In this document: one piece after another, positions 1 through 64,000 of the stretch
Numbering within the stretch: the first letter of the stretch is position 1
Layout of the letters: each line of letters begins with the position of its first letter
Assembly: GCF_019603315.1 (NCBI RefSeq)
Contig: NZ_CP080649.1
Coordinates: 1,689,501 to 1,753,500, forward strand
Direction: 5' to 3'
DNA: 64,000 nucleotides
Source: Ruficoccus sp. ZRK36
GTDB lineage: Bacteria > Verrucomicrobiota > Verrucomicrobiia > Opitutales > Cerasicoccaceae
The notes under the pieces: generated by a model
Told to the model about the DNA's origin: nothing
Database searches by the model: none
Seen by the model: the letters and a program-made list of their open reading frames with translations, nothing else
Position numbers and translations under genes: made by a program

Positions 1-157
1 CGGAGGCTTCGGCTGGCGCGTCGGGTTCGTCGTTGGAAAACGGTAAATCAACCTCTTCGGCGAGATCCTCCAGCTTGTCCCAGAACGCGTGGGTGGGGAG
101 GGCGCAGATGAACGGTGAGGCAATGATAAGTACGGCGAGGCGGATTAAGTGGGTCAT
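1..157 (-). CDS. Secreted protein, N-terminal part (cut by window edge)
   Basis: The reading frame starts with ATG at 157 and runs off the window at base 1, so only about 52 residues are visible. The start MTHLIRLAVLIIASPFICA looks like a signal peptide, followed by a charged region rich in Asp and Glu (FWDKLEDLAEEVD). It lies downstream of, and in the same direction as, the ExbB/ExbD-like operon and is probably its last visible member, though 135 bp of AT-rich DNA separates it from the previous gene. I do not recognise the family. Confidence 0.55.
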   Translation of the reverse strand, partial: MTHLIRLAVLIIASPFICALPTHAFWDKLEDLAEEVDLPFSNDEPDAPAEAS

Positions 158-292
158 GGCAGATTAGGTTGCGTATTTGTGTGATGCGATTTTATTAGTA
201 AATTTAATTATATGGTAATATTGGCTAATGTGCGTATTAAAAAAATATATATACAGTTTAAACAAGCATAATATTAGGGTGGAGTTCCCATG

Positions 293-766
293 TTAAAGGA
301 GGGAGAAATAGCGTATGATTCCGCGTTGCTTCATCCATTTTCTTACCTGTTGGGCCTCAAGATTATCTGGGCTTATCTGGAGTATGCGTGTGACTGCTCT
401 GCGCATTTTCTCCCAATCGCAGTTGGCGTGGGATTGACGAGCTTCGTGCCAGAGTATCCTCAGGCACAGGGCTTGCATCGTGTCGATCTCCTCAAGAAGT
501 TGTCGGGCTTCCCTGCGCCGGGTCTCATTTGCAGCCGTGTCATAGGCGTTGCGGGCGCAATATTTCGCCCCGTGAAAGTCTTCGTTGCTAAGCAGATAGC
601 GGGCGAGAACCAGATCGGCTTCAAGCGACTGGGCGGAGACGGGCGAGGGCGACTCGGCACCAATGCTTGACGCGGTGGTATGCGCCGCGACGGATGTGCC
701 GTAGACAAAGGGAATGACCAGGCAAGTGCATAGCAAGGGGCGGAGCCGTGAAAATAGTCTGTTCAT
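293..766 (-). CDS. Secreted small protein with TPR-like helices
   Basis: A 157-residue protein, unknown family. I chose the ATG at 766; a GTG two codons upstream is possible. Residues 1 to about 28 form a signal peptide ending near SVAA. The rest is mostly helical, with an ARYLLSNEDFHGAKYCARNAYDTAA segment and a closing ILQISPDNLEAQQVRKWM segment that read like degenerate tetratricopeptide units. It follows the proline-rich gene by about 50 bp and shares its direction, so it is probably in the ExbB/ExbD-like operon and acts in the periplasm. Confidence 0.6.
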   Translation of the reverse strand: MNRLFSRLRPLLCTCLVIPFVYGTSVAAHTTASSIGAESPSPVSAQSLEADLVLARYLLSNEDFHGAKYCARNAYDTAANETRRREARQLLEEIDTMQALCLRILWHEARQSHANCDWEKMRRAVTRILQISPDNLEAQQVRKWMKQRGIIRYFSLL

Positions 767-816
767 GCTCACGTATTGTGGCCTGGGAGATTTTCTTAGG
801 GTTATTAGAGGATATT

Positions 817-1530
817 TTAAAAAAAGACGGTAAAATCGACTGGGGCATTTTTTCCGCGTGACCCAAGAGCACGGTGGAGCTTCAGGGCTAGGCGAGGACC
901 GACAAGCACATACTCTCCCTCAAGAACCTGCCAGTCTCCAGGAGGTAAATCACCTTGGACGAATCCGGCTTGCAATTGACGGGTCAGGGCTTCCTCGAAC
1001 TGGGAGGTGACGGCGACTACGAGTGTCAGGCGCGCGCCTGGAAACTGTGATCGTAAACCGGAGAGGGCTTTATCGACGGATGGATCATGGTCCAGTTCAC
1101 GCAGGCGTGGGCTGAGGCCAGAGAGGCTGTGTGGTGCAATCGGACTGCTCTTCCCGCTAAGTGGGTCCACGTTTGCGAGCAGTTTTTTACGTGTACTATC
1201 GTAGATAAAAAAACGGCAGCCGAGGCGGATCATCTGCCGGGCATAGCCTTCGAACCGGATGGTTCCCCGGTAATCGGCGGCGAGCGCCGGAAGTGTCTCG
1301 GGCGGAGTATTCTGAAGGGGCGCCTCCATGGGCAGAGGCGGCAGCGGGGCCTGCTGCTGGGCGATAGGGGGAGGGAGCGGCGGAGGCGTTGGTTCTTTCT
1401 CGAAAACCTGCGGCTGGATGCTGACCCGCATGGGGTGGGTTTCCCGTTGGGTTGGTGTGTCCAGTCTCAGGCAGGCGAGAACGATAAGCACGACTGCGGC
1501 CCCCGCCGCGAATGCCCAAACTCGTTGCAT
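817..1530 (-). CDS. TonB-like membrane-anchored proline-rich protein
   Basis: A 237-residue protein with one N-terminal membrane segment (about residues 7-22) and then a proline-rich stretch (about 48-82, with PPPLPPP and PLPPLP) that could span the periplasm. This is the architecture of TonB. The C-terminal 150 residues do not show a TonB motif that I recognise, so it is TonB-like in layout only. It sits two genes after the ExbD-like gene, where a TonB partner is expected. A role as energy-transducing arm of this complex is inference. Confidence 0.6.
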   Translation of the reverse strand: MQRVWAFAAGAAVVLIVLACLRLDTPTQRETHPMRVSIQPQVFEKEPTPPPLPPPIAQQQAPLPPLPMEAPLQNTPPETLPALAADYRGTIRFEGYARQMIRLGCRFFIYDSTRKKLLANVDPLSGKSSPIAPHSLSGLSPRLRELDHDPSVDKALSGLRSQFPGARLTLVVAVTSQFEEALTRQLQAGFVQGDLPPGDWQVLEGEYVLVGPRLALKLHRALGSRGKNAPVDFTVFF

Positions 1531-1616
1531 ATGAATCCGTGGTCTTGGAGTGTACCTGCAAAGTATTTCAGACTGTCTGCGAGGCTTTGCTTTTCGGGGC
1601 CTCGGTTTGACAATCT

Positions 1617-1940
1617 CTAGCGTAAGTTCTTCAGCGCCTGCAGGCTGTTGCGCATGGCGAGGCCGAGCGGATCTTCGTCATCTGTAGGCTGCTGATTGTC
1701 CCCCGTTGGCTGATTTTCGGGTGTGTTTGTCATTTCTGGCAAGGGGGGTGTCTGCCTTGGGATATCGGCCTTTTCGTGGCTTGTGCCGGATGGCATTGAA
1801 ACCGCCGGAGAACCCTGCTGAGCCGTTTGAGCAGCTATGGGCGGCGGAGGAGTCTCTGAGCGATGGGAGGTACGATATCCGGCCCAGAAACACAGAGCGA
1901 AACCAAGCCCGAGGATAAATGTTTTAATGAGCGTTTTCAT
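1617..1940 (-). CDS. Small membrane-anchored proline-rich protein
   Basis: A 107-residue protein. I start it at the ATG at 1940 (MKTLIKTFILGLGFALCFWAGY), because this gives a clean N-terminal membrane segment; the frame is open further upstream but that part overlaps exbD-like coding. After the anchor comes a low-complexity region rich in Pro, Gln, Thr and Asn, ending in a helix (DPLGLAMRNSLQALKNLR). It lies between the ExbD-like gene and the TonB-like gene. Family not recognised. Confidence 0.55.
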   Translation of the reverse strand: MKTLIKTFILGLGFALCFWAGYRTSHRSETPPPPIAAQTAQQGSPAVSMPSGTSHEKADIPRQTPPLPEMTNTPENQPTGDNQQPTDDEDPLGLAMRNSLQALKNLR

Positions 1941-1959
1941 ATATGTTTTAATAAGGTGT

Positions 1960-2394
1960 TTAGGAGCGGGGCTGGTAGGAGAGAGAGACTTCACGGATGC
2001 CGTGTTGATACAGCTTTTCCAGCAGCCGGGCCAATTCGCCGTAGGGAACGGCGGCAGCAGCACGAAGTTCTACGGAAGCGGTGGATTCGGAAGAAAGCCG
2101 ATTCAAAAGCGCGTCCATTCCAGAAACTGGTTCCTTACCCAAGAGCAGGGATCCGTCGGCCCCCAGTGTGACGATTTCTAACTGTTCGGAGATGCCCTGA
2201 CCTTGTTGCACGGGAGCATCCAGCTCCGGTAACTCCATGGGTGGCAGGGAGGCTTCCCTGCCCGCTGATTGAGGATGGACATTGGCCAGGCTGGAGAGGA
2301 TCAGGAAAAGAAAGACCAGTACAAAAGCCAGGTCCACGAGCGTGGGATGCACGCCTGCCAGACGGCGGTTTTCGTGAAGCAGTCCCGGCATCAT
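1960..2394 (-). CDS. ExbD/TolR-like proton channel subunit
   Basis: A 144-residue ExbD/TolR family protein. The N-terminal segment HPTLVDLAFVLVFLFLILSSL matches the single ExbD membrane helix with its conserved Asp, the proton-path residue in this family. The periplasmic end (PYGELARLLEKLYQHGIREVSL) matches the ExbD C-terminal fold. Its start overlaps the stop of the ExbB-like gene by four bases (ATGA), so the two are translationally coupled. It probably forms a proton-motive-force channel in the inner membrane with that partner. Confidence 0.85.
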   Translation of the reverse strand: MMPGLLHENRRLAGVHPTLVDLAFVLVFLFLILSSLANVHPQSAGREASLPPMELPELDAPVQQGQGISEQLEIVTLGADGSLLLGKEPVSGMDALLNRLSSESTASVELRAAAAVPYGELARLLEKLYQHGIREVSLSYQPRS

Positions 2395-2927
2395 GACTTC
2401 TCCTTTGCGGGTGAGGCTTTACGTTCGAACACATGCAGAGTCGTGTCGGCGGCAATGGCCAGGACGATGCCTGCAATGGTTGAGAGCAGGGCTTGGCTTA
2501 CCAGCGGAAACACACCCAGGACGGCTGCGTTCCCGTCGGCTTCGACCTCTACGGCAAGCCTTGCCCCAGCGGCGGCCAGCGCGATAACCGTTCCCAGCAG
2601 TCCCAGCAGTGGGCCATTTCTGGAAATAAAGCCCAGGTCAAGGACGGCTGATGCTGTGGGCTCTTGCTGACTGATCGTGTGGCGGGCGATGATCCTGAAA
2701 AGCCATAGCCCCAGCGGAATCAGCCCGATGAACGCGATCCCCAATCGCTCCAGGCAGAGGCGAACAAGAGCTTCCGTTTGGGGAAGGATGCCTTCTGCCC
2801 ATGGCTCCAGGTCGAGCGGTGAGTGTCCGGCGACCCACCCCAATACGAGTCCCGCCGGAAGCATTAGCCACCATCCTGCCAGTCGGATGGGATGCGCGGC
2901 GTAAGGATATTGTGTGTCTTCAGCCAT
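2391..2927 (-). CDS. ExbB/TolQ/MotA-like proton channel subunit
   Basis: A 178-residue membrane protein. I use the ATG at 2927 (MAEDTQYPYAAHPIRLAGWW), eight bases inside the upstream gene; the frame is open further but overlaps that gene. Three hydrophobic segments are visible (about 16-33, 60-75, 105-125 plus a terminal helix). NGPLLGLLGTVIALA and SQALLSTIAGIVLAIAA match the two conserved helices of the MotA/TolQ/ExbB domain. It is short for ExbB (usually about 220-240 residues). It overlaps both neighbours, as expected in an operon. Confidence 0.82.
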   Translation of the reverse strand: MAEDTQYPYAAHPIRLAGWWLMLPAGLVLGWVAGHSPLDLEPWAEGILPQTEALVRLCLERLGIAFIGLIPLGLWLFRIIARHTISQQEPTASAVLDLGFISRNGPLLGLLGTVIALAAAGARLAVEVEADGNAAVLGVFPLVSQALLSTIAGIVLAIAADTTLHVFERKASPAKEKS

Positions 2928-3444
2928 GACGTGGGCCTCTCTGTGCCGGGCTGCGGTTGGCGGCGGATTCGTCGCTCGGGGCGGAGGGTGAACGCGTCTG
3001 AGGGGGCGGCGTGGTGTCCTGGGTCGGCTGGGGAACAAGTGTTTGTCGGCGTTGGGCGGGCTTGACGTCGAATTGACGTCCTTCTACGAATCGGCCCGAA
3101 TTTGGATCCCAGCCGGTCGTTTCCAGATAGTCGAGCGCGACGGTACGCACCGCGCCGTCCAAGTCTTTGATGGTGCCGAGTTGTGCGGTGTACAGGTACA
3201 TATCTTCGCGGGTGCTCAGGCGGACTTCCAGTGTGATCAGACGCAGAAGCATGCCCTTGAGAGCGGGGTCGCGCTGGTTTTCAAGCCAGGTGTCGGAGAT
3301 CGTTTCGATGCACTCATCGCGTTCGTTGAGCCAGCGCTCGCTCAGGGCGGCGAAGCCGGGCGGCTGTTCTGCCGCCGGAGCAGCCAGTGGGAGGAGGGCC
3401 ACGAGGGTGGCGAAACAGAGGTTCTTGAACGAAGTTTTCTTCAT
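2920..3444 (-). CDS. Secreted protein of the ExbB/ExbD-like operon
   Basis: A 174-residue protein with a clear signal peptide (MKKTSFKNLCFATLVALLPLAAPAAE). The mature part begins with about 100 residues of predicted helix (LSERWLNERDECIETISDTW) and ends in a Pro/Gln/Ser-rich disordered tail. It is directly upstream of the ExbB-like gene and overlaps it by eight bases. Periplasmic location is inferred from the signal peptide. Family unknown. Confidence 0.65.
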   Translation of the reverse strand: MKKTSFKNLCFATLVALLPLAAPAAEQPPGFAALSERWLNERDECIETISDTWLENQRDPALKGMLLRLITLEVRLSTREDMYLYTAQLGTIKDLDGAVRTVALDYLETTGWDPNSGRFVEGRQFDVKPAQRRQTLVPQPTQDTTPPPQTRSPSAPSDESAANRSPAQRGPRHG

Positions 3445-3476
3445 AGTTTTAATCCTTTCAGACTTGGCGGTTGGGG

Positions 3477-4385
3477 CTACTGGGGGACATTGCCGTTGCG
3501 GATGTTGCGCAGGATGGTCTTGTCTCCTGCGCTCTGGGTGGAGGACGGGTTGGTCAGTGACGAACTGTTGAGCACATCGCTGAAGTTGGCGTTGCGGGAG
3601 GCCACACCGTCCTGAAATGCCTTGGGGACATTGACCAGGTCGCGGTCGCCGAAGCGCACCTGGCCGAGGCGGGCGAACAGGAGTTCTGTGATGCTGACCT
3701 GCGAGGCGACTTCGAGTTGGTAGCGCTCCATTTCCAGCAGTCCCTGGACGATGGCTAATTGCGCGGCGACTTCTTCGAGCGCTTCTGTTGTGGCATTGAT
3801 CTGGTTGAGCATCCCGCCTGCATCGACGGAGGAGGTGGCTTCGAGTTGCTGGTAGAGCAGGACCAGCGTCTGTTCGGTTGTAGCCGCCTGGGCCTTGGCC
3901 TGGGGGCTGTCTAGACTCTCTCCGAGCATGCCCAGCAGCGGCCCGACACCGAGGAGCACCTGACGGATCTGGCCTCTCTGGCGGTTCATTTTTGCGGGCC
4001 CCATGACGCCGTCGCGGAAGACCTCCTGGAGCCGTTGCAAGTCCTCGTCAACAGAAAGAAGGGTGTCCATCGACTGCGCGATGAGAAGTCGGTCATTAGT
4101 GTTGAGTTCGCTCAAACCTTTGACGATTTCACTCTTAATGGCGATGCGCTCGCGCTCATCATCGGTGTCGGTCCAAGTCTCGCGGAGGGCTTCCAGTTCG
4201 CCTTTGACAGCGGTCTGGGTGCTTTCCTGTTCGCGCATGGAGGCTTCGAGGTTGGTCAGCTTGGTGTCGACGCTTTCCACGAGACTGGCCAGGATATCTC
4301 CGGTTTCTTCACGGGCATGCAGGCCGGGATGGAGCCCGAATACGAGTGAGGCAGCCAGAATGGTAAGGTGTACGTGTTTGTTCAT
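3477..4385 (-). CDS. Secreted coiled-coil protein
   Basis: A 302-residue protein starting at ATG 4385 (MNKHVHLTILAASLVFGLHPGLHA is a signal peptide). Most of the chain is long heptad-type helix (SVDTKLTNLEASMREQ; KGELEALRETW; ATTEALEEVAAQLAIVQGLL), as in periplasmic coiled-coil proteins such as YbgF/CpoB-type Tol partners, though I cannot assign it to that family. It sits second in the operon, 32 bp upstream of the next gene. The C-terminus is polar and Asn/Ser-rich. Confidence 0.65.
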   Translation of the reverse strand: MNKHVHLTILAASLVFGLHPGLHAREETGDILASLVESVDTKLTNLEASMREQESTQTAVKGELEALRETWTDTDDERERIAIKSEIVKGLSELNTNDRLLIAQSMDTLLSVDEDLQRLQEVFRDGVMGPAKMNRQRGQIRQVLLGVGPLLGMLGESLDSPQAKAQAATTEQTLVLLYQQLEATSSVDAGGMLNQINATTEALEEVAAQLAIVQGLLEMERYQLEVASQVSITELLFARLGQVRFGDRDLVNVPKAFQDGVASRNANFSDVLNSSSLTNPSSTQSAGDKTILRNIRNGNVPQ

Positions 4386-4437
4386 AAGTGATGCCTTGTG
4401 TTTGGATACGTGTGTCGAGGGAGCGTGCATCGGTAGC

Positions 4438-4989
4438 CTAGATGCGTTCGCTTGTGTCAGGAGCAGTCCGCATGAAGACGAGCCCGTCACCGTCAGGGCT
4501 GACCGGCGTGAACGTATTGTGGCGGCCCGCTGAAGTGGTACGTTGACGGTCGCGTAACTGGTACAGGCGGCGGGTTTGCTCGTCCCAGGCCGCGCGCTGG
4601 TAGCGGTCGGCGAGTTTTTCGGCGGCATCGAGAGTACGGGTAAAGCCCGTCATATCTCCGGCTTTGAGGTACTCATTGGCGGCGGCGAGGTAGAGACGGA
4701 TGTTCAGTTCGTTGCGGCGGCTCTTAACCTCTGTGGCTTTGCTTTCGAGCAATTGGGCGGCATCGAAGTGGCGACCTTCCGCCCCAAGTGAAACGGCGAA
4801 CGCCGTGACCGCCTGCACGTCCTCACCTTCTGGTGCTACCTGGGTATTCCAGCCAGAGGTATTTTCAAATCCGATACGGCTGTAAGGGGTGGGGGAAGCT
4901 TCCGGTTGCGGGCTTGAGCAAGCGCTCAGAGTCAGGAATCCACTCAGGGCGAGCGCACCGCCCAGTGTCTGTACATAGTGTTTTTTCAT
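4438..4989 (-). CDS. Lipoprotein heading the envelope operon
   Basis: A 183-residue lipoprotein. The ATG at 4989 gives MKKHYVQTLGGALALSGFLTLSAC, a signal peptide with lipobox LSAC, so Cys24 is the likely lipidated residue. The mature part holds helical repeats (FDAAQLLESKATEV; LYLAAANEYLKAGD; RTLDAAEKLADRY) that look TPR-like. It is the first gene of the minus-strand operon and is divergent from the sigma-factor gene at 5130. Confidence 0.65.
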   Translation of the reverse strand: MKKHYVQTLGGALALSGFLTLSACSSPQPEASPTPYSRIGFENTSGWNTQVAPEGEDVQAVTAFAVSLGAEGRHFDAAQLLESKATEVKSRRNELNIRLYLAAANEYLKAGDMTGFTRTLDAAEKLADRYQRAAWDEQTRRLYQLRDRQRTTSAGRHNTFTPVSPDGDGLVFMRTAPDTSERI

Positions 4990-5129
4990 GGTATGAATGG
5001 GTTGGTGTTTGCGGGGTATTGCGGAGTTCAAGTGTTTCTTACGGGAAATTTTTCAGCGTGAGTGAGACAAGGAGGAAGGGATATCTTTTGTTTGACCTGA
5101 GCATGCTTTCATGAAATGGAAATCGCCCT
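4990..5129. promoter_or_regulatory. Divergent promoter region, envelope operon / sigma factor
   Basis: This 140-bp spacer separates the minus-strand ExbB/ExbD-like operon from the plus-strand ECF sigma-factor gene. It must hold the promoters of both units. I cannot pick the -35/-10 elements with confidence. The divergent arrangement makes it natural to ask whether the sigma factor controls the envelope operon. Confidence 0.4.
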
Positions 5130-5720
5130 ATGGAAGAAACCCGGACATCATTATTGGAACGGGTGCGTTCATCCGACAGATGCGCGTGGGAAGATTTTTA
5201 CCGCATCTATTGGGAGCCGATTGTGCGCTATGCCAGAAAGCTCGGAGTAAAGGAGCCGGATGCTTACGATGTTCTTCAGGAGACCATGGTCGTGCTGATG
5301 GATGTGCTGCCGCGCTTTCGCTATGATCGGTCGAAGGGGCGCTTTCGTAACTTTCTGCTCACGATCGTTCACCGTAAGTGCCTCGCTGCATTCAGACGCG
5401 GCAAACGCCGTCAGGAAACCTCGTGGGAAGCGCTGGGTGAGCCCGCCGAGCCCACGCCAGAGCCTGTTGACCCGAACGAAAGCCTGTGGCGCGAGTCACT
5501 CATGCACGAGGCATTACGGCGACTGGAGGGAGATTCTCGCATTCGCCCGGCGACTTTGGCTGCTTTTCGCGAATATGCCTTGGAAGGACAGTCCGCGTCT
5601 GAGGTCGCAAAAAAATACGGGCTAAAGGAGAACGCGCTCTACCAGATCCGTAACCGAATGGTTAGCCGATTGAGCGAGGAGGTCGAGCAGTTGGCGCGAA
5701 TGGCGGACCTCAGGGAATGA
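5130..5720 (+). CDS. ECF-type RNA polymerase sigma factor
   Basis: A 196-residue sigma-70 family protein of ECF size. Region 2 is visible at about residues 5-80 (LERVRSSDRCAWEDFYRIYWEPIVRYARK, then DVLQETMVVLMDVLPRF and GRFRNFLLTIVHRKCLAAFRR). Region 4 is at about 130-190 (REYALEGQSASEVAKKYGLKENALYQIRNRM, a helix-turn-helix that reads the -35). No anti-sigma gene with an obvious zinc motif is adjacent; the next gene encodes an FHA protein instead. Confidence 0.87.
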   Translation: MEETRTSLLERVRSSDRCAWEDFYRIYWEPIVRYARKLGVKEPDAYDVLQETMVVLMDVLPRFRYDRSKGRFRNFLLTIVHRKCLAAFRRGKRRQETSWEALGEPAEPTPEPVDPNESLWRESLMHEALRRLEGDSRIRPATLAAFREYALEGQSASEVAKKYGLKENALYQIRNRMVSRLSEEVEQLARMADLRE

Positions 5721-5817
5721 ATCGCAGGTTTGCTCCTGCCTGATGTAGGATGGAGCGACCTTGAGAATATTTAACATATGCCGTAAGAAACTCGATGGGG
5801 AAACAATACGTGGGACA

Positions 5818-6369
5818 ATGAATAAAAAACATAAATGGGAACCTTCACTTGACTTGCTGGCACAGACCATGAAGGAGACGCCGGGTGCACCGTTGGCTTT
5901 GTTTGACCGCCTGAAGTTTGCTTCAGAGCTCATCGCCGAAATGAACGGAATGATGCCCTTTGCTGCATGCTTGGCTTATCGTGGGTCCGGCCGAGTGGTT
6001 AATTCCTGCGGCCTGGAAAAAGTGCGGACAGTGGTTGGACGATCGGAGTCTGCGGAGTTGTGTGTAGCTGGAGACAGGCGGTTGTCGCGTCGGCATTTTG
6101 CGATTTCCCGGCATGGCCAAGACTATACGGTTGAAGAACTCGGTTCGACCAATGGAACCTGCGTCAATGCTGAAGCGCTCAAGCAGCCGCGCCTGCTTCG
6201 TTCCGGAGACCTGATAGAGGCTGGCAGTTGTGTCTTTGCTTTTATTATCGCATCGGATTTGGAGGAATATGCGGGAGTCACGCTACAAAATAACTCTTCT
6301 ACACTGATGGATAATAGTCCTGATCCTATTTTGTCCGATCAGAAATTAATCCCTGATGAGGAGGGCTGA
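5818..6369 (+). CDS. FHA-domain protein
   Basis: A 183-residue cytoplasmic protein when started at ATG 5818; a TTG start at 5761 would add 19 residues. The FHA domain is at about residues 65-140, with the hallmark residues VVGRSESAELCV, RRLSRRHFAIS and STNGTCVN (Gly-Arg, Ser-x-x-His and Asn-Gly). FHA domains bind phosphothreonine peptides. No Ser/Thr kinase gene is present nearby, so the partner is unknown. Placement right after the sigma factor suggests it may act in the same signalling route. Confidence 0.8.
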   Translation: MNKKHKWEPSLDLLAQTMKETPGAPLALFDRLKFASELIAEMNGMMPFAACLAYRGSGRVVNSCGLEKVRTVVGRSESAELCVAGDRRLSRRHFAISRHGQDYTVEELGSTNGTCVNAEALKQPRLLRSGDLIEAGSCVFAFIIASDLEEYAGVTLQNNSSTLMDNSPDPILSDQKLIPDEEG

Positions 6370-6449
6370 TTGCCTTTATCATGCTCTCCGGCGTGTCTAT
6401 TAAATTACCGGAATAAGCGTCGTTTAACCATAAGCAATCTGTATTCATA

Positions 6450-7415
6450 ATGAAAAATCTAATCCTTTTAATTTCTCTGTTTTTGTCTGCCGCATCTTCA
6501 ATGGCCTATGTCAAGCCCGTGGACGCGACATCGTCTGGAGCCGAGCTGCCAGCCGTCTTCCAGGCGGCCTCCCCGAGAGAGAGGATCAAGGCGATCCGTG
6601 TGGCGGAACTCGATGCCACTCGCAAGCTGGTTGAACGCATTTATGGCGTGTCCATCAATTCCGACACCGTGGTTTACGACTTGGTCTTGGCTGACGACCA
6701 GGTCGGGGCAGCCGTGAATAACCTGATCCGTGGCGTCAGAACGGCCGAGGGGCCGATCTATCAGGAAGACGGCCAGGTATGGGTGTTGAAGGAGGTTAAG
6801 CTCGCCACTGTTATTGAGGAAATCAAGAAGACCGTGAGACGCACCTATAAAGAGGGCAAACAGGTTACCGAGGAAGAATTGACGACGGTGACGCGCGAGC
6901 ATGGTCACACGACTCTGGATGCTCTCGGCAATGGCGCATTGCCTGGGACATCCGGGTTGAAGAAGATTCAGGCTAAACGGGCTGCCGAAGTCGATGCTTA
7001 TCGCCGCTTGGCTGAGCGTATGCTCGGGGTACAAATAACTTCGACGACCACGGTCAGGGATATGGCTCTGCGTTCGGATAAAATTCAGGCAAGGCTGGCG
7101 CAGGTTCTTAAAGGGGCCAAGCCGATTGATGTCGTTTATTCCGATGACGGTTCATGCACAGTCACCATGCAGATTAAGCTGGCCGACATCTACCATGTGA
7201 TCGAGCACTACGACAGCGAAGATAAATCTATTCTCAAGAGCGATATCGAAACCGATACGCGTACACTGACCGAGAGCGGTTACGGGTTGGCCCGGCTCGA
7301 CGTGGAACTTCCCGATGGGCCTGTATCGGATGGGGAAAGTAACGTAAAATCGGCTTTTCCTGAAACCACAATCGTGATTCGAAAGCTGGTGGGAACCGCT
7401 GTTGTCGCCGATTGA
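6450..7415 (+). CDS. Secreted protein with two LPP20-like domains
   Basis: A 321-residue protein with a signal peptide (MKNLILLISLFLSAASSMAYV). Two copies of an LPP20/FlgT-N-like unit are seen at about residues 46-125 and 171-250. Both share the pattern K-A-x-R-A-A-E-x-D-A-x-R-x-L-x-E-R-x-x-G-V-x-I, then T-x-V-x-D and a V-K-L-A-x-I-x-x-x-I end, so the protein arose by internal duplication. It is followed nine codons later by a lipoprotein gene. An envelope role is inferred. Confidence 0.72.
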   Translation: MKNLILLISLFLSAASSMAYVKPVDATSSGAELPAVFQAASPRERIKAIRVAELDATRKLVERIYGVSINSDTVVYDLVLADDQVGAAVNNLIRGVRTAEGPIYQEDGQVWVLKEVKLATVIEEIKKTVRRTYKEGKQVTEEELTTVTREHGHTTLDALGNGALPGTSGLKKIQAKRAAEVDAYRRLAERMLGVQITSTTTVRDMALRSDKIQARLAQVLKGAKPIDVVYSDDGSCTVTMQIKLADIYHVIEHYDSEDKSILKSDIETDTRTLTESGYGLARLDVELPDGPVSDGESNVKSAFPETTIVIRKLVGTAVVAD

Positions 7416-7451
7416 CCAGCGATCGTGAAATTTGTGTTGAAAGGAGCACCT

Positions 7452-7640
7452 ATGAAGACTCTGTACCAAACTATTTTTCTCGTGCTGCTGGTCACAATGG
7501 CCGGCTGTTCAACTCCGCAATCCCGTTATGAAGAAGGCTCCTACACGGAAGTCGAATCACAGACCGATGGTCGGACATACTCATATGAGCCGGTGGTGGG
7601 AGCTGATGAAGAGTTTATTGAGGAGGAAAACGGGGGCTAG
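7452..7640 (+). CDS. Small lipoprotein
   Basis: A 62-residue lipoprotein with signal MKTLYQTIFLVLLVTMAGC; the lipobox MAGC makes Cys19 the likely acylated residue. A good ribosome site (AAAGGAG at about 7439-7445) precedes the ATG at 7452 and fixes the start. The mature part is acidic and tyrosine-rich and ends EEFIEEENGG. It closes the plus-strand group that begins with the sigma factor. Family not recognised. Confidence 0.65.
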   Translation: MKTLYQTIFLVLLVTMAGCSTPQSRYEEGSYTEVESQTDGRTYSYEPVVGADEEFIEEENGG

Positions 7641-7772
7641 CCTAATTCATCATATGGCAGCTCGCGTTGTTAGGACACTCGATTAACTTCGTTGGACTCG
7701 GGCATTGAGGACGGCACTTAGGTAAGCGTGTGAAGACCGGTAGTAAGCTAGAATAACCTTTTCGATATCTTA

Positions 7773-7861
7773 AAGCGCGCGAAGAATGCTTTGCAGCACA
7801 AGAGCCAGGAGTATCCCGGACTGTGTTATCCGAAGATCACGCGTCTGCTCCGGCCTGGGTA
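7773..7861 (+). pseudogene. Possible transposase fragment (IS3-like OrfB)
   Basis: A short plus-strand frame reads ALQHKSQEYPGLCYPKI then TRLLRPG before a stop at 7859. The pattern of x-Y-P-x-L-x-Y-P-K-I-x-R-L-L followed by Gly-Trp is typical of the helix-turn-helix part of IS3-type OrfB transposases. The Trp and a GERV motif continue in another frame after the stop. Only about 30-45 residues are recognisable, so this is a tentative remnant. Confidence 0.35.
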
Positions 7862-8308
7862 AGTGGTTCGGGAGAGCGCGTATCCGCGTGCTTTCAGCGA
7901 TGTGTGTTAACAACTGAGTTGGTCCCCTTGTTCGGGGTTTGAAATACGATCTCTCGAAGCTCCAAGTAGGGATTGTCTAGAGTTCCTTCGAGGAGCGTTT
8001 GAAGAAGGAGGTGCAGGTTTTGTTAGCGCCCGTTTTTAGCCGTGAATTTGCGGCTACGCTATCGTTGAAAACGGTGGCCGAGACCAAGTTCGTCCAGCCT
8101 CTAAGTATTTTGTTCAAGAGGCGACGCGAACGTCATATTGATCACCGTTTGGGGTGGTGGTGGCAATATGTGGACTCGCATTATTGGCCACGGGTTGTTT
8201 GTGGCCAACCTGTAAGGAGGCTGCTAATCGCACTGATTTTGTGTGTCGTTGGGCATGCCTCCGCGCTAGTTTTGAGTGGTAAGTCGGGTGGACTTGCCAC
8301 GAATACCC

Positions 8309-8335
8309 GGGAGGCGTTTTGCCTCTCCTTTTTAG
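8309..8335 (+). terminator. Rho-independent terminator, no intact gene upstream
   Basis: GGGAGGC pairs with GCCTCTCC (one G-U) around a GTTTT loop, followed by TTTTT. It faces the plus strand. No supported plus-strand gene precedes it within 650 bp, so it may belong to a lost gene or a non-coding transcript. Confidence 0.5.
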
Positions 8336-8659
8336 GGGCGAACGGTGTTTGATGTTAGTCTCCTTTTTGCGGGATATGTTTTTCCCGCTTATGGGCCGTG
8401 CTGAGACTTTGGATCGGAACGTGCCCGCAGTCGGAAATTGATGTTGGTTTCTGACTGGTCTTGGCTGGGCTAAAGGCTTGTGAGTCTTTGCCTCCGCCTT
8501 GCTGAATCGAGCATGGTGCTCCGCACGTAAGTCTAGGTCCGTTTATACAAAGCACATTCAGCTGAAATTGCCACCCGCTGGGCTTTTTTAGGCGACGGAA
8601 AAGGCGTGCGTTTTGGTCATGGGTGACTAAGTTTTCTTGCGTAACCTCGCATAAAAATA

Positions 8660-8920
8660 ATGGACAAAGAACCGACAATCATATCCTCCCCCTTGTCCCA
8701 GCCTTTTTATTTGGATGGGGCCACCGTTTTTATCGAAATCTACCGGCTTGAAGAGAGCAAAGGTTGGACGCTTGAGATCGAGGACGAGTACCATAATACC
8801 ACCTTGTGGGAGGATGAGTTCTCGGCTGACACCGCCGCTTTTGATGAAGCTCAAATCGCGATCAAATCCCAAGGCATCCGCTCCTTTATCGGACCGGAGG
8901 ATGGTAAGGGAACGTGGTAG
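8660..8920 (+). CDS. Small conserved hypothetical protein
   Basis: An 86-residue soluble protein. The segment FYLDGATVFIEIYRLEESKGWTLEI, then TTLWEDEFSADTAAFDEAQIAI and a closing GIRSFIGP, matches a small conserved bacterial protein type I have seen annotated only as hypothetical. It stands alone between a decayed spacer and the DUF4424-like gene. The start is the only ATG in frame with the conserved part. Confidence 0.65.
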   Translation: MDKEPTIISSPLSQPFYLDGATVFIEIYRLEESKGWTLEIEDEYHNTTLWEDEFSADTAAFDEAQIAIKSQGIRSFIGPEDGKGTW

Positions 8921-9059
8921 CTGATCGACGGGGCATTCCCTTTGCCTCGGAATGAAAATAAATGTCATCTGTAGCCTTCTCCCGGATCGGGAGAGGCCAG
9001 CCAATGGACTCATTGCAATTGGCCTTGATGGCATTGAGTCGCAGTGGTATTAGACCGTA

Positions 9060-10313
9060 ATGAATCCTGCCCGCTCTGTGTGTTTGTTACTTTTGCTTTT
9101 CCCGTTGATCCTGCTTGGGAATGTAGGTGTCTTTGACGGCGGGGGAGCTGATTTGCAGTTGTCAGGAACCGACCACATTCAGATGGTTTCAGAGCAGGTC
9201 GAAATCACGCTTGTTCCGGCGGATGGCCCTGTCACTGGTAATCTCAAACACCGCGATCTGGCCCGATTCCAATGCCGGTTTGTGTTGAAGAATCTGTCGG
9301 ATGTGGCGGTGACGGCGCAGGTTGGATTTCCGATTACGGCTGAGGATGGACGAGCCGATACAGAGGGAGATGCCCGTTTCCAAACCGAGCGTATGGAGCG
9401 TTACGGCTTTGTTGCCCGCAGTGGTGACGATGTCTATGAACCGGAGTATATTCCCAAGGATAAGGAGAAGCAGTTTAGCCATCTGTTCGCCTGGGAAATG
9501 ACTTTTCCTCCATCAAGCACAAAGGTGCTGGAAGTTTCCTATTTGACTCATGGCTACAACGGTCTGGGGTCGACCCGTAAGCGTCCCATTGACTGGGAGC
9601 TGCAATACAAGAAACCCTACCTTGAATCGCTGGAGTTCGGAATTGCTCAAGTTTATCCTTATGTGACCCGGACGGCAGAGAGTTGGGCTCCCCCGCTGGA
9701 GAATGCGGAGTTTATCCTGAACAACGCTGCCTTTGAGCAGTACCTGAAGGAGCGTGGGGCCTTTGATGAAACGGAGCCGGACAAGGCATTATCCGAGCCG
9801 CAAAAGACTCAATCCGATTTGTTCCGTGATGGTCAGTTTTACCGTGCGATTACGGCTGGAGACTGGAAACCTTCGTCCGATGGGCAGTCCCTCGTTTGGC
9901 GAGAATCGCCGTTTACTGAGCCCGAGGATTTTGCGATCAGCTATATCTTTACGATGTATCCGAAGTCTCCTCAGGGTTTTGAGCGACTTCTGGGGATCAT
10001 AGAGACTGAGTACGAAAAGACTCGTTCCCAATACCAAAAATCGCTGTCTGATCTTAAGTCTGAGGATGATCCCAAACAAGAGAAACGCCGGGCCTACTTA
10101 CAGCGAAAACTTGAACAGTACTACGCTAAACCTTTTGGCAATGAGGATCGTAAAAACATAGCCGATGCCGTGCTTGAGTTTTACGGCATTCAAACGGACA
10201 ACGCAGCGTTAGCTGAGTTTCTCGCCCATCAAAGTTGGTATCCCGTTAAAAATCCCCCAGTACTTAGCCCGGACCTGGAGTCTGCTCTCATGGCGTGGCA
10301 TCGTATCGAATAG
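9060..10313 (+). CDS. Secreted DUF4424-like protein with YARHG-like end
   Basis: A 417-residue protein with a signal peptide (MNPARSVCLLLLLFPLILLGNVG). The beta-rich body (LVPADGPVTGN, FVLKNLSDVAVTAQVGFPI, WEMTFPPSSTKVLEVSY) resembles the DUF4424 family. The last 60 residues (LEFYGIQTDNAALAEFLAHQSWYPV) look like the small YARHG domain, often found at the ends of secreted bacterial proteins. A charged helix (about 320-350) links the two. The role is unknown; location outside the cytoplasm is inferred from the signal. Confidence 0.65.
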   Translation: MNPARSVCLLLLLFPLILLGNVGVFDGGGADLQLSGTDHIQMVSEQVEITLVPADGPVTGNLKHRDLARFQCRFVLKNLSDVAVTAQVGFPITAEDGRADTEGDARFQTERMERYGFVARSGDDVYEPEYIPKDKEKQFSHLFAWEMTFPPSSTKVLEVSYLTHGYNGLGSTRKRPIDWELQYKKPYLESLEFGIAQVYPYVTRTAESWAPPLENAEFILNNAAFEQYLKERGAFDETEPDKALSEPQKTQSDLFRDGQFYRAITAGDWKPSSDGQSLVWRESPFTEPEDFAISYIFTMYPKSPQGFERLLGIIETEYEKTRSQYQKSLSDLKSEDDPKQEKRRAYLQRKLEQYYAKPFGNEDRKNIADAVLEFYGIQTDNAALAEFLAHQSWYPVKNPPVLSPDLESALMAWHRIE

Positions 10314-10475
10314 AAGAGGTTCGAGCCCTTTGTGCATTGATATTTTCAATAAGGGTATCGTTGTAGCGATCGGGAGGTGCCTGGACTGCGGCCTGCTAGG
10401 CGGTAATCTTTTTTACCTTTGAGATATTTCTATTCCATCTCGTTGCTGTTTTCTCCGTCTTTCAGTGGAGCTGGG

Positions 10476-10727
10476 TGCGCTGCAACTCTTTTGACCGGGC
10501 GTACTGACTATGCGAAATTGCCCGCCTACCCACGTCAACCGCGCCCGCTTATCCCTGATTATGGGTCTGCTCAAGCTCGCCGCGGATATCTAGGAGGAAA
10601 TCATCTTCCTTCCCAAGACGGTCAAGGGCCGAGACCCCATCAGCATCCGGGCGTTGTTCAAGTTGCCACGCTGGAGGACTGGCGGGCACAGCGGAAGCAA
10701 CGGAGGAAAATTATCGAAGAAAGCTAA
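10476..10727 (+). pseudogene. Broken recombinase-associated small helical protein
   Basis: Pieces of one protein are spread over two frames. Frame 1 (from 10510) reads THVNRARLSLIMGLLKLAADI, then a TAG at about 10591, then EEIIFLPKTVKGRDPISIRALF. Frame 0 supplies the start (TGRTDYAKL, from 10494) and the end (VATLEDWRAQRKQRRKI, to about 10718). Together they match the small GHVTRARxxQIMxLLxLAPDIQEEILFLP family that I know as the companion of serine recombinases. At least two frameshifts and one stop show it is dead. It marks the left part of the island. Confidence 0.7.
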
Positions 10728-10751
10728 ACGAGCAATAGACCTATTTCAGGA

Positions 10752-13316
10752 TCAGATTAATTGTTCAATTGCCAACTCAGTCTGAACGGCAGTTCTGACC
10801 TCTTCGTATATTCGGACATCAGCTTCAAGAGCTTCAAATGAAACCACCAGTGAGAATCGGGCCTTCGCTTCTTCATTACCGCGATCCCATCCTTTGTGGC
10901 CACGAACGATGATGCCAAAAGTATCCGGCAGTTCGTTACTGCGAGCAACGGTCCAGTCTTTTTGCACTGTCCCGTTTTTGCGATGACCACCTCGAATCAC
11001 GCCGTGATTATCTTGTCTGGCCAACATCCAACTGAAGGAATTACCTCTGATAGTGGGGTCATCGCTGAAGTCTTTAATTGCTCGATTCTTGAAATCGTGG
11101 AAATCCTCCCCCGAGTTACTGGTATGCCAATCTAGCCAAACCCCGAGATAGCCTCGTCGCGATTTACGTGTTCTCCTAGGCTCTGCAACATACGAGAGTG
11201 TTACATCGATTCGAACCGGAAAATCTGCTCCGGGAGCTCGAATTGCATCTGGAATCGGAACACCAAAAATCAATCCTTCTCCGGCCCTGATTTCATACTC
11301 TTCGTCTGGAATGAGGCAAACGCGCGTAGGAGCATTCTCAGTTGCCCTTTCTAAATTGGGCACACCGTATCCGAGAGTCTTTAAGGCAAAACATTGTTGT
11401 GTTGGGTCGGCACGCTCAGCCCAATCGGGCCAGCGTGCTGAGTTTACAATCAACGCTCGATACAGAAGTGGACTTCGATTCTCAAATTGCGTGGCTAAGA
11501 TGCCTGCGATGTGTGCGACCTTAGGGGCTGAGAACGATGTCCCGACTTGGTCCCGAGCTATTGCAGGACCACCGTCTAAAGTCGAACGTGCCATCTGAGG
11601 GCAGACCTCAGAAACAGTGCTCAACGAAGGTGGCACCCCTGTATCGCGAACTAAGTCTCCGCCATATTCAACCACTTCGGGTTTAATGCTATTCCACATT
11701 CCAAACCCAGAACGGCTAAAGGCAGAAGGATGTAACGCATCCGAAACAGAGCGTTTGATGCCATTATCATAAAAATCGCTGCTTATCGATCCTACGGTCA
11801 ATGCTTGAAGGCTTTGAGCAGGATTGGCAATGCGGCTGTTGGGTTCTTCTAGGTAAAATGGATATTCCCGACCGGCAGAAATGTGGTCGATGATTCCGGG
11901 ATTTGTAGTGCGGCTTCCTCTGTCGTGGATGTTACCTGCTGCTTGAATGAATAAAACGTCCTCATGATAACTCAAATAATCGATGGATGCCGCCCAGGTG
12001 CTCATTCGCTGGGTTCGATATGGCATATTTGCAGCAATTGAATGCTGGTAAATTCTGGTTTTTTCCGAATAACGACGAACTATTTCCTGAAGAAGAACTG
12101 GAGGATACAAGTTTAGCGGAAGATTGCAGTGACGATCAAGCACACGTGCATTTATAAGCCAAAATGGAGAAACGTGGATGCCTGTGTCTGGAACATTTTG
12201 CGGATAAAGGCATGTACTTGCAACCCGAGTCCCATGGCCTCCCTCTACTACGTAGTCGGCAACATCGTCATACGGTTCGCCTGGGATAAAGCAAAAGGAA
12301 TCAGCAGTAGCAATGGCTGCGGCCAACCATCGGTGGCCCTCTTGTATTCCGCTATCGACAACACAGATTGACGGGGCATCCGAGCTCGGTTGGCTGAGTT
12401 CAAAATCGTCACCATCGGATGGGGCGTTGAGCGGTGACGTTAGTGGCTGCTCTACTTCATCAGGAATCGTAATTTCGAAGACATTCGGGTGGTTTTTTAT
12501 TAGATCCGTGAATCCCTCGCCGCTCATCTGAATCCGCATGGAGAAGCTATCGGGGAATTCAACCAAGCCATCATCAAAAATCCCTTTTATTTCGCCGCCA
12601 TAGTGCTTGATGAGTTCTTCAAGATCAGCTTCTCGCTGGAGTCTCAAAGTGTCATATGCATCCCAATAATTTCTGACATCACGGGCGTGCTCTTCACGCT
12701 TCTTTTGGTTGGTTTCGGGCTTCCACCTTTTGTTTTGTTTGGGCTTGGCCTTCGGCTTCTTGTGAGGAGCAACTTCAATGGAGACATCTAAGGTAAAGGG
12801 GGCGTCCTTGCGGAAGGGCCAGTAATCTCTAAGTTTCTCGTCGAGTAACCGTTCGATTCGCCTTGGGTCATCTACTTCTGGATAGACTTCGAGGATGCTA
12901 GCCATCTTTCCTCCACCATGCTCCTCCTTTATGAATTGTTTGAGGCGCTCTTGAACGGTTTGAAGGTTGACGTCCTCTGTGGCGACGATGACGAACCCTT
13001 CATCATATTCTGCCACAAACTCTAAATTTAGCGTTTGAGAAAGCCATTCCAATACGTCGTCGTCTTCATCTGGAATCTGTAGAAGAAATGCATCGCCTCC
13101 AGATATTTCAGGCAGGCCAGCGGTCTTTCGTTCTTCCTTTCGATTCCGTGCAGATTCTGAGAACGAACTGAATCGATCAGCTAGATAGGCCCCATGCTCT
13201 GCCCTTCGCTCCTCATTTTCTTTGACGCGGTCCGGTTTTTCGCCTCCGCCTTCCAGCTTTGCATTGCCTCGAAATTTGTGGATGAGGGGTAAGTGGGGAA
13301 AGTCGGTGTTGGCCAT
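10752..13316 (-). CDS. Subtilisin-like (S8 family) protease, AAA-associated
   Basis: An 854-residue serine protease. The S8 catalytic triad is visible: Asp321 (CVVDSGI), His361 (GGHGTRVAS) and Ser594 (GTSFSAPKVA), with the oxyanion Asn462 (QAAGN). There is no signal peptide, so it is probably cytoplasmic. About 310 residues precede the protease domain, with a charged linker (about 185-215) and helical and beta segments. About 200 residues follow it, apparently beta-rich. It starts three bases after the stop of the AAA ATPase gene, so the two are one operon. The pair suggests ATP-regulated proteolysis, perhaps in defence or stress. Confidence 0.88.
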   Translation of the reverse strand: MANTDFPHLPLIHKFRGNAKLEGGGEKPDRVKENEERRAEHGAYLADRFSSFSESARNRKEERKTAGLPEISGGDAFLLQIPDEDDDVLEWLSQTLNLEFVAEYDEGFVIVATEDVNLQTVQERLKQFIKEEHGGGKMASILEVYPEVDDPRRIERLLDEKLRDYWPFRKDAPFTLDVSIEVAPHKKPKAKPKQNKRWKPETNQKKREEHARDVRNYWDAYDTLRLQREADLEELIKHYGGEIKGIFDDGLVEFPDSFSMRIQMSGEGFTDLIKNHPNVFEITIPDEVEQPLTSPLNAPSDGDDFELSQPSSDAPSICVVDSGIQEGHRWLAAAIATADSFCFIPGEPYDDVADYVVEGGHGTRVASTCLYPQNVPDTGIHVSPFWLINARVLDRHCNLPLNLYPPVLLQEIVRRYSEKTRIYQHSIAANMPYRTQRMSTWAASIDYLSYHEDVLFIQAAGNIHDRGSRTTNPGIIDHISAGREYPFYLEEPNSRIANPAQSLQALTVGSISSDFYDNGIKRSVSDALHPSAFSRSGFGMWNSIKPEVVEYGGDLVRDTGVPPSLSTVSEVCPQMARSTLDGGPAIARDQVGTSFSAPKVAHIAGILATQFENRSPLLYRALIVNSARWPDWAERADPTQQCFALKTLGYGVPNLERATENAPTRVCLIPDEEYEIRAGEGLIFGVPIPDAIRAPGADFPVRIDVTLSYVAEPRRTRKSRRGYLGVWLDWHTSNSGEDFHDFKNRAIKDFSDDPTIRGNSFSWMLARQDNHGVIRGGHRKNGTVQKDWTVARSNELPDTFGIIVRGHKGWDRGNEEAKARFSLVVSFEALEADVRIYEEVRTAVQTELAIEQLI

Positions 13317-13319
13317 TGC

Positions 13320-14291
13320 TTAAAAATGTCGTTTCACGTCCTGAGCTGCTGATTCTAGATCTTCCAAGGCTACCTCTTTACGGTTTGCCATAACTGAGCG
13401 CTTCGCAGCGTTCTGAGCAATACGCTCAACTTCACTGAAACTGAAACCATCTAAACTAGCCGCGAAATGCTCCAGATGGAGCTTTTTTGATACCTTCAAT
13501 GCGGACAAGCTTTGTTCAAGCAAACGTGCGATCTCGATGATCCCAGGCATTGGGATTTCGACAGCTTCGTCAAATCGACGATATATTGCCTGATCCAGAG
13601 CCTCATAATGGTTTGTTGCAGCAATAACCAGTCCATCGCCACGATAGTCCTCTAGTAGCTGCAGCAGCATATTAACAACGCGGGAGACTTCGCCAACGTC
13701 ATTATGGGCACCCCGTGCACGGGCAATCGTATCGCATTCATCCAAAAAGAGAGCGCAGGGCTGTGCTTCTGCTGCCTCGAAAATTTTGCCTAGATTGGAT
13801 GCGGTCTCTCCAAAGTATGACGAGATTAAGGTGTCAAAGCGCACTTTGTGGAGAGGGAGTCCTGTTGCCCAAGCAATTCGTTCGGCCCCCAAGCTTTTCC
13901 CACAGCCGGGAGGGCCGTAGAAGAGGATGCGTTGGCGTGCCCTCAAGCCAAACTTCGACAATCGAGTACGAGCGGCATACTCCTTTTCTATGCGAAAAAA
14001 ACGTTGCTCAATCGTGTCTGGAAGAACCATGTGATGCCGTAACTGATCATGCTCCAGTACCTGGACTAGAGGAGCTGAATCTCGGCGGGTTGAGGGCAAG
14101 GGAGCAAGCTTGCGAATCGGTGCTGACTGCTTGGCATCTGCTTTGGCGAGTTTACGCTCAAGGTCTTCGGCTAGTTTCGTGTGCCCTAGACGCTTCTCGT
14201 CTGCCACAATAGCACGACATACCGCCTTCAAGTCCAAGTCGGAACCGGCTTGGACACTGGCGAAAAGGCGTTTGAGGAGAGTGGCTTTCAT
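13320..14291 (-). CDS. AAA-family ATPase, partner of the S8 protease
   Basis: A 323-residue AAA protein. Walker A is GPPGCGKS (126-133), Walker B ALFLDECD (180-187), sensor 1 is in AATNH (about 225-228) and the likely arginine finger is in YRRFDE (about 237-242). About 110 residues lie before the ATPase core and a lid domain follows to the end. This size is typical of single-ring classical AAA proteins found beside S8 peptidases. It is first in a two-gene operon. It may unfold or present substrates to the protease or control its activation; this is inference. Confidence 0.88.
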   Translation of the reverse strand: MKATLLKRLFASVQAGSDLDLKAVCRAIVADEKRLGHTKLAEDLERKLAKADAKQSAPIRKLAPLPSTRRDSAPLVQVLEHDQLRHHMVLPDTIEQRFFRIEKEYAARTRLSKFGLRARQRILFYGPPGCGKSLGAERIAWATGLPLHKVRFDTLISSYFGETASNLGKIFEAAEAQPCALFLDECDTIARARGAHNDVGEVSRVVNMLLQLLEDYRGDGLVIAATNHYEALDQAIYRRFDEAVEIPMPGIIEIARLLEQSLSALKVSKKLHLEHFAASLDGFSFSEVERIAQNAAKRSVMANRKEVALEDLESAAQDVKRHF

Positions 14292-14837
14292 GCAGATTTA
14301 TGTAACAAAAGATAATATATGGTAGATGAGAGAAATTCTGCAATCTTTCTTGCCATATCTTTGTGTATGAGCGCTGTCAAAGCATCCGTTCTTGCTCTGA
14401 ACCCATTTCCATGGTTGAAGATACTGATCAACAGGTTCTTACGTTCGAATTGGAATATTCCCTTGAATAGACTGCTTACAACGTTTCTGGGGTTTTATGG
14501 CTGGCTGGATCAGCCGTTGCCAACGGTTGACCGTCGATTATCTTCTGGAGGAAAAGCTTCACAGACAAAGGGCTGTGAGGGCCGATCATAAAAGTGGACG
14601 GTTAGGCCGGACCCCGATGAGCCGCCGGAAAACAGGGAGGAGGTGCCCGAAGCGGTCTGAAAACCCATTCGTTAACAATTTTTCGACCTTCGGAGATTGC
14701 GGAGAAAATCTTCAACTTTCCGAACTGCGCCACGCTTGGGCAGCCAAAATTTCCTTTCGGAAACGCTCCCTGCTTCCGATTGACTCCTGAGACCCCGAGA
14801 CCACGTTTGGCTCGGAATTTTTTAGGGGCTGACCTAG

Positions 14838-14978
14838 CTAATGGTGTTTATTTGCGCCTCGGACCCAGTGTTTAAGCTGGCTGAGGAGCTGTTTGTGATT
14901 TCCAGGGTTAAAACGCCATTCGCACTCTTTTAGAAACCAGTAGAAATTGTCGGGTTTAATGCTGTTGAAGCGCCGTGC
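14838..14978 (-). pseudogene. IS1595/IS1016-type transposase C-terminal remnant
   Basis: The minus strand encodes ARRFNSIKPDNFYWFLKECE then WRFNPGNHKQLLSQLKHWVR before a stop at 14838. The FLKECEWRFN core with following LL-x-x-L-K-x-W is characteristic of the C-terminus of IS1016-group transposases of the IS1595 superfamily. The catalytic part upstream is not found in any frame, so only a tail remains. Confidence 0.65.
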
Positions 14979-15360
14979 CTGAGTCCCACCTTTTGGCCCA
15001 GCGGTTATGATGGATTTCCGGTTGTGTGGCTGTGTTGGTTGGTTTAATTGCTTGGCAAGCTGGGTCGGGGTGAGCAAGCCCAGAGAACGATGAGACTTTA
15101 GTGATTATGCGGAGGCCCGCAGTCATCGAAGATGACGCGTGATTCACTGGGGGAGATGAATTCGCAATTGAGGCATGTTTTCACTGCGTTCGAGTGTCGC
15201 CAAGGCGGAGTCGAAGAAGCGATAACCCCTACGTCAAGGGATACTGACTAAAGCGAACTGGTTGCCTTACCATTTGTCACTGCCTCGCTTTTTTGCGCAG
15301 CTGGCCGCTATCGGCGCATGGCTATGTCCATTGGTTGCGTATAATGCCGTGAATGGATTT

Positions 15361-15377
15361 GTGCGTTTTTACCGCAC
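15361..15377. promoter_or_regulatory. Palindromic operator copy 1 (GTGCG-N7-CGCAC)
   Basis: A perfect 5-bp inverted repeat with a 7-bp A/T-rich spacer (GTGCG TTTTTAC CGCAC). Read on the other strand it agrees closely with the two copies before the XRE repressor gene (18849-18865 and 18889-18905), including the flanking AA after CGCAC. It lies 223 bp before the first gene of the relaxase operon. Repressor binding is inferred from the shared site. Confidence 0.6.
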
Positions 15378-15599
15378 GATAAGTCTGATGAGGCGTCCTA
15401 AATATCTACTGGGATGCAGGTGGCTTGCACCTAATCTGTTGCAAGCATCGTTCGAGCATCGCTATGGGCGATCTATGCGTGTGTGGAGTTCAGCGGTAAA
15501 CGGGCGCAATTAAGGCAATTTGGGGGAAATTTAGGGAACATGCTATTTTTTTGAAAAAAAACTTGGTGATTTTCGCCCGATTGCTCAAAAGGAGATATC

Positions 15600-15848
15600 A
15601 TGGAAAATTCCAACGAACTCAATTTAACTCCTAGTAATAATACTCTCAGCATTGAGAAATATACCAAGGTCCTGAAGGATAATGGACTTGATCCTAATGC
15701 TCCGGGCTTATTGCAAATCTTGATACGGAAGCACAGTGAGTCACTCACGTATGGTCTTGTGTCTAGAGCATACGCCGAGTGGAGGTCGCAAAAAAATAAA
15801 GCTAAGGATCGTGCCAAATCGGCGGAGGAGGGTAAAAATGAAAAATAA
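15600..15848 (+). CDS. Small unknown protein, first gene of relaxase operon
   Basis: An 82-residue protein, rich in Asn and Ser at the start and Lys at the end (SQKNKAKDRAKSAEEGK). A strong ribosome site (AAAGGAG) precedes the ATG. The centre (YTKVLKDNGLDPNAPGLLQILIRKH) looks helical and could bind DNA as an accessory of the next protein, but I recognise no family. Its end overlaps the relaxase-like gene by 11 bases, so the two are coupled. AT-rich codon use sets it apart from the core genome. Confidence 0.65.
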   Translation: MENSNELNLTPSNNTLSIEKYTKVLKDNGLDPNAPGLLQILIRKHSESLTYGLVSRAYAEWRSQKNKAKDRAKSAEEGKNEK

Positions 15849-17127
15849 AAGATCCCCGCTTAGGGGAAGGATTTCATCCAAGGTAAATACGGATCGAGCG
15901 ATTGAGCACCTAGACTCACAGAGTAAACAGCATCGAAAAGATCAAGAGTTTATTCAGGAGGCTCGTTCACATGCCAAAAATAAGTATGGAGACGCTTTTA
16001 ATATATTTCCTAATACTAGGCTAAAATATCCGAGTCTTAAAGGTGGAATGCGACTGGATCGGGACGGAATGATGCTGTCAAAAGAGCAGTATAAGCTCCT
16101 GATGAAACGCATCAGTGAGGATAGAGGTTGGTATTACTCTGTAGTGGTTGACAAGTATGGTCGTAATAGAACGCGAAAACGAAAAACAACCCCACTAAGG
16201 CAGATTGCAATTTCCTTTCGCCCGGATTTTGCGTTAGCGTTTAATGAGCTAGAGCATTCAAAGAATCCGCCTGTTGGTAACTTTTTGAAGAACGTTTTGA
16301 TGCCTGCGCTGGTGCAGGAATTTGTAATAACGACAGGCTTACAGATTGTGGCATCTGCGGTACACCCGGAGGAAGGTATGCTTCACGTGCATCTTATTTA
16401 TTCATGCGTTTCGGAGGAGCATCAACTACTTTGGGCGAAAGATGGTCGTGGCCGTCGGGGGGTGCGTTTGCTTGGACCTTCAGGGACGGGTGTTTTGCGT
16501 TTGGAAGAGGGTGGGCTGATGGACGCAAAAATTGCTGAGCAGTCCAGACTCAACCTGAGAGATCGGCTAGCCAGTACGCAGGGTGAGGAACCTCTGGATT
16601 TACGCCTATCTTATACCGTAGATGCGCTGTGCTCAATGTTCTTTGAGCGACGCGGTTTAACTTCGTTGCTGGCTAAATCAAGAGACCAGTATCGGTCTTA
16701 TTTGGTCCAAAAAATTAAGCAGCGTCCCGAGTCGATGAAGAAAGAGATTCGGTCACTAAGAGATAATCTCAGCGAGATGGAAGCGAAGATAAATAAGCTT
16801 CAGGAGGCGTTATTAATAAAAAAACATAGTGAACGTAGATATCTAGAGGTCTCGATCCATGAGCGTTTGAAAGGCATTGTTCCAACTGAGATCCTTCGTA
16901 ACTCGAGTTCATTTCAAGATATTCTTAGTCAGCTATATGAAGACGGTACCGATGCTACTCTAAAAATAGTAAAGAGCCTCGCGTCCAATCATGAAATTCC
17001 TGTTAGTTTCGAAGAGAGGGAGATGGCCTTGTATGATATTTCCCACTGGTATGTTGGTCGTCCAGATCCAGGGATTAAGCGTACCATTAATACTAAAGAA
17101 AACAAAATCGATAGGGACATCTCGTGA
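15838..17127 (+). CDS. HUH/relaxase-like protein
   Basis: A 429-residue basic protein. I use ATG 15838, preceded by GGAGGAGGG. Around residues 170-190 the sequence reads IVASAVHPEEGMLHVHLIYS: a His (176), an acidic pair and then His183-x-His185 in a hydrophobic strand. This matches the metal-binding HUH motif of rolling-circle replication and mobilisation relaxases (such as the HxDExxPHxH of MobV types). Candidate catalytic tyrosines are Tyr99 and Tyr100. A coiled coil lies at about 300-335. It may nick and move or replicate a plasmid-like element. The family is not firmly assigned. Confidence 0.6.
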   Translation: MKNKRSPLRGRISSKVNTDRAIEHLDSQSKQHRKDQEFIQEARSHAKNKYGDAFNIFPNTRLKYPSLKGGMRLDRDGMMLSKEQYKLLMKRISEDRGWYYSVVVDKYGRNRTRKRKTTPLRQIAISFRPDFALAFNELEHSKNPPVGNFLKNVLMPALVQEFVITTGLQIVASAVHPEEGMLHVHLIYSCVSEEHQLLWAKDGRGRRGVRLLGPSGTGVLRLEEGGLMDAKIAEQSRLNLRDRLASTQGEEPLDLRLSYTVDALCSMFFERRGLTSLLAKSRDQYRSYLVQKIKQRPESMKKEIRSLRDNLSEMEAKINKLQEALLIKKHSERRYLEVSIHERLKGIVPTEILRNSSSFQDILSQLYEDGTDATLKIVKSLASNHEIPVSFEEREMALYDISHWYVGRPDPGIKRTINTKENKIDRDIS

Positions 17128-17301
17128 TGAATTCTATCTATTTTATGAAGAATATTGTGATGTAGCAATCGGCCAAGTTAAACTAAACTTTAATTTTACC
17201 TGTTTTTTACGAAAAAAATCCACAGTGCCTTGGATTTTTTTAGATTAAACCACATAAGAAACTAGGCGCTCATGCTTAAATAAAAAAATATAATTAATGC
17301 T

Positions 17302-17814
17302 ATGAAAAATATGTTCAAAGACGAACCAAAAACAAGCAACGATTGGTTTCAGCTTAGCCTGACATCCGATACACCACAAAAGGCAGTTTTAAGCTATGGA
17401 GGTACGGAGATCGCATCCGCTGAATGCAAGATTAAATATCTTCTGGTGGCTCTTGGTGAAGGGCCTCGTGAATTTCATGATTTATCTCATAATCAGTATT
17501 ATTTTTACGATACCCATTTGCCGATATCCTCATTCTACGCATGTATTATTGCGGATCTGCTAAGCACTTTGAGCGTATTTTGCATGATGGATCATCGCCA
17601 AAAAATGCTGTATGATGCATGGACGACAAGTGATTTCCTGACGAGATTTAATGGAGGTATGTGCTTGATCAAAAAGAAGTTAAAAGATGAGACTCCTGGC
17701 GGTGTGATGAGTCTATTTAAGGATTTTGATGATCAACGGACTCTTATTTCGTACCGGAACTATCAGATAAATGTAATATACTTGGATTGGGAGAAGGAGC
17801 TTGGTATTTCATGA
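17302..17814 (+). CDS. Unknown protein of the AT-rich module
   Basis: A 170-residue soluble protein with no signal peptide. It has a central hydrophobic, aromatic region (NQYYFYDTHLPISSFYACII) and two or three cysteines. I recognise no domain. It follows the relaxase-like gene by 174 bp of very AT-rich DNA, in the same direction. The ribosome site is weak. Base composition like its neighbour suggests it arrived with it. Confidence 0.55.
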   Translation: MKNMFKDEPKTSNDWFQLSLTSDTPQKAVLSYGGTEIASAECKIKYLLVALGEGPREFHDLSHNQYYFYDTHLPISSFYACIIADLLSTLSVFCMMDHRQKMLYDAWTTSDFLTRFNGGMCLIKKKLKDETPGGVMSLFKDFDDQRTLISYRNYQINVIYLDWEKELGIS

Positions 17815-18466
17815 GGCAATGACTGTGTCCGCAGAGGTCTGTTTGTAAAGAAGGTCTATCTCCGTTCTTAATGATCTCACTGCCAATCAAAGGCACAAGT
17901 GTTCGTTGAGGCATGTCTTCGCTTCGCTTGCGTGTCGCCGTGTCATAGGCACAAGCTTGGTACGTCTCTGTCTTTGCCGTTGACGCTTTTGACGTAGACG
18001 CCTGGGCTTGGGGTTCCGGACTGCATGATCTCTCCCTGCGGTCACTTTTCTTCAAAAAATGTCCGAAATCGATGCTCGGGTGACTCTTTCCCATCGACTG
18101 ATATGCGCTGAAGCGACAAAATAATGAGCATATGATTTCGCTTTCCAATCTGAAAAAGACTATTGGTACGCCCAAGTGACTGAGTGATGCGTATTAATGC
18201 GACTACGTGCAATACTGCAGATTTCATTACGCCTTAACTCAAAAATGAATGAAGTCACTGTTTGCTGATAATCGGTGACTTGTGTGAGTACCCAGGCCCG
18301 TAACCCAATCCCCCATATATTACATGTTTTCCTATTGATGGTGTCTGAGTCCCACGCTTTAGCCCAGTAGTGAAAGAATATGAAATCTGTAAGGATTCTG
18401 AAGGCTTGGAAGGGAGGCAAAGGTGATGATTTTGATGACTTATCTGGGTATCTTGCGATAAGATGC
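17815..18466. other. 650-bp spacer with dispersed repeat copies
   Basis: No gene can be supported. Open frames on the minus strand (to 18175 and to 18420) have no domain and no ribosome site. It holds second copies of two short sequences found left of the relaxase operon: 17906-17939 (28 of 34 positions match 15168-15201) and 18343-18369 (23 of 27 match 14983-15009). Confidence 0.5.
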
Positions 18467-18817
18467 TCAGAAACTGTGATGCCGACCGTTGATTTCTAGA
18501 CCGAGAGAGGGTACCTCTGTGTGACCTAATTCGAAGTCTAATACTTCTATAAGTAGATATGTATCTAGCATATATATTCTTAATGGCATGGGGATGGTCT
18601 CGATTTTAAGTAAGCTATTTATTAGTTTTTTTCCTGGTCGAATCTTATTGTTCAAGACGCGAGATAGCTCTGACCGAGAAACTCCCAGAAAATTTGCAAA
18701 TTCGTAAACTTTCATATTTTGGTCTAATCTCATGTCGTTGATCATTGAACAGAGGTCTTGCGTGATAGATGCTTGATATTCGGCCGGGACAAATTGTTTA
18801 CTCATTCCAAATGACAT
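18467..18817 (-). CDS. XRE/Cro-type repressor
   Basis: A 116-residue protein with a Cro/CI helix-turn-helix at about residues 35-68 (MKVYEFANFLGVSRSELSRVLNNKIRPG). The C-terminal half is short and hydrophobic and may dimerise. The start is ATG 18817; ATG 18805 is an alternative. It is divergent from the frameshifted excisionase-like gene. Two palindromes of the same sequence lie 32 and 72 bp upstream, one over the likely -35 element, so it probably represses itself. The third copy before the relaxase operon suggests control of that operon. Confidence 0.75.
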   Translation of the reverse strand: MSFGMSKQFVPAEYQASITQDLCSMINDMRLDQNMKVYEFANFLGVSRSELSRVLNNKIRPGKKLINSLLKIETIPMPLRIYMLDTYLLIEVLDFELGHTEVPSLGLEINGRHHSF

Positions 18818-18831
18818 AGTTCATTTTAATT

Positions 18832-18837
18832 ATTATA
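18832..18837 (-). promoter_or_regulatory. Probable -10 element of the XRE repressor gene
   Basis: The minus strand reads TATAAT here, a perfect -10 consensus in AT-rich DNA just before the repressor gene. A 17-bp spacer places the -35 region inside the first upstream palindrome (18849-18865). The transcript start would lie only about 8 bases before ATG 18817, giving a very short leader, or about 20 bases before ATG 18805. Confidence 0.5.
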
Positions 18838-18848
18838 TCGAGTAAGAT

Positions 18849-18865
18849 GTGCGGAGAAAACGCAC
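18849..18865. promoter_or_regulatory. Palindromic operator copy 2 (GTGCG-N7-CGCAC)
   Basis: Perfect inverted repeat GTGCG GAGAAAA CGCAC, extended one base each side (T...A). It overlaps the expected -35 region of the repressor promoter, a position suited to autorepression. Confidence 0.65.
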
Positions 18866-18888
18866 AAATACGTAAAATCGGCTGAAGC

Positions 18889-18905
18889 GTGCGGGAAAAG
18901 CGCAC
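18889..18905. promoter_or_regulatory. Palindromic operator copy 3 (GTGCG-N7-CGCAC)
   Basis: Perfect inverted repeat GTGCG GGAAAAG CGCAC. Its centre is 40 bp from that of copy 2, close to four helical turns, so two repressor dimers could bind on the same face of the DNA. Confidence 0.65.
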
Positions 18906-19064
18906 AACATTAAGGTAGGCAGGCTGCCTGCCAATATATTACCGGCCAGATAATATCGCGGTTTCGTATCGTTAACCTCATGATTTTACCCAAATTGCTG
19001 GTATTATAAGATATCGATAGTCTTTTTTTCACTTTCTCCTTTTTTTTGGATCTGGTCGGGCCAT

Positions 19065-19665
19065 ATGAAGGAGGGTGAACCCAGTTACATCACCTTACAG
19101 TCAAGACAGGGATTTGTCGTCTTTGAGGGGGAGTTGTGGGATAAAAATAACGGAAGGCTGTTTTTACGAAGGTGTCTATTTTAACGGCTATGTACCAATA
19201 TGGATTCGCCCACCTGAATCAGGGGAACGATGCCCCTGGACCACGTTATCCCATGGCGGGTTTTATGACTGGATTAGTAGTTTGGGACGACGAACAATTA
19301 TATTTAAGTTTAACCCGGATACGGTGACGGGAACACGACTATTTTGGCTACCGAGTGTCATGTGTGCGTTTCGAGGAGGACGGTGCAAGCAAACTGCGCC
19401 ATATCGTCATGAACTTGATGATCGAAAAGTACTTTTTCCTCCAATACCTCCCAAATTTATTCGTGCCCCTCGGAGGCATCAGCATTGTCCCTGGACGGGA
19501 TTGTCTCAAAGTGGATTTATATCCATTCAAAAGCGTTATGGCCGACGTATCGCGTCACGTATGGATGATTCTAAGGGCAGGGGGACGACCTTAGTTTGGT
19601 TGCCCGAATTAATTCAGGAAATGATGAATGAGGCAGAAAATTTAGGTTATTGGCTCACTGAATAG
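19065..19665 (+). pseudogene. Tandem excisionase-like protein, frameshifted
   Basis: The coding sequence lies in two frames. From ATG 19065 it reads MKEGEPSYITLQSRQGFVVF, continuing to NNGRLF at 19163; then the next frame carries on YEGVYFNGYVPIWIRPP to the stop at 19665. One T fewer in the T5 run at 19161-19165 would restore one frame. The product has two similar units: IRPPESGERCPWTTLSHGGF ... RLFWLP and IRAPRRHQHCPWTGLSQSGF ... TLVWLP. The CPWTGLSxxG core followed by a basic wing resembles the helix-turn-helix of small excisionase or AlpA-like proteins. A GTG start at 19075 would give a 196-residue product without the N-terminus. Confidence 0.6.
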
Positions 19666-19765
19666 TGTGTGTGCGGGCGGCTTTGCGTGGGGTTGGGGCT
19701 GTTTCTGAATGCTCGTTTCGAGTGTGCATATTGACGCCATTGTGTAGGCTGACGGATGTAGTGGT

Positions 19766-19787
19766 GTGGTAACTTTGTGGTAACTTT
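19766..19787. repeat. Tandem 11-bp direct repeat near tRNA-Asp
   Basis: GTGGTAACTTT occurs twice in perfect tandem. It lies 60 bp from the 3' end of tRNA-Asp and 100 bp after the excisionase-like gene. Short direct repeats beside a tRNA 3' end are a usual form of integrase or excisionase arm sites, so this may be part of an old attachment region. No integrase gene remains. Confidence 0.45.
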
Positions 19788-19808
19788 TGCCTGCATGGGT
19801 ATGCAAAA

Positions 19809-19839
19809 AAGCCTGTAAGCGATTTGCTTACAGGCTTTT
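19809..19839 (-). terminator. Bidirectional terminator after tRNA-Asp
   Basis: GCCTGTAAGC (19811-19820) pairs perfectly with GCTTACAGGC (19826-19835) around a 5-base loop. It is flanked by A and T runs, so it can end transcription in both directions. It lies just past the 3' end of tRNA-Asp. Confidence 0.8.
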
Positions 19840-19846
19840 AAAAAAG

Positions 19847-19923
<77 letters not shown>

Positions 19924-20116
19924 TCGAAAGAGGAAAGAGGCCGAAGTTAGTTGATGGGCGCGGTATGTCAAGCGGTCAATTCGCACTTTTTTCAGAAAGG
20001 TTGCTTTTTCTTTTTCGGCATCGGTCTGAATCCAGTATTTATGGGCTCTCCAGTAGGTTTTATGGGAGTAAAGTTCGCAGTTTACGAAGCGTGGGCGGGT
20101 GTCTAGCGTGCCAGAT

Positions 20117-21181
20117 ATGCCGGATCGCCAAAGCCCGGGCCGCCTGGCCGCTATGAAGTCTGCCCACCGGGGGCGGGGGAAAACCGGTGCCCTGGCTATG
20201 GCCTTGGTCGTGCAGGCTATACTGCTGCTGGCGGCGGTCGTGGTGATGGTTGCGGTGCCCTCAGGGCGTAAAGACCCGGCTTTTGTCGCGGGTAAGCGCA
20301 TTAGCCTGCCGCAACGAGAGCTCGACCACCGGGTGGCCCTGAATGAGTTTCAGCAGGCAGCTGGGGTCTCGATGCCTGTGGAGAAGATTTCGGCGGTCTC
20401 GCTACTGGCCGAGGATACGCTGCCGGAACTACCCGAGCTGCCGAGCGATAGCTTCAGCCCCTTCGTGCTGGAAAACCCTGCCCCTGATGCGCAGGCGATG
20501 CTGGGAGAGTCCGGGCTGAGTGCGGCTCTGGAGGGGTTGGGGGGCGGCGTCTCAGAGTTGGACCTATTCGGCGTCCGGGAGGGGGCGGCGCGCTTCGTCA
20601 TTGTGGTGGACACCTCGAACTCCATGTTCGAGCGCCAACGCGATGGCGTGAAGTACCGTTTCGACTTCAGTCTGATAAAAGACGAGATCACCGCGCTCAT
20701 CGCCGGGCTGAGCTCAGATACGCAGTTTGACCTCATCGTCTACGAGGGCGGATCGCTCGCCTGGCAGCCTCAGCTCATGCGGGCCTCCCTCGCAAACAAG
20801 GAGGCCGCTACCGAGTGGCTGAGGGGGCTGAGTGAGAGCCCAGGGGCCTCCATCTCCAGTCGTAGCAGCCCTGGCCCGAAACTTATCGAAGGCGGTGGCA
20901 CCCGGCTCGATACCGCGCTAAAGCAGGCCTTTAGCTTTGCCCCGGAGGTCATCTTTGTCGTTACAGACGGCGAGATCAACCGCTCCGGCAAGACCATTTC
21001 CGAGGAGGAGGTGCTCGATATCATCCGGGAGCTGCAGCGTTCTCTGCCTGAACCGGCCCGTATCCACGTCATCCATTACCAGACGACGGTCAGCAAGCCG
21101 GAAGAGGTGGCCTCCATGCGCGCGATTGCGGGTCGCAACAGTGGGCGCTTTCGGCAGATCGAGGCTGTGCCGGTCGAGTGA
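20117..21181 (+). CDS. Membrane-anchored von Willebrand factor A protein
   Basis: A 354-residue protein from ATG 20117; GTG 20099 and ATG 20153 are other possible starts, and none has a clear ribosome site. One membrane helix near the start (GALAMALVVQAILLLAAVVVMV) is followed by a linker and a vWA domain from about residue 155, with the metal-site motif DTSNS and a later TDGE. vWA domains bind partners through a metal ion. The N-terminal anchor, linker and vWA layout is common in Verrucomicrobia and Planctomycetes. Confidence 0.78.
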   Translation: MPDRQSPGRLAAMKSAHRGRGKTGALAMALVVQAILLLAAVVVMVAVPSGRKDPAFVAGKRISLPQRELDHRVALNEFQQAAGVSMPVEKISAVSLLAEDTLPELPELPSDSFSPFVLENPAPDAQAMLGESGLSAALEGLGGGVSELDLFGVREGAARFVIVVDTSNSMFERQRDGVKYRFDFSLIKDEITALIAGLSSDTQFDLIVYEGGSLAWQPQLMRASLANKEAATEWLRGLSESPGASISSRSSPGPKLIEGGGTRLDTALKQAFSFAPEVIFVVTDGEINRSGKTISEEEVLDIIRELQRSLPEPARIHVIHYQTTVSKPEEVASMRAIAGRNSGRFRQIEAVPVE

Positions 21182-21213
21182 GACCGAGGACGTGGGGCAG
21201 TCTTTGGGCCTTC

Positions 21214-21747
21214 TCAGGGATTTTCGAGTGCTAGTAGAGCGCTTCGCCACAGGTCTGCCTCCCCGGGGTGTCCATGGGCGGAGAGTCCATCGCTAATCGC
21301 GCTATCCGTGGGCTCGGCCACGATATGGCGTGGGTCGCCCGGGAGTTGTGGATCAACGGCCCGTACGAGCCGCCAGCAGGCCCAGGCGCGCCAGCTCTTG
21401 CGGGCAGCGTCACTCCCGCGCACACGGTCAGCCAGGTGCTGGAAATGCACGCGAGGGTTACCGATAAAGACGCCGGTTGGATTGTGAGCGACGATCCATG
21501 CTGTAGCCCTGTAGGGGAGCGGCCACTCCCTCAGGACTGGCTCAGAGCCATCCATCTGCGCGAACAGAGCTCTATCCAGAGCCAGCAGGCTACGGGCTGA
21601 GAGGCCGCGCATCCACAGGGTTTGTGCGTAGCGCAGGGCGACCGGATAAAAGTCGGCACCGGGCGAGGAGCGGTAAGGGGCGAGCGAGCGCCATGACATG
21701 CCAGGATCGGCCTCAGGGAGGTAGGGGCAGGGATCGGGCGTGTCCAT
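21214..21747 (-). CDS. Conserved hypothetical soluble protein
   Basis: A 177-residue protein without signal peptide or membrane segment. Features are MSWRSLAPYRSSPGADFYPV, ALRYAQTLWMRGLSARSLLALDRAL and a Trp-rich middle (SWRAWACWRLVRA). I recall similar hypotheticals in Opitutales but no function. It converges with the vWA gene and is divergent from the acyltransferase gene, with about 40 bp between starts. Confidence 0.65.
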   Translation of the reverse strand: MDTPDPCPYLPEADPGMSWRSLAPYRSSPGADFYPVALRYAQTLWMRGLSARSLLALDRALFAQMDGSEPVLREWPLPYRATAWIVAHNPTGVFIGNPRVHFQHLADRVRGSDAARKSWRAWACWRLVRAVDPQLPGDPRHIVAEPTDSAISDGLSAHGHPGEADLWRSALLALENP

Positions 21748-21789
21748 CGGAGGTAAGGTTTTCGTACGCGGGGATGGCTTGCAACGTCA

Positions 21790-22527
21790 ATGTGCCTGCG
21801 CTTGAATGCCGCCGTATTGGAGACGCCGCAGACACAGAGAAAACGCCGAGAGGCTCAGAATATCCGGGGAAAGGAACGCTTTGCGATCTGGCTGGGCTCC
21901 TGGCTGGTCTGGGCATGGACACGCTCTCTGCGCCTGCATGCGGACGAGCAGACGCGTGCTGTGCTCTCGGAGCGGCTGACCGGTGTGCACATGCTGTGGC
22001 ATAACCGGCTCTTCATGATTTCCGAGGTGGGGCGTCGCTACATGAAGTACCCAGGCCGGAACTTCTATGGCCTGATCAGTGGCAGTAAGGATGGAGCCTG
22101 GCTCTCAGGGATTTTTTCCAAGCTCGATATCGAGCCGATACGGGGCTCCAGTAGTTGGCGAGGGACGGAGGCCCTCCGCGAGATCGTCCGCTTACTGCGG
22201 GACGGGAATGATGTCGGAATCACCCCGGACGGCCCCCGTGGGCCCTGCTACAGTGTGCAGCGTGGCGCACTGGTGGCTGCGCGTAGTGCGGGGGTCGCTA
22301 TCACACTGACTGCGGTCAACCCCGCCCATACCTGGCGCTTGAAGAGCTGGGACCGCTTTTACCTCCCGGTCCCGTTTACTCGGGTCGAGGTGCGCTCGAT
22401 CAAGTTCAAGAATTTCGCTGAGCTGGAACGCGCTGCGGGTGGTGAAGACCCGGCAGCGTATATCCGGCGTCGCCTGCTGGAGCTTTCCGGGATACAGGAG
22501 TCAGAGGCTGACGCGGGGAATGAATGA
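21790..22527 (+). CDS. Lysophospholipid acyltransferase-like protein (DUF374)
   Basis: A 245-residue protein of the DUF374 branch of acyltransferases. The motif MLWHNRLFM stands in for the HxxxxD block, and ITPDGPRGPCYSVQRGALVAAR matches the conserved TPDGPRGP block of this family. These proteins transfer acyl chains in lipid or lipid A synthesis at the inner membrane. The exact substrate cannot be read from sequence. Confidence 0.8.
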   Translation: MCLRLNAAVLETPQTQRKRREAQNIRGKERFAIWLGSWLVWAWTRSLRLHADEQTRAVLSERLTGVHMLWHNRLFMISEVGRRYMKYPGRNFYGLISGSKDGAWLSGIFSKLDIEPIRGSSSWRGTEALREIVRLLRDGNDVGITPDGPRGPCYSVQRGALVAARSAGVAITLTAVNPAHTWRLKSWDRFYLPVPFTRVEVRSIKFKNFAELERAAGGEDPAAYIRRRLLELSGIQESEADAGNE

Positions 22528-22726
22528 CGCGTGCCGAGGCTCTGAGCTATAAGCCGGCGACGGCTCTACTGGCTTCTCGAAGAAGGTAACAGTAATACTG
22601 GCCAGACGGGAACGATATCCCAGTCTGTCGGTACAAGCGTCTCTGCCCAAAGAACACAGCAACCGGTCGGGCTGCGTACAGCCGTTAACCCGGTTTGAGG
22701 CGTTGCTAAGGGCAGCAGAGGCGAGC

Positions 22727-23125
22727 TTAGAAAGTCGGCGAAGAGACGGAGGTGCCGCCTGCAGCTACGGTGAGGTTTTCACCTTCGGCCCAGATTTCAT
22801 CATTGATGACGAATTTGAAGACGACGCCTTCCTTGGCGCTTGCCGTCGACCAGGTCCAGTCACCATCCACACAATCCATGAGGAGGCCCTTGTCCCAGTC
22901 GAGACCGCCACCTTCACCGCGGATGTAAAGGTTGTTACCCCAGCCGATGTCGACCTTTGCGATCACCGTGGTGAGAGGGGAGGCAGCCTTTTTAACCGTC
23001 TTCTTGGCAGCGACTTTCTTGGCAACTTTCTTTGCAACCGTTTTCTTTACTGCCGTCTTTTTAACAGCGGTCTTCTTCACGGCGGCTTTCTTCACAGCCT
23101 TCTTTGCAGCTTTTTTTGTAGCCAT
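22727..23125 (-). CDS. Lys/Ala-tailed protein with a carbohydrate-binding-like domain
   Basis: A 132-residue protein in two parts. Residues 1-46 are a repeat of AKK/VKK/TAVKK units, like histone H1-type tails of bacteria, which bind nucleic acid or polyanions. Residues 50-125 (DIGWGNNLYIRGEGGGLDWD, then MDCVDGDWTWS and FKFVINDEIWAEGENLTV) resemble starch-binding or CBM48-type early-set domains. The combination is uncommon. It may bind a polysaccharide or work at the nucleoid; I cannot tell which. Confidence 0.7.
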   Translation of the reverse strand: MATKKAAKKAVKKAAVKKTAVKKTAVKKTVAKKVAKKVAAKKTVKKAASPLTTVIAKVDIGWGNNLYIRGEGGGLDWDKGLLMDCVDGDWTWSTASAKEGVVFKFVINDEIWAEGENLTVAAGGTSVSSPTF

Positions 23126-23275
23126 AGTTTTGTCAGTTTAGATTGAGGGGCAGTCCCTAACCCTTAGCACATGAGTGGGTGACTGCAAGTCGATTCCCTA
23201 ACCGTCTTATCATCGTGACGCACGATGTGCATGTATTAGCGGGCTGTATCCAAAAAAAACTATTTTGGACGTTAG

Positions 23276-26041
23276 CTACTTGCTTTGGCTTTTGGGCGGG
23301 AACGGGTTGTTGGTGTTCATGCGCGAGAGGGAATCGTTGAGGCGCATGCCTAAAACACGTGAGAGATTCAGGAACAGCTTACTGGAAAGGAATGGGCTGG
23401 AGCGTTGGAGCTTGAGCATGCTGTCCCAGTCCAGGACGAGCAGCTTGCCCGCGGTGCTTGCGGTTACATCGGCGGTACGGCGCACGCTGGAGACCAGGGC
23501 AACTTCACCGACTACACCGCCCAGCGAGAGCGTGGAGAGGACGAGTTTATTGCCTTCAACCTGCTTGCTGACTTCAAACTCCCCATCGATCACCACGTAC
23601 ATGCGGTGCCCGAGCTCGCCCTCGCGGATGATGCGTTGGCCAGGCTCGCAGTCCTCGATGTTGGCCAGCAGGATCAGCTTTTTCGCCTGCCATTTACTCA
23701 TGCCTGCAAAGACCGGCGAAGACTCGATGAGCGCCTGACGAAGGTTAAAGCCGATGACATCCCAGAGGGTGATCAAGCGTGTGGTGGACAGCAGCACGGG
23801 CGTCAGCAGGACGTCGGCCGCAAAGGCCAGCAGCATGACGAAGGCGCTCAGCAGGCCGAACTGCATGACGGGCAGGAAACTGGAAAAACCGAGCACGAGA
23901 AACCCGCCGGCCAGGCCGAACGAGGTCGTCATCACCGGGTAAAACTCGGAGCGTAAAGCGCTGGCGATGGCGGGCATCTCCTCCTTGTGCACCTTCAGCT
24001 CTTTGTTATAGCGCACCATCAGGTGCAGGGTGTCGTCCACGGCGATGCCAATGGTGATGGCGGCCACCATGCAGGTGCCGACGTTGAGCGGGATGCCCGT
24101 CAGCCCCATCAGCCCGAAGACCATCAGTACGGCGAAAACATTTGAAAAAACCGTCAGCAGACCTGCGCGGCACGAGAGGAACAACAGGCCCACCGTGATG
24201 AACAAAAAGGCGATCATGCTGGAGAGTGAGAGCACCTGCCCGGTGATCACCTTGTCCACAGCGCGGGAAGCCAGCACGGACTGCCCCGTCACGCTGTAGC
24301 CATGCATCCCGAACTCTCCGCTGCCGAGTTTGTTCTCGATCTCGTCCACGAGTTGATTGAAGGCGCTACTGTCATTCAGATTGCAGCGCAGGGTCAGGTT
24401 GACGGCAGAAAAGTCACCGCTGACGTACGGCTGGAGAGTGGAGCGGTGGAAAAACAGCAGGTACTGAGCGACCAGCCCATCCTTGTCCGGGACTTTGAGC
24501 ATGGCCGGGTCATCTCCGAACATAGCCTTGTTCACGAGGGCGAGGTAGTCATTCAGGCCGATGACCTTATCGACATCATCGCGCTGCCGCAGCCACTCGC
24601 TGAGCTTCTCCACCTGCATTAGCTTCTTGGCCTGACGGTATTCGCCCGGCTCGCCTTCCAGGGTGATGTAGGCGACCTTGCTGCCACTCAGGCGCGACGA
24701 GACCGTGTTGAGCTTTTCCAGGATGGGAGAGTCTGGCCGCAGGAAGCTCAGCAGGTCGTTGCTGACCTTGATCTGCGGGATCAGGAACAGGCAGGGTACG
24801 CAAAGAATCGCGAATACGGCGATGACCGTGCGCGGGCGGCCGATCGCATGGGTCATGATCCAGTGGCGGACTCGCAGAGTGAGGCGGCGCTGGCGTGAGT
24901 TTTGCTCGCTGCCCTTGGAATTACTGCGGATGAAGCGCCCGAAGAAGCGCAGATACGCAGGCAGAAACATGGCGGAGACGGCGAAGCGGGCAATCAAGCC
25001 GAAGGCCGCACTCATGCCGAAGTCCTGCATGATCTGCAGGGCATTGATGCCCGTCACGGCAAAGCCGAGCGTCGTCGTCATTGCGGTGAGCATCAGGGTC
25101 AGCCCGATACGCCCGGCTACGGCCTCGATGGCGGCCAGCCCGGTGATGCCCTCGTCGCGAATCTCCCGATACTCGGTCAGGATGTGGACATCCTCGGTGG
25201 CCCCGATGATCAGGATCAGCGCCGGGACGATGTAGTTGAGCATCCCGATGGGGATACCCGCCATGGACATGAAGCCCAGGGTCCAGATCGTAGCGATGGC
25301 GGCATTGATGACCGGGATGAGCGATGCCTGTACGCTGCCCATGAGCAGCCCGATTAGCCCGATCAGGATCAGGCAGGAGAGGGGCAGGAGAAACTTCTGG
25401 TCGCCGAGGATGTAGTCGCTCATCCACACGTGAATGGCGGGTGAGCCGACTTGAAAGACCCGGTCAAACTTCCCGTTGTAATTTTTCAGGATACCCTCGA
25501 TGCTCTCGTAGACTTTGCGGTCGTAATGACTTTCCGAGGAGGTAGAGGGCTTGAGGTAAAGGCTTAGCAGAGTGGCCTCGCCGTCTTCGGACAGGATCGC
25601 TCGCGTCAGCAGGGGATTGGCCTTTGCGACTGTTTTGAGCCAGTCAGCTTCCTTCTGCGTCTCAGGGACGCGCTTCACGAGTGGAGAGGTGTCGACCCAA
25701 CCGCCGGAGCCGGTGATGTTTTTAGCGGTAAAGAGGTTCTCCTCCCGCTGGACCTCGGGGAGCTTTTTCAGGTCCAGTGTCAGCTGCTTGAGCAGAGCCA
25801 GCTTCTCGGGGCTAAACAGCTGGGTGTCCTCGATGTAGACTGAGGCCAACTGGTCAGAGCCGAATTCGTCGCGCACGGCTTCATAGCGCATGCGTTCGGG
25901 GCTATCGTGCGGGATGAGTTCGTCCGTGGAGACGTTGATCTCCAAGCGCATAGCCTGCCACAAGCCGAAGCCTGTAAGCAGCAGAAATACCCCAAAGACT
26001 CCCAGGGCATGCCGGTAGCAAAACTGGAAGAGACGTGACAC
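23276..26041 (-). CDS. RND-superfamily exporter with cyclic-nucleotide-binding tail
   Basis: A 921-residue inner-membrane protein of the MMPL/HAE3-type RND family, with a GTG start at 26041. Two six-helix halves each follow a large periplasmic loop. The proton-relay acids are in IGATEDVHILTEYRE and GIAVDDTLHLMVRYN. After the last helix, about residues 780-900 form a cNMP-binding fold (PGQRIIREGELGHRMYVVID, then GGVVGEVALVSSVRRTADV). The family normally lacks this tail. It follows a LolA-like gene by 127 bp; such pairs move lipids, hopanoids or lipoproteins to the outer membrane. Confidence 0.85.
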   Translation of the reverse strand: MSRLFQFCYRHALGVFGVFLLLTGFGLWQAMRLEINVSTDELIPHDSPERMRYEAVRDEFGSDQLASVYIEDTQLFSPEKLALLKQLTLDLKKLPEVQREENLFTAKNITGSGGWVDTSPLVKRVPETQKEADWLKTVAKANPLLTRAILSEDGEATLLSLYLKPSTSSESHYDRKVYESIEGILKNYNGKFDRVFQVGSPAIHVWMSDYILGDQKFLLPLSCLILIGLIGLLMGSVQASLIPVINAAIATIWTLGFMSMAGIPIGMLNYIVPALILIIGATEDVHILTEYREIRDEGITGLAAIEAVAGRIGLTLMLTAMTTTLGFAVTGINALQIMQDFGMSAAFGLIARFAVSAMFLPAYLRFFGRFIRSNSKGSEQNSRQRRLTLRVRHWIMTHAIGRPRTVIAVFAILCVPCLFLIPQIKVSNDLLSFLRPDSPILEKLNTVSSRLSGSKVAYITLEGEPGEYRQAKKLMQVEKLSEWLRQRDDVDKVIGLNDYLALVNKAMFGDDPAMLKVPDKDGLVAQYLLFFHRSTLQPYVSGDFSAVNLTLRCNLNDSSAFNQLVDEIENKLGSGEFGMHGYSVTGQSVLASRAVDKVITGQVLSLSSMIAFLFITVGLLFLSCRAGLLTVFSNVFAVLMVFGLMGLTGIPLNVGTCMVAAITIGIAVDDTLHLMVRYNKELKVHKEEMPAIASALRSEFYPVMTTSFGLAGGFLVLGFSSFLPVMQFGLLSAFVMLLAFAADVLLTPVLLSTTRLITLWDVIGFNLRQALIESSPVFAGMSKWQAKKLILLANIEDCEPGQRIIREGELGHRMYVVIDGEFEVSKQVEGNKLVLSTLSLGGVVGEVALVSSVRRTADVTASTAGKLLVLDWDSMLKLQRSSPFLSSKLFLNLSRVLGMRLNDSLSRMNTNNPFPPKSQSK

Positions 26042-26168
26042 CCGTTAAGCGATCAGCGAGGGCGTGATTACCCGTGCTGATGATCTTGCAACATAGGGGT
26101 TTTACCCTCGGTCACAAGCGAAATGCGTGTAGGACAGTATCGTAATTAACGAATTTGCCCAGAGCCGT

Positions 26169-27041
26169 TCAGCTCTTGTTGCTGTCGTCCGTATGCGGCT
26201 CGTCAAGGATCTCCAGGAGTGCTTCGTTGCTGGCATCTTGGGTTTGGAGGGATTCAACCGTGAAAACCTCTTCGGGGACATCCTTGTTCAAGCGGGCCTT
26301 GAGCACCGTCATGATCGAAGTGGTGTTGTTCAGGTGGTTGTTCATCGTGGCGCGGCGCGGGCGCTCCGTCATGCCGTCCACCTCGGAGGAGTTGTAGTCG
26401 TAGCCGTTAAAGGTCTTATACGGTTCGCGCTCACCCTCGGCGTAAAACTCGACGCGCAGGATGTTGTAGTCCTCCTTGTCGATGTAGAGCAGGCGACTGG
26501 CGTAGTCCTGCCGGTTCTTGATGTCCACATTCGCAGGAGCCGACATGATGACATACACCTCGCGGCCCTCCAGCTCCTCGTCGAGCAGACGGTAGTACTG
26601 GAACTCGTTCGTATTCTCCTTGCGCAGATCGTCAAAGGTGAAGTCCGAGCCCATGAAGGGTGTATTCTTCTGCGAGCCGGTGATCTGACGCGCCTGTCCG
26701 AGCGCTGGAAGGTAAAAGTACTGTTCGCTTTCGTCGCCGCCTTTTTCCTTGGTCAGCAGAGCGACCCCGCTGATATCGTCGGGGGCGAGGAAGCGGATCA
26801 GGTAGCGCAGGTTGCCGTCTTTGTCGGGTTTCACCGCGCTGAGCATCTCGCGCACCTGGGTGTTCCCGCCTTCATCGACGATGACCATCTTGATCAGGTC
26901 GACCTCGGAGTTCACGGCCTGGCGAGTCTTGAGCTCGCCCATGATCTCGTCGGCGGTTTTGTAGCTGGCTTTGCGAAAGCCCGACAGCGGAAGTATGGCT
27001 GCGAGCAGTACACAAGCGATGGCGATCCGTGGGAAAGTCAT
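26169..27041 (-). CDS. LolA-like outer-membrane lipoprotein-sorting protein
   Basis: A 290-residue secreted protein; ATG 27041 gives the signal MTFPRIAIACVLLAAILPLSG. The body matches the LolA-like outer membrane lipoprotein-sorting family (YLIRFLAPDDISGVALL, YFYLPALGQARQITGSQK, FMGSDFTFDDLR, DYASRLLYIDKEDYNILRVEF). This periplasmic partner is regularly encoded with RND exporters, as here, and would carry the hydrophobic cargo. Confidence 0.85.
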   Translation of the reverse strand: MTFPRIAIACVLLAAILPLSGFRKASYKTADEIMGELKTRQAVNSEVDLIKMVIVDEGGNTQVREMLSAVKPDKDGNLRYLIRFLAPDDISGVALLTKEKGGDESEQYFYLPALGQARQITGSQKNTPFMGSDFTFDDLRKENTNEFQYYRLLDEELEGREVYVIMSAPANVDIKNRQDYASRLLYIDKEDYNILRVEFYAEGEREPYKTFNGYDYNSSEVDGMTERPRRATMNNHLNNTTSIMTVLKARLNKDVPEEVFTVESLQTQDASNEALLEILDEPHTDDSNKS

Positions 27042-27131
27042 AACCGTAGCAGGAATAAACTTAATGTAGCGTATTAGGGCGGCTGTCAATGAAAGTTGGT
27101 CTCCCCAGACGCATATCAGCTCAGTTACAGG

Positions 27132-27782
27132 CTAGTTAAGCTGCTGGGGATTGTCGATCAGGCCAAAGGAAAGAGCCTGGCGAGTGAGGCCTGCGACGTC
27201 GTGGACGCCGAGCTTCTTCATCAGGTTCGCGCGGTGGGTGTCGGCCGTCTTCACGCTGATGTCGAGTTTCGCTGCGATTTCCTTGCTGGTGCAGCTCTCG
27301 GCGATCAGTTGGAGGACCTGCCGTTCGCGCGGTGTCAGCTCCTCCAGAGAATCCCCTTGGCTGGGGTTGATCATGATTTCGCGCATGATGTCCACGATGC
27401 GCGGGCCGAAATAGCTCTGGCCGGCCGCAATCTTTTCCAGTGCGACCTCCAGTTCGTTCAAATTCGCGTCCTTCTCGATAAAGCCCTCGATACCGGCTTC
27501 GAGTACCTTGCGGACCACGTTTTTACTCGGGAAGGCCGAGAAGACGAGGATGTCCGGCTTGCGGTCGGCGTTTTTGAGCTGGCGGAGCACCTCGACGCCG
27601 TTGAGCTGCGGGAGCATGATGTCCAGCACGACGATGTCAGGCTTTTTATCGTTAATCTCACGCAGGGCCTCGTGCCCATCAGCCAAAGCCCCGACGACTT
27701 CGATACCGGGGTACGACTCCAACAAGCGGCAGATCAGGTCCCGCAGGATGGTTTGGTCTTCTACAACAACGACGCGCTTCAT
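27132..27782 (-). CDS. NarL/FixJ-type response regulator, orphan
   Basis: A 216-residue two-domain regulator starting at ATG 27782. The receiver (1-120) has VVVEDQ, the phospho-Asp in DIVVLDIMLP and the Lys in GIEGFIEKD. The C-terminal LuxR-type helix-turn-helix (about 150-205) reads ELTPRERQVLQLIAESCTSK, then EIAAKLDISVKTADTHRANLMKK. No histidine kinase gene is adjacent. Confidence 0.9.
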   Translation of the reverse strand: MKRVVVVEDQTILRDLICRLLESYPGIEVVGALADGHEALREINDKKPDIVVLDIMLPQLNGVEVLRQLKNADRKPDILVFSAFPSKNVVRKVLEAGIEGFIEKDANLNELEVALEKIAAGQSYFGPRIVDIMREIMINPSQGDSLEELTPRERQVLQLIAESCTSKEIAAKLDISVKTADTHRANLMKKLGVHDVAGLTRQALSFGLIDNPQQLN

Positions 27783-27994
27783 GAGAGATATCAGTGACAC
27801 TACAATGATCGCCCCGGCTTTGGCAATCCCCTTTACGACAGGGAAACCGCTGTGCGCAAGGGGCTGTGATCCTGAGAGGGGCGTGAAGAATGACCCTGAC
27901 TGCCTACAAGAAAGCCTGTAGTCCCCGGCGCAGGAGAAGCAGAAAGAAATACTGGCTGCTCCAACGATAGCCGTATCGGAGCTCTGAGTGTCGA

Positions 27995-29284
27995 CTACGA
28001 TTGGACAAACTTGAACTCCGCGACCGCGTCCACAAGGCGGGTGGGGATGTTACCGTGGATGAGGACGCCCTCGTTCTGCGCCTCCTCGTCCTGGACGGCT
28101 CCGGCCTCATGGAGCTTGTTGATCAGGTCGTAGCGGCTGTGGGGGATGAGCAGGGTCATCGGTTCGGCAAACTCGCGCAGCATCTGCTCACACTTGTCCA
28201 GTAGCTGGTCCATGCCCTCGCCGGTGTGGGCGCTGATAAAGATCGCGTTGGGGTGGTCGTGGTGCAGCTCGGCCTCATGCAGGCCGTCGATGCCTCGGTC
28301 GATCTTGTTAAAGACCGTGAGGATGTTTTTCGTCTCGGCGCCCAGTTCCTTGAGGACGCTGAGGGTGGTTTTGTAGTGGGCCTCGGCTTCGGGGCTGGAG
28401 GCATCGACCACATGGATGAGAAAGGTCGAGACGATGGCCTCCTCAAGCGTGGCCTTGAAGGCCTCGACCAGGCGGTGCGGCAGACGGCGGACAAAGCCGA
28501 CCGTGTCGGTGACGAGCAGGGCCTGCCCGGAGGGTAGCTCCATGCGGCGGGTGGTCGGGTCGAGCGTGGCGAAGAGCTTATCCGCGGCGAGGACCTTGGA
28601 CCCGGTCAGGCGGTTGAGCAGGGAGGATTTACCGGCGTTGGTGTAGCCGACGATCGCGGCCGAGGGCAGGGGTACCTTCATGCGTTGCTTGCGCTGGGTC
28701 TCGCGGTGGCGCACGACGTCCTTGAGCTCGGTCTTGAGCTTTGAGATGCGCGTGCGGATCATGCGCTGGTCCAGCTCGAGCTGGGTTTCCCCGGCGTCAC
28801 GCTGGAGAGCGCCACCGCCGCGCTGGCGGTCAAGGTGGGTCCACGCGCGCTTCATGCGCGGCAGCTGGTACTCAAGCTGAGCCAGCTCGACCTGGAGGCT
28901 GGCTTCCTTAGTCGAGGCGCGCCGGTTGAAAATGTCCAAGATGATTTCCTGCCGGTCGATGACGAGGATCTTTCCGTCGCCCTCACGCTCCCAGTTGCGC
29001 TGCTGCGCGGGGGTGAGCTCCTCGTCGAAGATGATCGAGTCGCACTCCTCCTTGGCAACCTCTTCGAGCACTTCCTTCACCTTGCCGGTGCCGAGCAGGA
29101 ACGCCGACTGCGGCTCACGGATGCGGACGATCTTGCGCAGGCCGACGCCGACCCTGAGGTTTGCCGCCAGCTCTTCGAGTTCATCAAGCAGGCTCTCGGC
29201 TTCGCCCGCGTACATGCCGGGGCGCTCCACGCCCAGCAGGCAGGCGCGGTTGATCATGGGGTTCAGGTCGTCAGTATCGATCAT
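27995..29284 (-). CDS. hflX: GTPase HflX
   Basis: A 429-residue ribosome-associated GTPase. The N-terminal HflX domain ends in a coiled coil (KEASLQVELAQLEYQLPRMK) with the family signature GGGALQRDAGETQLE. The G domain starts at about residue 215 with G1 GYTNAGKSSLLNRL, G3 DTVGF and G4 NKID. HflX splits stalled or hibernating ribosomes. The C-terminal domain follows the G domain as usual. Confidence 0.94.
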   Translation of the reverse strand: MIDTDDLNPMINRACLLGVERPGMYAGEAESLLDELEELAANLRVGVGLRKIVRIREPQSAFLLGTGKVKEVLEEVAKEECDSIIFDEELTPAQQRNWEREGDGKILVIDRQEIILDIFNRRASTKEASLQVELAQLEYQLPRMKRAWTHLDRQRGGGALQRDAGETQLELDQRMIRTRISKLKTELKDVVRHRETQRKQRMKVPLPSAAIVGYTNAGKSSLLNRLTGSKVLAADKLFATLDPTTRRMELPSGQALLVTDTVGFVRRLPHRLVEAFKATLEEAIVSTFLIHVVDASSPEAEAHYKTTLSVLKELGAETKNILTVFNKIDRGIDGLHEAELHHDHPNAIFISAHTGEGMDQLLDKCEQMLREFAEPMTLLIPHSRYDLINKLHEAGAVQDEEAQNEGVLIHGNIPTRLVDAVAEFKFVQS

Positions 29285-29297
29285 GGAAAGAGAAGGG

Positions 29298-29330
29298 GAT
29301 TAACCGCAAAGGCGCAAAGACGCAAAGGAG
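29298..29330 (+). repeat. Left inverted repeat of the GxxExxY cassette
   Basis: The sequence from GGGATTAACCGC to CGCAAAGGAG here is repeated in inverted form at 29817-29851 with about 30 of 35 positions alike. It is built of near-repeats of CGCAAAG. The gene lies between the two copies. Confidence 0.65.
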
Positions 29331-29366
29331 AATGTTGACGCAGTTGGAGAACGGTTTGGGCCGTCT

Positions 29367-29759
29367 TTAACGGCTTAGGACGAGACGCCGGATACCATGC
29401 TTGATTAACGGGGTATTGAAGTTGATGAGAAGACCGAGTTGGTTACCGGTTAATTTCAGGTAAGTGAGTAATTGAGCCTGATGTAGCGGTGTCAATTCCT
29501 CGGTCGATTTGAGTTCAAGGATGACTTTTCTTTCCATCCAGATGTCGAGTCTGAGGCCAGCATCCAGTTGTACGCCATCATAGATGACGGGGAGGCGGAC
29601 TTGTGTCTCAATGCTCAGGTTTTGCTTGGAAAGTTCATGGAACAGGCACTTCTCATAAACTGATTCCAGCAACCCGGGACCGAGTGCCGTATGTACTCTG
29701 TAGGCGCAATCAACGGCTTTTTTAGCCAAGGAGTTTTCAATTCCCAAGAGGGGTTCCAT
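29367..29759 (-). CDS. GxxExxY protein
   Basis: A 130-residue protein of the GxxExxY family: AYRVHTALGPGLLESVYEKC holds the name motif, followed by VRLPVIYDGVQLDAGLRLDI and VILELKSTEELTPLHQAQLL, which has the D...E-x-K pattern of PD-(D/E)XK nuclease folds. The family is common and often multicopy in Verrucomicrobia and related phyla; the function is unknown. This copy is enclosed by inverted repeats, which suggests it moves as a cassette. Confidence 0.88.
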   Translation of the reverse strand: MEPLLGIENSLAKKAVDCAYRVHTALGPGLLESVYEKCLFHELSKQNLSIETQVRLPVIYDGVQLDAGLRLDIWMERKVILELKSTEELTPLHQAQLLTYLKLTGNQLGLLINFNTPLIKHGIRRLVLSR

Positions 29760-29816
29760 TTATTTCTACTACAAAGACCGAAAGCGCGGAGGCGGTAAAG
29801 CCAGAAGTCAATGCTC

Positions 29817-29851
29817 CTCCTTTGCGCCTTCGCGTCTTCGCGGTTAATTCC
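29817..29851 (-). repeat. Right inverted repeat of the GxxExxY cassette
   Basis: Reverse-complement partner of 29298-29330. A third, solitary copy lies at about 55533-55561 without a gene. Confidence 0.65.
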
Positions 29852-29863
29852 CTCCCCCAAAAA

Positions 29864-29892
29864 AAAGCCCCGGCGCGAGGGCCGGGGCTTTG
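29864..29892 (-). terminator. Terminator of ppdK
   Basis: AAAGCCCCGGC pairs with GCCGGGGCTTT across a short GCGAGG loop. On the minus strand it is followed by a run of T, directly after the ppdK stop. Confidence 0.85.
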
Positions 29893-29916
29893 AAAGGAGG
29901 GAATGCGCTTCGCGGG

Positions 29917-32673
<2,757 letters not shown>

Positions 32674-32794
32674 CCTGTTTATGGGTAGTACGGCGGCGGA
32701 TTTGCCGCACGTGACGTGGTTTAAGTATTGAACGTAGGTAAGGAAACCGCGATAGAAAAAGGTTTCCAGCACACCTGTCAACGGAAAGCTGGTG

Positions 32795-33619
32795 ATGGCT
32801 ATGATGGACGAACCGCATAACGGCGAAGAACTCACGGACGATTCCTCTCAACAGGAACCCAGCACGATGGGGCTCCTCGATCACCTGGAGGAGCTGCGCT
32901 GGGCCGTGCTCAAGAGCATCAGCGCCGTGATTGCCGGTGTGGTTATCACTGCGTTTTTCTTTCCAAGCTTCTTTGCGGCTCTGCGCTATCCTCTGGACCG
33001 GGCGGTGAAAAATGAACCGAGCGAGTTGGTTGCGCTGACGACGACGACCGTCATGGGCGTGTTTTCCGTCATTATCCAGGTGTGCATGATCGGGGGGATT
33101 GCGCTGGGACTGCCTTTTGTGCTGTACCATTTTTCGCGCTTTGTTGCGCCGGGACTGACGGAAAAAGAAAAGCGCGTACTCGTGCCGGCATGTGCGGCGA
33201 CGTTCGTGCTTTTCGTGCTCGGGTGTCTGTTCAGTTATTTTATGGTGCTGCCGGTGGGCCTGGAGATGACGCTGTTGCTGAACAAGCAGCTCGACCTCGG
33301 CATTATCTGGACAGCGCAAAGCTACTACAGCCTGGTCGTTTGGATGATGGTCGGGGCGGGGCTAGCGTTTGAGTTTCCGCTCGTGCTGATCTTGCTGCAA
33401 TACATCGGCGTCGTAACGCCGCAGCAACTGCGAGAACACTGGCGTGTGGCGATTGTGCTGGTCGTGGTCGCCTCGGCGTTTCTCACGCCTGCCGATCCGA
33501 TTTCGACCATTATGCTCGGAGTCGTGCTTTTCCTGTTTTACTTGGGATCGATTTATATCGGTGCGCGACTCGTGCGCAAACGCGATGCGGATATCGACGC
33601 CTATCTAGACGGAGAGTAA
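32795..33619 (+). CDS. tatC: Sec-independent protein translocase TatC
   Basis: A TatC protein of about 274 residues. I choose ATG 32795, preceded by GGAAAG; GTG 32792 and ATGs at 32801 and 32804 also fit. [20 protein letters not shown] is the TatC N-terminal signature, and six membrane helices follow, including [20 protein letters not shown]. TatC recognises twin-arginine signals on folded proteins. No tatA or tatB is adjacent. Confidence 0.94.
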
Positions 33620-33756
33620 CGCTGCCAGGAATTTTCCTGCCCGTAGCGCCTCTTGTTTTTGTTCCTTTGAAACTCTGAATAAGGTGCAACGATACTTGTT
33701 TCTCATTGTTGAACGGGATTGCTATCTGATGTACCGTTATTTATATCCTCTGAATT

Positions 33757-34512
33757 ATGAAGCCTGATCGGTTTATCTTTCCCTTGGGGAAACTCATATC
33801 TGCTGCGGTGATACTTGTGGCTGCGGTAGCCGTGCAGGCTACACCGGTTTCGTTCACCTTTAACAGCTTCACCCACTCCAAGACCGTCAGCGGGAGCTAT
33901 GACGGAGGGAATCTTTCCGATCTCTATGTGGGTAATATCAATATAGCATTCAAGGACACGTCGGGCACCAGCAGTGCCAATGTCGTGGCCTTCTGCATGG
34001 AGCTGTCCCAGGGGCTAAACATAGGGCAGTCCTACAACTACACGGCAACGACGCTGACCGCCGCGGGGCTTTCTGATGCCCAGGCCCGCCTCGTTTCGAT
34101 CCTTTACGACCAGTACTATGCCGGTCCGACGACTCAGGACTGGAATTCCGTCAATACCGGGGCTTTTCAGCTGGCGCTCTGGGAGTTGACCCACGATACG
34201 GATGGCAGCCTGTGGTCTGACGAGGGTGACTTCTATATTCAGAGCGAGGGTAGCAACAAACAGGTGTCGAAGATTGCTAACGAATATCTGACCGATATCT
34301 ATGAGCTGGCATCTGACGCAAACTACGAGCCCTATTCACAGCTGGTTTCCCTGACCAATGCCGAGAGCCAGGATTTGATCGTGATGGCCTCGATGGTGCC
34401 CGGCTATGATGGCGGGACTGTGGTTGCCGTTCCCTTTGGGGTTAATCCGCTACCGGGCATGGCCATTGTTGGTCTGTTTGCCTGGCGCAGACTAAAAAAG
34501 CGCAGGGCTTGA
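33757..34512 (+). CDS. Secreted protein with PEP/PFE-CTERM-like anchor
   Basis: A 251-residue surface protein. Residues 1-28 form a signal peptide ending VQA. The C-terminus VPFGVNPLPGMAIVGLFAWRRLKKRR has a short Pro-Phe-Gly motif, a hydrophobic helix and a basic tail, the layout of exosortase-sorting signals (PFE-CTERM type). The middle, with VVAFCMELSQGLNIGQSYNY, resembles the Cys-containing thioester-like modules of PEP-CTERM proteins. An exosortase is not in this window. Confidence 0.75.
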   Translation: MKPDRFIFPLGKLISAAVILVAAVAVQATPVSFTFNSFTHSKTVSGSYDGGNLSDLYVGNINIAFKDTSGTSSANVVAFCMELSQGLNIGQSYNYTATTLTAAGLSDAQARLVSILYDQYYAGPTTQDWNSVNTGAFQLALWELTHDTDGSLWSDEGDFYIQSEGSNKQVSKIANEYLTDIYELASDANYEPYSQLVSLTNAESQDLIVMASMVPGYDGGTVVAVPFGVNPLPGMAIVGLFAWRRLKKRRA

Positions 34513-34535
34513 GCCTGTAATAAAGCTTTTCCGAG

Positions 34536-34567
34536 AAGCTCCGGTCGATGGCCGGGGCTTTTCTTTT
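34536..34567 (+). terminator. Terminator after the CTERM protein
   Basis: A ten-base-pair stem (AAGCTCCGGT with GCCGGGGCTT, two G-U pairs) and a CGATG loop are followed by TTCTTTT, 24 bp after the stop. Confidence 0.75.
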
Positions 34568-34680
34568 GGGGTAAATCCTGGAATTTGGGCAAAAAAGGGG
34601 GAGTCCGTCTCTCACCCCGGACTCCCCACGCCGGCTCTAAAGGCCGGTTAATCCCCTAATCTATTCTCTCTGTCTATACC

Positions 34681-35190
34681 TCAAAAAGTCTCTTGCGAAA
34701 CTTCTAGGAGGGATAAAAGCACGTAACGGCCGACCTTGGTTTCTACCGGACGGGCGTTAATATGGTAGCTGCGTGTTTCATGATTACTGCCATTGACGGT
34801 GCGCAGCGTGCAGTCGTCTTTGGCGTCCTCGCCCTCGAAGGCGCGGTCCACTGTCGTGTTGACAGGGCATTTGCCGCAGCCTGGGGCTGTCCCGCAGCCC
34901 GAACGGCGCAGGGTGGAGGATTCGCAACCGAGCAGTTCGCCGATTCGCAGACCAACCAGCAGGCTGTCATTGGCCATATCGAGGAGGCCGGAAAAGCTCC
35001 GGTTGGCGAACACTACCTGGCGATGACGGTTCAAAACCGCCCAGGCGCCGGGCATGACTTCGATCACGCGCCGCAGATGGGAAAGCCGCTCGATGCGGGA
35101 GGCTTCCTGACGGATCGACTCCTTCGAGCAGCGCACCGGAGCGGCGCGACGCTTCGAATTAGTAGACCGTGTTGCTGCGGCTGTTGTCAT
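34681..35190 (-). CDS. PAS-domain protein with a four-cysteine cluster
   Basis: A 169-residue cytoplasmic protein. After a basic start, a PAS fold covers about 40-165 (VIEVMPGAWAVLNRHRQVVF, ANRSFSGLL). Within it, Cys89, Cys99, Cys105 and Cys108 (GCE ... GCGTAPGCGKC) form a C-x9-C-x5-C-x2-C cluster. I have seen this GCG..GC..C pattern in other PAS proteins; it could hold a metal or sense redox. No output domain is present, so a partner is needed. Confidence 0.78.
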   Translation of the reverse strand: MTTAAATRSTNSKRRAAPVRCSKESIRQEASRIERLSHLRRVIEVMPGAWAVLNRHRQVVFANRSFSGLLDMANDSLLVGLRIGELLGCESSTLRRSGCGTAPGCGKCPVNTTVDRAFEGEDAKDDCTLRTVNGSNHETRSYHINARPVETKVGRYVLLSLLEVSQETF

Positions 35191-35437
35191 ATTGCCGTTA
35201 CATTAGTCACACTCATGGGCTATGCAATAAAAGATTAGCAAAAATGGATATCGCAAACGCACAAATTAAATATGCTAATTGAAACAAACAGGCAACCTTT
35301 CCTAATGGGGCTTTGGCAAACGCATGAGTGCTAAGCCTCATTCTGCCCGGGAGGTCAGACTCCGACTGGGTTCGCGGTCATATCCCTATAACTCAAGGGG
35401 AAGTGACCAGTGGTCCGCTGGGGTGGGACAATAAAAA

Positions 35438-35456
35438 AGGGCCTATTAGAGGCCCT
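35438..35456 (-). terminator. Terminator after the small membrane protein
   Basis: AGGGCCT pairs with AGGCCCT around a five-base loop, followed on the minus strand by TTTTTTATT. It lies 27 bp past the stop of the 35483-35728 gene. Confidence 0.8.
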
Positions 35457-35482
35457 GAAATACAGTGTGTTCTGCTGTGATT

Positions 35483-35728
35483 TTAATTGCTCTTTTTTCG
35501 GCGCATTTGGTCGACCAATGTGACCCGAAACAGGCAAAGGGCCAGCCAGGTAAAGCCGCCCATGACCACCGAGCAGTAGCCCGAGAAGATCATTTTCCAC
35601 ACCGGATCATAGATCGGCACGTGCGGAGGGATGATCACGAACATGAACACGAGAAAAACACAAAAGGCGATCGCCACATCGACGAGCGCTCCCGTAATGC
35701 CAACCAGCTTCCGGTTTTCACTTTCCAT
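35483..35728 (-). CDS. Small two-helix membrane protein
   Basis: An 81-residue protein with two clear membrane helices (VDVAIAFCVFLVFMFVIIP and IFSGYCSVVMGGFTWLALCLF) and a basic end. The start is ATG 35728 and a terminator follows the stop, which supports a real gene. Family not recognised. Confidence 0.6.
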   Translation of the reverse strand: MESENRKLVGITGALVDVAIAFCVFLVFMFVIIPPHVPIYDPVWKMIFSGYCSVVMGGFTWLALCLFRVTLVDQMRRKKSN

Positions 35729-35947
35729 GGGCCTAACGTGTATGAACCGAGCCCGGCAGTCAAAATAAATTTATAGGCGTGATTACGGATGCTTGCGCCC
35801 GCCGCCGGTGATGCTGCCATCCCTCGGAAAGTGGAGATTTTAGCGGTGTATGAAAGATCTCTGAAACGTTTGCCCAAAGTGGTGCTTGTCGGTCTGGCTG
35901 GCATCGGGATTGCTCCCGGACAGCAGTAACTATCCGCCAAAACGAGA

Positions 35948-36205
35948 ATGTCAGAAGATAATAAGCAGATTCACGGGCATGCGGTCATGGATATGATGAT
36001 CGCTGCGGACAAACCTTATTCGCGCGAAACCCTGCGGGCAGAGATCATCCAGCGCTACGGGGAGGATGCCCGCTTCTACACCTGTTCAGCGAGTGATCTG
36101 GATGCGGACGAGCTTATTGATTTTCTGGAAGCGCACGGTAAGTTTGCGGGAGCGGACAGCTCCTTCCGTGTCGATCCTTCGAAGCGCTGTGCTGACGACG
36201 AATAG
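35948..36205 (+). CDS. yecH: YecH-family metal-binding-like protein
   Basis: An 85-residue protein matching E. coli YecH along its length: IHGHAVMDMMIAADKPYSRE, YGEDARFYTCSASDLDADEL, IDFLEAHGKF and a C-terminal DPSKRC. The His pair (HGH) and the two Cys suggest a metal site. The function of the family is not known to me. It converges with the barrel-protein gene 18 bp away. Confidence 0.85.
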   Translation: MSEDNKQIHGHAVMDMMIAADKPYSRETLRAEIIQRYGEDARFYTCSASDLDADELIDFLEAHGKFAGADSSFRVDPSKRCADDE

Positions 36206-36223
36206 GCGAGTGCTTCAAGTAGC

Positions 36224-37156
36224 CTAGAAGCTGGCGCCGATTTCAAAGCCGAGGGTCGCACCGGGTTCGGCCTTGATGGTCTGGTACTTGTTGCGGTTGG
36301 CCCGGAAGTCGTACTCGCGGAAGAAATCGCCCTGGGCAAAGGCACGTACGTAAAACGGCCCGCCGAAACGGTGGGTGACACCCAGTGTCGCGCTGACGGA
36401 TTGAGCTTCGACGGACGGGTTGACCTCGCTGCTGGCTGCGGCGACGTACTGCTTGTTGAGCTGGAAGCTGCTTGAGTTGTACTGCACCGTGAAGTCGAGG
36501 ATCGTTTCCTGGTCGGCATTGAGGTCGTAGACCAGGGTGATGCCGTTAAAGCTGCGGACACGGAGGTTTTCGTTCACCTTCCACTCGATGAAGGCGACCG
36601 GCCAGTAGCGGACGGACTGCTCAAGGTTGGAGATGACCAGGACCCCGAAGGAGAAGCTGAAGTTCTTGAAGAACTCGTAGCTGGCACCGACGCTGGCGGA
36701 GTAGGAGTCGCCGCCGGTCAGGGAGGCGTCGCCGGACTCGGCCCCGAGGCTGCCGCTGGCCATGGCATATGCGCCCCAATCGCTGTCCTCAAACTGGTAC
36801 TGGTAGATAGCGCTGAGTTCGATCTGGTTGACATCGCTGAAGTAGCTCGTGGCGCCGCCGGACCAGTCGTAGTCGCTGTAGCCGTAGTTGAAGGTCACGT
36901 TCAGGCGGTTTTCGTTCCAGGCCTTTTTATAGCTCAGGGTGGTCTCCAGCTCCATGACGGACACGTCGCCGTTGACGCCGTTTTTCAGGTTGCTGGGGAA
37001 GGCGTAGCTCACGCCTTGGCCGATGGTGATGCCGACGGGGACCTCGGGGGAGAAAATGTCGAGAAAGGTGCCCGAGGTGGTCAACTGCTGGGCCTGTGCG
37101 CCCGTGGTCAGAAGTCCGACGATGGTGAGAATGGCAAAAAGTTTTTTGTGTCGCAT
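36224..37156 (-). CDS. Outer-membrane beta-barrel protein
   Basis: A 310-residue secreted protein with a signal peptide (MRHKKLFAILTIVGLLTTGAQA). The rest alternates polar and aromatic residues in strands (NRLNVTFNYGYSDYDWSGG, NFSFSFGVLVISNLE, PFYVRAFAQGDFF) and ends on Phe (LGFEIGASF), the typical C-terminal signal of outer-membrane barrels. The cargo or role is unknown. Confidence 0.75.
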   Translation of the reverse strand: MRHKKLFAILTIVGLLTTGAQAQQLTTSGTFLDIFSPEVPVGITIGQGVSYAFPSNLKNGVNGDVSVMELETTLSYKKAWNENRLNVTFNYGYSDYDWSGGATSYFSDVNQIELSAIYQYQFEDSDWGAYAMASGSLGAESGDASLTGGDSYSASVGASYEFFKNFSFSFGVLVISNLEQSVRYWPVAFIEWKVNENLRVRSFNGITLVYDLNADQETILDFTVQYNSSSFQLNKQYVAAASSEVNPSVEAQSVSATLGVTHRFGGPFYVRAFAQGDFFREYDFRANRNKYQTIKAEPGATLGFEIGASF

Positions 37157-37360
37157 GAAAGAGTATTATTCAAAAAGTTATTGGAATAATGTCAAGCTCT
37201 CCAGAACGGCGTTTTTTTTCGGAGTTTGTCGCTTGATGAGATGGTTCCTATTGAAAGGAAACCTTGCCATACACGTCAAATTGAAACATCACAAGCGGGA
37301 CAGGCACGCGGTATGCGTCCCCTGATCCAGCTCTCTCTTTATAACCCATCGGGAACCACT

Positions 37361-37882
37361 ATGTTGCAACTTGTCCACGACAATGTGCGCTGCCTGTGTC
37401 AGGGGATTGACCTGATCAACTCTCTGCCCGAAGGCGAGTACACGCGTCGTCATTCGGAGTGTTTCGGCAGTACCATCGGTGGCCACATGCGCCACAACCT
37501 CGACCACTACGAACGCTTTATGCAGGACTGGCGCTCCGGCCGCATCGACTACGATGCCCGCAGCCGCGATCCGGGGGTGGAGTCCGACCCAGCTCTCGCG
37601 CTCAATCGCCTGCTGGAGATAAAGGCTGGCCTTGAGGCGGTGGGTGAGTCCGATCTGGATGCTTCTGTGACGGTGATCATGGACAGCGGTGGTGATCCCT
37701 CTGTGTGCGGTCCCAGTCGCTCCAGTGTCAGGCGCGAGCTTCAGTTTTTAATCAGCCATACGGTTCACCACTATGCGCTTATCACCGTGCTGTGCCAACT
37801 GCGCGGCATCGAGACGGCTCCGGACTTTGGAGTGGCTCCCAGTACCTTGCGCTATCGCGGGCAGTCCTCATGTGCACGGTAA
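37361..37882 (+). CDS. DinB-like protein
   Basis: A protein of 173 residues from ATG 37361; ATG 37313 would add 16. Likely metal ligands of the DinB four-helix fold are visible: His in GGHMRHNLDHYERF and the HxxxH of LISHTVHHYALI. DinB-like proteins are often thiol-dependent metalloenzymes, but the substrate is unknown. Its end overlaps the next gene by 13 bases, so the two are coupled. Confidence 0.75.
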   Translation: MLQLVHDNVRCLCQGIDLINSLPEGEYTRRHSECFGSTIGGHMRHNLDHYERFMQDWRSGRIDYDARSRDPGVESDPALALNRLLEIKAGLEAVGESDLDASVTVIMDSGGDPSVCGPSRSSVRRELQFLISHTVHHYALITVLCQLRGIETAPDFGVAPSTLRYRGQSSCAR

Positions 37883-38613
37883 CCTGGTGGAGCACCTCTG
37901 ACGGCTACGAGCTGTACTTCAACCGCGACGAGTTCAAGACGCGGCTGCCCGGCCTGCCTCCCGAGGAGCTGGAGCTGGCGGGCGTACGCTATCTGAGCCC
38001 GAGGGATGCCGATGAAGGTGGGACCTGGCTGCTCGTTAACGAGGTCGGCCTCTGTGTCTGCCTCATCAATCAGCACCCCCTGCGTAGACCGGTGCCCCGT
38101 GGGGAACGGGTGAGCCGCGGCCATCTGGTGCGCGGCATGGCATCTTGTCTAAAAGCGAGGGAGGTTGCCGAGCGCCTGCGCGGGTGTGACCTGTTCGCGT
38201 ATCGGCCTTTTCAGATGATCGCGGTCGAGCCGGGTGGCAGCGGGACGGCCTGGACCTGGGACGGGCACGAGCTGGCGGAGTCTCTCAATGCTCATGAAGC
38301 GATGCCCTTTACCTCGTCGTCTTATCTGTCCGAGCAGATCATCCGGCACCGCCGGGAGCGTTTTGCCCAGATCGTGGCACAGCGTGGGGACCCGAGTCCG
38401 GAGGATTTGCTGGCCTTTCACCGTGAGCACAATGTCGAGGCGGGCGCCTTCTCCGTCTGCATGCAGCGTGACGATGCCGAGACGGTGAGCTTGGCTCAGG
38501 TGGTTGTCCGCCCGGATACGATCGCCATGACCTATTCGCAGAAAGTTCCGGGACAGCCCGCATTTGCGCAGCCGGTACGCGCTAGCCTGAAACCCAGATC
38601 CTGCCTCTCCTGA
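37870..38613 (+). CDS. NRDE/TANGO2-family protein
   Basis: A 247-residue protein beginning MCTVTWWSTSDGYELYFNRD with the NRDE motif (FNRDE) that names the family; the Cys at position 2 is also typical. GGTWLLVNEVGLCVCLIN follows the usual pattern. TANGO2 homologues are linked to haem or lipid handling in eukaryotes; the bacterial role is not settled. It overlaps the DinB-like gene and lies five bases before the three-module gene. Confidence 0.85.
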   Translation: MCTVTWWSTSDGYELYFNRDEFKTRLPGLPPEELELAGVRYLSPRDADEGGTWLLVNEVGLCVCLINQHPLRRPVPRGERVSRGHLVRGMASCLKAREVAERLRGCDLFAYRPFQMIAVEPGGSGTAWTWDGHELAESLNAHEAMPFTSSSYLSEQIIRHRRERFAQIVAQRGDPSPEDLLAFHREHNVEAGAFSVCMQRDDAETVSLAQVVVRPDTIAMTYSQKVPGQPAFAQPVRASLKPRSCLS

Positions 38614-38618
38614 CCAAT

Positions 38619-41252
38619 ATGTCCGCTGCTAACAAGAATCCGCGTGAAAGCCGTAAGCTGCGCCTGCGTGCGACATTGACAGGCGTTTTTCTGCTGGTGC
38701 TGCTTGCCTCCTGGCTGTGGCGGCACTTTACGCTGCCCGAGGAGGGGCCGCTGACATCCGGCCAGCAGCGCATCGAGCTGCCGGAGTGGAAGGTGGACCG
38801 TGAAACCGGCAAGAACATCCAGCTCGCCTATCGTGACCTGCCCGCTACCTCAGGCGAGGCTGATGCCCCGGTGCTCATCATGGTGCACGGCAGCCCGATG
38901 GCCTCTGAGGCTTTTGATAAACTCATCCCCGAACTCAACGAACACTGCCGGCTCATCCTGCCCGATATGCCTGGCTTTGGGGGCTCGACTCGCGACGTGC
39001 CGGACTACTCGATCCGCTCGCATGCGCATGCGGTGCTCGATCTGATGGATGCGCTTGATATCGAGCAGGCCAACCTGCTCGGCTACAGCCAGGGTGGGGG
39101 CGTCGTGCTCAACGTGGCCGAACTCGCGCCGGAGCGCGTCGAGAGCCTGACCCTGCTCTCGGCTATCGGTGTGCAGGACTACGAGCTCACCGGAGACTAC
39201 ACGCTCAACCATGGCCTCTACGGGATGCAGTTGCTGGTGCTGACGATTGCCCGCGAGGTCATTCCGCATTTTGGAGCACTCGATCAGTCCATGTTTAACG
39301 TGCGCTATGCGCGTAACTTCTGGGACAGCGACCAGCGCCCTCTGCGTGGCATCCTGGAGGATTACGATGGTCCGATGTTGATCGTGCAGGGGGACCGCGA
39401 CTTTTTTGTTCCGCCCTCCGGTGCCAGAGAGCACCACCGCATCGTGCCTCAGAGCGAGCTGGAGATACTTGGTGGCGGGCACCTGCTTCCCTTTAAAAAG
39501 CCGCATGAGGTCGGTGAGCGTGTAAAAGCCTTTGTGCAAAAGGTAAAAGCGGGCGCGGCGAAGCTGCGTCACGATGCCTCGCCGGAGCGTCTGCTCCAGG
39601 CCGCCTCTGATCAGCGGGTGCCCCGTCGTGAGGCGGGAGGGCGCACGCTGGCCTTTTACAGCGCGCTACTCGTGCTGGGCACACAGGTCGCCGAGGACCT
39701 GACGTGCATCTCTGCCGGTTTCCTTGCGGCGCGGGGTGTGGTGCCATTCTGGGTCGGGACCGTGGCCTGTATCTTCGGTATATTTGTGGGAGACATGCTG
39801 CTGTATCTGGCCGGGCGAATCTTTGGCCGCCGCGCACTGCGGCATGCACCGATCAAGTGGATGCTCAAGGAGCGTGACCTGAGCTCGATGGAGGAGTGGT
39901 TCCAGCAGCGCGGCCCGATGCTGATCGTGGCCTCACGGTTTATGCCGGGCACGCGCATCCCGGTCTTTTTCGGGGCGGGTATGCTGCATATGTCCACCGG
40001 TAAATTTGCCCTCTACTTCTTCCTCGCGGCTGCAGCGTGGACGCCCTGTCTGGTTGGCTTGGCCTGGTGGATGGGGGATGCCTTCATCGGCTACTTTGAG
40101 CGTTTTGAGAAGTTCGCCATCGTCGGCCTGCTCGGGGTGGTAGTCCTGATCATGCTGGTTCTGCACTTGCTGGTCCCGATGTTTACCTGGCGAGGACGCC
40201 GCCGTCTATATGGACGCTGGCGCAGATGGGTCCGCTGGGAGTATTGGCCGACCTGGGTCTTTTACCCGCCGGTGGCGCTGTATGTTTTCTGGCTGGGGCT
40301 GCGCTACCGGCATCCGGCTCTCTTTACAGCGGTCAACCCCGGGATGGGTAACGGCAGCGGCTTCTCTGGTGAGTCCAAAGTGGAGATCCTGGATAAGCTG
40401 CGCGGGGCGGGTGAGGCTGTGGCAACGTGGACTGTGCTCGGGGTGGATACGCCTCTGGCCCTCAAAGAAGCTGAGCTGCGGGCCTTTATGGCGCAGGATG
40501 AGGTGGACTTTCCCCTCGTGCTGAAGCCCGATGTCGGCGAGCGCGGCAGCGGTGTGGCTATCGTGCACGACTGGGAGCAGGTCCGCGACTACCTGCAGCG
40601 CTGCCCGGATACCGTTATCGCTCAGCGTTATGTGCCTGGTCGTGAATACGGCATCTTTTATATCCGCTACCCCTGGGAGGAAAAGGGGCGTATCTTCGGC
40701 ATTACCGACAAGCGCTTTACGTCAGTGACTGGCGACGGCAAGACGCCGCTGGAGGAGCTGATCCTGCGTGATGACCGCGCCGTGTGTATGCGCGCTTTCT
40801 TCGAGCAGAAGCACAGCGACCACCTGAGCGATGTCGTCCCGGCCGGGGAGACGTACGTGCTCGCCGAGTTGGGGACGCACTGTCGCGGGTCTCTCTTTCT
40901 GGATGGGAGCCATCTGACGACAGAGCCTTTGCGGGCCTGGGTGCAGTCGGTCAGCGATTGCTACGAGGGCTTTTACTTTGGCCGCTACGATGTGCGTGTG
41001 CCCTCGGAAGAGGATCTCAAGGCTGGCAAAAACCTTACGGTGATCGAGCTCAATGGCGTCAGCTCAGAGGCGACCTGGATCTACGACCCTAAGCATTCGG
41101 CTCTGTTTGGCTGGCGCACGCTGTTAGAGCAGTGGCGGATCGCCTTTCAGATCGCGGATTGGAATCGCAAACACGGAGCACGGCCCGATACCTGCCGGGC
41201 AACCCTGCGCGCGATCTTCAGCCGTGGCGTGCGCGAGCCCTTCGAGGCCTGA
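38619..41252 (+). CDS. Three-module protein: alpha/beta hydrolase, DedA, ATP-grasp
   Basis: An 877-residue membrane protein. After one helix (about 20-33), residues 50-310 form an alpha/beta hydrolase: nucleophile Ser in LLGYSQGGG (near 156), Asp in QGDRDFFVPP (near 259), His in GGGHLLPF (near 288). Residues 345-555 are a DedA/VTT domain with GDMLLYLAGRIFGRR and SRFMPGTRIPVFFGAG. Residues 590-870 look like ATP-grasp: FPLVLKPDVGERGSGVAIV, RYVPGREYGIFYIRYP, and the metal-binding end TVIELNGVSSEAT. Such a fusion could join lipid hydrolysis, membrane flipping and ATP-dependent ligation. It is the third gene of a tight group. Confidence 0.82.
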   Translation: MSAANKNPRESRKLRLRATLTGVFLLVLLASWLWRHFTLPEEGPLTSGQQRIELPEWKVDRETGKNIQLAYRDLPATSGEADAPVLIMVHGSPMASEAFDKLIPELNEHCRLILPDMPGFGGSTRDVPDYSIRSHAHAVLDLMDALDIEQANLLGYSQGGGVVLNVAELAPERVESLTLLSAIGVQDYELTGDYTLNHGLYGMQLLVLTIAREVIPHFGALDQSMFNVRYARNFWDSDQRPLRGILEDYDGPMLIVQGDRDFFVPPSGAREHHRIVPQSELEILGGGHLLPFKKPHEVGERVKAFVQKVKAGAAKLRHDASPERLLQAASDQRVPRREAGGRTLAFYSALLVLGTQVAEDLTCISAGFLAARGVVPFWVGTVACIFGIFVGDMLLYLAGRIFGRRALRHAPIKWMLKERDLSSMEEWFQQRGPMLIVASRFMPGTRIPVFFGAGMLHMSTGKFALYFFLAAAAWTPCLVGLAWWMGDAFIGYFERFEKFAIVGLLGVVVLIMLVLHLLVPMFTWRGRRRLYGRWRRWVRWEYWPTWVFYPPVALYVFWLGLRYRHPALFTAVNPGMGNGSGFSGESKVEILDKLRGAGEAVATWTVLGVDTPLALKEAELRAFMAQDEVDFPLVLKPDVGERGSGVAIVHDWEQVRDYLQRCPDTVIAQRYVPGREYGIFYIRYPWEEKGRIFGITDKRFTSVTGDGKTPLEELILRDDRAVCMRAFFEQKHSDHLSDVVPAGETYVLAELGTHCRGSLFLDGSHLTTEPLRAWVQSVSDCYEGFYFGRYDVRVPSEEDLKAGKNLTVIELNGVSSEATWIYDPKHSALFGWRTLLEQWRIAFQIADWNRKHGARPDTCRATLRAIFSRGVREPFEA

Positions 41253-41269
41253 CCAGGGCTAGCCCTGGA

Positions 41270-41317
41270 CCCGTGATCCTTCAGATCACTCTTGGAATTT
41301 TCAGGAGAAAATGCCGT
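41270..41317. repeat. GGCATTTTC-type hairpin repeat, copy 1
   Basis: GTGATCCTTCAGATCAC forms one small hairpin and GGAATTTTC-AGGA-GAAAATGCC a second. Related copies lie at 52234-52268, 58017-58060 and 60394-60418. All are in intergenic DNA after genes. Confidence 0.6.
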
Positions 41318-41454
41318 GTAGATGTATCGGCTCTTTGCCAATGAATCGCATTTTATGGGGGTAACCGCATTGTTGAGGTTTTGATTCAGCGATGTACGGG
41401 ATCGAAAGTACTGGCACAGTCAAACCTGCTATGGGGTCTGCGTGCGCAGAGCCC

Positions 41455-41964
41455 CTAAGCCCGTAAATCACGCTCAGGGCTACTTCCCAGCTCTGCGCGC
41501 AGGCGGGCGTTTTCCTCTTCGAGCTTTTTGTTGGCCTGCTGGAGGCGAAAGAGTTTTTCCTCAGTGGCGCGCTGGAAGGCCATGCGCTCGATCGCATTAT
41601 TGAGCGAGCGCAGCAGACGATCGGGGGAGAGGGTAGGCTTTTTCAGGTAATCCTGCGCCCCGCGCTTCATCGCCTCGACCGCGGTGGCTTCGTCGCCGTG
41701 GCCGGTCAGGACGACGATGGGCCAGCAGAGGGCCTTGAATGTGCGGCGAAGTTCCAGGATGAAGTCCAGCCCCTGCATGCCCGGTAGTTGGAGGTCCAGC
41801 ACGATCGCGTCCACCTTGACCGTGCGGCAATAGTTAAGCGCCTCGTCGGCATTAGCGGCCTCAAGGACTTGATTGGTAAATTCCTGATCGGTCCCCAGGT
41901 ACTGCGTAATCAGTCCGCGGTCCAGGGGATTGTCATCAACAACGAGTATGCGGCGTTTGTCCAA
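41455..41964 (-). CDS. Receiver-domain response regulator with coiled-coil tail
   Basis: A 169-residue protein from a TTG codon at 41964 that has AAAGGC just before it; the frame continues to another TTG at 41994. The receiver has ILVVDDNP, the phospho-Asp in DAIVLDLQLPG and the Lys in QDYLKKP. The last 40 residues (ATEEKLFRLQQANKKLEEEN) form a coiled coil instead of a DNA-binding domain. No kinase gene is next to it. Confidence 0.85.
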   Translation of the reverse strand: MDKRRILVVDDNPLDRGLITQYLGTDQEFTNQVLEAANADEALNYCRTVKVDAIVLDLQLPGMQGLDFILELRRTFKALCWPIVVLTGHGDEATAVEAMKRGAQDYLKKPTLSPDRLLRSLNNAIERMAFQRATEEKLFRLQQANKKLEEENARLRAELGSSPERDLRA

Positions 41965-42081
41965 AACTGCCTTTGTCAGGGGTGAAGGGTCCAAGATACT
42001 GTTTTATCGGTGTAGTGCAACGGTTTGTTGTTCTTTGCCAATCGCTAATGATCGGATGTCCACCGCGAGAGGGGGGGCAGC

Positions 42082-43002
42082 CTATGGCTGTGCCTGGGTG
42101 AGTTGGTGTTCACTTGCCTCCTGCAAGGCTTTGGCGCGGACGTCGTTGGGATCCTTTTGCAGGAGTTGCTCTGCGTAGAACTGTGCCGCAGCGGCGTCTC
42201 CGCGCAGGAGCAGCAGCTCGGCCTTCGCGTAGGGGAACTCGCCGTACCAGGGAGCGGCCCGCTCGGCATTGAGGAGGAGTGCCTCTGCCTGAGCCGGGTT
42301 GCCGTTAATGGCTTCGAGCCGTGCCCACTCGACGGCTGCAGCGACGTTGCCGGAGTTGGTTTGCGCGGTGTGGACGATGCGTTCAGCATCGCCGCGCGAC
42401 CAGCGAGCGGAGTCTTCGACGGACAGGGCTGCAACCCATACGCATAGCCCGATGCCAACAAGCAGGTAGAGCTGCTTCCAGGGGGCGGGGCTACGCGGCC
42501 GGCGCGCGATACGAAAACACTGGATCAGCAGACTGGCCATCATCAGCGACAGACCCAGCCCGGGGGCGAGCAGGTAGGCCTGCGAAAACGGTTGGCCGCC
42601 CAGCTCGATCGCGATGCCGACTGGCAAGAGCCAGAGCACTGCCCAGCCGAGGCCGATCACGACCCACGGGTTGTATTTACGCAGACGCCAGGCATGCCGG
42701 AGCATGAGCACGAGGATGAGCCAGAACAGCAGGTTGATCGCAAAGAGCGCCTTGGGATCGAGTGGTCGCAGCACCCAGTCCCGCCCAAAGGGCCACAACC
42801 ACCAGCCCATGTGCTCCAAAATGACGTAGGCCAGCGTGAAAAATCGTTCGCCAAATGAGGATGGGGCGATGAGCGAACCGATGAGCGAACTGGGCGTGCT
42901 CGGTGCGCCCATCAAGACGGACTGGGTCGCCGGGGCCAGCAGCCAGATGATCGCGGCCAGCGAGAGCAGCTTCTTGTCGGGAGGAAAGGGTTTAGGCTTC
43001 AA
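42082..43002 (-). CDS. Polytopic membrane protein with TPR-like end
   Basis: A 306-residue protein. Five or so membrane helices occupy residues 10-205 (LLSLAAIIWLLAPATQSVLM, LFAINLLFWLILVLML, WVVIGLGWAVLWLLPVGIAI). The last 90 residues are TPR-like (AAAVEWARLEAINGNPAQAE, ALLLNAERAAPWYGEFPYAK). The layout recalls the TMTC/O-antigen-ligase-like membrane proteins with C-terminal TPRs, but the N-terminal half is shorter. Function unknown. Confidence 0.7.
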   Translation of the reverse strand: MKPKPFPPDKKLLSLAAIIWLLAPATQSVLMGAPSTPSSLIGSLIAPSSFGERFFTLAYVILEHMGWWLWPFGRDWVLRPLDPKALFAINLLFWLILVLMLRHAWRLRKYNPWVVIGLGWAVLWLLPVGIAIELGGQPFSQAYLLAPGLGLSLMMASLLIQCFRIARRPRSPAPWKQLYLLVGIGLCVWVAALSVEDSARWSRGDAERIVHTAQTNSGNVAAAVEWARLEAINGNPAQAEALLLNAERAAPWYGEFPYAKAELLLLRGDAAAAQFYAEQLLQKDPNDVRAKALQEASEHQLTQAQP

Positions 43003-43040
43003 GAGACGAACAGGATTGGCGGTTCGCCGGGGCGGTTCAA

Positions 43041-43174
43041 CCTTTTATGCGGGCTTACGCAGCCCGCACCCGCGGCAGCCGAGGGCTGCACTTTCGATGC
43101 TGCGCATCGTGTCGGCGCTTACGGTAATGAACTAAGTTCATTACCGTAAGCGCCGAGCAGAGCATCAAAACTGG
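43041..43174 (+). repeat. Long-hairpin dispersed element, copy 1
   Basis: The element starts with GCGGGCTTACGCAGCCCGC and CACTTTCGATGCTGCGCATCG, both matching 46352-46415. Its centre is a perfect hairpin with 21-bp arms (43112-43132 and 43136-43156) and a 3-base loop. It ends AGCATCAAAACTGGG, also shared with copy 2. The arms differ in sequence from copy 2 at about half the positions, yet both are fully self-complementary. Confidence 0.8.
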
Positions 43175-43324
43175 GGTGCCACCGTCACTCGCGGGAGATG
43201 GCATTTCCTTGCACAGGCCCCAGATTTGTTTGTGTCAGTGTCGATCCTGTTGGCCATGCCACCGCGTTGGCGGTGGCATCAGTGATGCGTTAGCATCACG
43301 GGTGCAGGGCATGCCCTGCAAAAA

Positions 43325-43352
43325 AAGCCCGGTCGTTTTCACGACCGGGCTT
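43325..43352 (-). terminator. Terminator of eno
   Basis: AAGCCCGGTCGT pairs perfectly with ACGACCGGGCTT around a TTTC loop. On the minus strand it is followed by a run of T. It lies 50 bp past the enolase stop. Confidence 0.9.
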
Positions 43353-43401
43353 GGAAAGGGTGCTAATTTAAGCCGTTGGCTTAGAGCTTGCCGACGGCAG
43401 C

Positions 43402-45078
<1,677 letters not shown>

Positions 45079-46347
45079 ATGTCAGAAATTACATTCCACG
45101 ATCTGCCGCTGGCAGACCCGCTTCACCGTGCTCTGGGTGAGCACGATTACCAGACTCCCTCACCGATCCAGGCCCAGGCCATTCCCGTTATCCTCGAAGG
45201 ACGCGACCTGCTGGGTAGTGCTCAGACCGGCACCGGCAAGACCGCTGCCTTTGCGCTGCCGATCCTGCACCGGATTCACACGCAGCCCCGCGAGCTTGAG
45301 CCCAACGAAGTGCGCGCCCTGATCCTCGTGCCGACGCGCGAGCTGGCCGTGCAGGTGGACCGCAGCTTTGAAAAGTACGGCGCCTATGTCGATTTCCGCG
45401 CGCTCGTCGTTTACGGCGGGGTGGGCTTCGAGCATCAGGTCAAGACGCTGAAAAAGGGCGTCGATGTGCTCGTGGCAACACCGGGCCGTCTGCTCGACCT
45501 GCACAGCCAGGGTTACGTAGACCTGAGCAATGTCAAGGTGCTCGTCCTGGACGAAGCCGACCGCATGCTCGACATGGGCTTCCTGCCTGATATGCGCCGC
45601 ATCATTTCCATGCTGCCGCACGAGCGCCAGACGCTCTTCCTCTCAGCGACGCTCGGCCACAGCATTCAGAGCCTGGCCAAATCCATCCTGAAGGACCCGG
45701 TCACCGTCACGGTGAACCCGCCGTCCTCCACGGCCGAGAAAATCGAGCAGCAGGTCCTCTTTGTCCGCAGCAACGACAAGGCCGAACTCCTCGCACACCT
45801 GCTTCAGCAGATGGGTGACGACGAGGCTCAGCTCATGCTCGTCTTTTCCCGCACCAAGCACGGAGCCGAGCGCCTCGTGAAAAAGCTCCGCAAGGCCGGC
45901 ATCGAAGCCGATGCCATCCACGGGGACAAGACTCAGGGTGCCCGCGAAAAGGCCCTCGACAAGTTCCGCGAGGGTAAGGTCAATGTGCTCGTCGCCACTG
46001 ACGTGGCCGCACGCGGCATCGACGTCAAGGGCATCACGCACGTGGTCAACTACGACTTTCCGAATCAGCCCGAGTCCTATGTGCACCGTATCGGCCGCAC
46101 CGCCCGCGCCGGTGAGGAAGGCGAAGCGATTACCTTCTGCTCGGACGAGGATATGAATGTCCTCTGGGATGTGGAAAAAATGATCCGCCAGCCGATCAAG
46201 ATCCTCAAGGATCATCCCTTCCACTGTGAAGACCTGGAGCAGCTCCACCTCGGTCGTCGCGAGGCGCTGAAAAAGATTGTGAAGCAGGAACGTCCCCGTC
46301 GCCGTAACCGCGGTGGTGGCCCCGTCCGCGTCCGCAAGGCATTCTAA
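45079..46347 (+). CDS. DEAD-box RNA helicase (RhlE-like)
   Basis: A 422-residue ATP-dependent RNA helicase starting at ATG 45079. All the motifs are in place: Q motif (YQTPSPIQAQAIP), motif I AQTGTGKT, Ia PTRELA, II DEAD (VLVLDEADRMLDMGF), III SAT, and VI HRIGRTARAG. The end is short and basic (RPRRRNRGGGPVRVRKAF), typical of RhlE-type proteins that act in ribosome assembly or RNA decay. Confidence 0.93.
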   Translation: MSEITFHDLPLADPLHRALGEHDYQTPSPIQAQAIPVILEGRDLLGSAQTGTGKTAAFALPILHRIHTQPRELEPNEVRALILVPTRELAVQVDRSFEKYGAYVDFRALVVYGGVGFEHQVKTLKKGVDVLVATPGRLLDLHSQGYVDLSNVKVLVLDEADRMLDMGFLPDMRRIISMLPHERQTLFLSATLGHSIQSLAKSILKDPVTVTVNPPSSTAEKIEQQVLFVRSNDKAELLAHLLQQMGDDEAQLMLVFSRTKHGAERLVKKLRKAGIEADAIHGDKTQGAREKALDKFREGKVNVLVATDVAARGIDVKGITHVVNYDFPNQPESYVHRIGRTARAGEEGEAITFCSDEDMNVLWDVEKMIRQPIKILKDHPFHCEDLEQLHLGRREALKKIVKQERPRRRNRGGGPVRVRKAF

Positions 46348-46351
46348 TCTT

Positions 46352-46480
46352 TTGCGGGCTTACGCAGCCCGCACCCGCGGCAGGCAGAGCCTGCACTTTC
46401 GATGCTGCGCATCGTGTCAGCGTTTATTGAAAGCCGTTACACGGCTTTCAATAAACGCTGGGCAAAGCATCAAAACTGGG
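46352..46480 (+). repeat. Long-hairpin dispersed element, copy 2
   Basis: Starts four bases after the helicase stop. Flanks match copy 1 (43041-43174), and the centre is a perfect hairpin with 20-bp arms (46418-46437 and 46441-46460) and a 3-base loop. Only about 10 of 20 arm positions agree with copy 1, but base pairing is complete in both. Confidence 0.8.
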
Positions 46481-46603
46481 TCGAACCATCTCAGGGGTGA
46501 TCCGTTGCCGGGGTAGCGACTGCAAGGAGCGTAGGGGCGCTAGCCCCTCATTGCCAGCGGAGGCACTCCGCCGTGGGCGCGGGGCGCGGAGCCCCGCAAT
46601 TTC

Positions 46604-49600
46604 CTACAGCTTCTCCTTCAGATACGGAGCGGTCGGGCTATTCTTGGTTTTTATCAGGCCGGGGAGAGCGCCCTGGTAGAGGATGTGACCCCCGGCTTCG
46701 CCCCCGTCGGGGCCGACCTCGACGACGTAGTCGGCCTCGGCGATGAGGTCGAGGTTGTGCTCGATGACGACAACGCTGTGCCCCTGGTCCACCAGCCGGT
46801 GTAGCAGCTCGATCAGGCGCTCGCAGTCGCGCATGTGCAGACCGATGGTCGGCTCCTCCAGCAGGTAGAGGTTGCGGCGCAGCAGGCCGCGCGACTTTTC
46901 CTTAAACGAGGGCAGTCCGGTGGACAGCTCGCTGACGAGCTTCAGGCGCTGAGCCTCGCCGCCGGAGAGGGTGGGGCTGCTCTGCCCGAGTGTGAGGTAG
47001 CCCAAGCCGGTCTCTACCATGAGCCCGAGCATGTCGGAGAGGCGGCTGTGGAAGCTGAAAAACTCCGCTGCCTCCTCGAAGCTCATAGCGAGCACATCGG
47101 CGATAGTCTTGCCGTTCCAGCGGATATCCGCCAGCTCGGGGCCGTAGCGGGTGCCGTGGCAGTCCTCGCAGGGGACATACTGGTCCGGCAGGAAACTCAT
47201 CTCCAGCTTGATCCGCCCCGCGCCCGCGCAGGTCTCGCAACGCCCGCCCTTGGTGTTAAAGGAAAAGTGCCCGGCGGTGTAGCCGTGGATCTTCGCCTCG
47301 GGCAGCGATGCGAAAAACTGCCGGATGATGTCAAAGGCACCGATGTAGGTGGCGGGTGTGGAGCGCGGGGTTTTTCCGATCGGCTCCTGATCGACCTCGA
47401 TGACGGCCCGGAAGGCGTCGGCGTTGTAAAGGTCCTTGCAGGGCAGTCCGAGGTCGGTGCCGGTCAGCTTACGGGATTTCTTTTTGATCGCGGTCTCGAC
47501 CGCGGGCTTGAGCAGGCCGCGGATGAGGGTGGACTTGCCCGCTCCGGAGATGCCGCAGACCATCACGAGTCGTCCCAATGGTAGTCGCAGGTCATCGCCT
47601 TTCAGATTGCGCAGGGCAGGCTCGCGCAGGGCGAGCCAGTCGTGCGCCTTCGAACGCGGGGACCATTTGGTCGGAAGCTTGCGGTACTGACCGCGTAGCG
47701 GGTGAGCGATCCCGTTCTTTAAGTACTCCCCTGTGAGCGACTCGGGATTCTTGATGATTTTATCGTAATGGCCCTCGGCGAGGAGATTACCACCGTGGAT
47801 GCCAGCGCCGGGCCCGAGGTCGATTATGTTGTCGGCAGCGCGCATGGTGTCGTCGTCGTGCTCGACCACGAGGAGCGTGTTACCCTTGTCGCGGAGGGCG
47901 TGGAGCGAGCGGATGAGCTCGTCGTTGTCACGGGCGTGCAGGCCGATGGAGGGCTCGTCGAGGACGTAGAGCACACCGGAAAGGTTTGAGCCCAACTGCG
48001 CGGCCAGTCTGATGCGCTGAGCCTCGCCACCGGAGAGGGTGTTCGTCGCACGATCGAGCGTGAGATAGCCCAACCCTACGCGGTCCATGAACTTCAGGCG
48101 CTCCTCAATCTCGGGGGTGATTTCCTTGGCGATGCGCTTGCCGCGCGGATCGAGCTTGAGCGCATGAAGGGTGTCGAGCAGGCGCTGAGGCGGTAGGGCA
48201 AGGAGCTGTGGGAGGGAGAGGCTGCCGCTGGCGGTGTCGATGAGGACGGCACGGCTGACGGGGTTCAGGCGGGTACCCTCGCAGGTGGGGCACGGTTCAC
48301 CGTCATCGGTGTCGTCGGGGACCTCTTCGAAGTCCTCATTGTCGCGCATCCACTTAAAAATCCGCCCGTAGCCGTGGCAGGCCGGGCACCACCCCTTGGC
48401 GGAGTTCCACGAGAAGTGCTTCGGGTCGAGCTCGGGGTAGGCCTCACCCGTGGCCGGATCGGTGCGTGTCGTAGAAAACCATGACAAAATGCCGCCGCGG
48501 GTGCTGAGAATAAAGCACGCGCCCTTGCCGTGTTTGAGGGCCTCGGGCAGGAGCTTCAGGGACGCGGGCTCGTCCTGCGGGTCGAGCTCCCAGACCAGCT
48601 CGATGTCGTGCTCGCTGTAGCGGTCGAGTTTTTTAAAATTGTCCAATTCGACCAGATCCCCATCGCAGCGCATAAGCGTGAAACCGTGGTCGCGGGCCCA
48701 GTTGGCCAGTGGCTCGTGGTGGCCCTTGCGGGCGCGGACGACGGGTGCGCACAGGTAAAGTGAGCGGGCATTGGCGGCTTGCTTTGAGGCGAGAGTCTGG
48801 AGGAACTTTTTGCGTAGCGCCGGGCGCGACATGGCCACAAGCGGCTCTCCGGTGACAGGGCTGTGCTGCGTGCCGACCTTGGCGTAGAGCAGGCGCAGGT
48901 ACTGGGCCACCTCGGTAATCGTCGCTACAGTGGATTTGCGGCTGCCGCGGGTGACACGCTGCTCGATGGCGACGGTCGGCTGCACGCCGCTGAGGTCGTC
49001 AATGTCGGGGCGCTGGAGCTGCTCGACGAACTGCCGCGCGTAGGACGACATCGACTCCATGAAGCGCCGCTGCCCCTCGGCGAACACGATGTCGAAGGCG
49101 AGCGAGGACTTGCCTGAGCCGGAGACACCGGTCACGACATTGAGCTGATGCTGCGGGATCGAGAGGTCGAGGTTACGCAGGTTATGCTCGCGTGCCCCGA
49201 GGATACGGAGCTGGCCGTCGTGTGAGGCGGGCTTGGTGCGGGCGCTTTTTTTCTTGGAAGTTTTTGTCTTCGTGGGCGTCGTTGCTTTTCCACTACAAAG
49301 CTCCTTGAGAAATGGAGCTGTCGCGCACTTGGTCTTGGTGAGTCCTTGGGGTGGCCCCTGGAAGACGACCTGTCCGCCGCCGGAGCCGGCCTCGGGGCCG
49401 AGCTCGATCACCCAGTCAGCGCAGCGGAGGATGTCGAGCTGGTGCTCGATCACGACCAGACTGTGTCCGGCACTGACAAGCTTTTGCAGGACGCCGATGA
49501 GGCGCTTGACGTCATCGCGGTGCAGGCCGGTGGTCGGCTCGTCGAGCAGCAGGAGCGCGTTTTCCTCGTTGGCGCGCGCGAGGTACTTAACCAGCTTGAG

Positions 49601-52102
49601 GCGTTGGCACTCGCCGCCGGAGAGGGTGTTCAGAGGCTGTCCGAGGGTGAGGTAGCCCAGGCCGACCTCGGCAAGGGACCGCAGGCGGCTGACGATGCGT
49701 GCGCTGTCCTTGAAAAAGGTCAGTGCCTCGTTGACATCGAGCGCCAGCACATCGGCGACGCTTTTGTCATTCCAGCGGATGGCGAGCACCTCGGGCTTGA
49801 AGCGCTTGCCTTCGCAGACGGGGCAGGGGACGAAGACGTCGGCCAGGAACTGCATCTCGATGCGCTCGTAGCCGAGGCCCTGGCAGTGCTCGCAGCGGCC
49901 CTGCCCGCTGTTAAAGGAAAAGTGCGAGGCGGTCAGTCCGGCGGCCTTGGCCGTCTCGGTACGTGCGAACTGCTGGCGGATGTCGTCCCAGGCCTCGCAG
50001 TAGAGGGCGGCGTTTGAGCGAGGTGTCTTGCTGACGGGGGACTGGTCCACGAGGACAATGTCGCCGAGCTTATCGTCACCTGAGATAGCAGCGATTTCTG
50101 CCGGGTCTTCGGCCATCTTTCCGCGTTTGGCGAGCAGGCCCTGGTGAATGACGTTGGAGAGGAGGGTGGATTTGCCGGAGCCACTGACGCCGCTGAGAGC
50201 GACGAAGCGCCCCAGTGGGATCTCCACGTCGAGATTCCTCAGGTTGTGCTTGCTGGCTTTCTTAAAGGCGAGCTTTGGCGTGTTTTTGACGGGGCGGATT
50301 GTATCCGTATTTTCAATACTTAAACGCCCGGATAGGTAGCCACCGGTGAGGCTGGTTTTGCTCTTAAGGATTTGATCCGGGGTGCCCTGGAAGACGATTT
50401 GCCCGCCCGCAGAGCCGGGCTCGGGGCCGAGCTCGATCAACTGGTCAGCGGCGCGCATGACGGCCTCGTCATGCTCGACCACGACCACGGTGTTACCCGC
50501 GTCGGTGAGGCGGCGCAGGATGGAGACCAGCCGGTCGATGTCTCGCGAGTGCAGGCCGACGGAGGGCTCATCGAGCACGAAGAGCGTGTCCACCAGTGCC
50601 GTTCCGAGGCAGGTGGTGAGGTTGACGCGCTCGACCTCGCCACCGGAGAGGGTGCGGCTGGCACGGTCGAGGGTGAGGTAGCCGAGGCCGACCTCGTTGA
50701 GGTAGCGCAGGCGGGTGAGGATGGCCTCGTGCGCCAGCTCGGACTGGTGGGCGCGGTCGTTGTTCTTGGCGCGTGCCGGGGCGTGCTTCTCGATCAGAGC
50801 GAGGAGGTCGGAGACGGGAAGCTGGTATAATTCGGGTAGCGTGTGATGCTGCCACTTCCAGTTAAGGGCCTCCGGGATGAGGCGTGTGCCGTGGCAGTCC
50901 GGACAGGTGGTGTAGGAGCGAAATTTTGAAAGAAAGACCCGCACGTGCATCTTGTAGGTCGTGCTTTCGAGCCAGTCGAAGAACCGCCGTACGCCATACC
51001 ACTTGCGGGAGCTTCCGGGCTCGTTCCAGTCGTAGTCGGGCTCGCCTTCGATGACCCACTCGCGGTCCTTCTCCGGCATGTCACGCCAGGGGACATCCGT
51101 GCGCACGCCTTTCTTTTTTGCACGGGAGACAAGGTCGCGCAGGCTCTCGCTGTAGACCTGCCCCTGAAAGGCGCGGATCGCACCGTCTTCGATGGAGATT
51201 GAGCTGTCGGGGATGACGAGCCGGTAGTCGATCTCGATGACGCGGCCAAAGCCCCGGCACTTCGGGCAGGCACCGACGGGGGAGTTGAAGGAAAAGAGCC
51301 CAGGGCGGGCTGGGCGGTAATGCTTGCCGGTGGTGGGGGAGTGGAGCCCCTCGGAGAAGTGCCCCAGCTCGACAGCTTGGTCTTTGTCGCCGGAGAAAAG
51401 AAATAACTCTCCCTGCCCGAAGTGGAGCGCCTGGGTGGCGGCCTCCAGAAAGCGGGAGCGGGCGGCCTGCTCCAGCTTGAGCTTGTCGGCGATGACCCAG
51501 ACGGTCGTACCCGTGAAGTCTGTATCGAAGCTCTCAATACGATGGACGTTCCCGTCGGCGATCAGACGCGTGTAGCCCTGAGCGGATACGGGGCCAAGGA
51601 TGTCGGGCCACTTGAGCTTGGCGGGTTTTTCGATCTTAAAGCAGACGAGGGCCTGGCTGCCGGGCCAGGCCGCGAGCGACTTCTTCCAGATCGAGGCGGG
51701 ATTGTCGTCCTCGATGACCTCTCCTGTGTCGGGATCGTGCAGATGGCCGACATGGCAGAACCACACCTTGAAGTAGTCGCATAGCTCCGTCATGGTGCCG
51801 ACGGTGGAGCGCGAGGTTTTGACCGTGTTGCTCTGCTCGATGGCGATAGAGGGGCGGATGTTCTCGATGGCATCGACCTCGGGCCGGTCGAGCATTTCGA
51901 GGAACTGCCGGGTGTAGGGCGAGAATGTCTCGACGTAGCGGCGCTGACCCTCGGCGTGCAGGGTGTCAAATACGAGGGAGGACTTACCGGTGCCGCTCAG
52001 ACCCGTTACGCAGATGAGTTTACCCAGCGGGAGGTCGAGGTCGAAGCCCTTTAAATTGTTCTGATGGACGCCGCGCAGGCGGATGGAGTCGAAGGTAGCC
52101 AT
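46604..52102 (-). CDS. uvrA: Double-length UvrA excinuclease subunit (four ATPase domains)
   Basis: A 1832-residue protein, about twice the usual UvrA (about 940). It is two UvrA copies in tandem. Four Walker A motifs are seen: GLSGTGKSS (near residue 37), GVSGSGKST (near 640), GVSGSGKSS (near 995) and GISGAGKST (near 1520). Four ABC signatures read LSGGEVERVNL, LSGGECQRLKL, LSGGEAQRIRL and LSGGEAQRLKL. Zinc-finger cysteines are kept in both halves (CEHCQGLGYE ... CPVCEG and CETCAGAGRI ... CEDCHG). A Lys/Thr linker (TTPTKTKTSKKKSARTKPA) joins them. UvrA finds DNA damage as a dimer; a fused dimer is the natural reading. No frameshift is seen. Confidence 0.95.
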   Translation of the reverse strand: MATFDSIRLRGVHQNNLKGFDLDLPLGKLICVTGLSGTGKSSLVFDTLHAEGQRRYVETFSPYTRQFLEMLDRPEVDAIENIRPSIAIEQSNTVKTSRSTVGTMTELCDYFKVWFCHVGHLHDPDTGEVIEDDNPASIWKKSLAAWPGSQALVCFKIEKPAKLKWPDILGPVSAQGYTRLIADGNVHRIESFDTDFTGTTVWVIADKLKLEQAARSRFLEAATQALHFGQGELFLFSGDKDQAVELGHFSEGLHSPTTGKHYRPARPGLFSFNSPVGACPKCRGFGRVIEIDYRLVIPDSSISIEDGAIRAFQGQVYSESLRDLVSRAKKKGVRTDVPWRDMPEKDREWVIEGEPDYDWNEPGSSRKWYGVRRFFDWLESTTYKMHVRVFLSKFRSYTTCPDCHGTRLIPEALNWKWQHHTLPELYQLPVSDLLALIEKHAPARAKNNDRAHQSELAHEAILTRLRYLNEVGLGYLTLDRASRTLSGGEVERVNLTTCLGTALVDTLFVLDEPSVGLHSRDIDRLVSILRRLTDAGNTVVVVEHDEAVMRAADQLIELGPEPGSAGGQIVFQGTPDQILKSKTSLTGGYLSGRLSIENTDTIRPVKNTPKLAFKKASKHNLRNLDVEIPLGRFVALSGVSGSGKSTLLSNVIHQGLLAKRGKMAEDPAEIAAISGDDKLGDIVLVDQSPVSKTPRSNAALYCEAWDDIRQQFARTETAKAAGLTASHFSFNSGQGRCEHCQGLGYERIEMQFLADVFVPCPVCEGKRFKPEVLAIRWNDKSVADVLALDVNEALTFFKDSARIVSRLRSLAEVGLGYLTLGQPLNTLSGGECQRLKLVKYLARANEENALLLLDEPTTGLHRDDVKRLIGVLQKLVSAGHSLVVIEHQLDILRCADWVIELGPEAGSGGGQVVFQGPPQGLTKTKCATAPFLKELCSGKATTPTKTKTSKKKSARTKPASHDGQLRILGAREHNLRNLDLSIPQHQLNVVTGVSGSGKSSLAFDIVFAEGQRRFMESMSSYARQFVEQLQRPDIDDLSGVQPTVAIEQRVTRGSRKSTVATITEVAQYLRLLYAKVGTQHSPVTGEPLVAMSRPALRKKFLQTLASKQAANARSLYLCAPVVRARKGHHEPLANWARDHGFTLMRCDGDLVELDNFKKLDRYSEHDIELVWELDPQDEPASLKLLPEALKHGKGACFILSTRGGILSWFSTTRTDPATGEAYPELDPKHFSWNSAKGWCPACHGYGRIFKWMRDNEDFEEVPDDTDDGEPCPTCEGTRLNPVSRAVLIDTASGSLSLPQLLALPPQRLLDTLHALKLDPRGKRIAKEITPEIEERLKFMDRVGLGYLTLDRATNTLSGGEAQRIRLAAQLGSNLSGVLYVLDEPSIGLHARDNDELIRSLHALRDKGNTLLVVEHDDDTMRAADNIIDLGPGAGIHGGNLLAEGHYDKIIKNPESLTGEYLKNGIAHPLRGQYRKLPTKWSPRSKAHDWLALREPALRNLKGDDLRLPLGRLVMVCGISGAGKSTLIRGLLKPAVETAIKKKSRKLTGTDLGLPCKDLYNADAFRAVIEVDQEPIGKTPRSTPATYIGAFDIIRQFFASLPEAKIHGYTAGHFSFNTKGGRCETCAGAGRIKLEMSFLPDQYVPCEDCHGTRYGPELADIRWNGKTIADVLAMSFEEAAEFFSFHSRLSDMLGLMVETGLGYLTLGQSSPTLSGGEAQRLKLVSELSTGLPSFKEKSRGLLRRNLYLLEEPTIGLHMRDCERLIELLHRLVDQGHSVVVIEHNLDLIAEADYVVEVGPDGGEAGGHILYQGALPGLIKTKNSPTAPYLKEKL

Positions 52103-52383
52103 GGTTGCGAAGTGCTAAACATGTGTGCACTTGTTGAAAAAAGCAAGCGGTGCGTGACCGCACGGGACATTAATGGGGCTCTGCCCCATCGCTCACTGCG
52201 TTCGCTGCCCCGGCAGGACATAGTCCTGCACCTGTGATCATCCTGGCATTTTTAGGAGATAATGCCATACGCAGTGATTTTGGCCCACACATCAGTAATC
52301 ACTCACACGATGCGCCGCATCGAAAGTGCAGGGTCCGCCTGCCGCAGGTCCGGGCTGCGCAAGCCCGGGGAAGTCCTGCCAGC
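52103..52383. repeat. Mosaic of dispersed short repeats
   Basis: The spacer is built of modules found elsewhere in the window: GGTGCGTGACCGCAC and GGGGCTCTGCCCCATCGCTC (also at about 60243-60300), a GGCATTTTT-AGGA-GATAATGCC hairpin (52243-52265), and in reverse orientation the CACTTTCGATG...GCGCATCG and GGGCTTGCGCAGCCC flanks of the long-hairpin element (about 52306-52380). The hairpin of this third element copy is degraded. Confidence 0.6.
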
Positions 52384-52974
52384 TTAGAGCAGATTGGTGG
52401 GGAGGTCTTCCTCTTCCGGCTCGGGGGGGGCGGTTTGCAGGGCCTTTTCGCGGGCCTCGGTGGGCACGCTGGGCGCGTAGGCGAAGCTCTTGAGTGCGAT
52501 CAGGACATCTTCGTCGGGCACGCTATCTTCAAGGACCGGTCGCAGACAGCTCAGGAAGGCGCGCCCGGCCTCGTCGCCGGGATGGGCGAACTCCTCGACT
52601 TCGCGCCAGAAGTGTTGGCGCTGCTCATCGATGGCCCGCGTAAGCGGATTGGTGGTATTCGTACGCCAGGAGAGCAGGGCACGCGTGAGCGGGCGTGAGC
52701 GCAAGGCCTTGCGGTAGGCGTCGACAAAGGCTTCCAGGCTGCCGGTGTCGTCCTCGGGAAAGAGAGTCGCGGCGGCAGGAAAGAACTCGGTATGGGTGGC
52801 GATGTGGGCAAGCAGCCCATCGAGGCCCTGAAAATAGCGGTAGATGAGGACCTTGTCCACGCCGGAGCGGGTTGCGACCAGGTTGATCCCGAAGCTGTTG
52901 AAGCCGTCTTTGACGATCAGGTCCACCGCGGCCTGTACGATACGGTCTTCGGTCTGGGCGCGGTTTCGCTTCAT
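52384..52974 (-). CDS. TetR-family transcriptional regulator
   Basis: A 196-residue regulator. The N-terminal helix-turn-helix covers about 8-55: DRIVQAAVDLIVKDGFNSFG, INLVATRSGVDKVLIYRYFQ. The ligand-binding C-terminal part is unassigned. It is divergent from the 53136 gene with about 160 bp between starts, so it may control that gene. Confidence 0.88.
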   Translation of the reverse strand: MKRNRAQTEDRIVQAAVDLIVKDGFNSFGINLVATRSGVDKVLIYRYFQGLDGLLAHIATHTEFFPAAATLFPEDDTGSLEAFVDAYRKALRSRPLTRALLSWRTNTTNPLTRAIDEQRQHFWREVEEFAHPGDEAGRAFLSCLRPVLEDSVPDEDVLIALKSFAYAPSVPTEAREKALQTAPPEPEEEDLPTNLL

Positions 52975-53135
52975 GGGGTGTTCATATAAGGGGTCGGCTG
53001 TGAGACTGTCAAACGCAAGTATGAGCGAGAAGCGTGCCTGTCTTCCGGAAGTGGTATCAAAGCGGCGGATTTTGTTTTAATTTTCATAAAACCTTGTCAG
53101 TCATCGCTACTGCCGTATCTAGTGAAAGGCAGTAC

Positions 53136-55442
53136 GTGACCGAGGATTTGTCAAAAGCAACCCCAGGAGCCCCCACGGCGAAGTCTGTGCGCTATTTCCG
53201 TGCCGGTGGCTTTAACCAGCTCTATCTGGAGACGGTGGAGGATCTGAAGGTCCTTGCTGATCTGGACCAGACGCTATGGGTCGCCTCCAGCTGCCCCACG
53301 ACCGGGCTCGATCTGGAAGAGGCCACCCTGAAGCTGATGGATACCGACGGGGACGGGCGCATTCGTGTGCCGGAGATTCTCACGGCTGTCCACTGGACGC
53401 TCGATGTGCTGAAGGATCCCTCCAGCCTGCCCGAAGGACGTGACTGGCTCTCGCTGGACCAGCTCAATCAGGACAATGACGCCGGAGCACGCCTGTACGA
53501 GGCCGTGCGGCGAATCCTGCGCAACCTCGAGCGCTACGATGACACGAAGATCGCCCTCGCCGATGCGCTGAACCGAAAGGGCATCTTTGCCGTGGCCAAG
53601 AGTAATGGCGACGGTGTGATCCCGGTGGCGGCGGCGGATGGACCGGTTGTGGCGCAGGTCATTCAGGACATCCTCAATACGGTCGGAGGTGCCACGGATC
53701 GCAGTGGCGAGACGGGGATCACCGCTGCCGGTGTAAACACCTTTTACACGGCCCTGCAGTCCTATGTGGACTGGTGGGCGAATGCTCACCCTGCCATGCG
53801 CAACCAGCTCCTCGCAGAGGGGACCGAGCCCGCTGATTTACCGGAGCTGGACGCCACGATCTTCCCGTTGGGTGACCAGACGGCAGCGGCATCGGCTGCC
53901 GTGGAGGCCATTGCCGCGAAGATCGAAGACTACTTCGAAAACTGCGAAGTAGCGGCCTTTGATGCGCAGGCGGTGAACTTTTTCAACTTTTCAGACCGCG
54001 ACCTGGGGCAGCTCGGTGGCCGGACAAAGGCTGAAGTCGAGGAGATGCTGCAAAAGCTGCCGCTGGCACGCGTTCAGGCGGATCAGCCGCTACCGCTGGC
54101 CGAGGGGGTAAACCCGTACTATGCCTCTGCGCTGACTGCGCTTAACCAGGCGGCGATTGCCCCCGTCCTCGGAGAGGAAAAAACCGTCCTCATGCGTGAG
54201 GAGTGGAGCCGCCTGCGGGCGACCTTTGCGCCCTACCGGGCCTGGATAGCCGCCAAAGCCGGTGGTGAGGTGGAGAAGCTCGGCCTGCCGCGGATCTTGG
54301 AGCTGCTGCGCGAAAACATGCGCCCCGCCCTCGACGTCCTGATAAAGGTGGACGAAGCCATCGCGGCTGAAATCCTCGCCGTGGATGAGGTCGAGAAGCT
54401 CCTGCGCTACCACCGTGATCTTTTCCGGCTGTTGAAAAACTACGTGTCCATGCCCGAGTTTTTCGATACGGACAGCCGTGCGGTCTTCCAGATGGGCAAG
54501 CTGATCATCGACGGGTGCGCACTGAGTCTGTGCGTGGATGTCGAGGACATGAACAAACATGCGCTCATCGCCGAGAAGTCCGGCATCTTTTTGGTTTACT
54601 GCGAACTTACCCGCAAGGACCAGCCCGCCAAAAAACTGATCTGCGCCGCAGTGACCTACCGCAGCGTCGGGCGCATCACGGTCGGCAAGAACGCGGTCTT
54701 CTACGACCGTTTCGGGAAAGACTGGGACGCGCGTGTCGTCAAGGTGATCAGCAACCCGATCAGCCTGCGCGAGGCCGCGCTGTCGCCCTTCAAAAAGATC
54801 GGGGCGTTGATCAGTACGCAGATGGATAAGCTGGCGTCCTCTCGTGAAAAAGCGATTGAGACAAACGTCACTCAGGGGTTTTCCAACGTCGACAAGTCGC
54901 TGGCCTCCGGATCGGGGGCCAAGCCCGCGACAACGCCCGACAAGCCCAGTGGCGGGCTCGGTGTCGGCGGTATGCTGGCCGGTGGTGGTGTGGCCCTGGC
55001 CGCGTTGACCTCGTCCTTTGCCTTTATCGCGCAGACTTTTCAGAAGGTGAACAACCTTCAGATCCTGTACACGGCGATTGTGATCATGCTGTGTATCATG
55101 CTGCCCTCGATGCTTGTCGGTTATTTCAAGTTGCGTTCACGGGACATCGGCATGGTGCTGGAGGCTTGCGGCTGGGCCATTAACGGCCGGATGCGGATCA
55201 ACCTGCGCCTGGCCCGCCAGTTGATGCAGGTGGGGCGCTTCTCGAAGCTCTCCCAGCGCACCTACCCGGACTACGCCCAGAAGCGCGGCGGCGTCTGGCG
55301 TGTGGTGCTGTGGCTATGGTTCTTCGGGCTGGCTGTGACGCTGGGCACTTACCTGTATCGCACCTACTGGATGAAGCCGAAGCCCGAGCCGGTACCTGTC
55401 GTGCAGGAGGTGGAGGCGGCGCCCGCGAGCGAGCCCAAGTAG
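53136..55442 (+). CDS. Large unknown protein with EF-hand-like loop and two membrane helices
   Basis: A 768-residue protein. The GTG at 53136 is preceded by AAAGG at six bases, which fixes the start; the frame is open 34 codons further but without an initiation signal. At about residues 60-75, LMDTDGDGRIRVPEIL is a canonical EF-hand calcium loop. The middle is helical. Two membrane helices follow at about 605-625 and 640-660 (LQILYTAIVIMLCIMLPSML) and another near 725-745 (VVLWLWFFGLAVTLGTYLY). No family is recognised. Divergence from TetR suggests it is the regulated gene. Confidence 0.72.
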   Translation: MTEDLSKATPGAPTAKSVRYFRAGGFNQLYLETVEDLKVLADLDQTLWVASSCPTTGLDLEEATLKLMDTDGDGRIRVPEILTAVHWTLDVLKDPSSLPEGRDWLSLDQLNQDNDAGARLYEAVRRILRNLERYDDTKIALADALNRKGIFAVAKSNGDGVIPVAAADGPVVAQVIQDILNTVGGATDRSGETGITAAGVNTFYTALQSYVDWWANAHPAMRNQLLAEGTEPADLPELDATIFPLGDQTAAASAAVEAIAAKIEDYFENCEVAAFDAQAVNFFNFSDRDLGQLGGRTKAEVEEMLQKLPLARVQADQPLPLAEGVNPYYASALTALNQAAIAPVLGEEKTVLMREEWSRLRATFAPYRAWIAAKAGGEVEKLGLPRILELLRENMRPALDVLIKVDEAIAAEILAVDEVEKLLRYHRDLFRLLKNYVSMPEFFDTDSRAVFQMGKLIIDGCALSLCVDVEDMNKHALIAEKSGIFLVYCELTRKDQPAKKLICAAVTYRSVGRITVGKNAVFYDRFGKDWDARVVKVISNPISLREAALSPFKKIGALISTQMDKLASSREKAIETNVTQGFSNVDKSLASGSGAKPATTPDKPSGGLGVGGMLAGGGVALAALTSSFAFIAQTFQKVNNLQILYTAIVIMLCIMLPSMLVGYFKLRSRDIGMVLEACGWAINGRMRINLRLARQLMQVGRFSKLSQRTYPDYAQKRGGVWRVVLWLWFFGLAVTLGTYLYRTYWMKPKPEPVPVVQEVEAAPASEPK

Positions 55443-55532
55443 CGTTTAGGTACTCGTGTACCGTTGGCTTAGTTCTTTAAATAATGAACTGGCCACAAAA
55501 AGGCACAAAATGCGCCATCGATGTCAGAACCG

Positions 55533-55561
55533 CTCTGCGCCTTTGCGTCTCTGCGGTGAAA
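55533..55561 (-). repeat. Solitary copy of the GxxExxY cassette repeat
   Basis: The stretch CTCTGCGCCTTTGCGTCTCT followed by GCGGTGAAA matches the inverted repeats at 29298-29330 and 29817-29851. There is no GxxExxY gene here. Confidence 0.55.
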
Positions 55562-55618
55562 TATTTTCGCGAAGAATATAGCTAACACCATACTAGGGGT
55601 GCAGGACTCTGTCCTGCC

Positions 55619-56077
55619 TCAGCGGGCGATGTCGGTGTGGCAGAGGACGCGGATGCCGCTTTGGGTGAGGACTTCGGCAGCCAGGTCGTTATCCTCCAGA
55701 CGCATGACCAGCCCGCTTTTACCGCCGGGGCGGGTCAGCATGGGGTAGGCGTAGTGGATGTTGATCTCGGCCTGTACGAGGGCACAGGTGACCCGCTTCA
55801 GGTCTTTCTCGGTATTGATCTCGGCCACCACGACCTCGTTGAGCGAAAAGGCGAAGCCCTGCTCGTGGAAGAAGGCGTTCGCCTGATCCCAGTAATCGAC
55901 GATGATGCGGATGATGACATTGTCGGTCGTGTCGACCGAGGTCACCGACATGATGTGGATGTCGTGCGAAGCGAGCATCATGATGATGTCGTTCAAACGG
56001 CCCACTTTATTGTCCGCGAAAATGGAAAATTGCCGGACCGCTTCGCGGCCGGGGTTCTGAATCGTTTCAGACGGCAT
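55619..56077 (-). CDS. ACT-domain protein
   Basis: A 152-residue protein with two ACT-like units: QFSIFADNKVGRLNDIIMML (about 16-80) and a second from about 83 (VVVAEINTEKDLKRVTCALV). ACT domains bind amino acids and regulate metabolic enzymes. Stand-alone ACT pairs like this are thought to be regulators; the ligand is unknown. Confidence 0.82.
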   Translation of the reverse strand: MPSETIQNPGREAVRQFSIFADNKVGRLNDIIMMLASHDIHIMSVTSVDTTDNVIIRIIVDYWDQANAFFHEQGFAFSLNEVVVAEINTEKDLKRVTCALVQAEINIHYAYPMLTRPGGKSGLVMRLEDNDLAAEVLTQSGIRVLCHTDIAR

Positions 56078-56162
56078 GAGTGCTTAATGTAACGCAGTTT
56101 GCGCAAATTGACAGTTAAAAAGCGGCTTGCGCTCGCGGGGGGCATACAGCCAATCTCATGCC

Positions 56163-57152
56163 ATGAGCTATCGCCCCGCTGACAACCGCTACGAAAAAAC
56201 GCCCTACGTCCGCTGCGGGCGCTCAGGCCTGAAGCTGCCAGAGATTTCACTGGGGCTGTGGCACAACTTCGGGGGCGTGGATGTGGAGGAAAATGCCCGG
56301 GCCATGATCCTGCACAGTTTCGACCAGGGGATCACGCACTTCGACCTGGCGAACAACTACGGGCCGCCTCCCGGCTCGGCTGAGGAGACCTTTGGGCGTG
56401 TGCTCAAGCGGGATCTGCTCCCCTGGCGTGACGAGTTGATCATCTCGACCAAGGCCGGCTACCACATGTGGAAAGGCCCTTACGGCGAGTGGGGATCACG
56501 CAAATACATGCTCAGCAGCCTGGACCAGAGTCTTGAGCGCATGGGGCTGGACTACGTGGACATCTTTTACTCACACCGCCCGGACCCGGACACGCCGCTG
56601 GAGGAGACGGTCGGGGCGCTGGCCACCGCCGTGCAGAGTGGGCGGGCGCTCTACGTCGGGATTTCCAACTACGACGCGACCCGCACACGGGAGGCTTCGC
56701 GCCTGCTGCGCGAGTGGAAAATCCCCTGCCTGATCCATCAGCCGCGCTACAACATGTTTGACCGCTGGATCGAGCCCGAGCTGTGCCCGGCATTGAGCGA
56801 GGAGGGGATCGGCTGTATCGTTTTCAGCCCGCTGGCGCAGGGAATGCTGACCGGACGCTATCTGGATGGGCTGCCGGAGGACTCCCGCGCGGTCAAGTCC
56901 CATGGATTTCTCAAGGAAGCCGCTGTCCGCGAGCAATTGCCCAAGATCAAAGCCCTCAATGAGGTGGCCCAAGCCCGTGGTCAGACCCTGGCGCAGCTCG
57001 CCATTGCCTGGGTGCTGCGTCTGCCCGAGGTGACCTCCGCCCTGATCGGGGCCAGCCGTGTCGCGCAGATCGACGATTGTCTGGCCGCGCTCGACGCCCC
57101 GGCTTTCAGTGATGAGGAGCTGGCCAAGATCGAGACGATTCTGGCGGAGTAG
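56163..57152 (+). CDS. Aldo/keto reductase (YghZ-like)
   Basis: A 329-residue NADPH-dependent oxidoreductase starting at ATG 56163. The catalytic tetrad is visible: Asp and Tyr in HFDLANNYGPPPGSAEE, Lys in IISTKAGYHMWKGPYGEWGS, and His in DIFYSHRPDPDTPLEE. The GYHMWKGPYGEWGSRKY block is typical of the YghZ (L-glyceraldehyde 3-phosphate reductase) group. Confidence 0.9.
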   Translation: MSYRPADNRYEKTPYVRCGRSGLKLPEISLGLWHNFGGVDVEENARAMILHSFDQGITHFDLANNYGPPPGSAEETFGRVLKRDLLPWRDELIISTKAGYHMWKGPYGEWGSRKYMLSSLDQSLERMGLDYVDIFYSHRPDPDTPLEETVGALATAVQSGRALYVGISNYDATRTREASRLLREWKIPCLIHQPRYNMFDRWIEPELCPALSEEGIGCIVFSPLAQGMLTGRYLDGLPEDSRAVKSHGFLKEAAVREQLPKIKALNEVAQARGQTLAQLAIAWVLRLPEVTSALIGASRVAQIDDCLAALDAPAFSDEELAKIETILAE

Positions 57153-57220
57153 GGGGCTTCGTACGCCTTTAACCGTATGGCAGGGTTGCGCCCTCTCGAA
57201 GATGCTATATAAAGACTGAC

Positions 57221-58006
57221 GTGGGACAAACGCTCAAACTCCTGACCTTTAACATCGCGCACGGGCGCGGCCTCTCGCTCTACCAGGGGTTTCACTCGGA
57301 GAAGGCGATCCGGCGTAACCTGTCGCGGATTGCCGGGCTGCTGAGTGAGAGTGGCGCGGACATTGTCGCCCTGCAGGAGGTGGACGAGCGGTCGCACTGG
57401 AACAAAAACCTCAACCTCGCCCGGCTGATTCAGGAGGAGGCGGGCTATGGGCATGCGCAGATCGGCGTCAACAACCGGCGTGCCGGGGGCAAGCCACTGG
57501 CCTACGGTAACGCCATCCTTTCGCGCCACCCGGTGCATTTCTGGGAGAACAACCCCTTTGGCAGTGCTACGCTCGGGGAGAAGGGCTTCCTGTACGCCGA
57601 GGTGGACGTGGGTGGGCACCATGTACCGTTGATCAACCTGCATCTGGACTTCCGCTCGCGCAAACGGCGCATCTGGCAGGTCGAGCGTGTGGTGCAGTAC
57701 ATGCGCCAGCGACCTTGCCCACGCAGTGGGGAGGGCGTGGTCGCGCCGATTATTTGCGGCGATTTCAATAGCCGTTCCTCGCCGGACGGGGACGCGGTCA
57801 ACCACCTCTTTCAGACTGTGCTGGCCCATGGTGACTACCGGCTCTATCCGACCGATGCGAAGACCTTCCCGACCTACTGGCCGCGCAAGGCGATCGATTT
57901 TGTCTTTGTGCCGGAGCCGTACCGGGTTGTGCAGGAGAGCGTCCCCAAGTCCTACCTGTCGGACCACTTGCCCGTGCTGGTCGAGCTTGAGATGCCGGGA
58001 CGATAG
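57221..58006 (+). CDS. Endonuclease/exonuclease/phosphatase-family protein
   Basis: A 261-residue metal-dependent hydrolase with a GTG start at 57221. Core EEP motifs are LKLLTFNIAHGRG, IVALQEVDERS, PIICGDFNSRSSPDGD, IDFVFVPEPYR and the closing LSDHLPVLVEL, with the catalytic His. Members cut DNA, phospholipids or inositol phosphates; the substrate is not clear. There is no signal peptide. Confidence 0.88.
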   Translation: MGQTLKLLTFNIAHGRGLSLYQGFHSEKAIRRNLSRIAGLLSESGADIVALQEVDERSHWNKNLNLARLIQEEAGYGHAQIGVNNRRAGGKPLAYGNAILSRHPVHFWENNPFGSATLGEKGFLYAEVDVGGHHVPLINLHLDFRSRKRRIWQVERVVQYMRQRPCPRSGEGVVAPIICGDFNSRSSPDGDAVNHLFQTVLAHGDYRLYPTDAKTFPTYWPRKAIDFVFVPEPYRVVQESVPKSYLSDHLPVLVELEMPGR

Positions 58007-58016
58007 GCCAGGACCT

Positions 58017-58060
58017 GCGATCCTCCGGATCACTTGGACATTTTCAGGGGAAAATGCCGG
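58017..58060. repeat. GGCATTTTC-type hairpin repeat, copy 3
   Basis: GCGATCCTCCGGATCAC is followed by GGACATTTTC-AGGG-GAAAATGCC, closely like 41270-41317. It lies just after the EEP gene. Confidence 0.6.
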
Positions 58061-58114
58061 TGGTGAGCGCTTTGCTTCCATGGGAACGTGAGGCCACATC
58101 AAGCGTTCGCATGA

Positions 58115-58146
58115 AAAAACCGCCTCCGGGTCGGGAAGCGGTTTTG
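58115..58146 (-). terminator. Terminator of the acidic-tail protein gene
   Basis: AAAACCGC pairs with GCGGTTTT, with a CCCG-type inner stem between, and is followed by T on the minus strand. It lies about 25 bp past the stop at 58170. Confidence 0.7.
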
Positions 58147-58169
58147 AAAAGCAAAGCGTGGTTCAGGAC

Positions 58170-58943
58170 TTACTTGCGGCGGCGTGAGCGAGGTTCTTCT
58201 TCCTCCTCTTCATCGTCATCGCTGTAGTCGTCGTCATCACTGTCGGAGTCGCCGTTTTCATCGTCTTCGTCCTCCTCGTCTTCGTCCTCGTCCCACTTCA
58301 TGGTTTCGTCTTCTTCGATCTTTTCATCGTCGTCGACGTCCGGGAAGTCTTCCTCGATTTCGTCCTCGGGGTTCTTTTCCTCGGCTTCGTCGTCCTCGAG
58401 CTCGGCTTCATAGCCAGCGGGGACGTATTCGAGGATGGAGTTGAGCTCGACAAAGACGTGGATGGCGCGGCCTTCCATGAAGTCGGCGTTCTGCTCCTCG
58501 CGGATTTCCTCCTCCAGCTCCTCGATGGTGAGCTTCTGCTCGAAGTCGATGGTGTCGTTGAGCAGCTTCACACGCAGGCGCGTGATGTGGTCGAGGAAGT
58601 CGGCGTAGGGGCCTTTTTCCTCGTCGATGATGTCTGCCAGGGCGAAGAGCATGTCCTCGCTCTCCAGGAGCGAATCATTGACGCGGACGAGGCGGAGGCG
58701 GTTGTCGTCGAGTTTCTTGTCGATCTTGAACTTGTAAAAGGCCGACTCGAGGACTTCCGGCTGAAAATCGTAGTCGCGCAGCGGCTCGATCTGATCGATG
58801 ACGTGCGAGACCTGGCGGGGGTCGATGATGCTCAGCCCGTCCACGTCCCAGTGGACGTCGTCGCTGATTTCTTCAACCCACCAGTTGAGGTCTTCACCGA
58901 GGCGGACGATGCACCATTCCAATACCGAAGATGTTTTTGCCAT
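58170..58943 (-). CDS. Protein with very acidic C-terminal tail
   Basis: A 257-residue protein started at ATG 58943 (MAKTSSVLEWCIVRLGEDLN). The first 175 residues look folded (WWVEEISDDVHWDVDGLSII, then helices). Residues from about 178 are almost all Asp and Glu (for example DEDEDEEDEDDENGDSDSDD) and close with the basic RSRRRK. I do not recognise the family. Acidic tails like this often mimic nucleic acid or bind basic proteins. It has its own terminator. Confidence 0.72.
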   Translation of the reverse strand: MAKTSSVLEWCIVRLGEDLNWWVEEISDDVHWDVDGLSIIDPRQVSHVIDQIEPLRDYDFQPEVLESAFYKFKIDKKLDDNRLRLVRVNDSLLESEDMLFALADIIDEEKGPYADFLDHITRLRVKLLNDTIDFEQKLTIEELEEEIREEQNADFMEGRAIHVFVELNSILEYVPAGYEAELEDDEAEEKNPEDEIEEDFPDVDDDEKIEEDETMKWDEDEDEEDEDDENGDSDSDDDDYSDDDEEEEEEPRSRRRK

Positions 58944-59128
58944 ATGTGCGATTGGGGATGTTCGAAAATAAAGGTTTGTCAAGGGAGGGCAAAAGGTGTG
59001 TGCATTTTCCTCCGTTAGTTTGTTGAATGCACCAGCTTTGAAAGTTTTTTAAGCGCTATTCCAAGGGAAAAATGTAATTTTTTTGCCATACGCCATAACT
59101 CGGCGCTGGCAGCCTGAACTTTAGATAT

Positions 59129-60205
59129 ATGGGAGACCTGTACGAACACGTCGTCCGCCCCGTCCTTTTCAAGACTGACGCGGAAAGCGCCCACGAACGC
59201 TCGATCAGCTGGCTGAAGCTGCTGATGCGGGCTCGTCCGTTGGCAAATCTCATGGCGGCCTACAACCGCCCTGGCAAGAATCGCCCCGTGAAATGCTTCG
59301 GGCTGACCTTCCCGAACCCGGTGGGGCTGGCCGCAGGCTACGACAAGAATGCCACGGTCTGGCCGGTCATGCCGGCTCTGGGCTTCGGCTTCGTCGAGGT
59401 GGGCACCGTCACCTGGCACGAGCAGCCCGGCAACCAGCGTCCGCGTATCTTCCGCCTGATCAAGGACGAGGCCGTGATCAACCGCATGGGCTTCAACAAT
59501 GACGGCGCCAAGGCCGTGGCCGAGCGTCTGGCCCGCTCCGGCGAGTTTAAGCGCCGCAAGATCCCCCTGGGGATGAATATCGGCAAGAGCAAGATCGCCA
59601 GCCTGGAGCAGGCCCCTGAGGATTACCTGAACTCTTACCACGCCTTGGCCGACTTCGCCGACTACTTTACCATCAACGTCAGCAGCCCGAACACGCCCCA
59701 GCTGCGTGAACTCCAAGCCAAGGCCCGGCTGCGTGACCTGCTCTCGACCCTCCTGCAGGCTGACGCCGAGCGCGCCCGCAAGCTTGGAGTGGCCCGTCTG
59801 CCTTTCCTCGTAAAGATCGCTCCCGACCTGACCTACCGTCAGGTGGACGATGTGCTGGAAACGGTTCAGGACCTGGGAATGGCTGGCGTAGTCGCCACCA
59901 ACACCATGGTTGAGCGCCCCGAAGGCATTGACGATGGCGGTGAGAGTGGTGGCCTCAGCGGCCGCCCCATTCACACTCGCTCGGTGCAGATGGTGAACTA
60001 CATCCACCGCTCGACCGGCGGTAAGCTGCCCATCATCGGCGTGGGAGGCATCATGGATGCCCGTAGCGCCGGGCAGATGCTGGACGCAGGAGCCAGCCTC
60101 GTGCAGGTCTACACCGGCATGATCTATCGCGGTCCCTTCTTCGCTCGCGACATCGTGCAGGCCCTCCAGTGGAACAACGCCGAGTGGGTTGGTGCCCGCG
60201 CCTAG
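59129..60205 (+). CDS. pyrD: Dihydroorotate dehydrogenase (quinone), class 2
   Basis: A 358-residue flavoenzyme of pyrimidine synthesis that oxidises dihydroorotate with quinone. Class 2 hallmarks are the N-terminal helical part (LYEHVVRPVLFKTDAESAHE), GLTFPNPVGLAAGYDKNATV, TINVSSPNTPQLRELQ with the catalytic Ser, FLVKIAPDLT, ATNTMVERP, and IGVGGIMDARSAGQMLDAGA. It is probably membrane-associated. Confidence 0.95.
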   Translation: MGDLYEHVVRPVLFKTDAESAHERSISWLKLLMRARPLANLMAAYNRPGKNRPVKCFGLTFPNPVGLAAGYDKNATVWPVMPALGFGFVEVGTVTWHEQPGNQRPRIFRLIKDEAVINRMGFNNDGAKAVAERLARSGEFKRRKIPLGMNIGKSKIASLEQAPEDYLNSYHALADFADYFTINVSSPNTPQLRELQAKARLRDLLSTLLQADAERARKLGVARLPFLVKIAPDLTYRQVDDVLETVQDLGMAGVVATNTMVERPEGIDDGGESGGLSGRPIHTRSVQMVNYIHRSTGGKLPIIGVGGIMDARSAGQMLDAGASLVQVYTGMIYRGPFFARDIVQALQWNNAEWVGARA

Positions 60206-60553
60206 GCGGGTTGCACCCGCTGGCACTCCGGCTGGAGCAGCATACATGGGGCTCTGCCCCATCGCTCGCTAGGGCTCGCTGCCCCGGTGCGTGACCGCAC
60301 AGGAAAATGAGTGACTGTGCGCCCCCAAGCGCTGCGGTAGATACGTTGGACCTGCATTTGTTCAGCGAGTCTGTGGCGATAGAAATCTCGCCATGGCATT
60401 TTCTCCTGAAAATGCCATCCAGATGCGAAGCATCTAGGGTCCAGGGCCGCGCCCTGGGGATTTTGGTGTTGCAAGGGTGGGAGATTATTAGCTTTTCTAC
60501 TTGGATGCTGCCGGGCGTATCCGGTGGCTTAATGACTGTACCGACTACTGGCC
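60206..60553. repeat. Mosaic of dispersed short repeats
   Basis: No gene. It holds GGGGCTCTGCCCCATCGCTC and GGTGCGTGACCGCAC (both also at 52150-52210, in opposite relative order) and a perfect GGCATTTTC-TCCT-GAAAATGCC hairpin at 60395-60417 (copy 4). Small GC-rich inverted repeats such as CCAGGGC...GCCCTGG lie near 60440-60457. Confidence 0.6.
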
Positions 60554-62194
<1,641 letters not shown>

Positions 62195-62248
62195 GGCAGC
62201 GAGAGGCCCCTCCAGAGCCGTCTGAGCACGGTTCTGATCCTATTTACA

Positions 62249-62279
62249 ACGCCTCGGCCAATCCGGCCGGGGCGTTTTT
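62249..62279 (+). terminator. Terminator of the fumarase gene
   Basis: ACGCCTCGGCC pairs with GGCCGGGGCGT around an AATCC loop, followed by TTTT. It lies 55 bp past the stop. Confidence 0.9.
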
Positions 62280-62485
62280 GTGTCTAGTGGGGGAGGGTGG
62301 CGCGAGTGGCGGTTGCGTGACTGAAAAGTGACTGTTGGTAAACGCCAAAACACCGCAATAACCCGCAAAAACCGCATTGTGCGCGCTGAGCGCCTTTGTC
62401 TAAGAAATACCAGCACACGCGCATAACCTTCTGGATATAAGCACTTAGAACGAAAAAAAAGCCCGCAAATGCGGGCTTTTAAAAG
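62280..62485. other. Spacer between fumarase and tRNA-Leu
   Basis: No gene. It includes GTGACTG-AAAA-GTGACTG (62328-62345), a short direct repeat beside the 3' side of tRNA-Leu, and the tRNA terminator (62461-62480: GCCCGC-AAAT-GCGGGC then T on the minus strand via the A run). Confidence 0.5.
62461..62476 (-). terminator. Terminator after tRNA-Leu
   Basis: GCCCGC pairs with GCGGGC around an AAAT loop. A runs on the left and T runs on the right make it work in both directions; it ends the tRNA-Leu transcript. Confidence 0.85.
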
Positions 62486-62570
62486 TGGTGCTCAGGATGG
62501 GACTCGAACCCATACACCTCTCGGCACCGCCCCCTCAAGACGGCGTGTCTACCAATTCCACCACCTGAGC
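62486..62570 (-). tRNA. tRNA-Leu (GAG)
   Basis: An 85-base class II tRNA with encoded CCA. The acceptor GCTCAGG pairs with CCTGAGC. The anticodon loop is CTTGAGG, giving anticodon GAG. The long variable arm (GGTGCCGAGAGGTGT) and GGTTCGAGTCCC T-arm are present. Confidence 0.95.
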
Positions 62571-62859
62571 AGATCGTGTGAAATGAAGCAGAAAGAGAAA
62601 ACGTGTTGCGGGAGCCTGCGCAACAAAAAACTTCATCTGTTTTCTGATTTCGTTCCAGCAAGGGTGCTTCGATGGTATGAAAAACGCTTTGAAAAGGCCA
62701 AATCACCTTATTCCATGGGCACATCTTCCCTATAAAGCTTATTGCCATGGGTCCGTTTTTCCTCCTAGTGTGCGGTCTTTCGCTTGGAAACCCGACCCCA
62801 TTGCCTGGACGGTAAACGCTACAAAACTTTTTCCTCTTCACATTCTCTGCTGCGGTAAC

Positions 62860-64000
62860 ATGGCTGGAACATCACAATCCGGTAAGGATGCGGACAACCC
62901 CTCCGCTATTGACTTAAGCGAACTGCAGGACCTCAGTTTGGGGCCTGACTGGACGAGCGGTAAGTCCATCACGACGCATACGCGGGACCGTGGTCGTAAT
63001 GACCGTGGCCCTGCTGGCAAGCGTGGGGGACCTCCCTCCGCGCGCCGTGACCGCCGCCCGGCGCGTCCTCCCCGCGAAGGAGGCTCACGCGATGAGCGCG
63101 CCTCGCGCGACCAGCGTGGCGGGGGCAACCGTCGCCGTGACCGCCGTGAGGAAGCCGCCCCGCAGGAGGAGTACCAGCCGATCGTGGAGGTGCTTTTCTA
63201 TCCCGAGGATATTCCTTTCAAGGCCCTGTGCCACGCGATCAAGACCTCTTGCCGCACCTACGAACTTTTTGAGCTGGCCCGCCTGATCCTGAGCAAGCCC
63301 GAGCGCTATGTGACGGTGATGAAGCCGCTGCCCGGTATGCCCGGCTCGATCGAGCGCTTTGTGGTTTCCGTGCCAGACGGTCTGCCGTTCGAGTCCGAGG
63401 AGGCCGCGCTGAGCCACGTGATGGAGCAGCATCTGGATCGCTTTTTCACCACTGAAGAGGTTGAGATCGACCCGCCCAAGGGCTCGTTCCAGATCGTCAA
63501 TCGCTGCGGGGTGACCGGTGAGCTGTTGGGACCCCCCAACTACCACCGCTATCAGGCCCTGCTGGCTGAGCACCATGCCCGCCGCCTGCCGAATATGCCG
63601 TTTGAGCGTTTTCAGCAGAAGATCGAGGCGGTCAAGGAGCAGGAGGTCATCGATGCATGGCTGAAGAAAATGTCCTGCGTGACCCGCTTCAAGGTCATCT
63701 CCCCGCGTGAGGGTGAGCCTGAGGCTCTGGATGGGGTCGAGGCCGCAAAGCATTTCCTGCTGGCCAAGCGCCGCAGCGAGGTCGTCCGCGACTCCGAGCA
63801 GGTACGCCTCTCCGGCAAGCTTGTGGAAAAGCTCCCCGATGGCCCGATCGCCCGCTCGGTCAAGGCTGTGCACGAGCGTCAGCTGCGCTTCCCGCTGGAT
63901 ACGGCGAATAACCTGCGCGGCCGCCTGCGCCGGATGAACTTCACCATCTACAAGCGTGGCGCCAAGGGCGTTTCCTACGTCTGCGCGGTGAAGCGTGCCT
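62860..64000 (+). CDS. Arg-rich conserved protein, cut by window end
   Basis: An open frame from ATG 62860 to the window end (380 codons, no stop). Residues 1-45 are acidic to neutral, 45-105 are a disordered Arg/Gly/Asp-rich stretch (KRGGPPSARRDRRPARPPRE) likely to bind RNA or DNA, and a folded region begins near 108 (EYQPIVEVLFYPEDIPFKAL, CHAIKTSCRTYELFELARLI). I do not recognise a named domain; similar long proteins occur in Verrucomicrobia. The frame has the GC-rich codon use of the core genome. Confidence 0.75.
   Translation, partial: MAGTSQSGKDADNPSAIDLSELQDLSLGPDWTSGKSITTHTRDRGRNDRGPAGKRGGPPSARRDRRPARPPREGGSRDERASRDQRGGGNRRRDRREEAAPQEEYQPIVEVLFYPEDIPFKALCHAIKTSCRTYELFELARLILSKPERYVTVMKPLPGMPGSIERFVVSVPDGLPFESEEAALSHVMEQHLDRFFTTEEVEIDPPKGSFQIVNRCGVTGELLGPPNYHRYQALLAEHHARRLPNMPFERFQQKIEAVKEQEVIDAWLKKMSCVTRFKVISPREGEPEALDGVEAAKHFLLAKRRSEVVRDSEQVRLSGKLVEKLPDGPIARSVKAVHERQLRFPLDTANNLRGRLRRMNFTIYKRGAKGVSYVCAVKRA

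Follow-up and report, generated by a model that had tools for sequence, protein, structure and literature searches.

Mobilizable elements are recognised by their relaxases. The described systems closest to the locus reported here are the integrative mobilizable elements (IMEs; relaxase, iMOB) and two relaxase families, MOBV (MobM of pMV158; Pfam Mob_Pre) and MOBP (TraI of RP4, NikB). Like IMEs, the loci described below bring together a tyrosine integrase, a relaxase-like gene, a tRNA site and cargo, but their relaxase family is unnamed, and their oriT and helper are postulated. We analysed a window of 64 kb of the Ruficoccus sp. ZRK36 chromosome, and we consider that a 429-residue protein encoded there is probably a relaxase-type, single-strand DNA nickase (HUH endonuclease) and the prototype of an undescribed relaxase family, that of tRNA-targeting integrative mobilizable elements that are often found with anti-phage defence genes.

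The original prediction delimited an AT-rich module at positions 15168–18930, containing a small protein, an HUH-motif protein, a 170-residue protein and an XRE repressor. All four open reading frames were found, and the GC content of the module is 0.429 vs 0.572 for the whole window; its limits stop short of two features lying just outside, an ORF at 19075–19665 and a tRNA-Asp gene. The features of the locus are as follows:

10752–13316, minus strand: IetS (subtilase), one half of an IetAS defence pair and possible cargo (PADLOC IetS, E 2.3e-56)
13320–14291, minus strand: IetA of the same pair, possible cargo (PADLOC IetA, E 4.3e-77)
14975–15001: direct repeat D3, left copy (85% identical to its partner)
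15168–15201: direct repeat D2, left copy (82% identical to its partner)
15361–15377: palindrome GTGCG-N7-CGCAC, ~220–240 bp upstream of the small and HUH gene pair
15600–15848, plus strand: small partner protein, 82 aa, 11-nt overlap with the HUH gene
15838–17127, plus strand: HUH relaxase-like protein, 429 aa counted from its own ATG (putative active site H24, H176, E179, H183, H185)
17212–17241: A/T-rich, perfect 11-bp inverted repeat between the HUH and 170-aa genes, possible terminator
17302–17814, plus strand: orphan protein, 170 aa, outside the conserved unit
17906–17939: direct repeat D2, right copy
18341–18367: direct repeat D3, right copy
18467–18817, minus strand: XRE-type protein, 116 aa, presumed repressor
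18849–18865: palindrome GTGCG-N7-CGCAC, upstream of the XRE gene
18889–18905: second XRE-side copy of the palindrome, 40 bp from the first
19075–19665, plus strand: 196-aa protein
19847–19923, minus strand: tRNA-Asp(gtc), 3′ end toward the module

The 463-aa version of the HUH protein in the ORF list begins at an upstream GTG. The small protein appears helical from its sequence, and the two overlapping genes may form a common operon; the inverted repeat downstream of them is absent from the terminator-scan output. The XRE protein matches Pfam HTH_3 (E 5.5e-5, 23.6 bits for a cut-off of 23) and several PHROGs regulators. The idea of a self-standing four-gene element was not supported: the 170-aa protein has no credible family among Pfam, PHROGs and PADLOC models and no relative outside its own genome (1 of 342 genomes), and a BLAST comparison of the XRE protein with the neighbours of the other loci yielded no relative. 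While the full four-gene order was not found in the genomes searched, the small and HUH genes, alone of the four, recur together: each of the five nearest members has a small ORF upstream of its HUH gene. The small proteins of four of these five resemble one another beyond 500 shuffles in most pairs, and the fifth (G075) is linked only via G293.

The HUH protein, present in one copy in its own genome, has 16 further full-length members, giving 17 in all once a second, truncated copy in G284 is excluded. Among the genomes, plasmids and phage records searched, the family was found only in the class of the window organism (Verrucomicrobiota). Its distribution is sporadic, with members in 3/88, 10/384, 12/372 and 7/387 genomes, these being overlapping sets that include the organism's own genome, with few candidates scored per genome; the set of 384 comprises genomes of the window's class. 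Of two contig scans of genomes, the first confirmed no member and the second only two loci already known. No member was found on 72,556 plasmids (four members as queries); a search of 50,697 phage records with the window member gave no relative, and neither did three scans of viral contigs. The Pfam, PHROGs, NCBIfam, PADLOC and PDB-sequence libraries gave no credible match to the family, and neither Mob_Pre nor relaxase matched any of 12 members in Pfam; the relaxase family is still an unnamed one. Searches of open-licence papers showed no report of it, nor any paper joining "Opitut" with "relaxase".

The histidine motif lies where it had been predicted, H176-x6-H183-V-H185 in the window protein, with the pattern H-x-x-E-x3-H-x-H. 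H24, H176 and H183 are invariant (17/17), and H185 is kept in 9/17, being replaced by D in five members and by N, Q and G in one each, so that the full H-U-H is missing in 8/17. In the predicted structure, the neighbouring strands 170–178 and 181–189 carry H176 and H183/H185, which would place the H-U-H motif on a beta strand with H176 as the third metal ligand; pLDDT is mostly above 70 for residues 61–400, pTM is 0.54, and the order of strands and helices appears plausible. HUH relaxases have a catalytic Tyr, or in MOBV a His, close to the N-terminus, for which H24 and Y99 would be the candidates here. No tyrosine is invariant across the 17 members, the richest columns being Y99 (14/17) and Y285 (13/17). 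Y99, within a W-Y motif, looked like a good nucleophile candidate in 12 sequences, but L021 has F at this position, and L067 and L068 have R; Y285 was likewise rejected for the family, being Tyr in 13/17 only, although single members may still use one or the other.

We then compared a profile of the 17 HUH domains with profiles of known families. The MOBV profile (7 sequences) matched at 80.1% with a score of 41.9, the best of 40 column-shuffled controls reaching 17.5, vs 29.2% for MOBP, 2.5% for MOBQ and 0.1% each for Rep_1, IS200-type and integrases. As a yardstick, MOBV matches MOBP at 10.2% and MOBQ at 33.9%. When the ten motif columns were removed from both profiles, the MOBV score fell to 19.5 (1.2%; best of 60 controls 16.5), thus little but the motif ties the family to MOBV. 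The five nearest members alone give 51–58% for MOBV and below 3% for MOBP; the seven-member clade alone gives 3.5% and 16.9%, respectively. Among the families tried, MOBV is the nearest profile relative. Note that MOBB, MOBT, MOBF and MOBL were compared via Pfam and NCBIfam scans only.

The resemblance to MOBV includes the spacing of the three histidines and the glutamate (H126, E129, H133 and H135 in relaxase motif III of MobM), a strand and a helix before the motif that lie in the aligned stretch, and a conserved N-terminal histidine (H22 in MobM by our own count), followed by another 8 residues on, as H24 is by H32 here. In contrast to MOBV, the HUH family has no Pfam match, aligns over 76 columns with a signal lying mostly in the motif, mostly has Asp for the last motif histidine in one clade, and occurs near integrases rather than on plasmids; the N-terminal histidine and the motif are separated by ~150 residues, compared to ~100 in MobM. 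With MOBP, the family shares a resemblance to motif III over 25 columns, but the similarity is confined to this motif and the invariant tyrosine is missing. We therefore assign it to neither family.

A different reading makes the HUH protein the rolling-circle replication initiator (Rep) of elements that exist by turns in the chromosome and as a circular plasmid, with no part in starting conjugation. A tyrosine behind the motif, such as Y285, suits the order found in Rep proteins or transposases better, and the HUH motif and the small operon with its own presumed repressor and upstream palindromes would also fit a Rep, as would the fact that no secretion-system genes were noticed nearby, outside any dedicated search. 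MOBT relaxases are listed as Rep_trans-related (PMC12857230), which suggests that relaxase and Rep roles overlap. Nevertheless, the match to Rep_1, the Rep family compared, is at noise, the H176-x6-H183 spacing is that of the relaxase 3-His motif, and plasmid-borne members are missing from the collection searched. We regard a Rep as unlikely.

The gene neighbourhoods bear on how such elements would move. A tyrosine integrase lies 0.2–5.1 kb from the HUH gene in 10/17 loci, where less than one in 17 is expected by chance (our own arithmetic, from 14 PF00589 hits in the 3.76-Mb genome), and in five of these ten a tRNA gene lies 101–433 bp from the integrase; an apparent tRNA-Lys overlapping ORFs in L019 was left out of the counts. 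Both attachment sites were found in one further locus, L022 (genome G172). Two perfect 26-bp copies of the tRNA-Gln 3′ end, at 6685 and 13694, bound 7.0 kb of DNA there; the HUH gene stands on the tRNA side of this stretch, and 48 bp separate the integrase from the opposite copy. For L018, L064, L066, L067 and L068, the stretches read showed no second tRNA repeat; in L066, the integrase is on the 5′ side of the tRNA. Two genomes of one genus, G672 and G660, carry related elements (82–89% DNA identity in long blocks) whose similarity stops at tRNA-Met. The remaining 7/17 loci, including the window, yielded no integrase; in L006, L020 and L024, a contig end is at most 7 kb away. The prediction of an element integrated without a visible integrase holds for the window copy and not for many of its relatives, whose integrases favour an integrative element that targets tRNA genes over a small plasmid that became integrated. 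The plasmid reading was also rejected for want of a homologue, with four members as queries, on the plasmids searched.

Regulators and cargo accompany the family. HTH_17 matches under the Pfam cut-off stand beside the HUH gene in L019 and L025, helix-turn-helix genes were recognised there by eye in L022 and L026, where Pfam finds none, and an HTH_3 protein lies ~3 kb away in L018. Defence genes (PADLOC) occur within 5 kb in 7/17 loci, namely IetAS, GajA, DSR2 and type I R-M. They fit known PADLOC models for IetAS, Gabija (for which GajA only was looked at), DSR2 and type I R-M, but here they stand beside the HUH family, a link for which no earlier report was found in the open-licence papers searched. 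An integrase, an excisionase-like gene, an XRE repressor and a tRNA site are typical of phage satellites, in which defence cargo is common. All four being present among these loci, the HUH protein might come from a satellite or prophage and nick DNA for phage-type replication and packaging. However, the HUH, small and 170-aa proteins have no PHROGs match below E 0.02, and neither the phage records (window member as query) nor the viral contigs scanned contain a relative, making a phage origin improbable.

On the window side, a tblastn search of the 64 kb with 10 integrases, nine of them from HUH loci and one from G002, produced no credible match, and none of the genome's own 14 PF00589 hits falls inside it. 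A match of the G002 integrase at 19831–20028 spans the tRNA region and is no integrase; the same protein has a weak 16-residue match beside tRNA-Asp in G001. The conserved right flank of the module begins at ~19836, near the tRNA-Asp gene, the putative target of the window element, and on the left side G003 aligns with the window only up to 4851. Neither the 64 kb nor the adjoining 4.5 kb on the left of the window contains a second copy of the tRNA-Asp 3′ end. The neighbouring 196-aa protein consists, by eye, of one domain in two tandem copies, which we take to resemble a mobile-element DNA-binding (excisionase-like) protein; it shares 27–28% identity with a protein encoded 1.9 kb away from the G284 HUH gene and has shorter relatives in 3 other genomes.

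These observations suggest that the window copy is stranded or reliant on an integrase in trans. It is quite possible, if somewhat short of an even chance, that it is a dead remnant of a relaxase-like element from which the integrase and the second attachment site have disappeared and in which selection still acts on the defence genes alone, a reading that overlaps the one we prefer. The orphan neighbour and the repeats and AT-rich DNA around the genes would fit such decay, as would the missing integrase and tRNA-Asp repeat, but the HUH, small and XRE genes are open, the family-invariant residues are kept and three palindromes are intact.

The direct repeats were considered as element ends and rejected, their order being D3-D2-module-D2-D3, which is not one duplicated stretch, and their copies only 82–85% identical. 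The pattern common to the two D3 copies has no other exact match in the genome, the next site having 3 mismatches, and D2 folds no better than shuffles. In 13 other loci (without L021, L066 and L068), only L019 has a repeat just around the gene. Separately, L020 shows a partial tandem duplication. Together with the HUH motif, repeats around the module could point to an HUH transposase (IS200/IS605, REP-associated or IS91 type) or a domesticated derivative, but the single genome copy, the negligible match to the IS200-type TnpA profile (the type compared) and the tyrosine integrases near many relatives already disfavoured this origin, which we hold to be very improbable.

A palindrome shared by the repressor promoter and the relaxase operon had been predicted; it is real, in three copies rather than two. 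The 3.76-Mb genome contains 10 such sites (13 for the backward-read control pattern), of which 3 inside 3.5 kb is far above chance, although the pattern was defined post hoc, from these sites. The palindrome folds better than shuffles (z −2.6 and −3.0), and the copy at 15361–15377 is a candidate operator or oriT hairpin. We propose that the element, lying at the 3′ end of a tRNA gene, would be excised as a circle by the integrase. Aided by the small protein, the HUH protein would then nick one strand in an origin that precedes the operon, close to palindrome 15361. The nicked strand would enter a recipient via the secretion system of a helper, or be copied by rolling-circle replication, and the transferred or replicated element would integrate at a tRNA gene again. 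Through the shared palindromes, the XRE protein may silence both its own gene and the small and HUH operon, which would make the module self-regulated.

More tentatively, and with doubt on our part, the family might be a second relaxase lineage with a His nucleophile (H24) beside MOBV, its last metal-binding histidine being mostly Asp in one of two clades (H-x6-H-x-D, 5/7), and serve as the transfer module of tRNA-targeting elements that spread anti-phage defence among Verrucomicrobiota. The invariant N-terminal histidine raises the question of whether histidine can also be used by relaxases outside MOBV, and the change from His to Asp that of whether an H-x-D site can nick DNA. As the Pfam, NCBIfam, PHROGs and PADLOC models miss this family, mobile elements may be mistaken for non-mobile islands in a phylum that is common in the environment. 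Overall, its nearness to IetAS, GajA, DSR2 and type I R-M genes points to a path along which defence genes could travel, and the HUH family may be an undescribed way for them to pass between Verrucomicrobiota.

The four genes of the original prediction, which had called them an AT-rich module, are all present at the window locus (ORF listing and Pfam), with a G+C content of 0.429 against 0.572 for the window.

Features of the window locus
10752-14291: IetAS defence pair, both genes open, left of the module (PADLOC)
15361, 18849 and 18889: palindrome GTGCG-N7-CGCAC (pattern search)
15600-15848, + strand: small protein of 82 residues (ORF listing)
15838-17127, + strand: HUH protein of 429 residues (ORF listing)
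17302-17814, + strand: protein of 170 residues (ORF listing)
18467-18817, strand opposite to that of the other three genes: XRE protein of 116 residues (ORF listing and Pfam)
19075-19665: ORF of 196 residues, outside the original prediction
19847-19923: tRNA-Asp, 3' end facing the module, outside the original prediction

The palindrome said to be shared within the module is likewise there, its three sites being among ten in the genome. As a single strand, the copy at 15361 folds well compared to shuffles (z -2.6), and it may serve as operator, as oriT hairpin or as both. Direct repeats are nested around the module in the order D3-D2-module-D2-D3 (14975-15001, 15168-15201, 17906-17939 and 18341-18367), and D3 has no further copy in the genome except one site with three mismatches. 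The HUH gene is single-copy in this genome (3.76 Mb in two contigs, the window being C1:1689501-1753500). As predicted, no integrase is found in the window, the nearest one in the genome lying ~21-22 kb to its left, and we found no second tRNA-Asp 3' end in the window. The right flank from about 19836, tRNA-Asp included, is conserved in six of the seven relatives searched, the congener G003 giving no match to it. In the congener G002, an integrase gene follows the same tRNA-Asp; it belongs to the same BLAST cluster as the integrases of the HUH loci described below (PF00589 at E 0.004, below cut-off). Other genes stand next to that tRNA-Asp in the relative G001. The 196-residue ORF is a rare one, occurring in 5 of 342 genomes with the window's own counted, and a protein related to it is encoded close to the HUH gene in genome G284. 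On the left side, the last stretch common to the window and G003 stops at 4851; positions 10506-10693 are 81-84% identical to places in G003 and G002, have no Rfam match, and represent a dispersed repeat or an RNA of uncertain kind.

Searches of Pfam, PHROGs, NCBIfam, PADLOC and PDB sequences gave no credible match to the window HUH protein, and plasmids and phage records gave none either. Among the 12 members covered by the Pfam and NCBIfam scans (all except L064-L068, found later), the best match is a coiled-coil family at E 0.0018. Relatives occur in at least 3 of 88 close genomes, 10 of 384 genomes from the class (searched with the first profile), 12 of 372 from the order and 7 of 387 from the phylum, four overlapping sets that each include the own genome, with at most four candidates scored per genome in the last three. 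Every family match falls in the window's class, the search beyond the phylum consisting of two pattern scans of genome contigs; one of the matches comes from the cultured Ereboglobus sp. PH5-10 (L048), class Opitutia of Verrucomicrobiota in the NCBI taxonomy. In total, we obtained 17 full-length members from 16 genomes, one truncated copy being set aside. Their tree splits, with support of 97/99, into a seven-member group carrying H-x6-H-x-D/N/G and a ten-member group, including the window's protein, in which nine carry H-x6-H-x-H; the latter is largely unresolved internally, and members show only weak clustering by host family. H24, H176, H183, R221 and G226 are invariant (17/17), and H185 is a histidine in 9 of 17.

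The three-histidine motif is described in a passage of PMC5313138 as motif III of MOBP, MOBQ and MOBV relaxases. In the window HUH protein it reads H-P-E-E-G-M-L-H-V-H, with the same spacing and glutamate as in MobM (H-L-D-E-S-T-P-H-M-H). When the 17 HUH domains are compared as a profile, seven MOBV sequences are matched over 76 columns at a probability of 80.1%, compared to 29.2% for five MOBP, 2.5% for five MOBQ and 0.1% each for five Rep_1 proteins and four of IS200 type. In each comparison, none of 40 column-shuffled controls exceeds 0.7%. For reference, the MOBV profile itself matches MOBP at 10.2% and MOBQ at 33.9%. When the ten motif columns are removed, the MOBV match falls to 1.2% (score 19.5, the highest of 60 controls scoring 16.5), so that most of the resemblance to MOBV comes from the motif. 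The five nearest members alone give 51-58% for MOBV and <3% for MOBP, and the seven-member clade alone 3.5% and 16.9%, respectively. The family should be filed neither as MOBV nor as MOBP. An AlphaFold2 model built from three sequences (pLDDT 72.2, pTM 0.54) predicts strands at 98-104, 110-116, 120-126, 170-178 and 181-189 and places helices 129-139 and 145-166 between them; H176 and H183/H185 would lie on the last two strands, and residues 1-60, H24 among them, are modelled without confidence.

Passages of PMC5863519 and PMC12857230 have MOBV relaxases cutting via a histidine and other HUH relaxases via a tyrosine. H24 is the sole invariant N-terminal residue of the family that could act as nucleophile, and a second histidine stands at +8 from it in 13 of 17 members. 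MobM has, by our count on a sequence that a plasmid record matches at 100%, H22 and H30. Since the profile alignment stops short of the N-terminal part, a histidine nucleophile at H24 is put forward as a hypothesis; Y99 (Tyr in 14/17) or Y285 (13/17) could instead serve in the members carrying them.

Ten of the 17 loci have a tyrosine integrase at a distance of 0.2 to 5.1 kb from their HUH gene (L018, L019, L021, L022, L025, L026, L064, L066, L067 and L068, of which L067 and L068 are near-copies). Among the nine of these loci scanned with Pfam, PF00589 scores above cut-off in L021, L022, L025 and L026, below it in L064 and L067, and gives no match in L018, L019 and L066; for these last three and for L068, the integrase was identified because it falls into a BLAST cluster with the rest. 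Of the seven loci in which tblastn, complemented by Pfam on selected ORFs of L005, L020, L023, L024 and L065, found no integrase, L006, L020 and L024 sit <7 kb from a contig end. Five of these ten loci have a tRNA gene at 101-433 bp from the integrase (Val in L018, Phe in L064, Pro in L066, Met in L067 and L068), with the integrase on its 3' side except in L066. The elements of L067 and L068 resemble each other up to the tRNA. In L022, 444 bp separate tRNA-Gln from the start of the HUH gene; 26 bp of the 3' end of this tRNA are perfectly repeated 48 bp beyond the integrase, which closes off a 7.0-kb element and provides the one exact attachment-site pair.

Upstream of the HUH gene, the five nearest members carry a small ORF of 73-106 aa, which overlaps it in the window and is separated from it by roughly 70 to 400 bp in the other four. 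Among the window, G005, G148 and G293, five of six small-ORF pairs score above every one of 500 shuffles, and 15 of 500 shuffles reach the score of the remaining pair; the G075 ORF is linked solely via G293. Other partners are found in sub-clades, further genes being common to L023/L024, to L021/L026 and to L067/L068. Repeats and duplications were also seen at individual loci. In L019 (G293), the HUH gene and a neighbouring HTH_17-like gene lie between the two copies of a 38-nt direct repeat (6138-6175 and 8282-8319; 95%, 33 nt perfect, ends able to pair); this repeat is a candidate nick or recombination site, and folds little better than shuffles (z -1.0). A palindromic 24-nt repeat in L064 (G662; 6728-6856), two copies 105 bp apart between the integrase and the small-ORF and HUH operon, resembles in position the window's presumed operators. 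In L020 (G284), the surroundings of the HUH gene are partly duplicated in tandem (7895-10385), with a truncated second HUH copy.

Defence genes lie within 5 kb of the HUH gene in 7 of 17 loci, a PADLOC count covering selected proteins (five of the window and ten of eight loci), and they may or may not be part of the elements: IetAS in the window, GajA of Gabija in L005 (GajA alone looked for), type I R-M genes in L006, L026, L067 and L068, and a DSR2-like gene split over two ORFs next to the G280 HUH gene (L023, 3109-7000). The L021 and L022 proteins given to PADLOC had no match.

By analogy with known systems, the integrase would excise the element, the HUH protein would nick the DNA for single-strand transfer or rolling-circle replication, and the XRE protein would repress. 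Five HUH relaxase families (MOBF, MOBP, MOBQ, MOBV and MOBB) are named in review passages, PMC12857230 among them, and MOBL is an additional one in a passage of PMC5313138. We found no published report of the present family in our searches of the open-licence literature, and it is apparently not yet described. This relaxase-like family is real and goes with integrative elements at tRNA sites, several of which lie next to defence genes, and the element type is a previously undescribed variant of integrative mobilizable elements with HUH relaxases.
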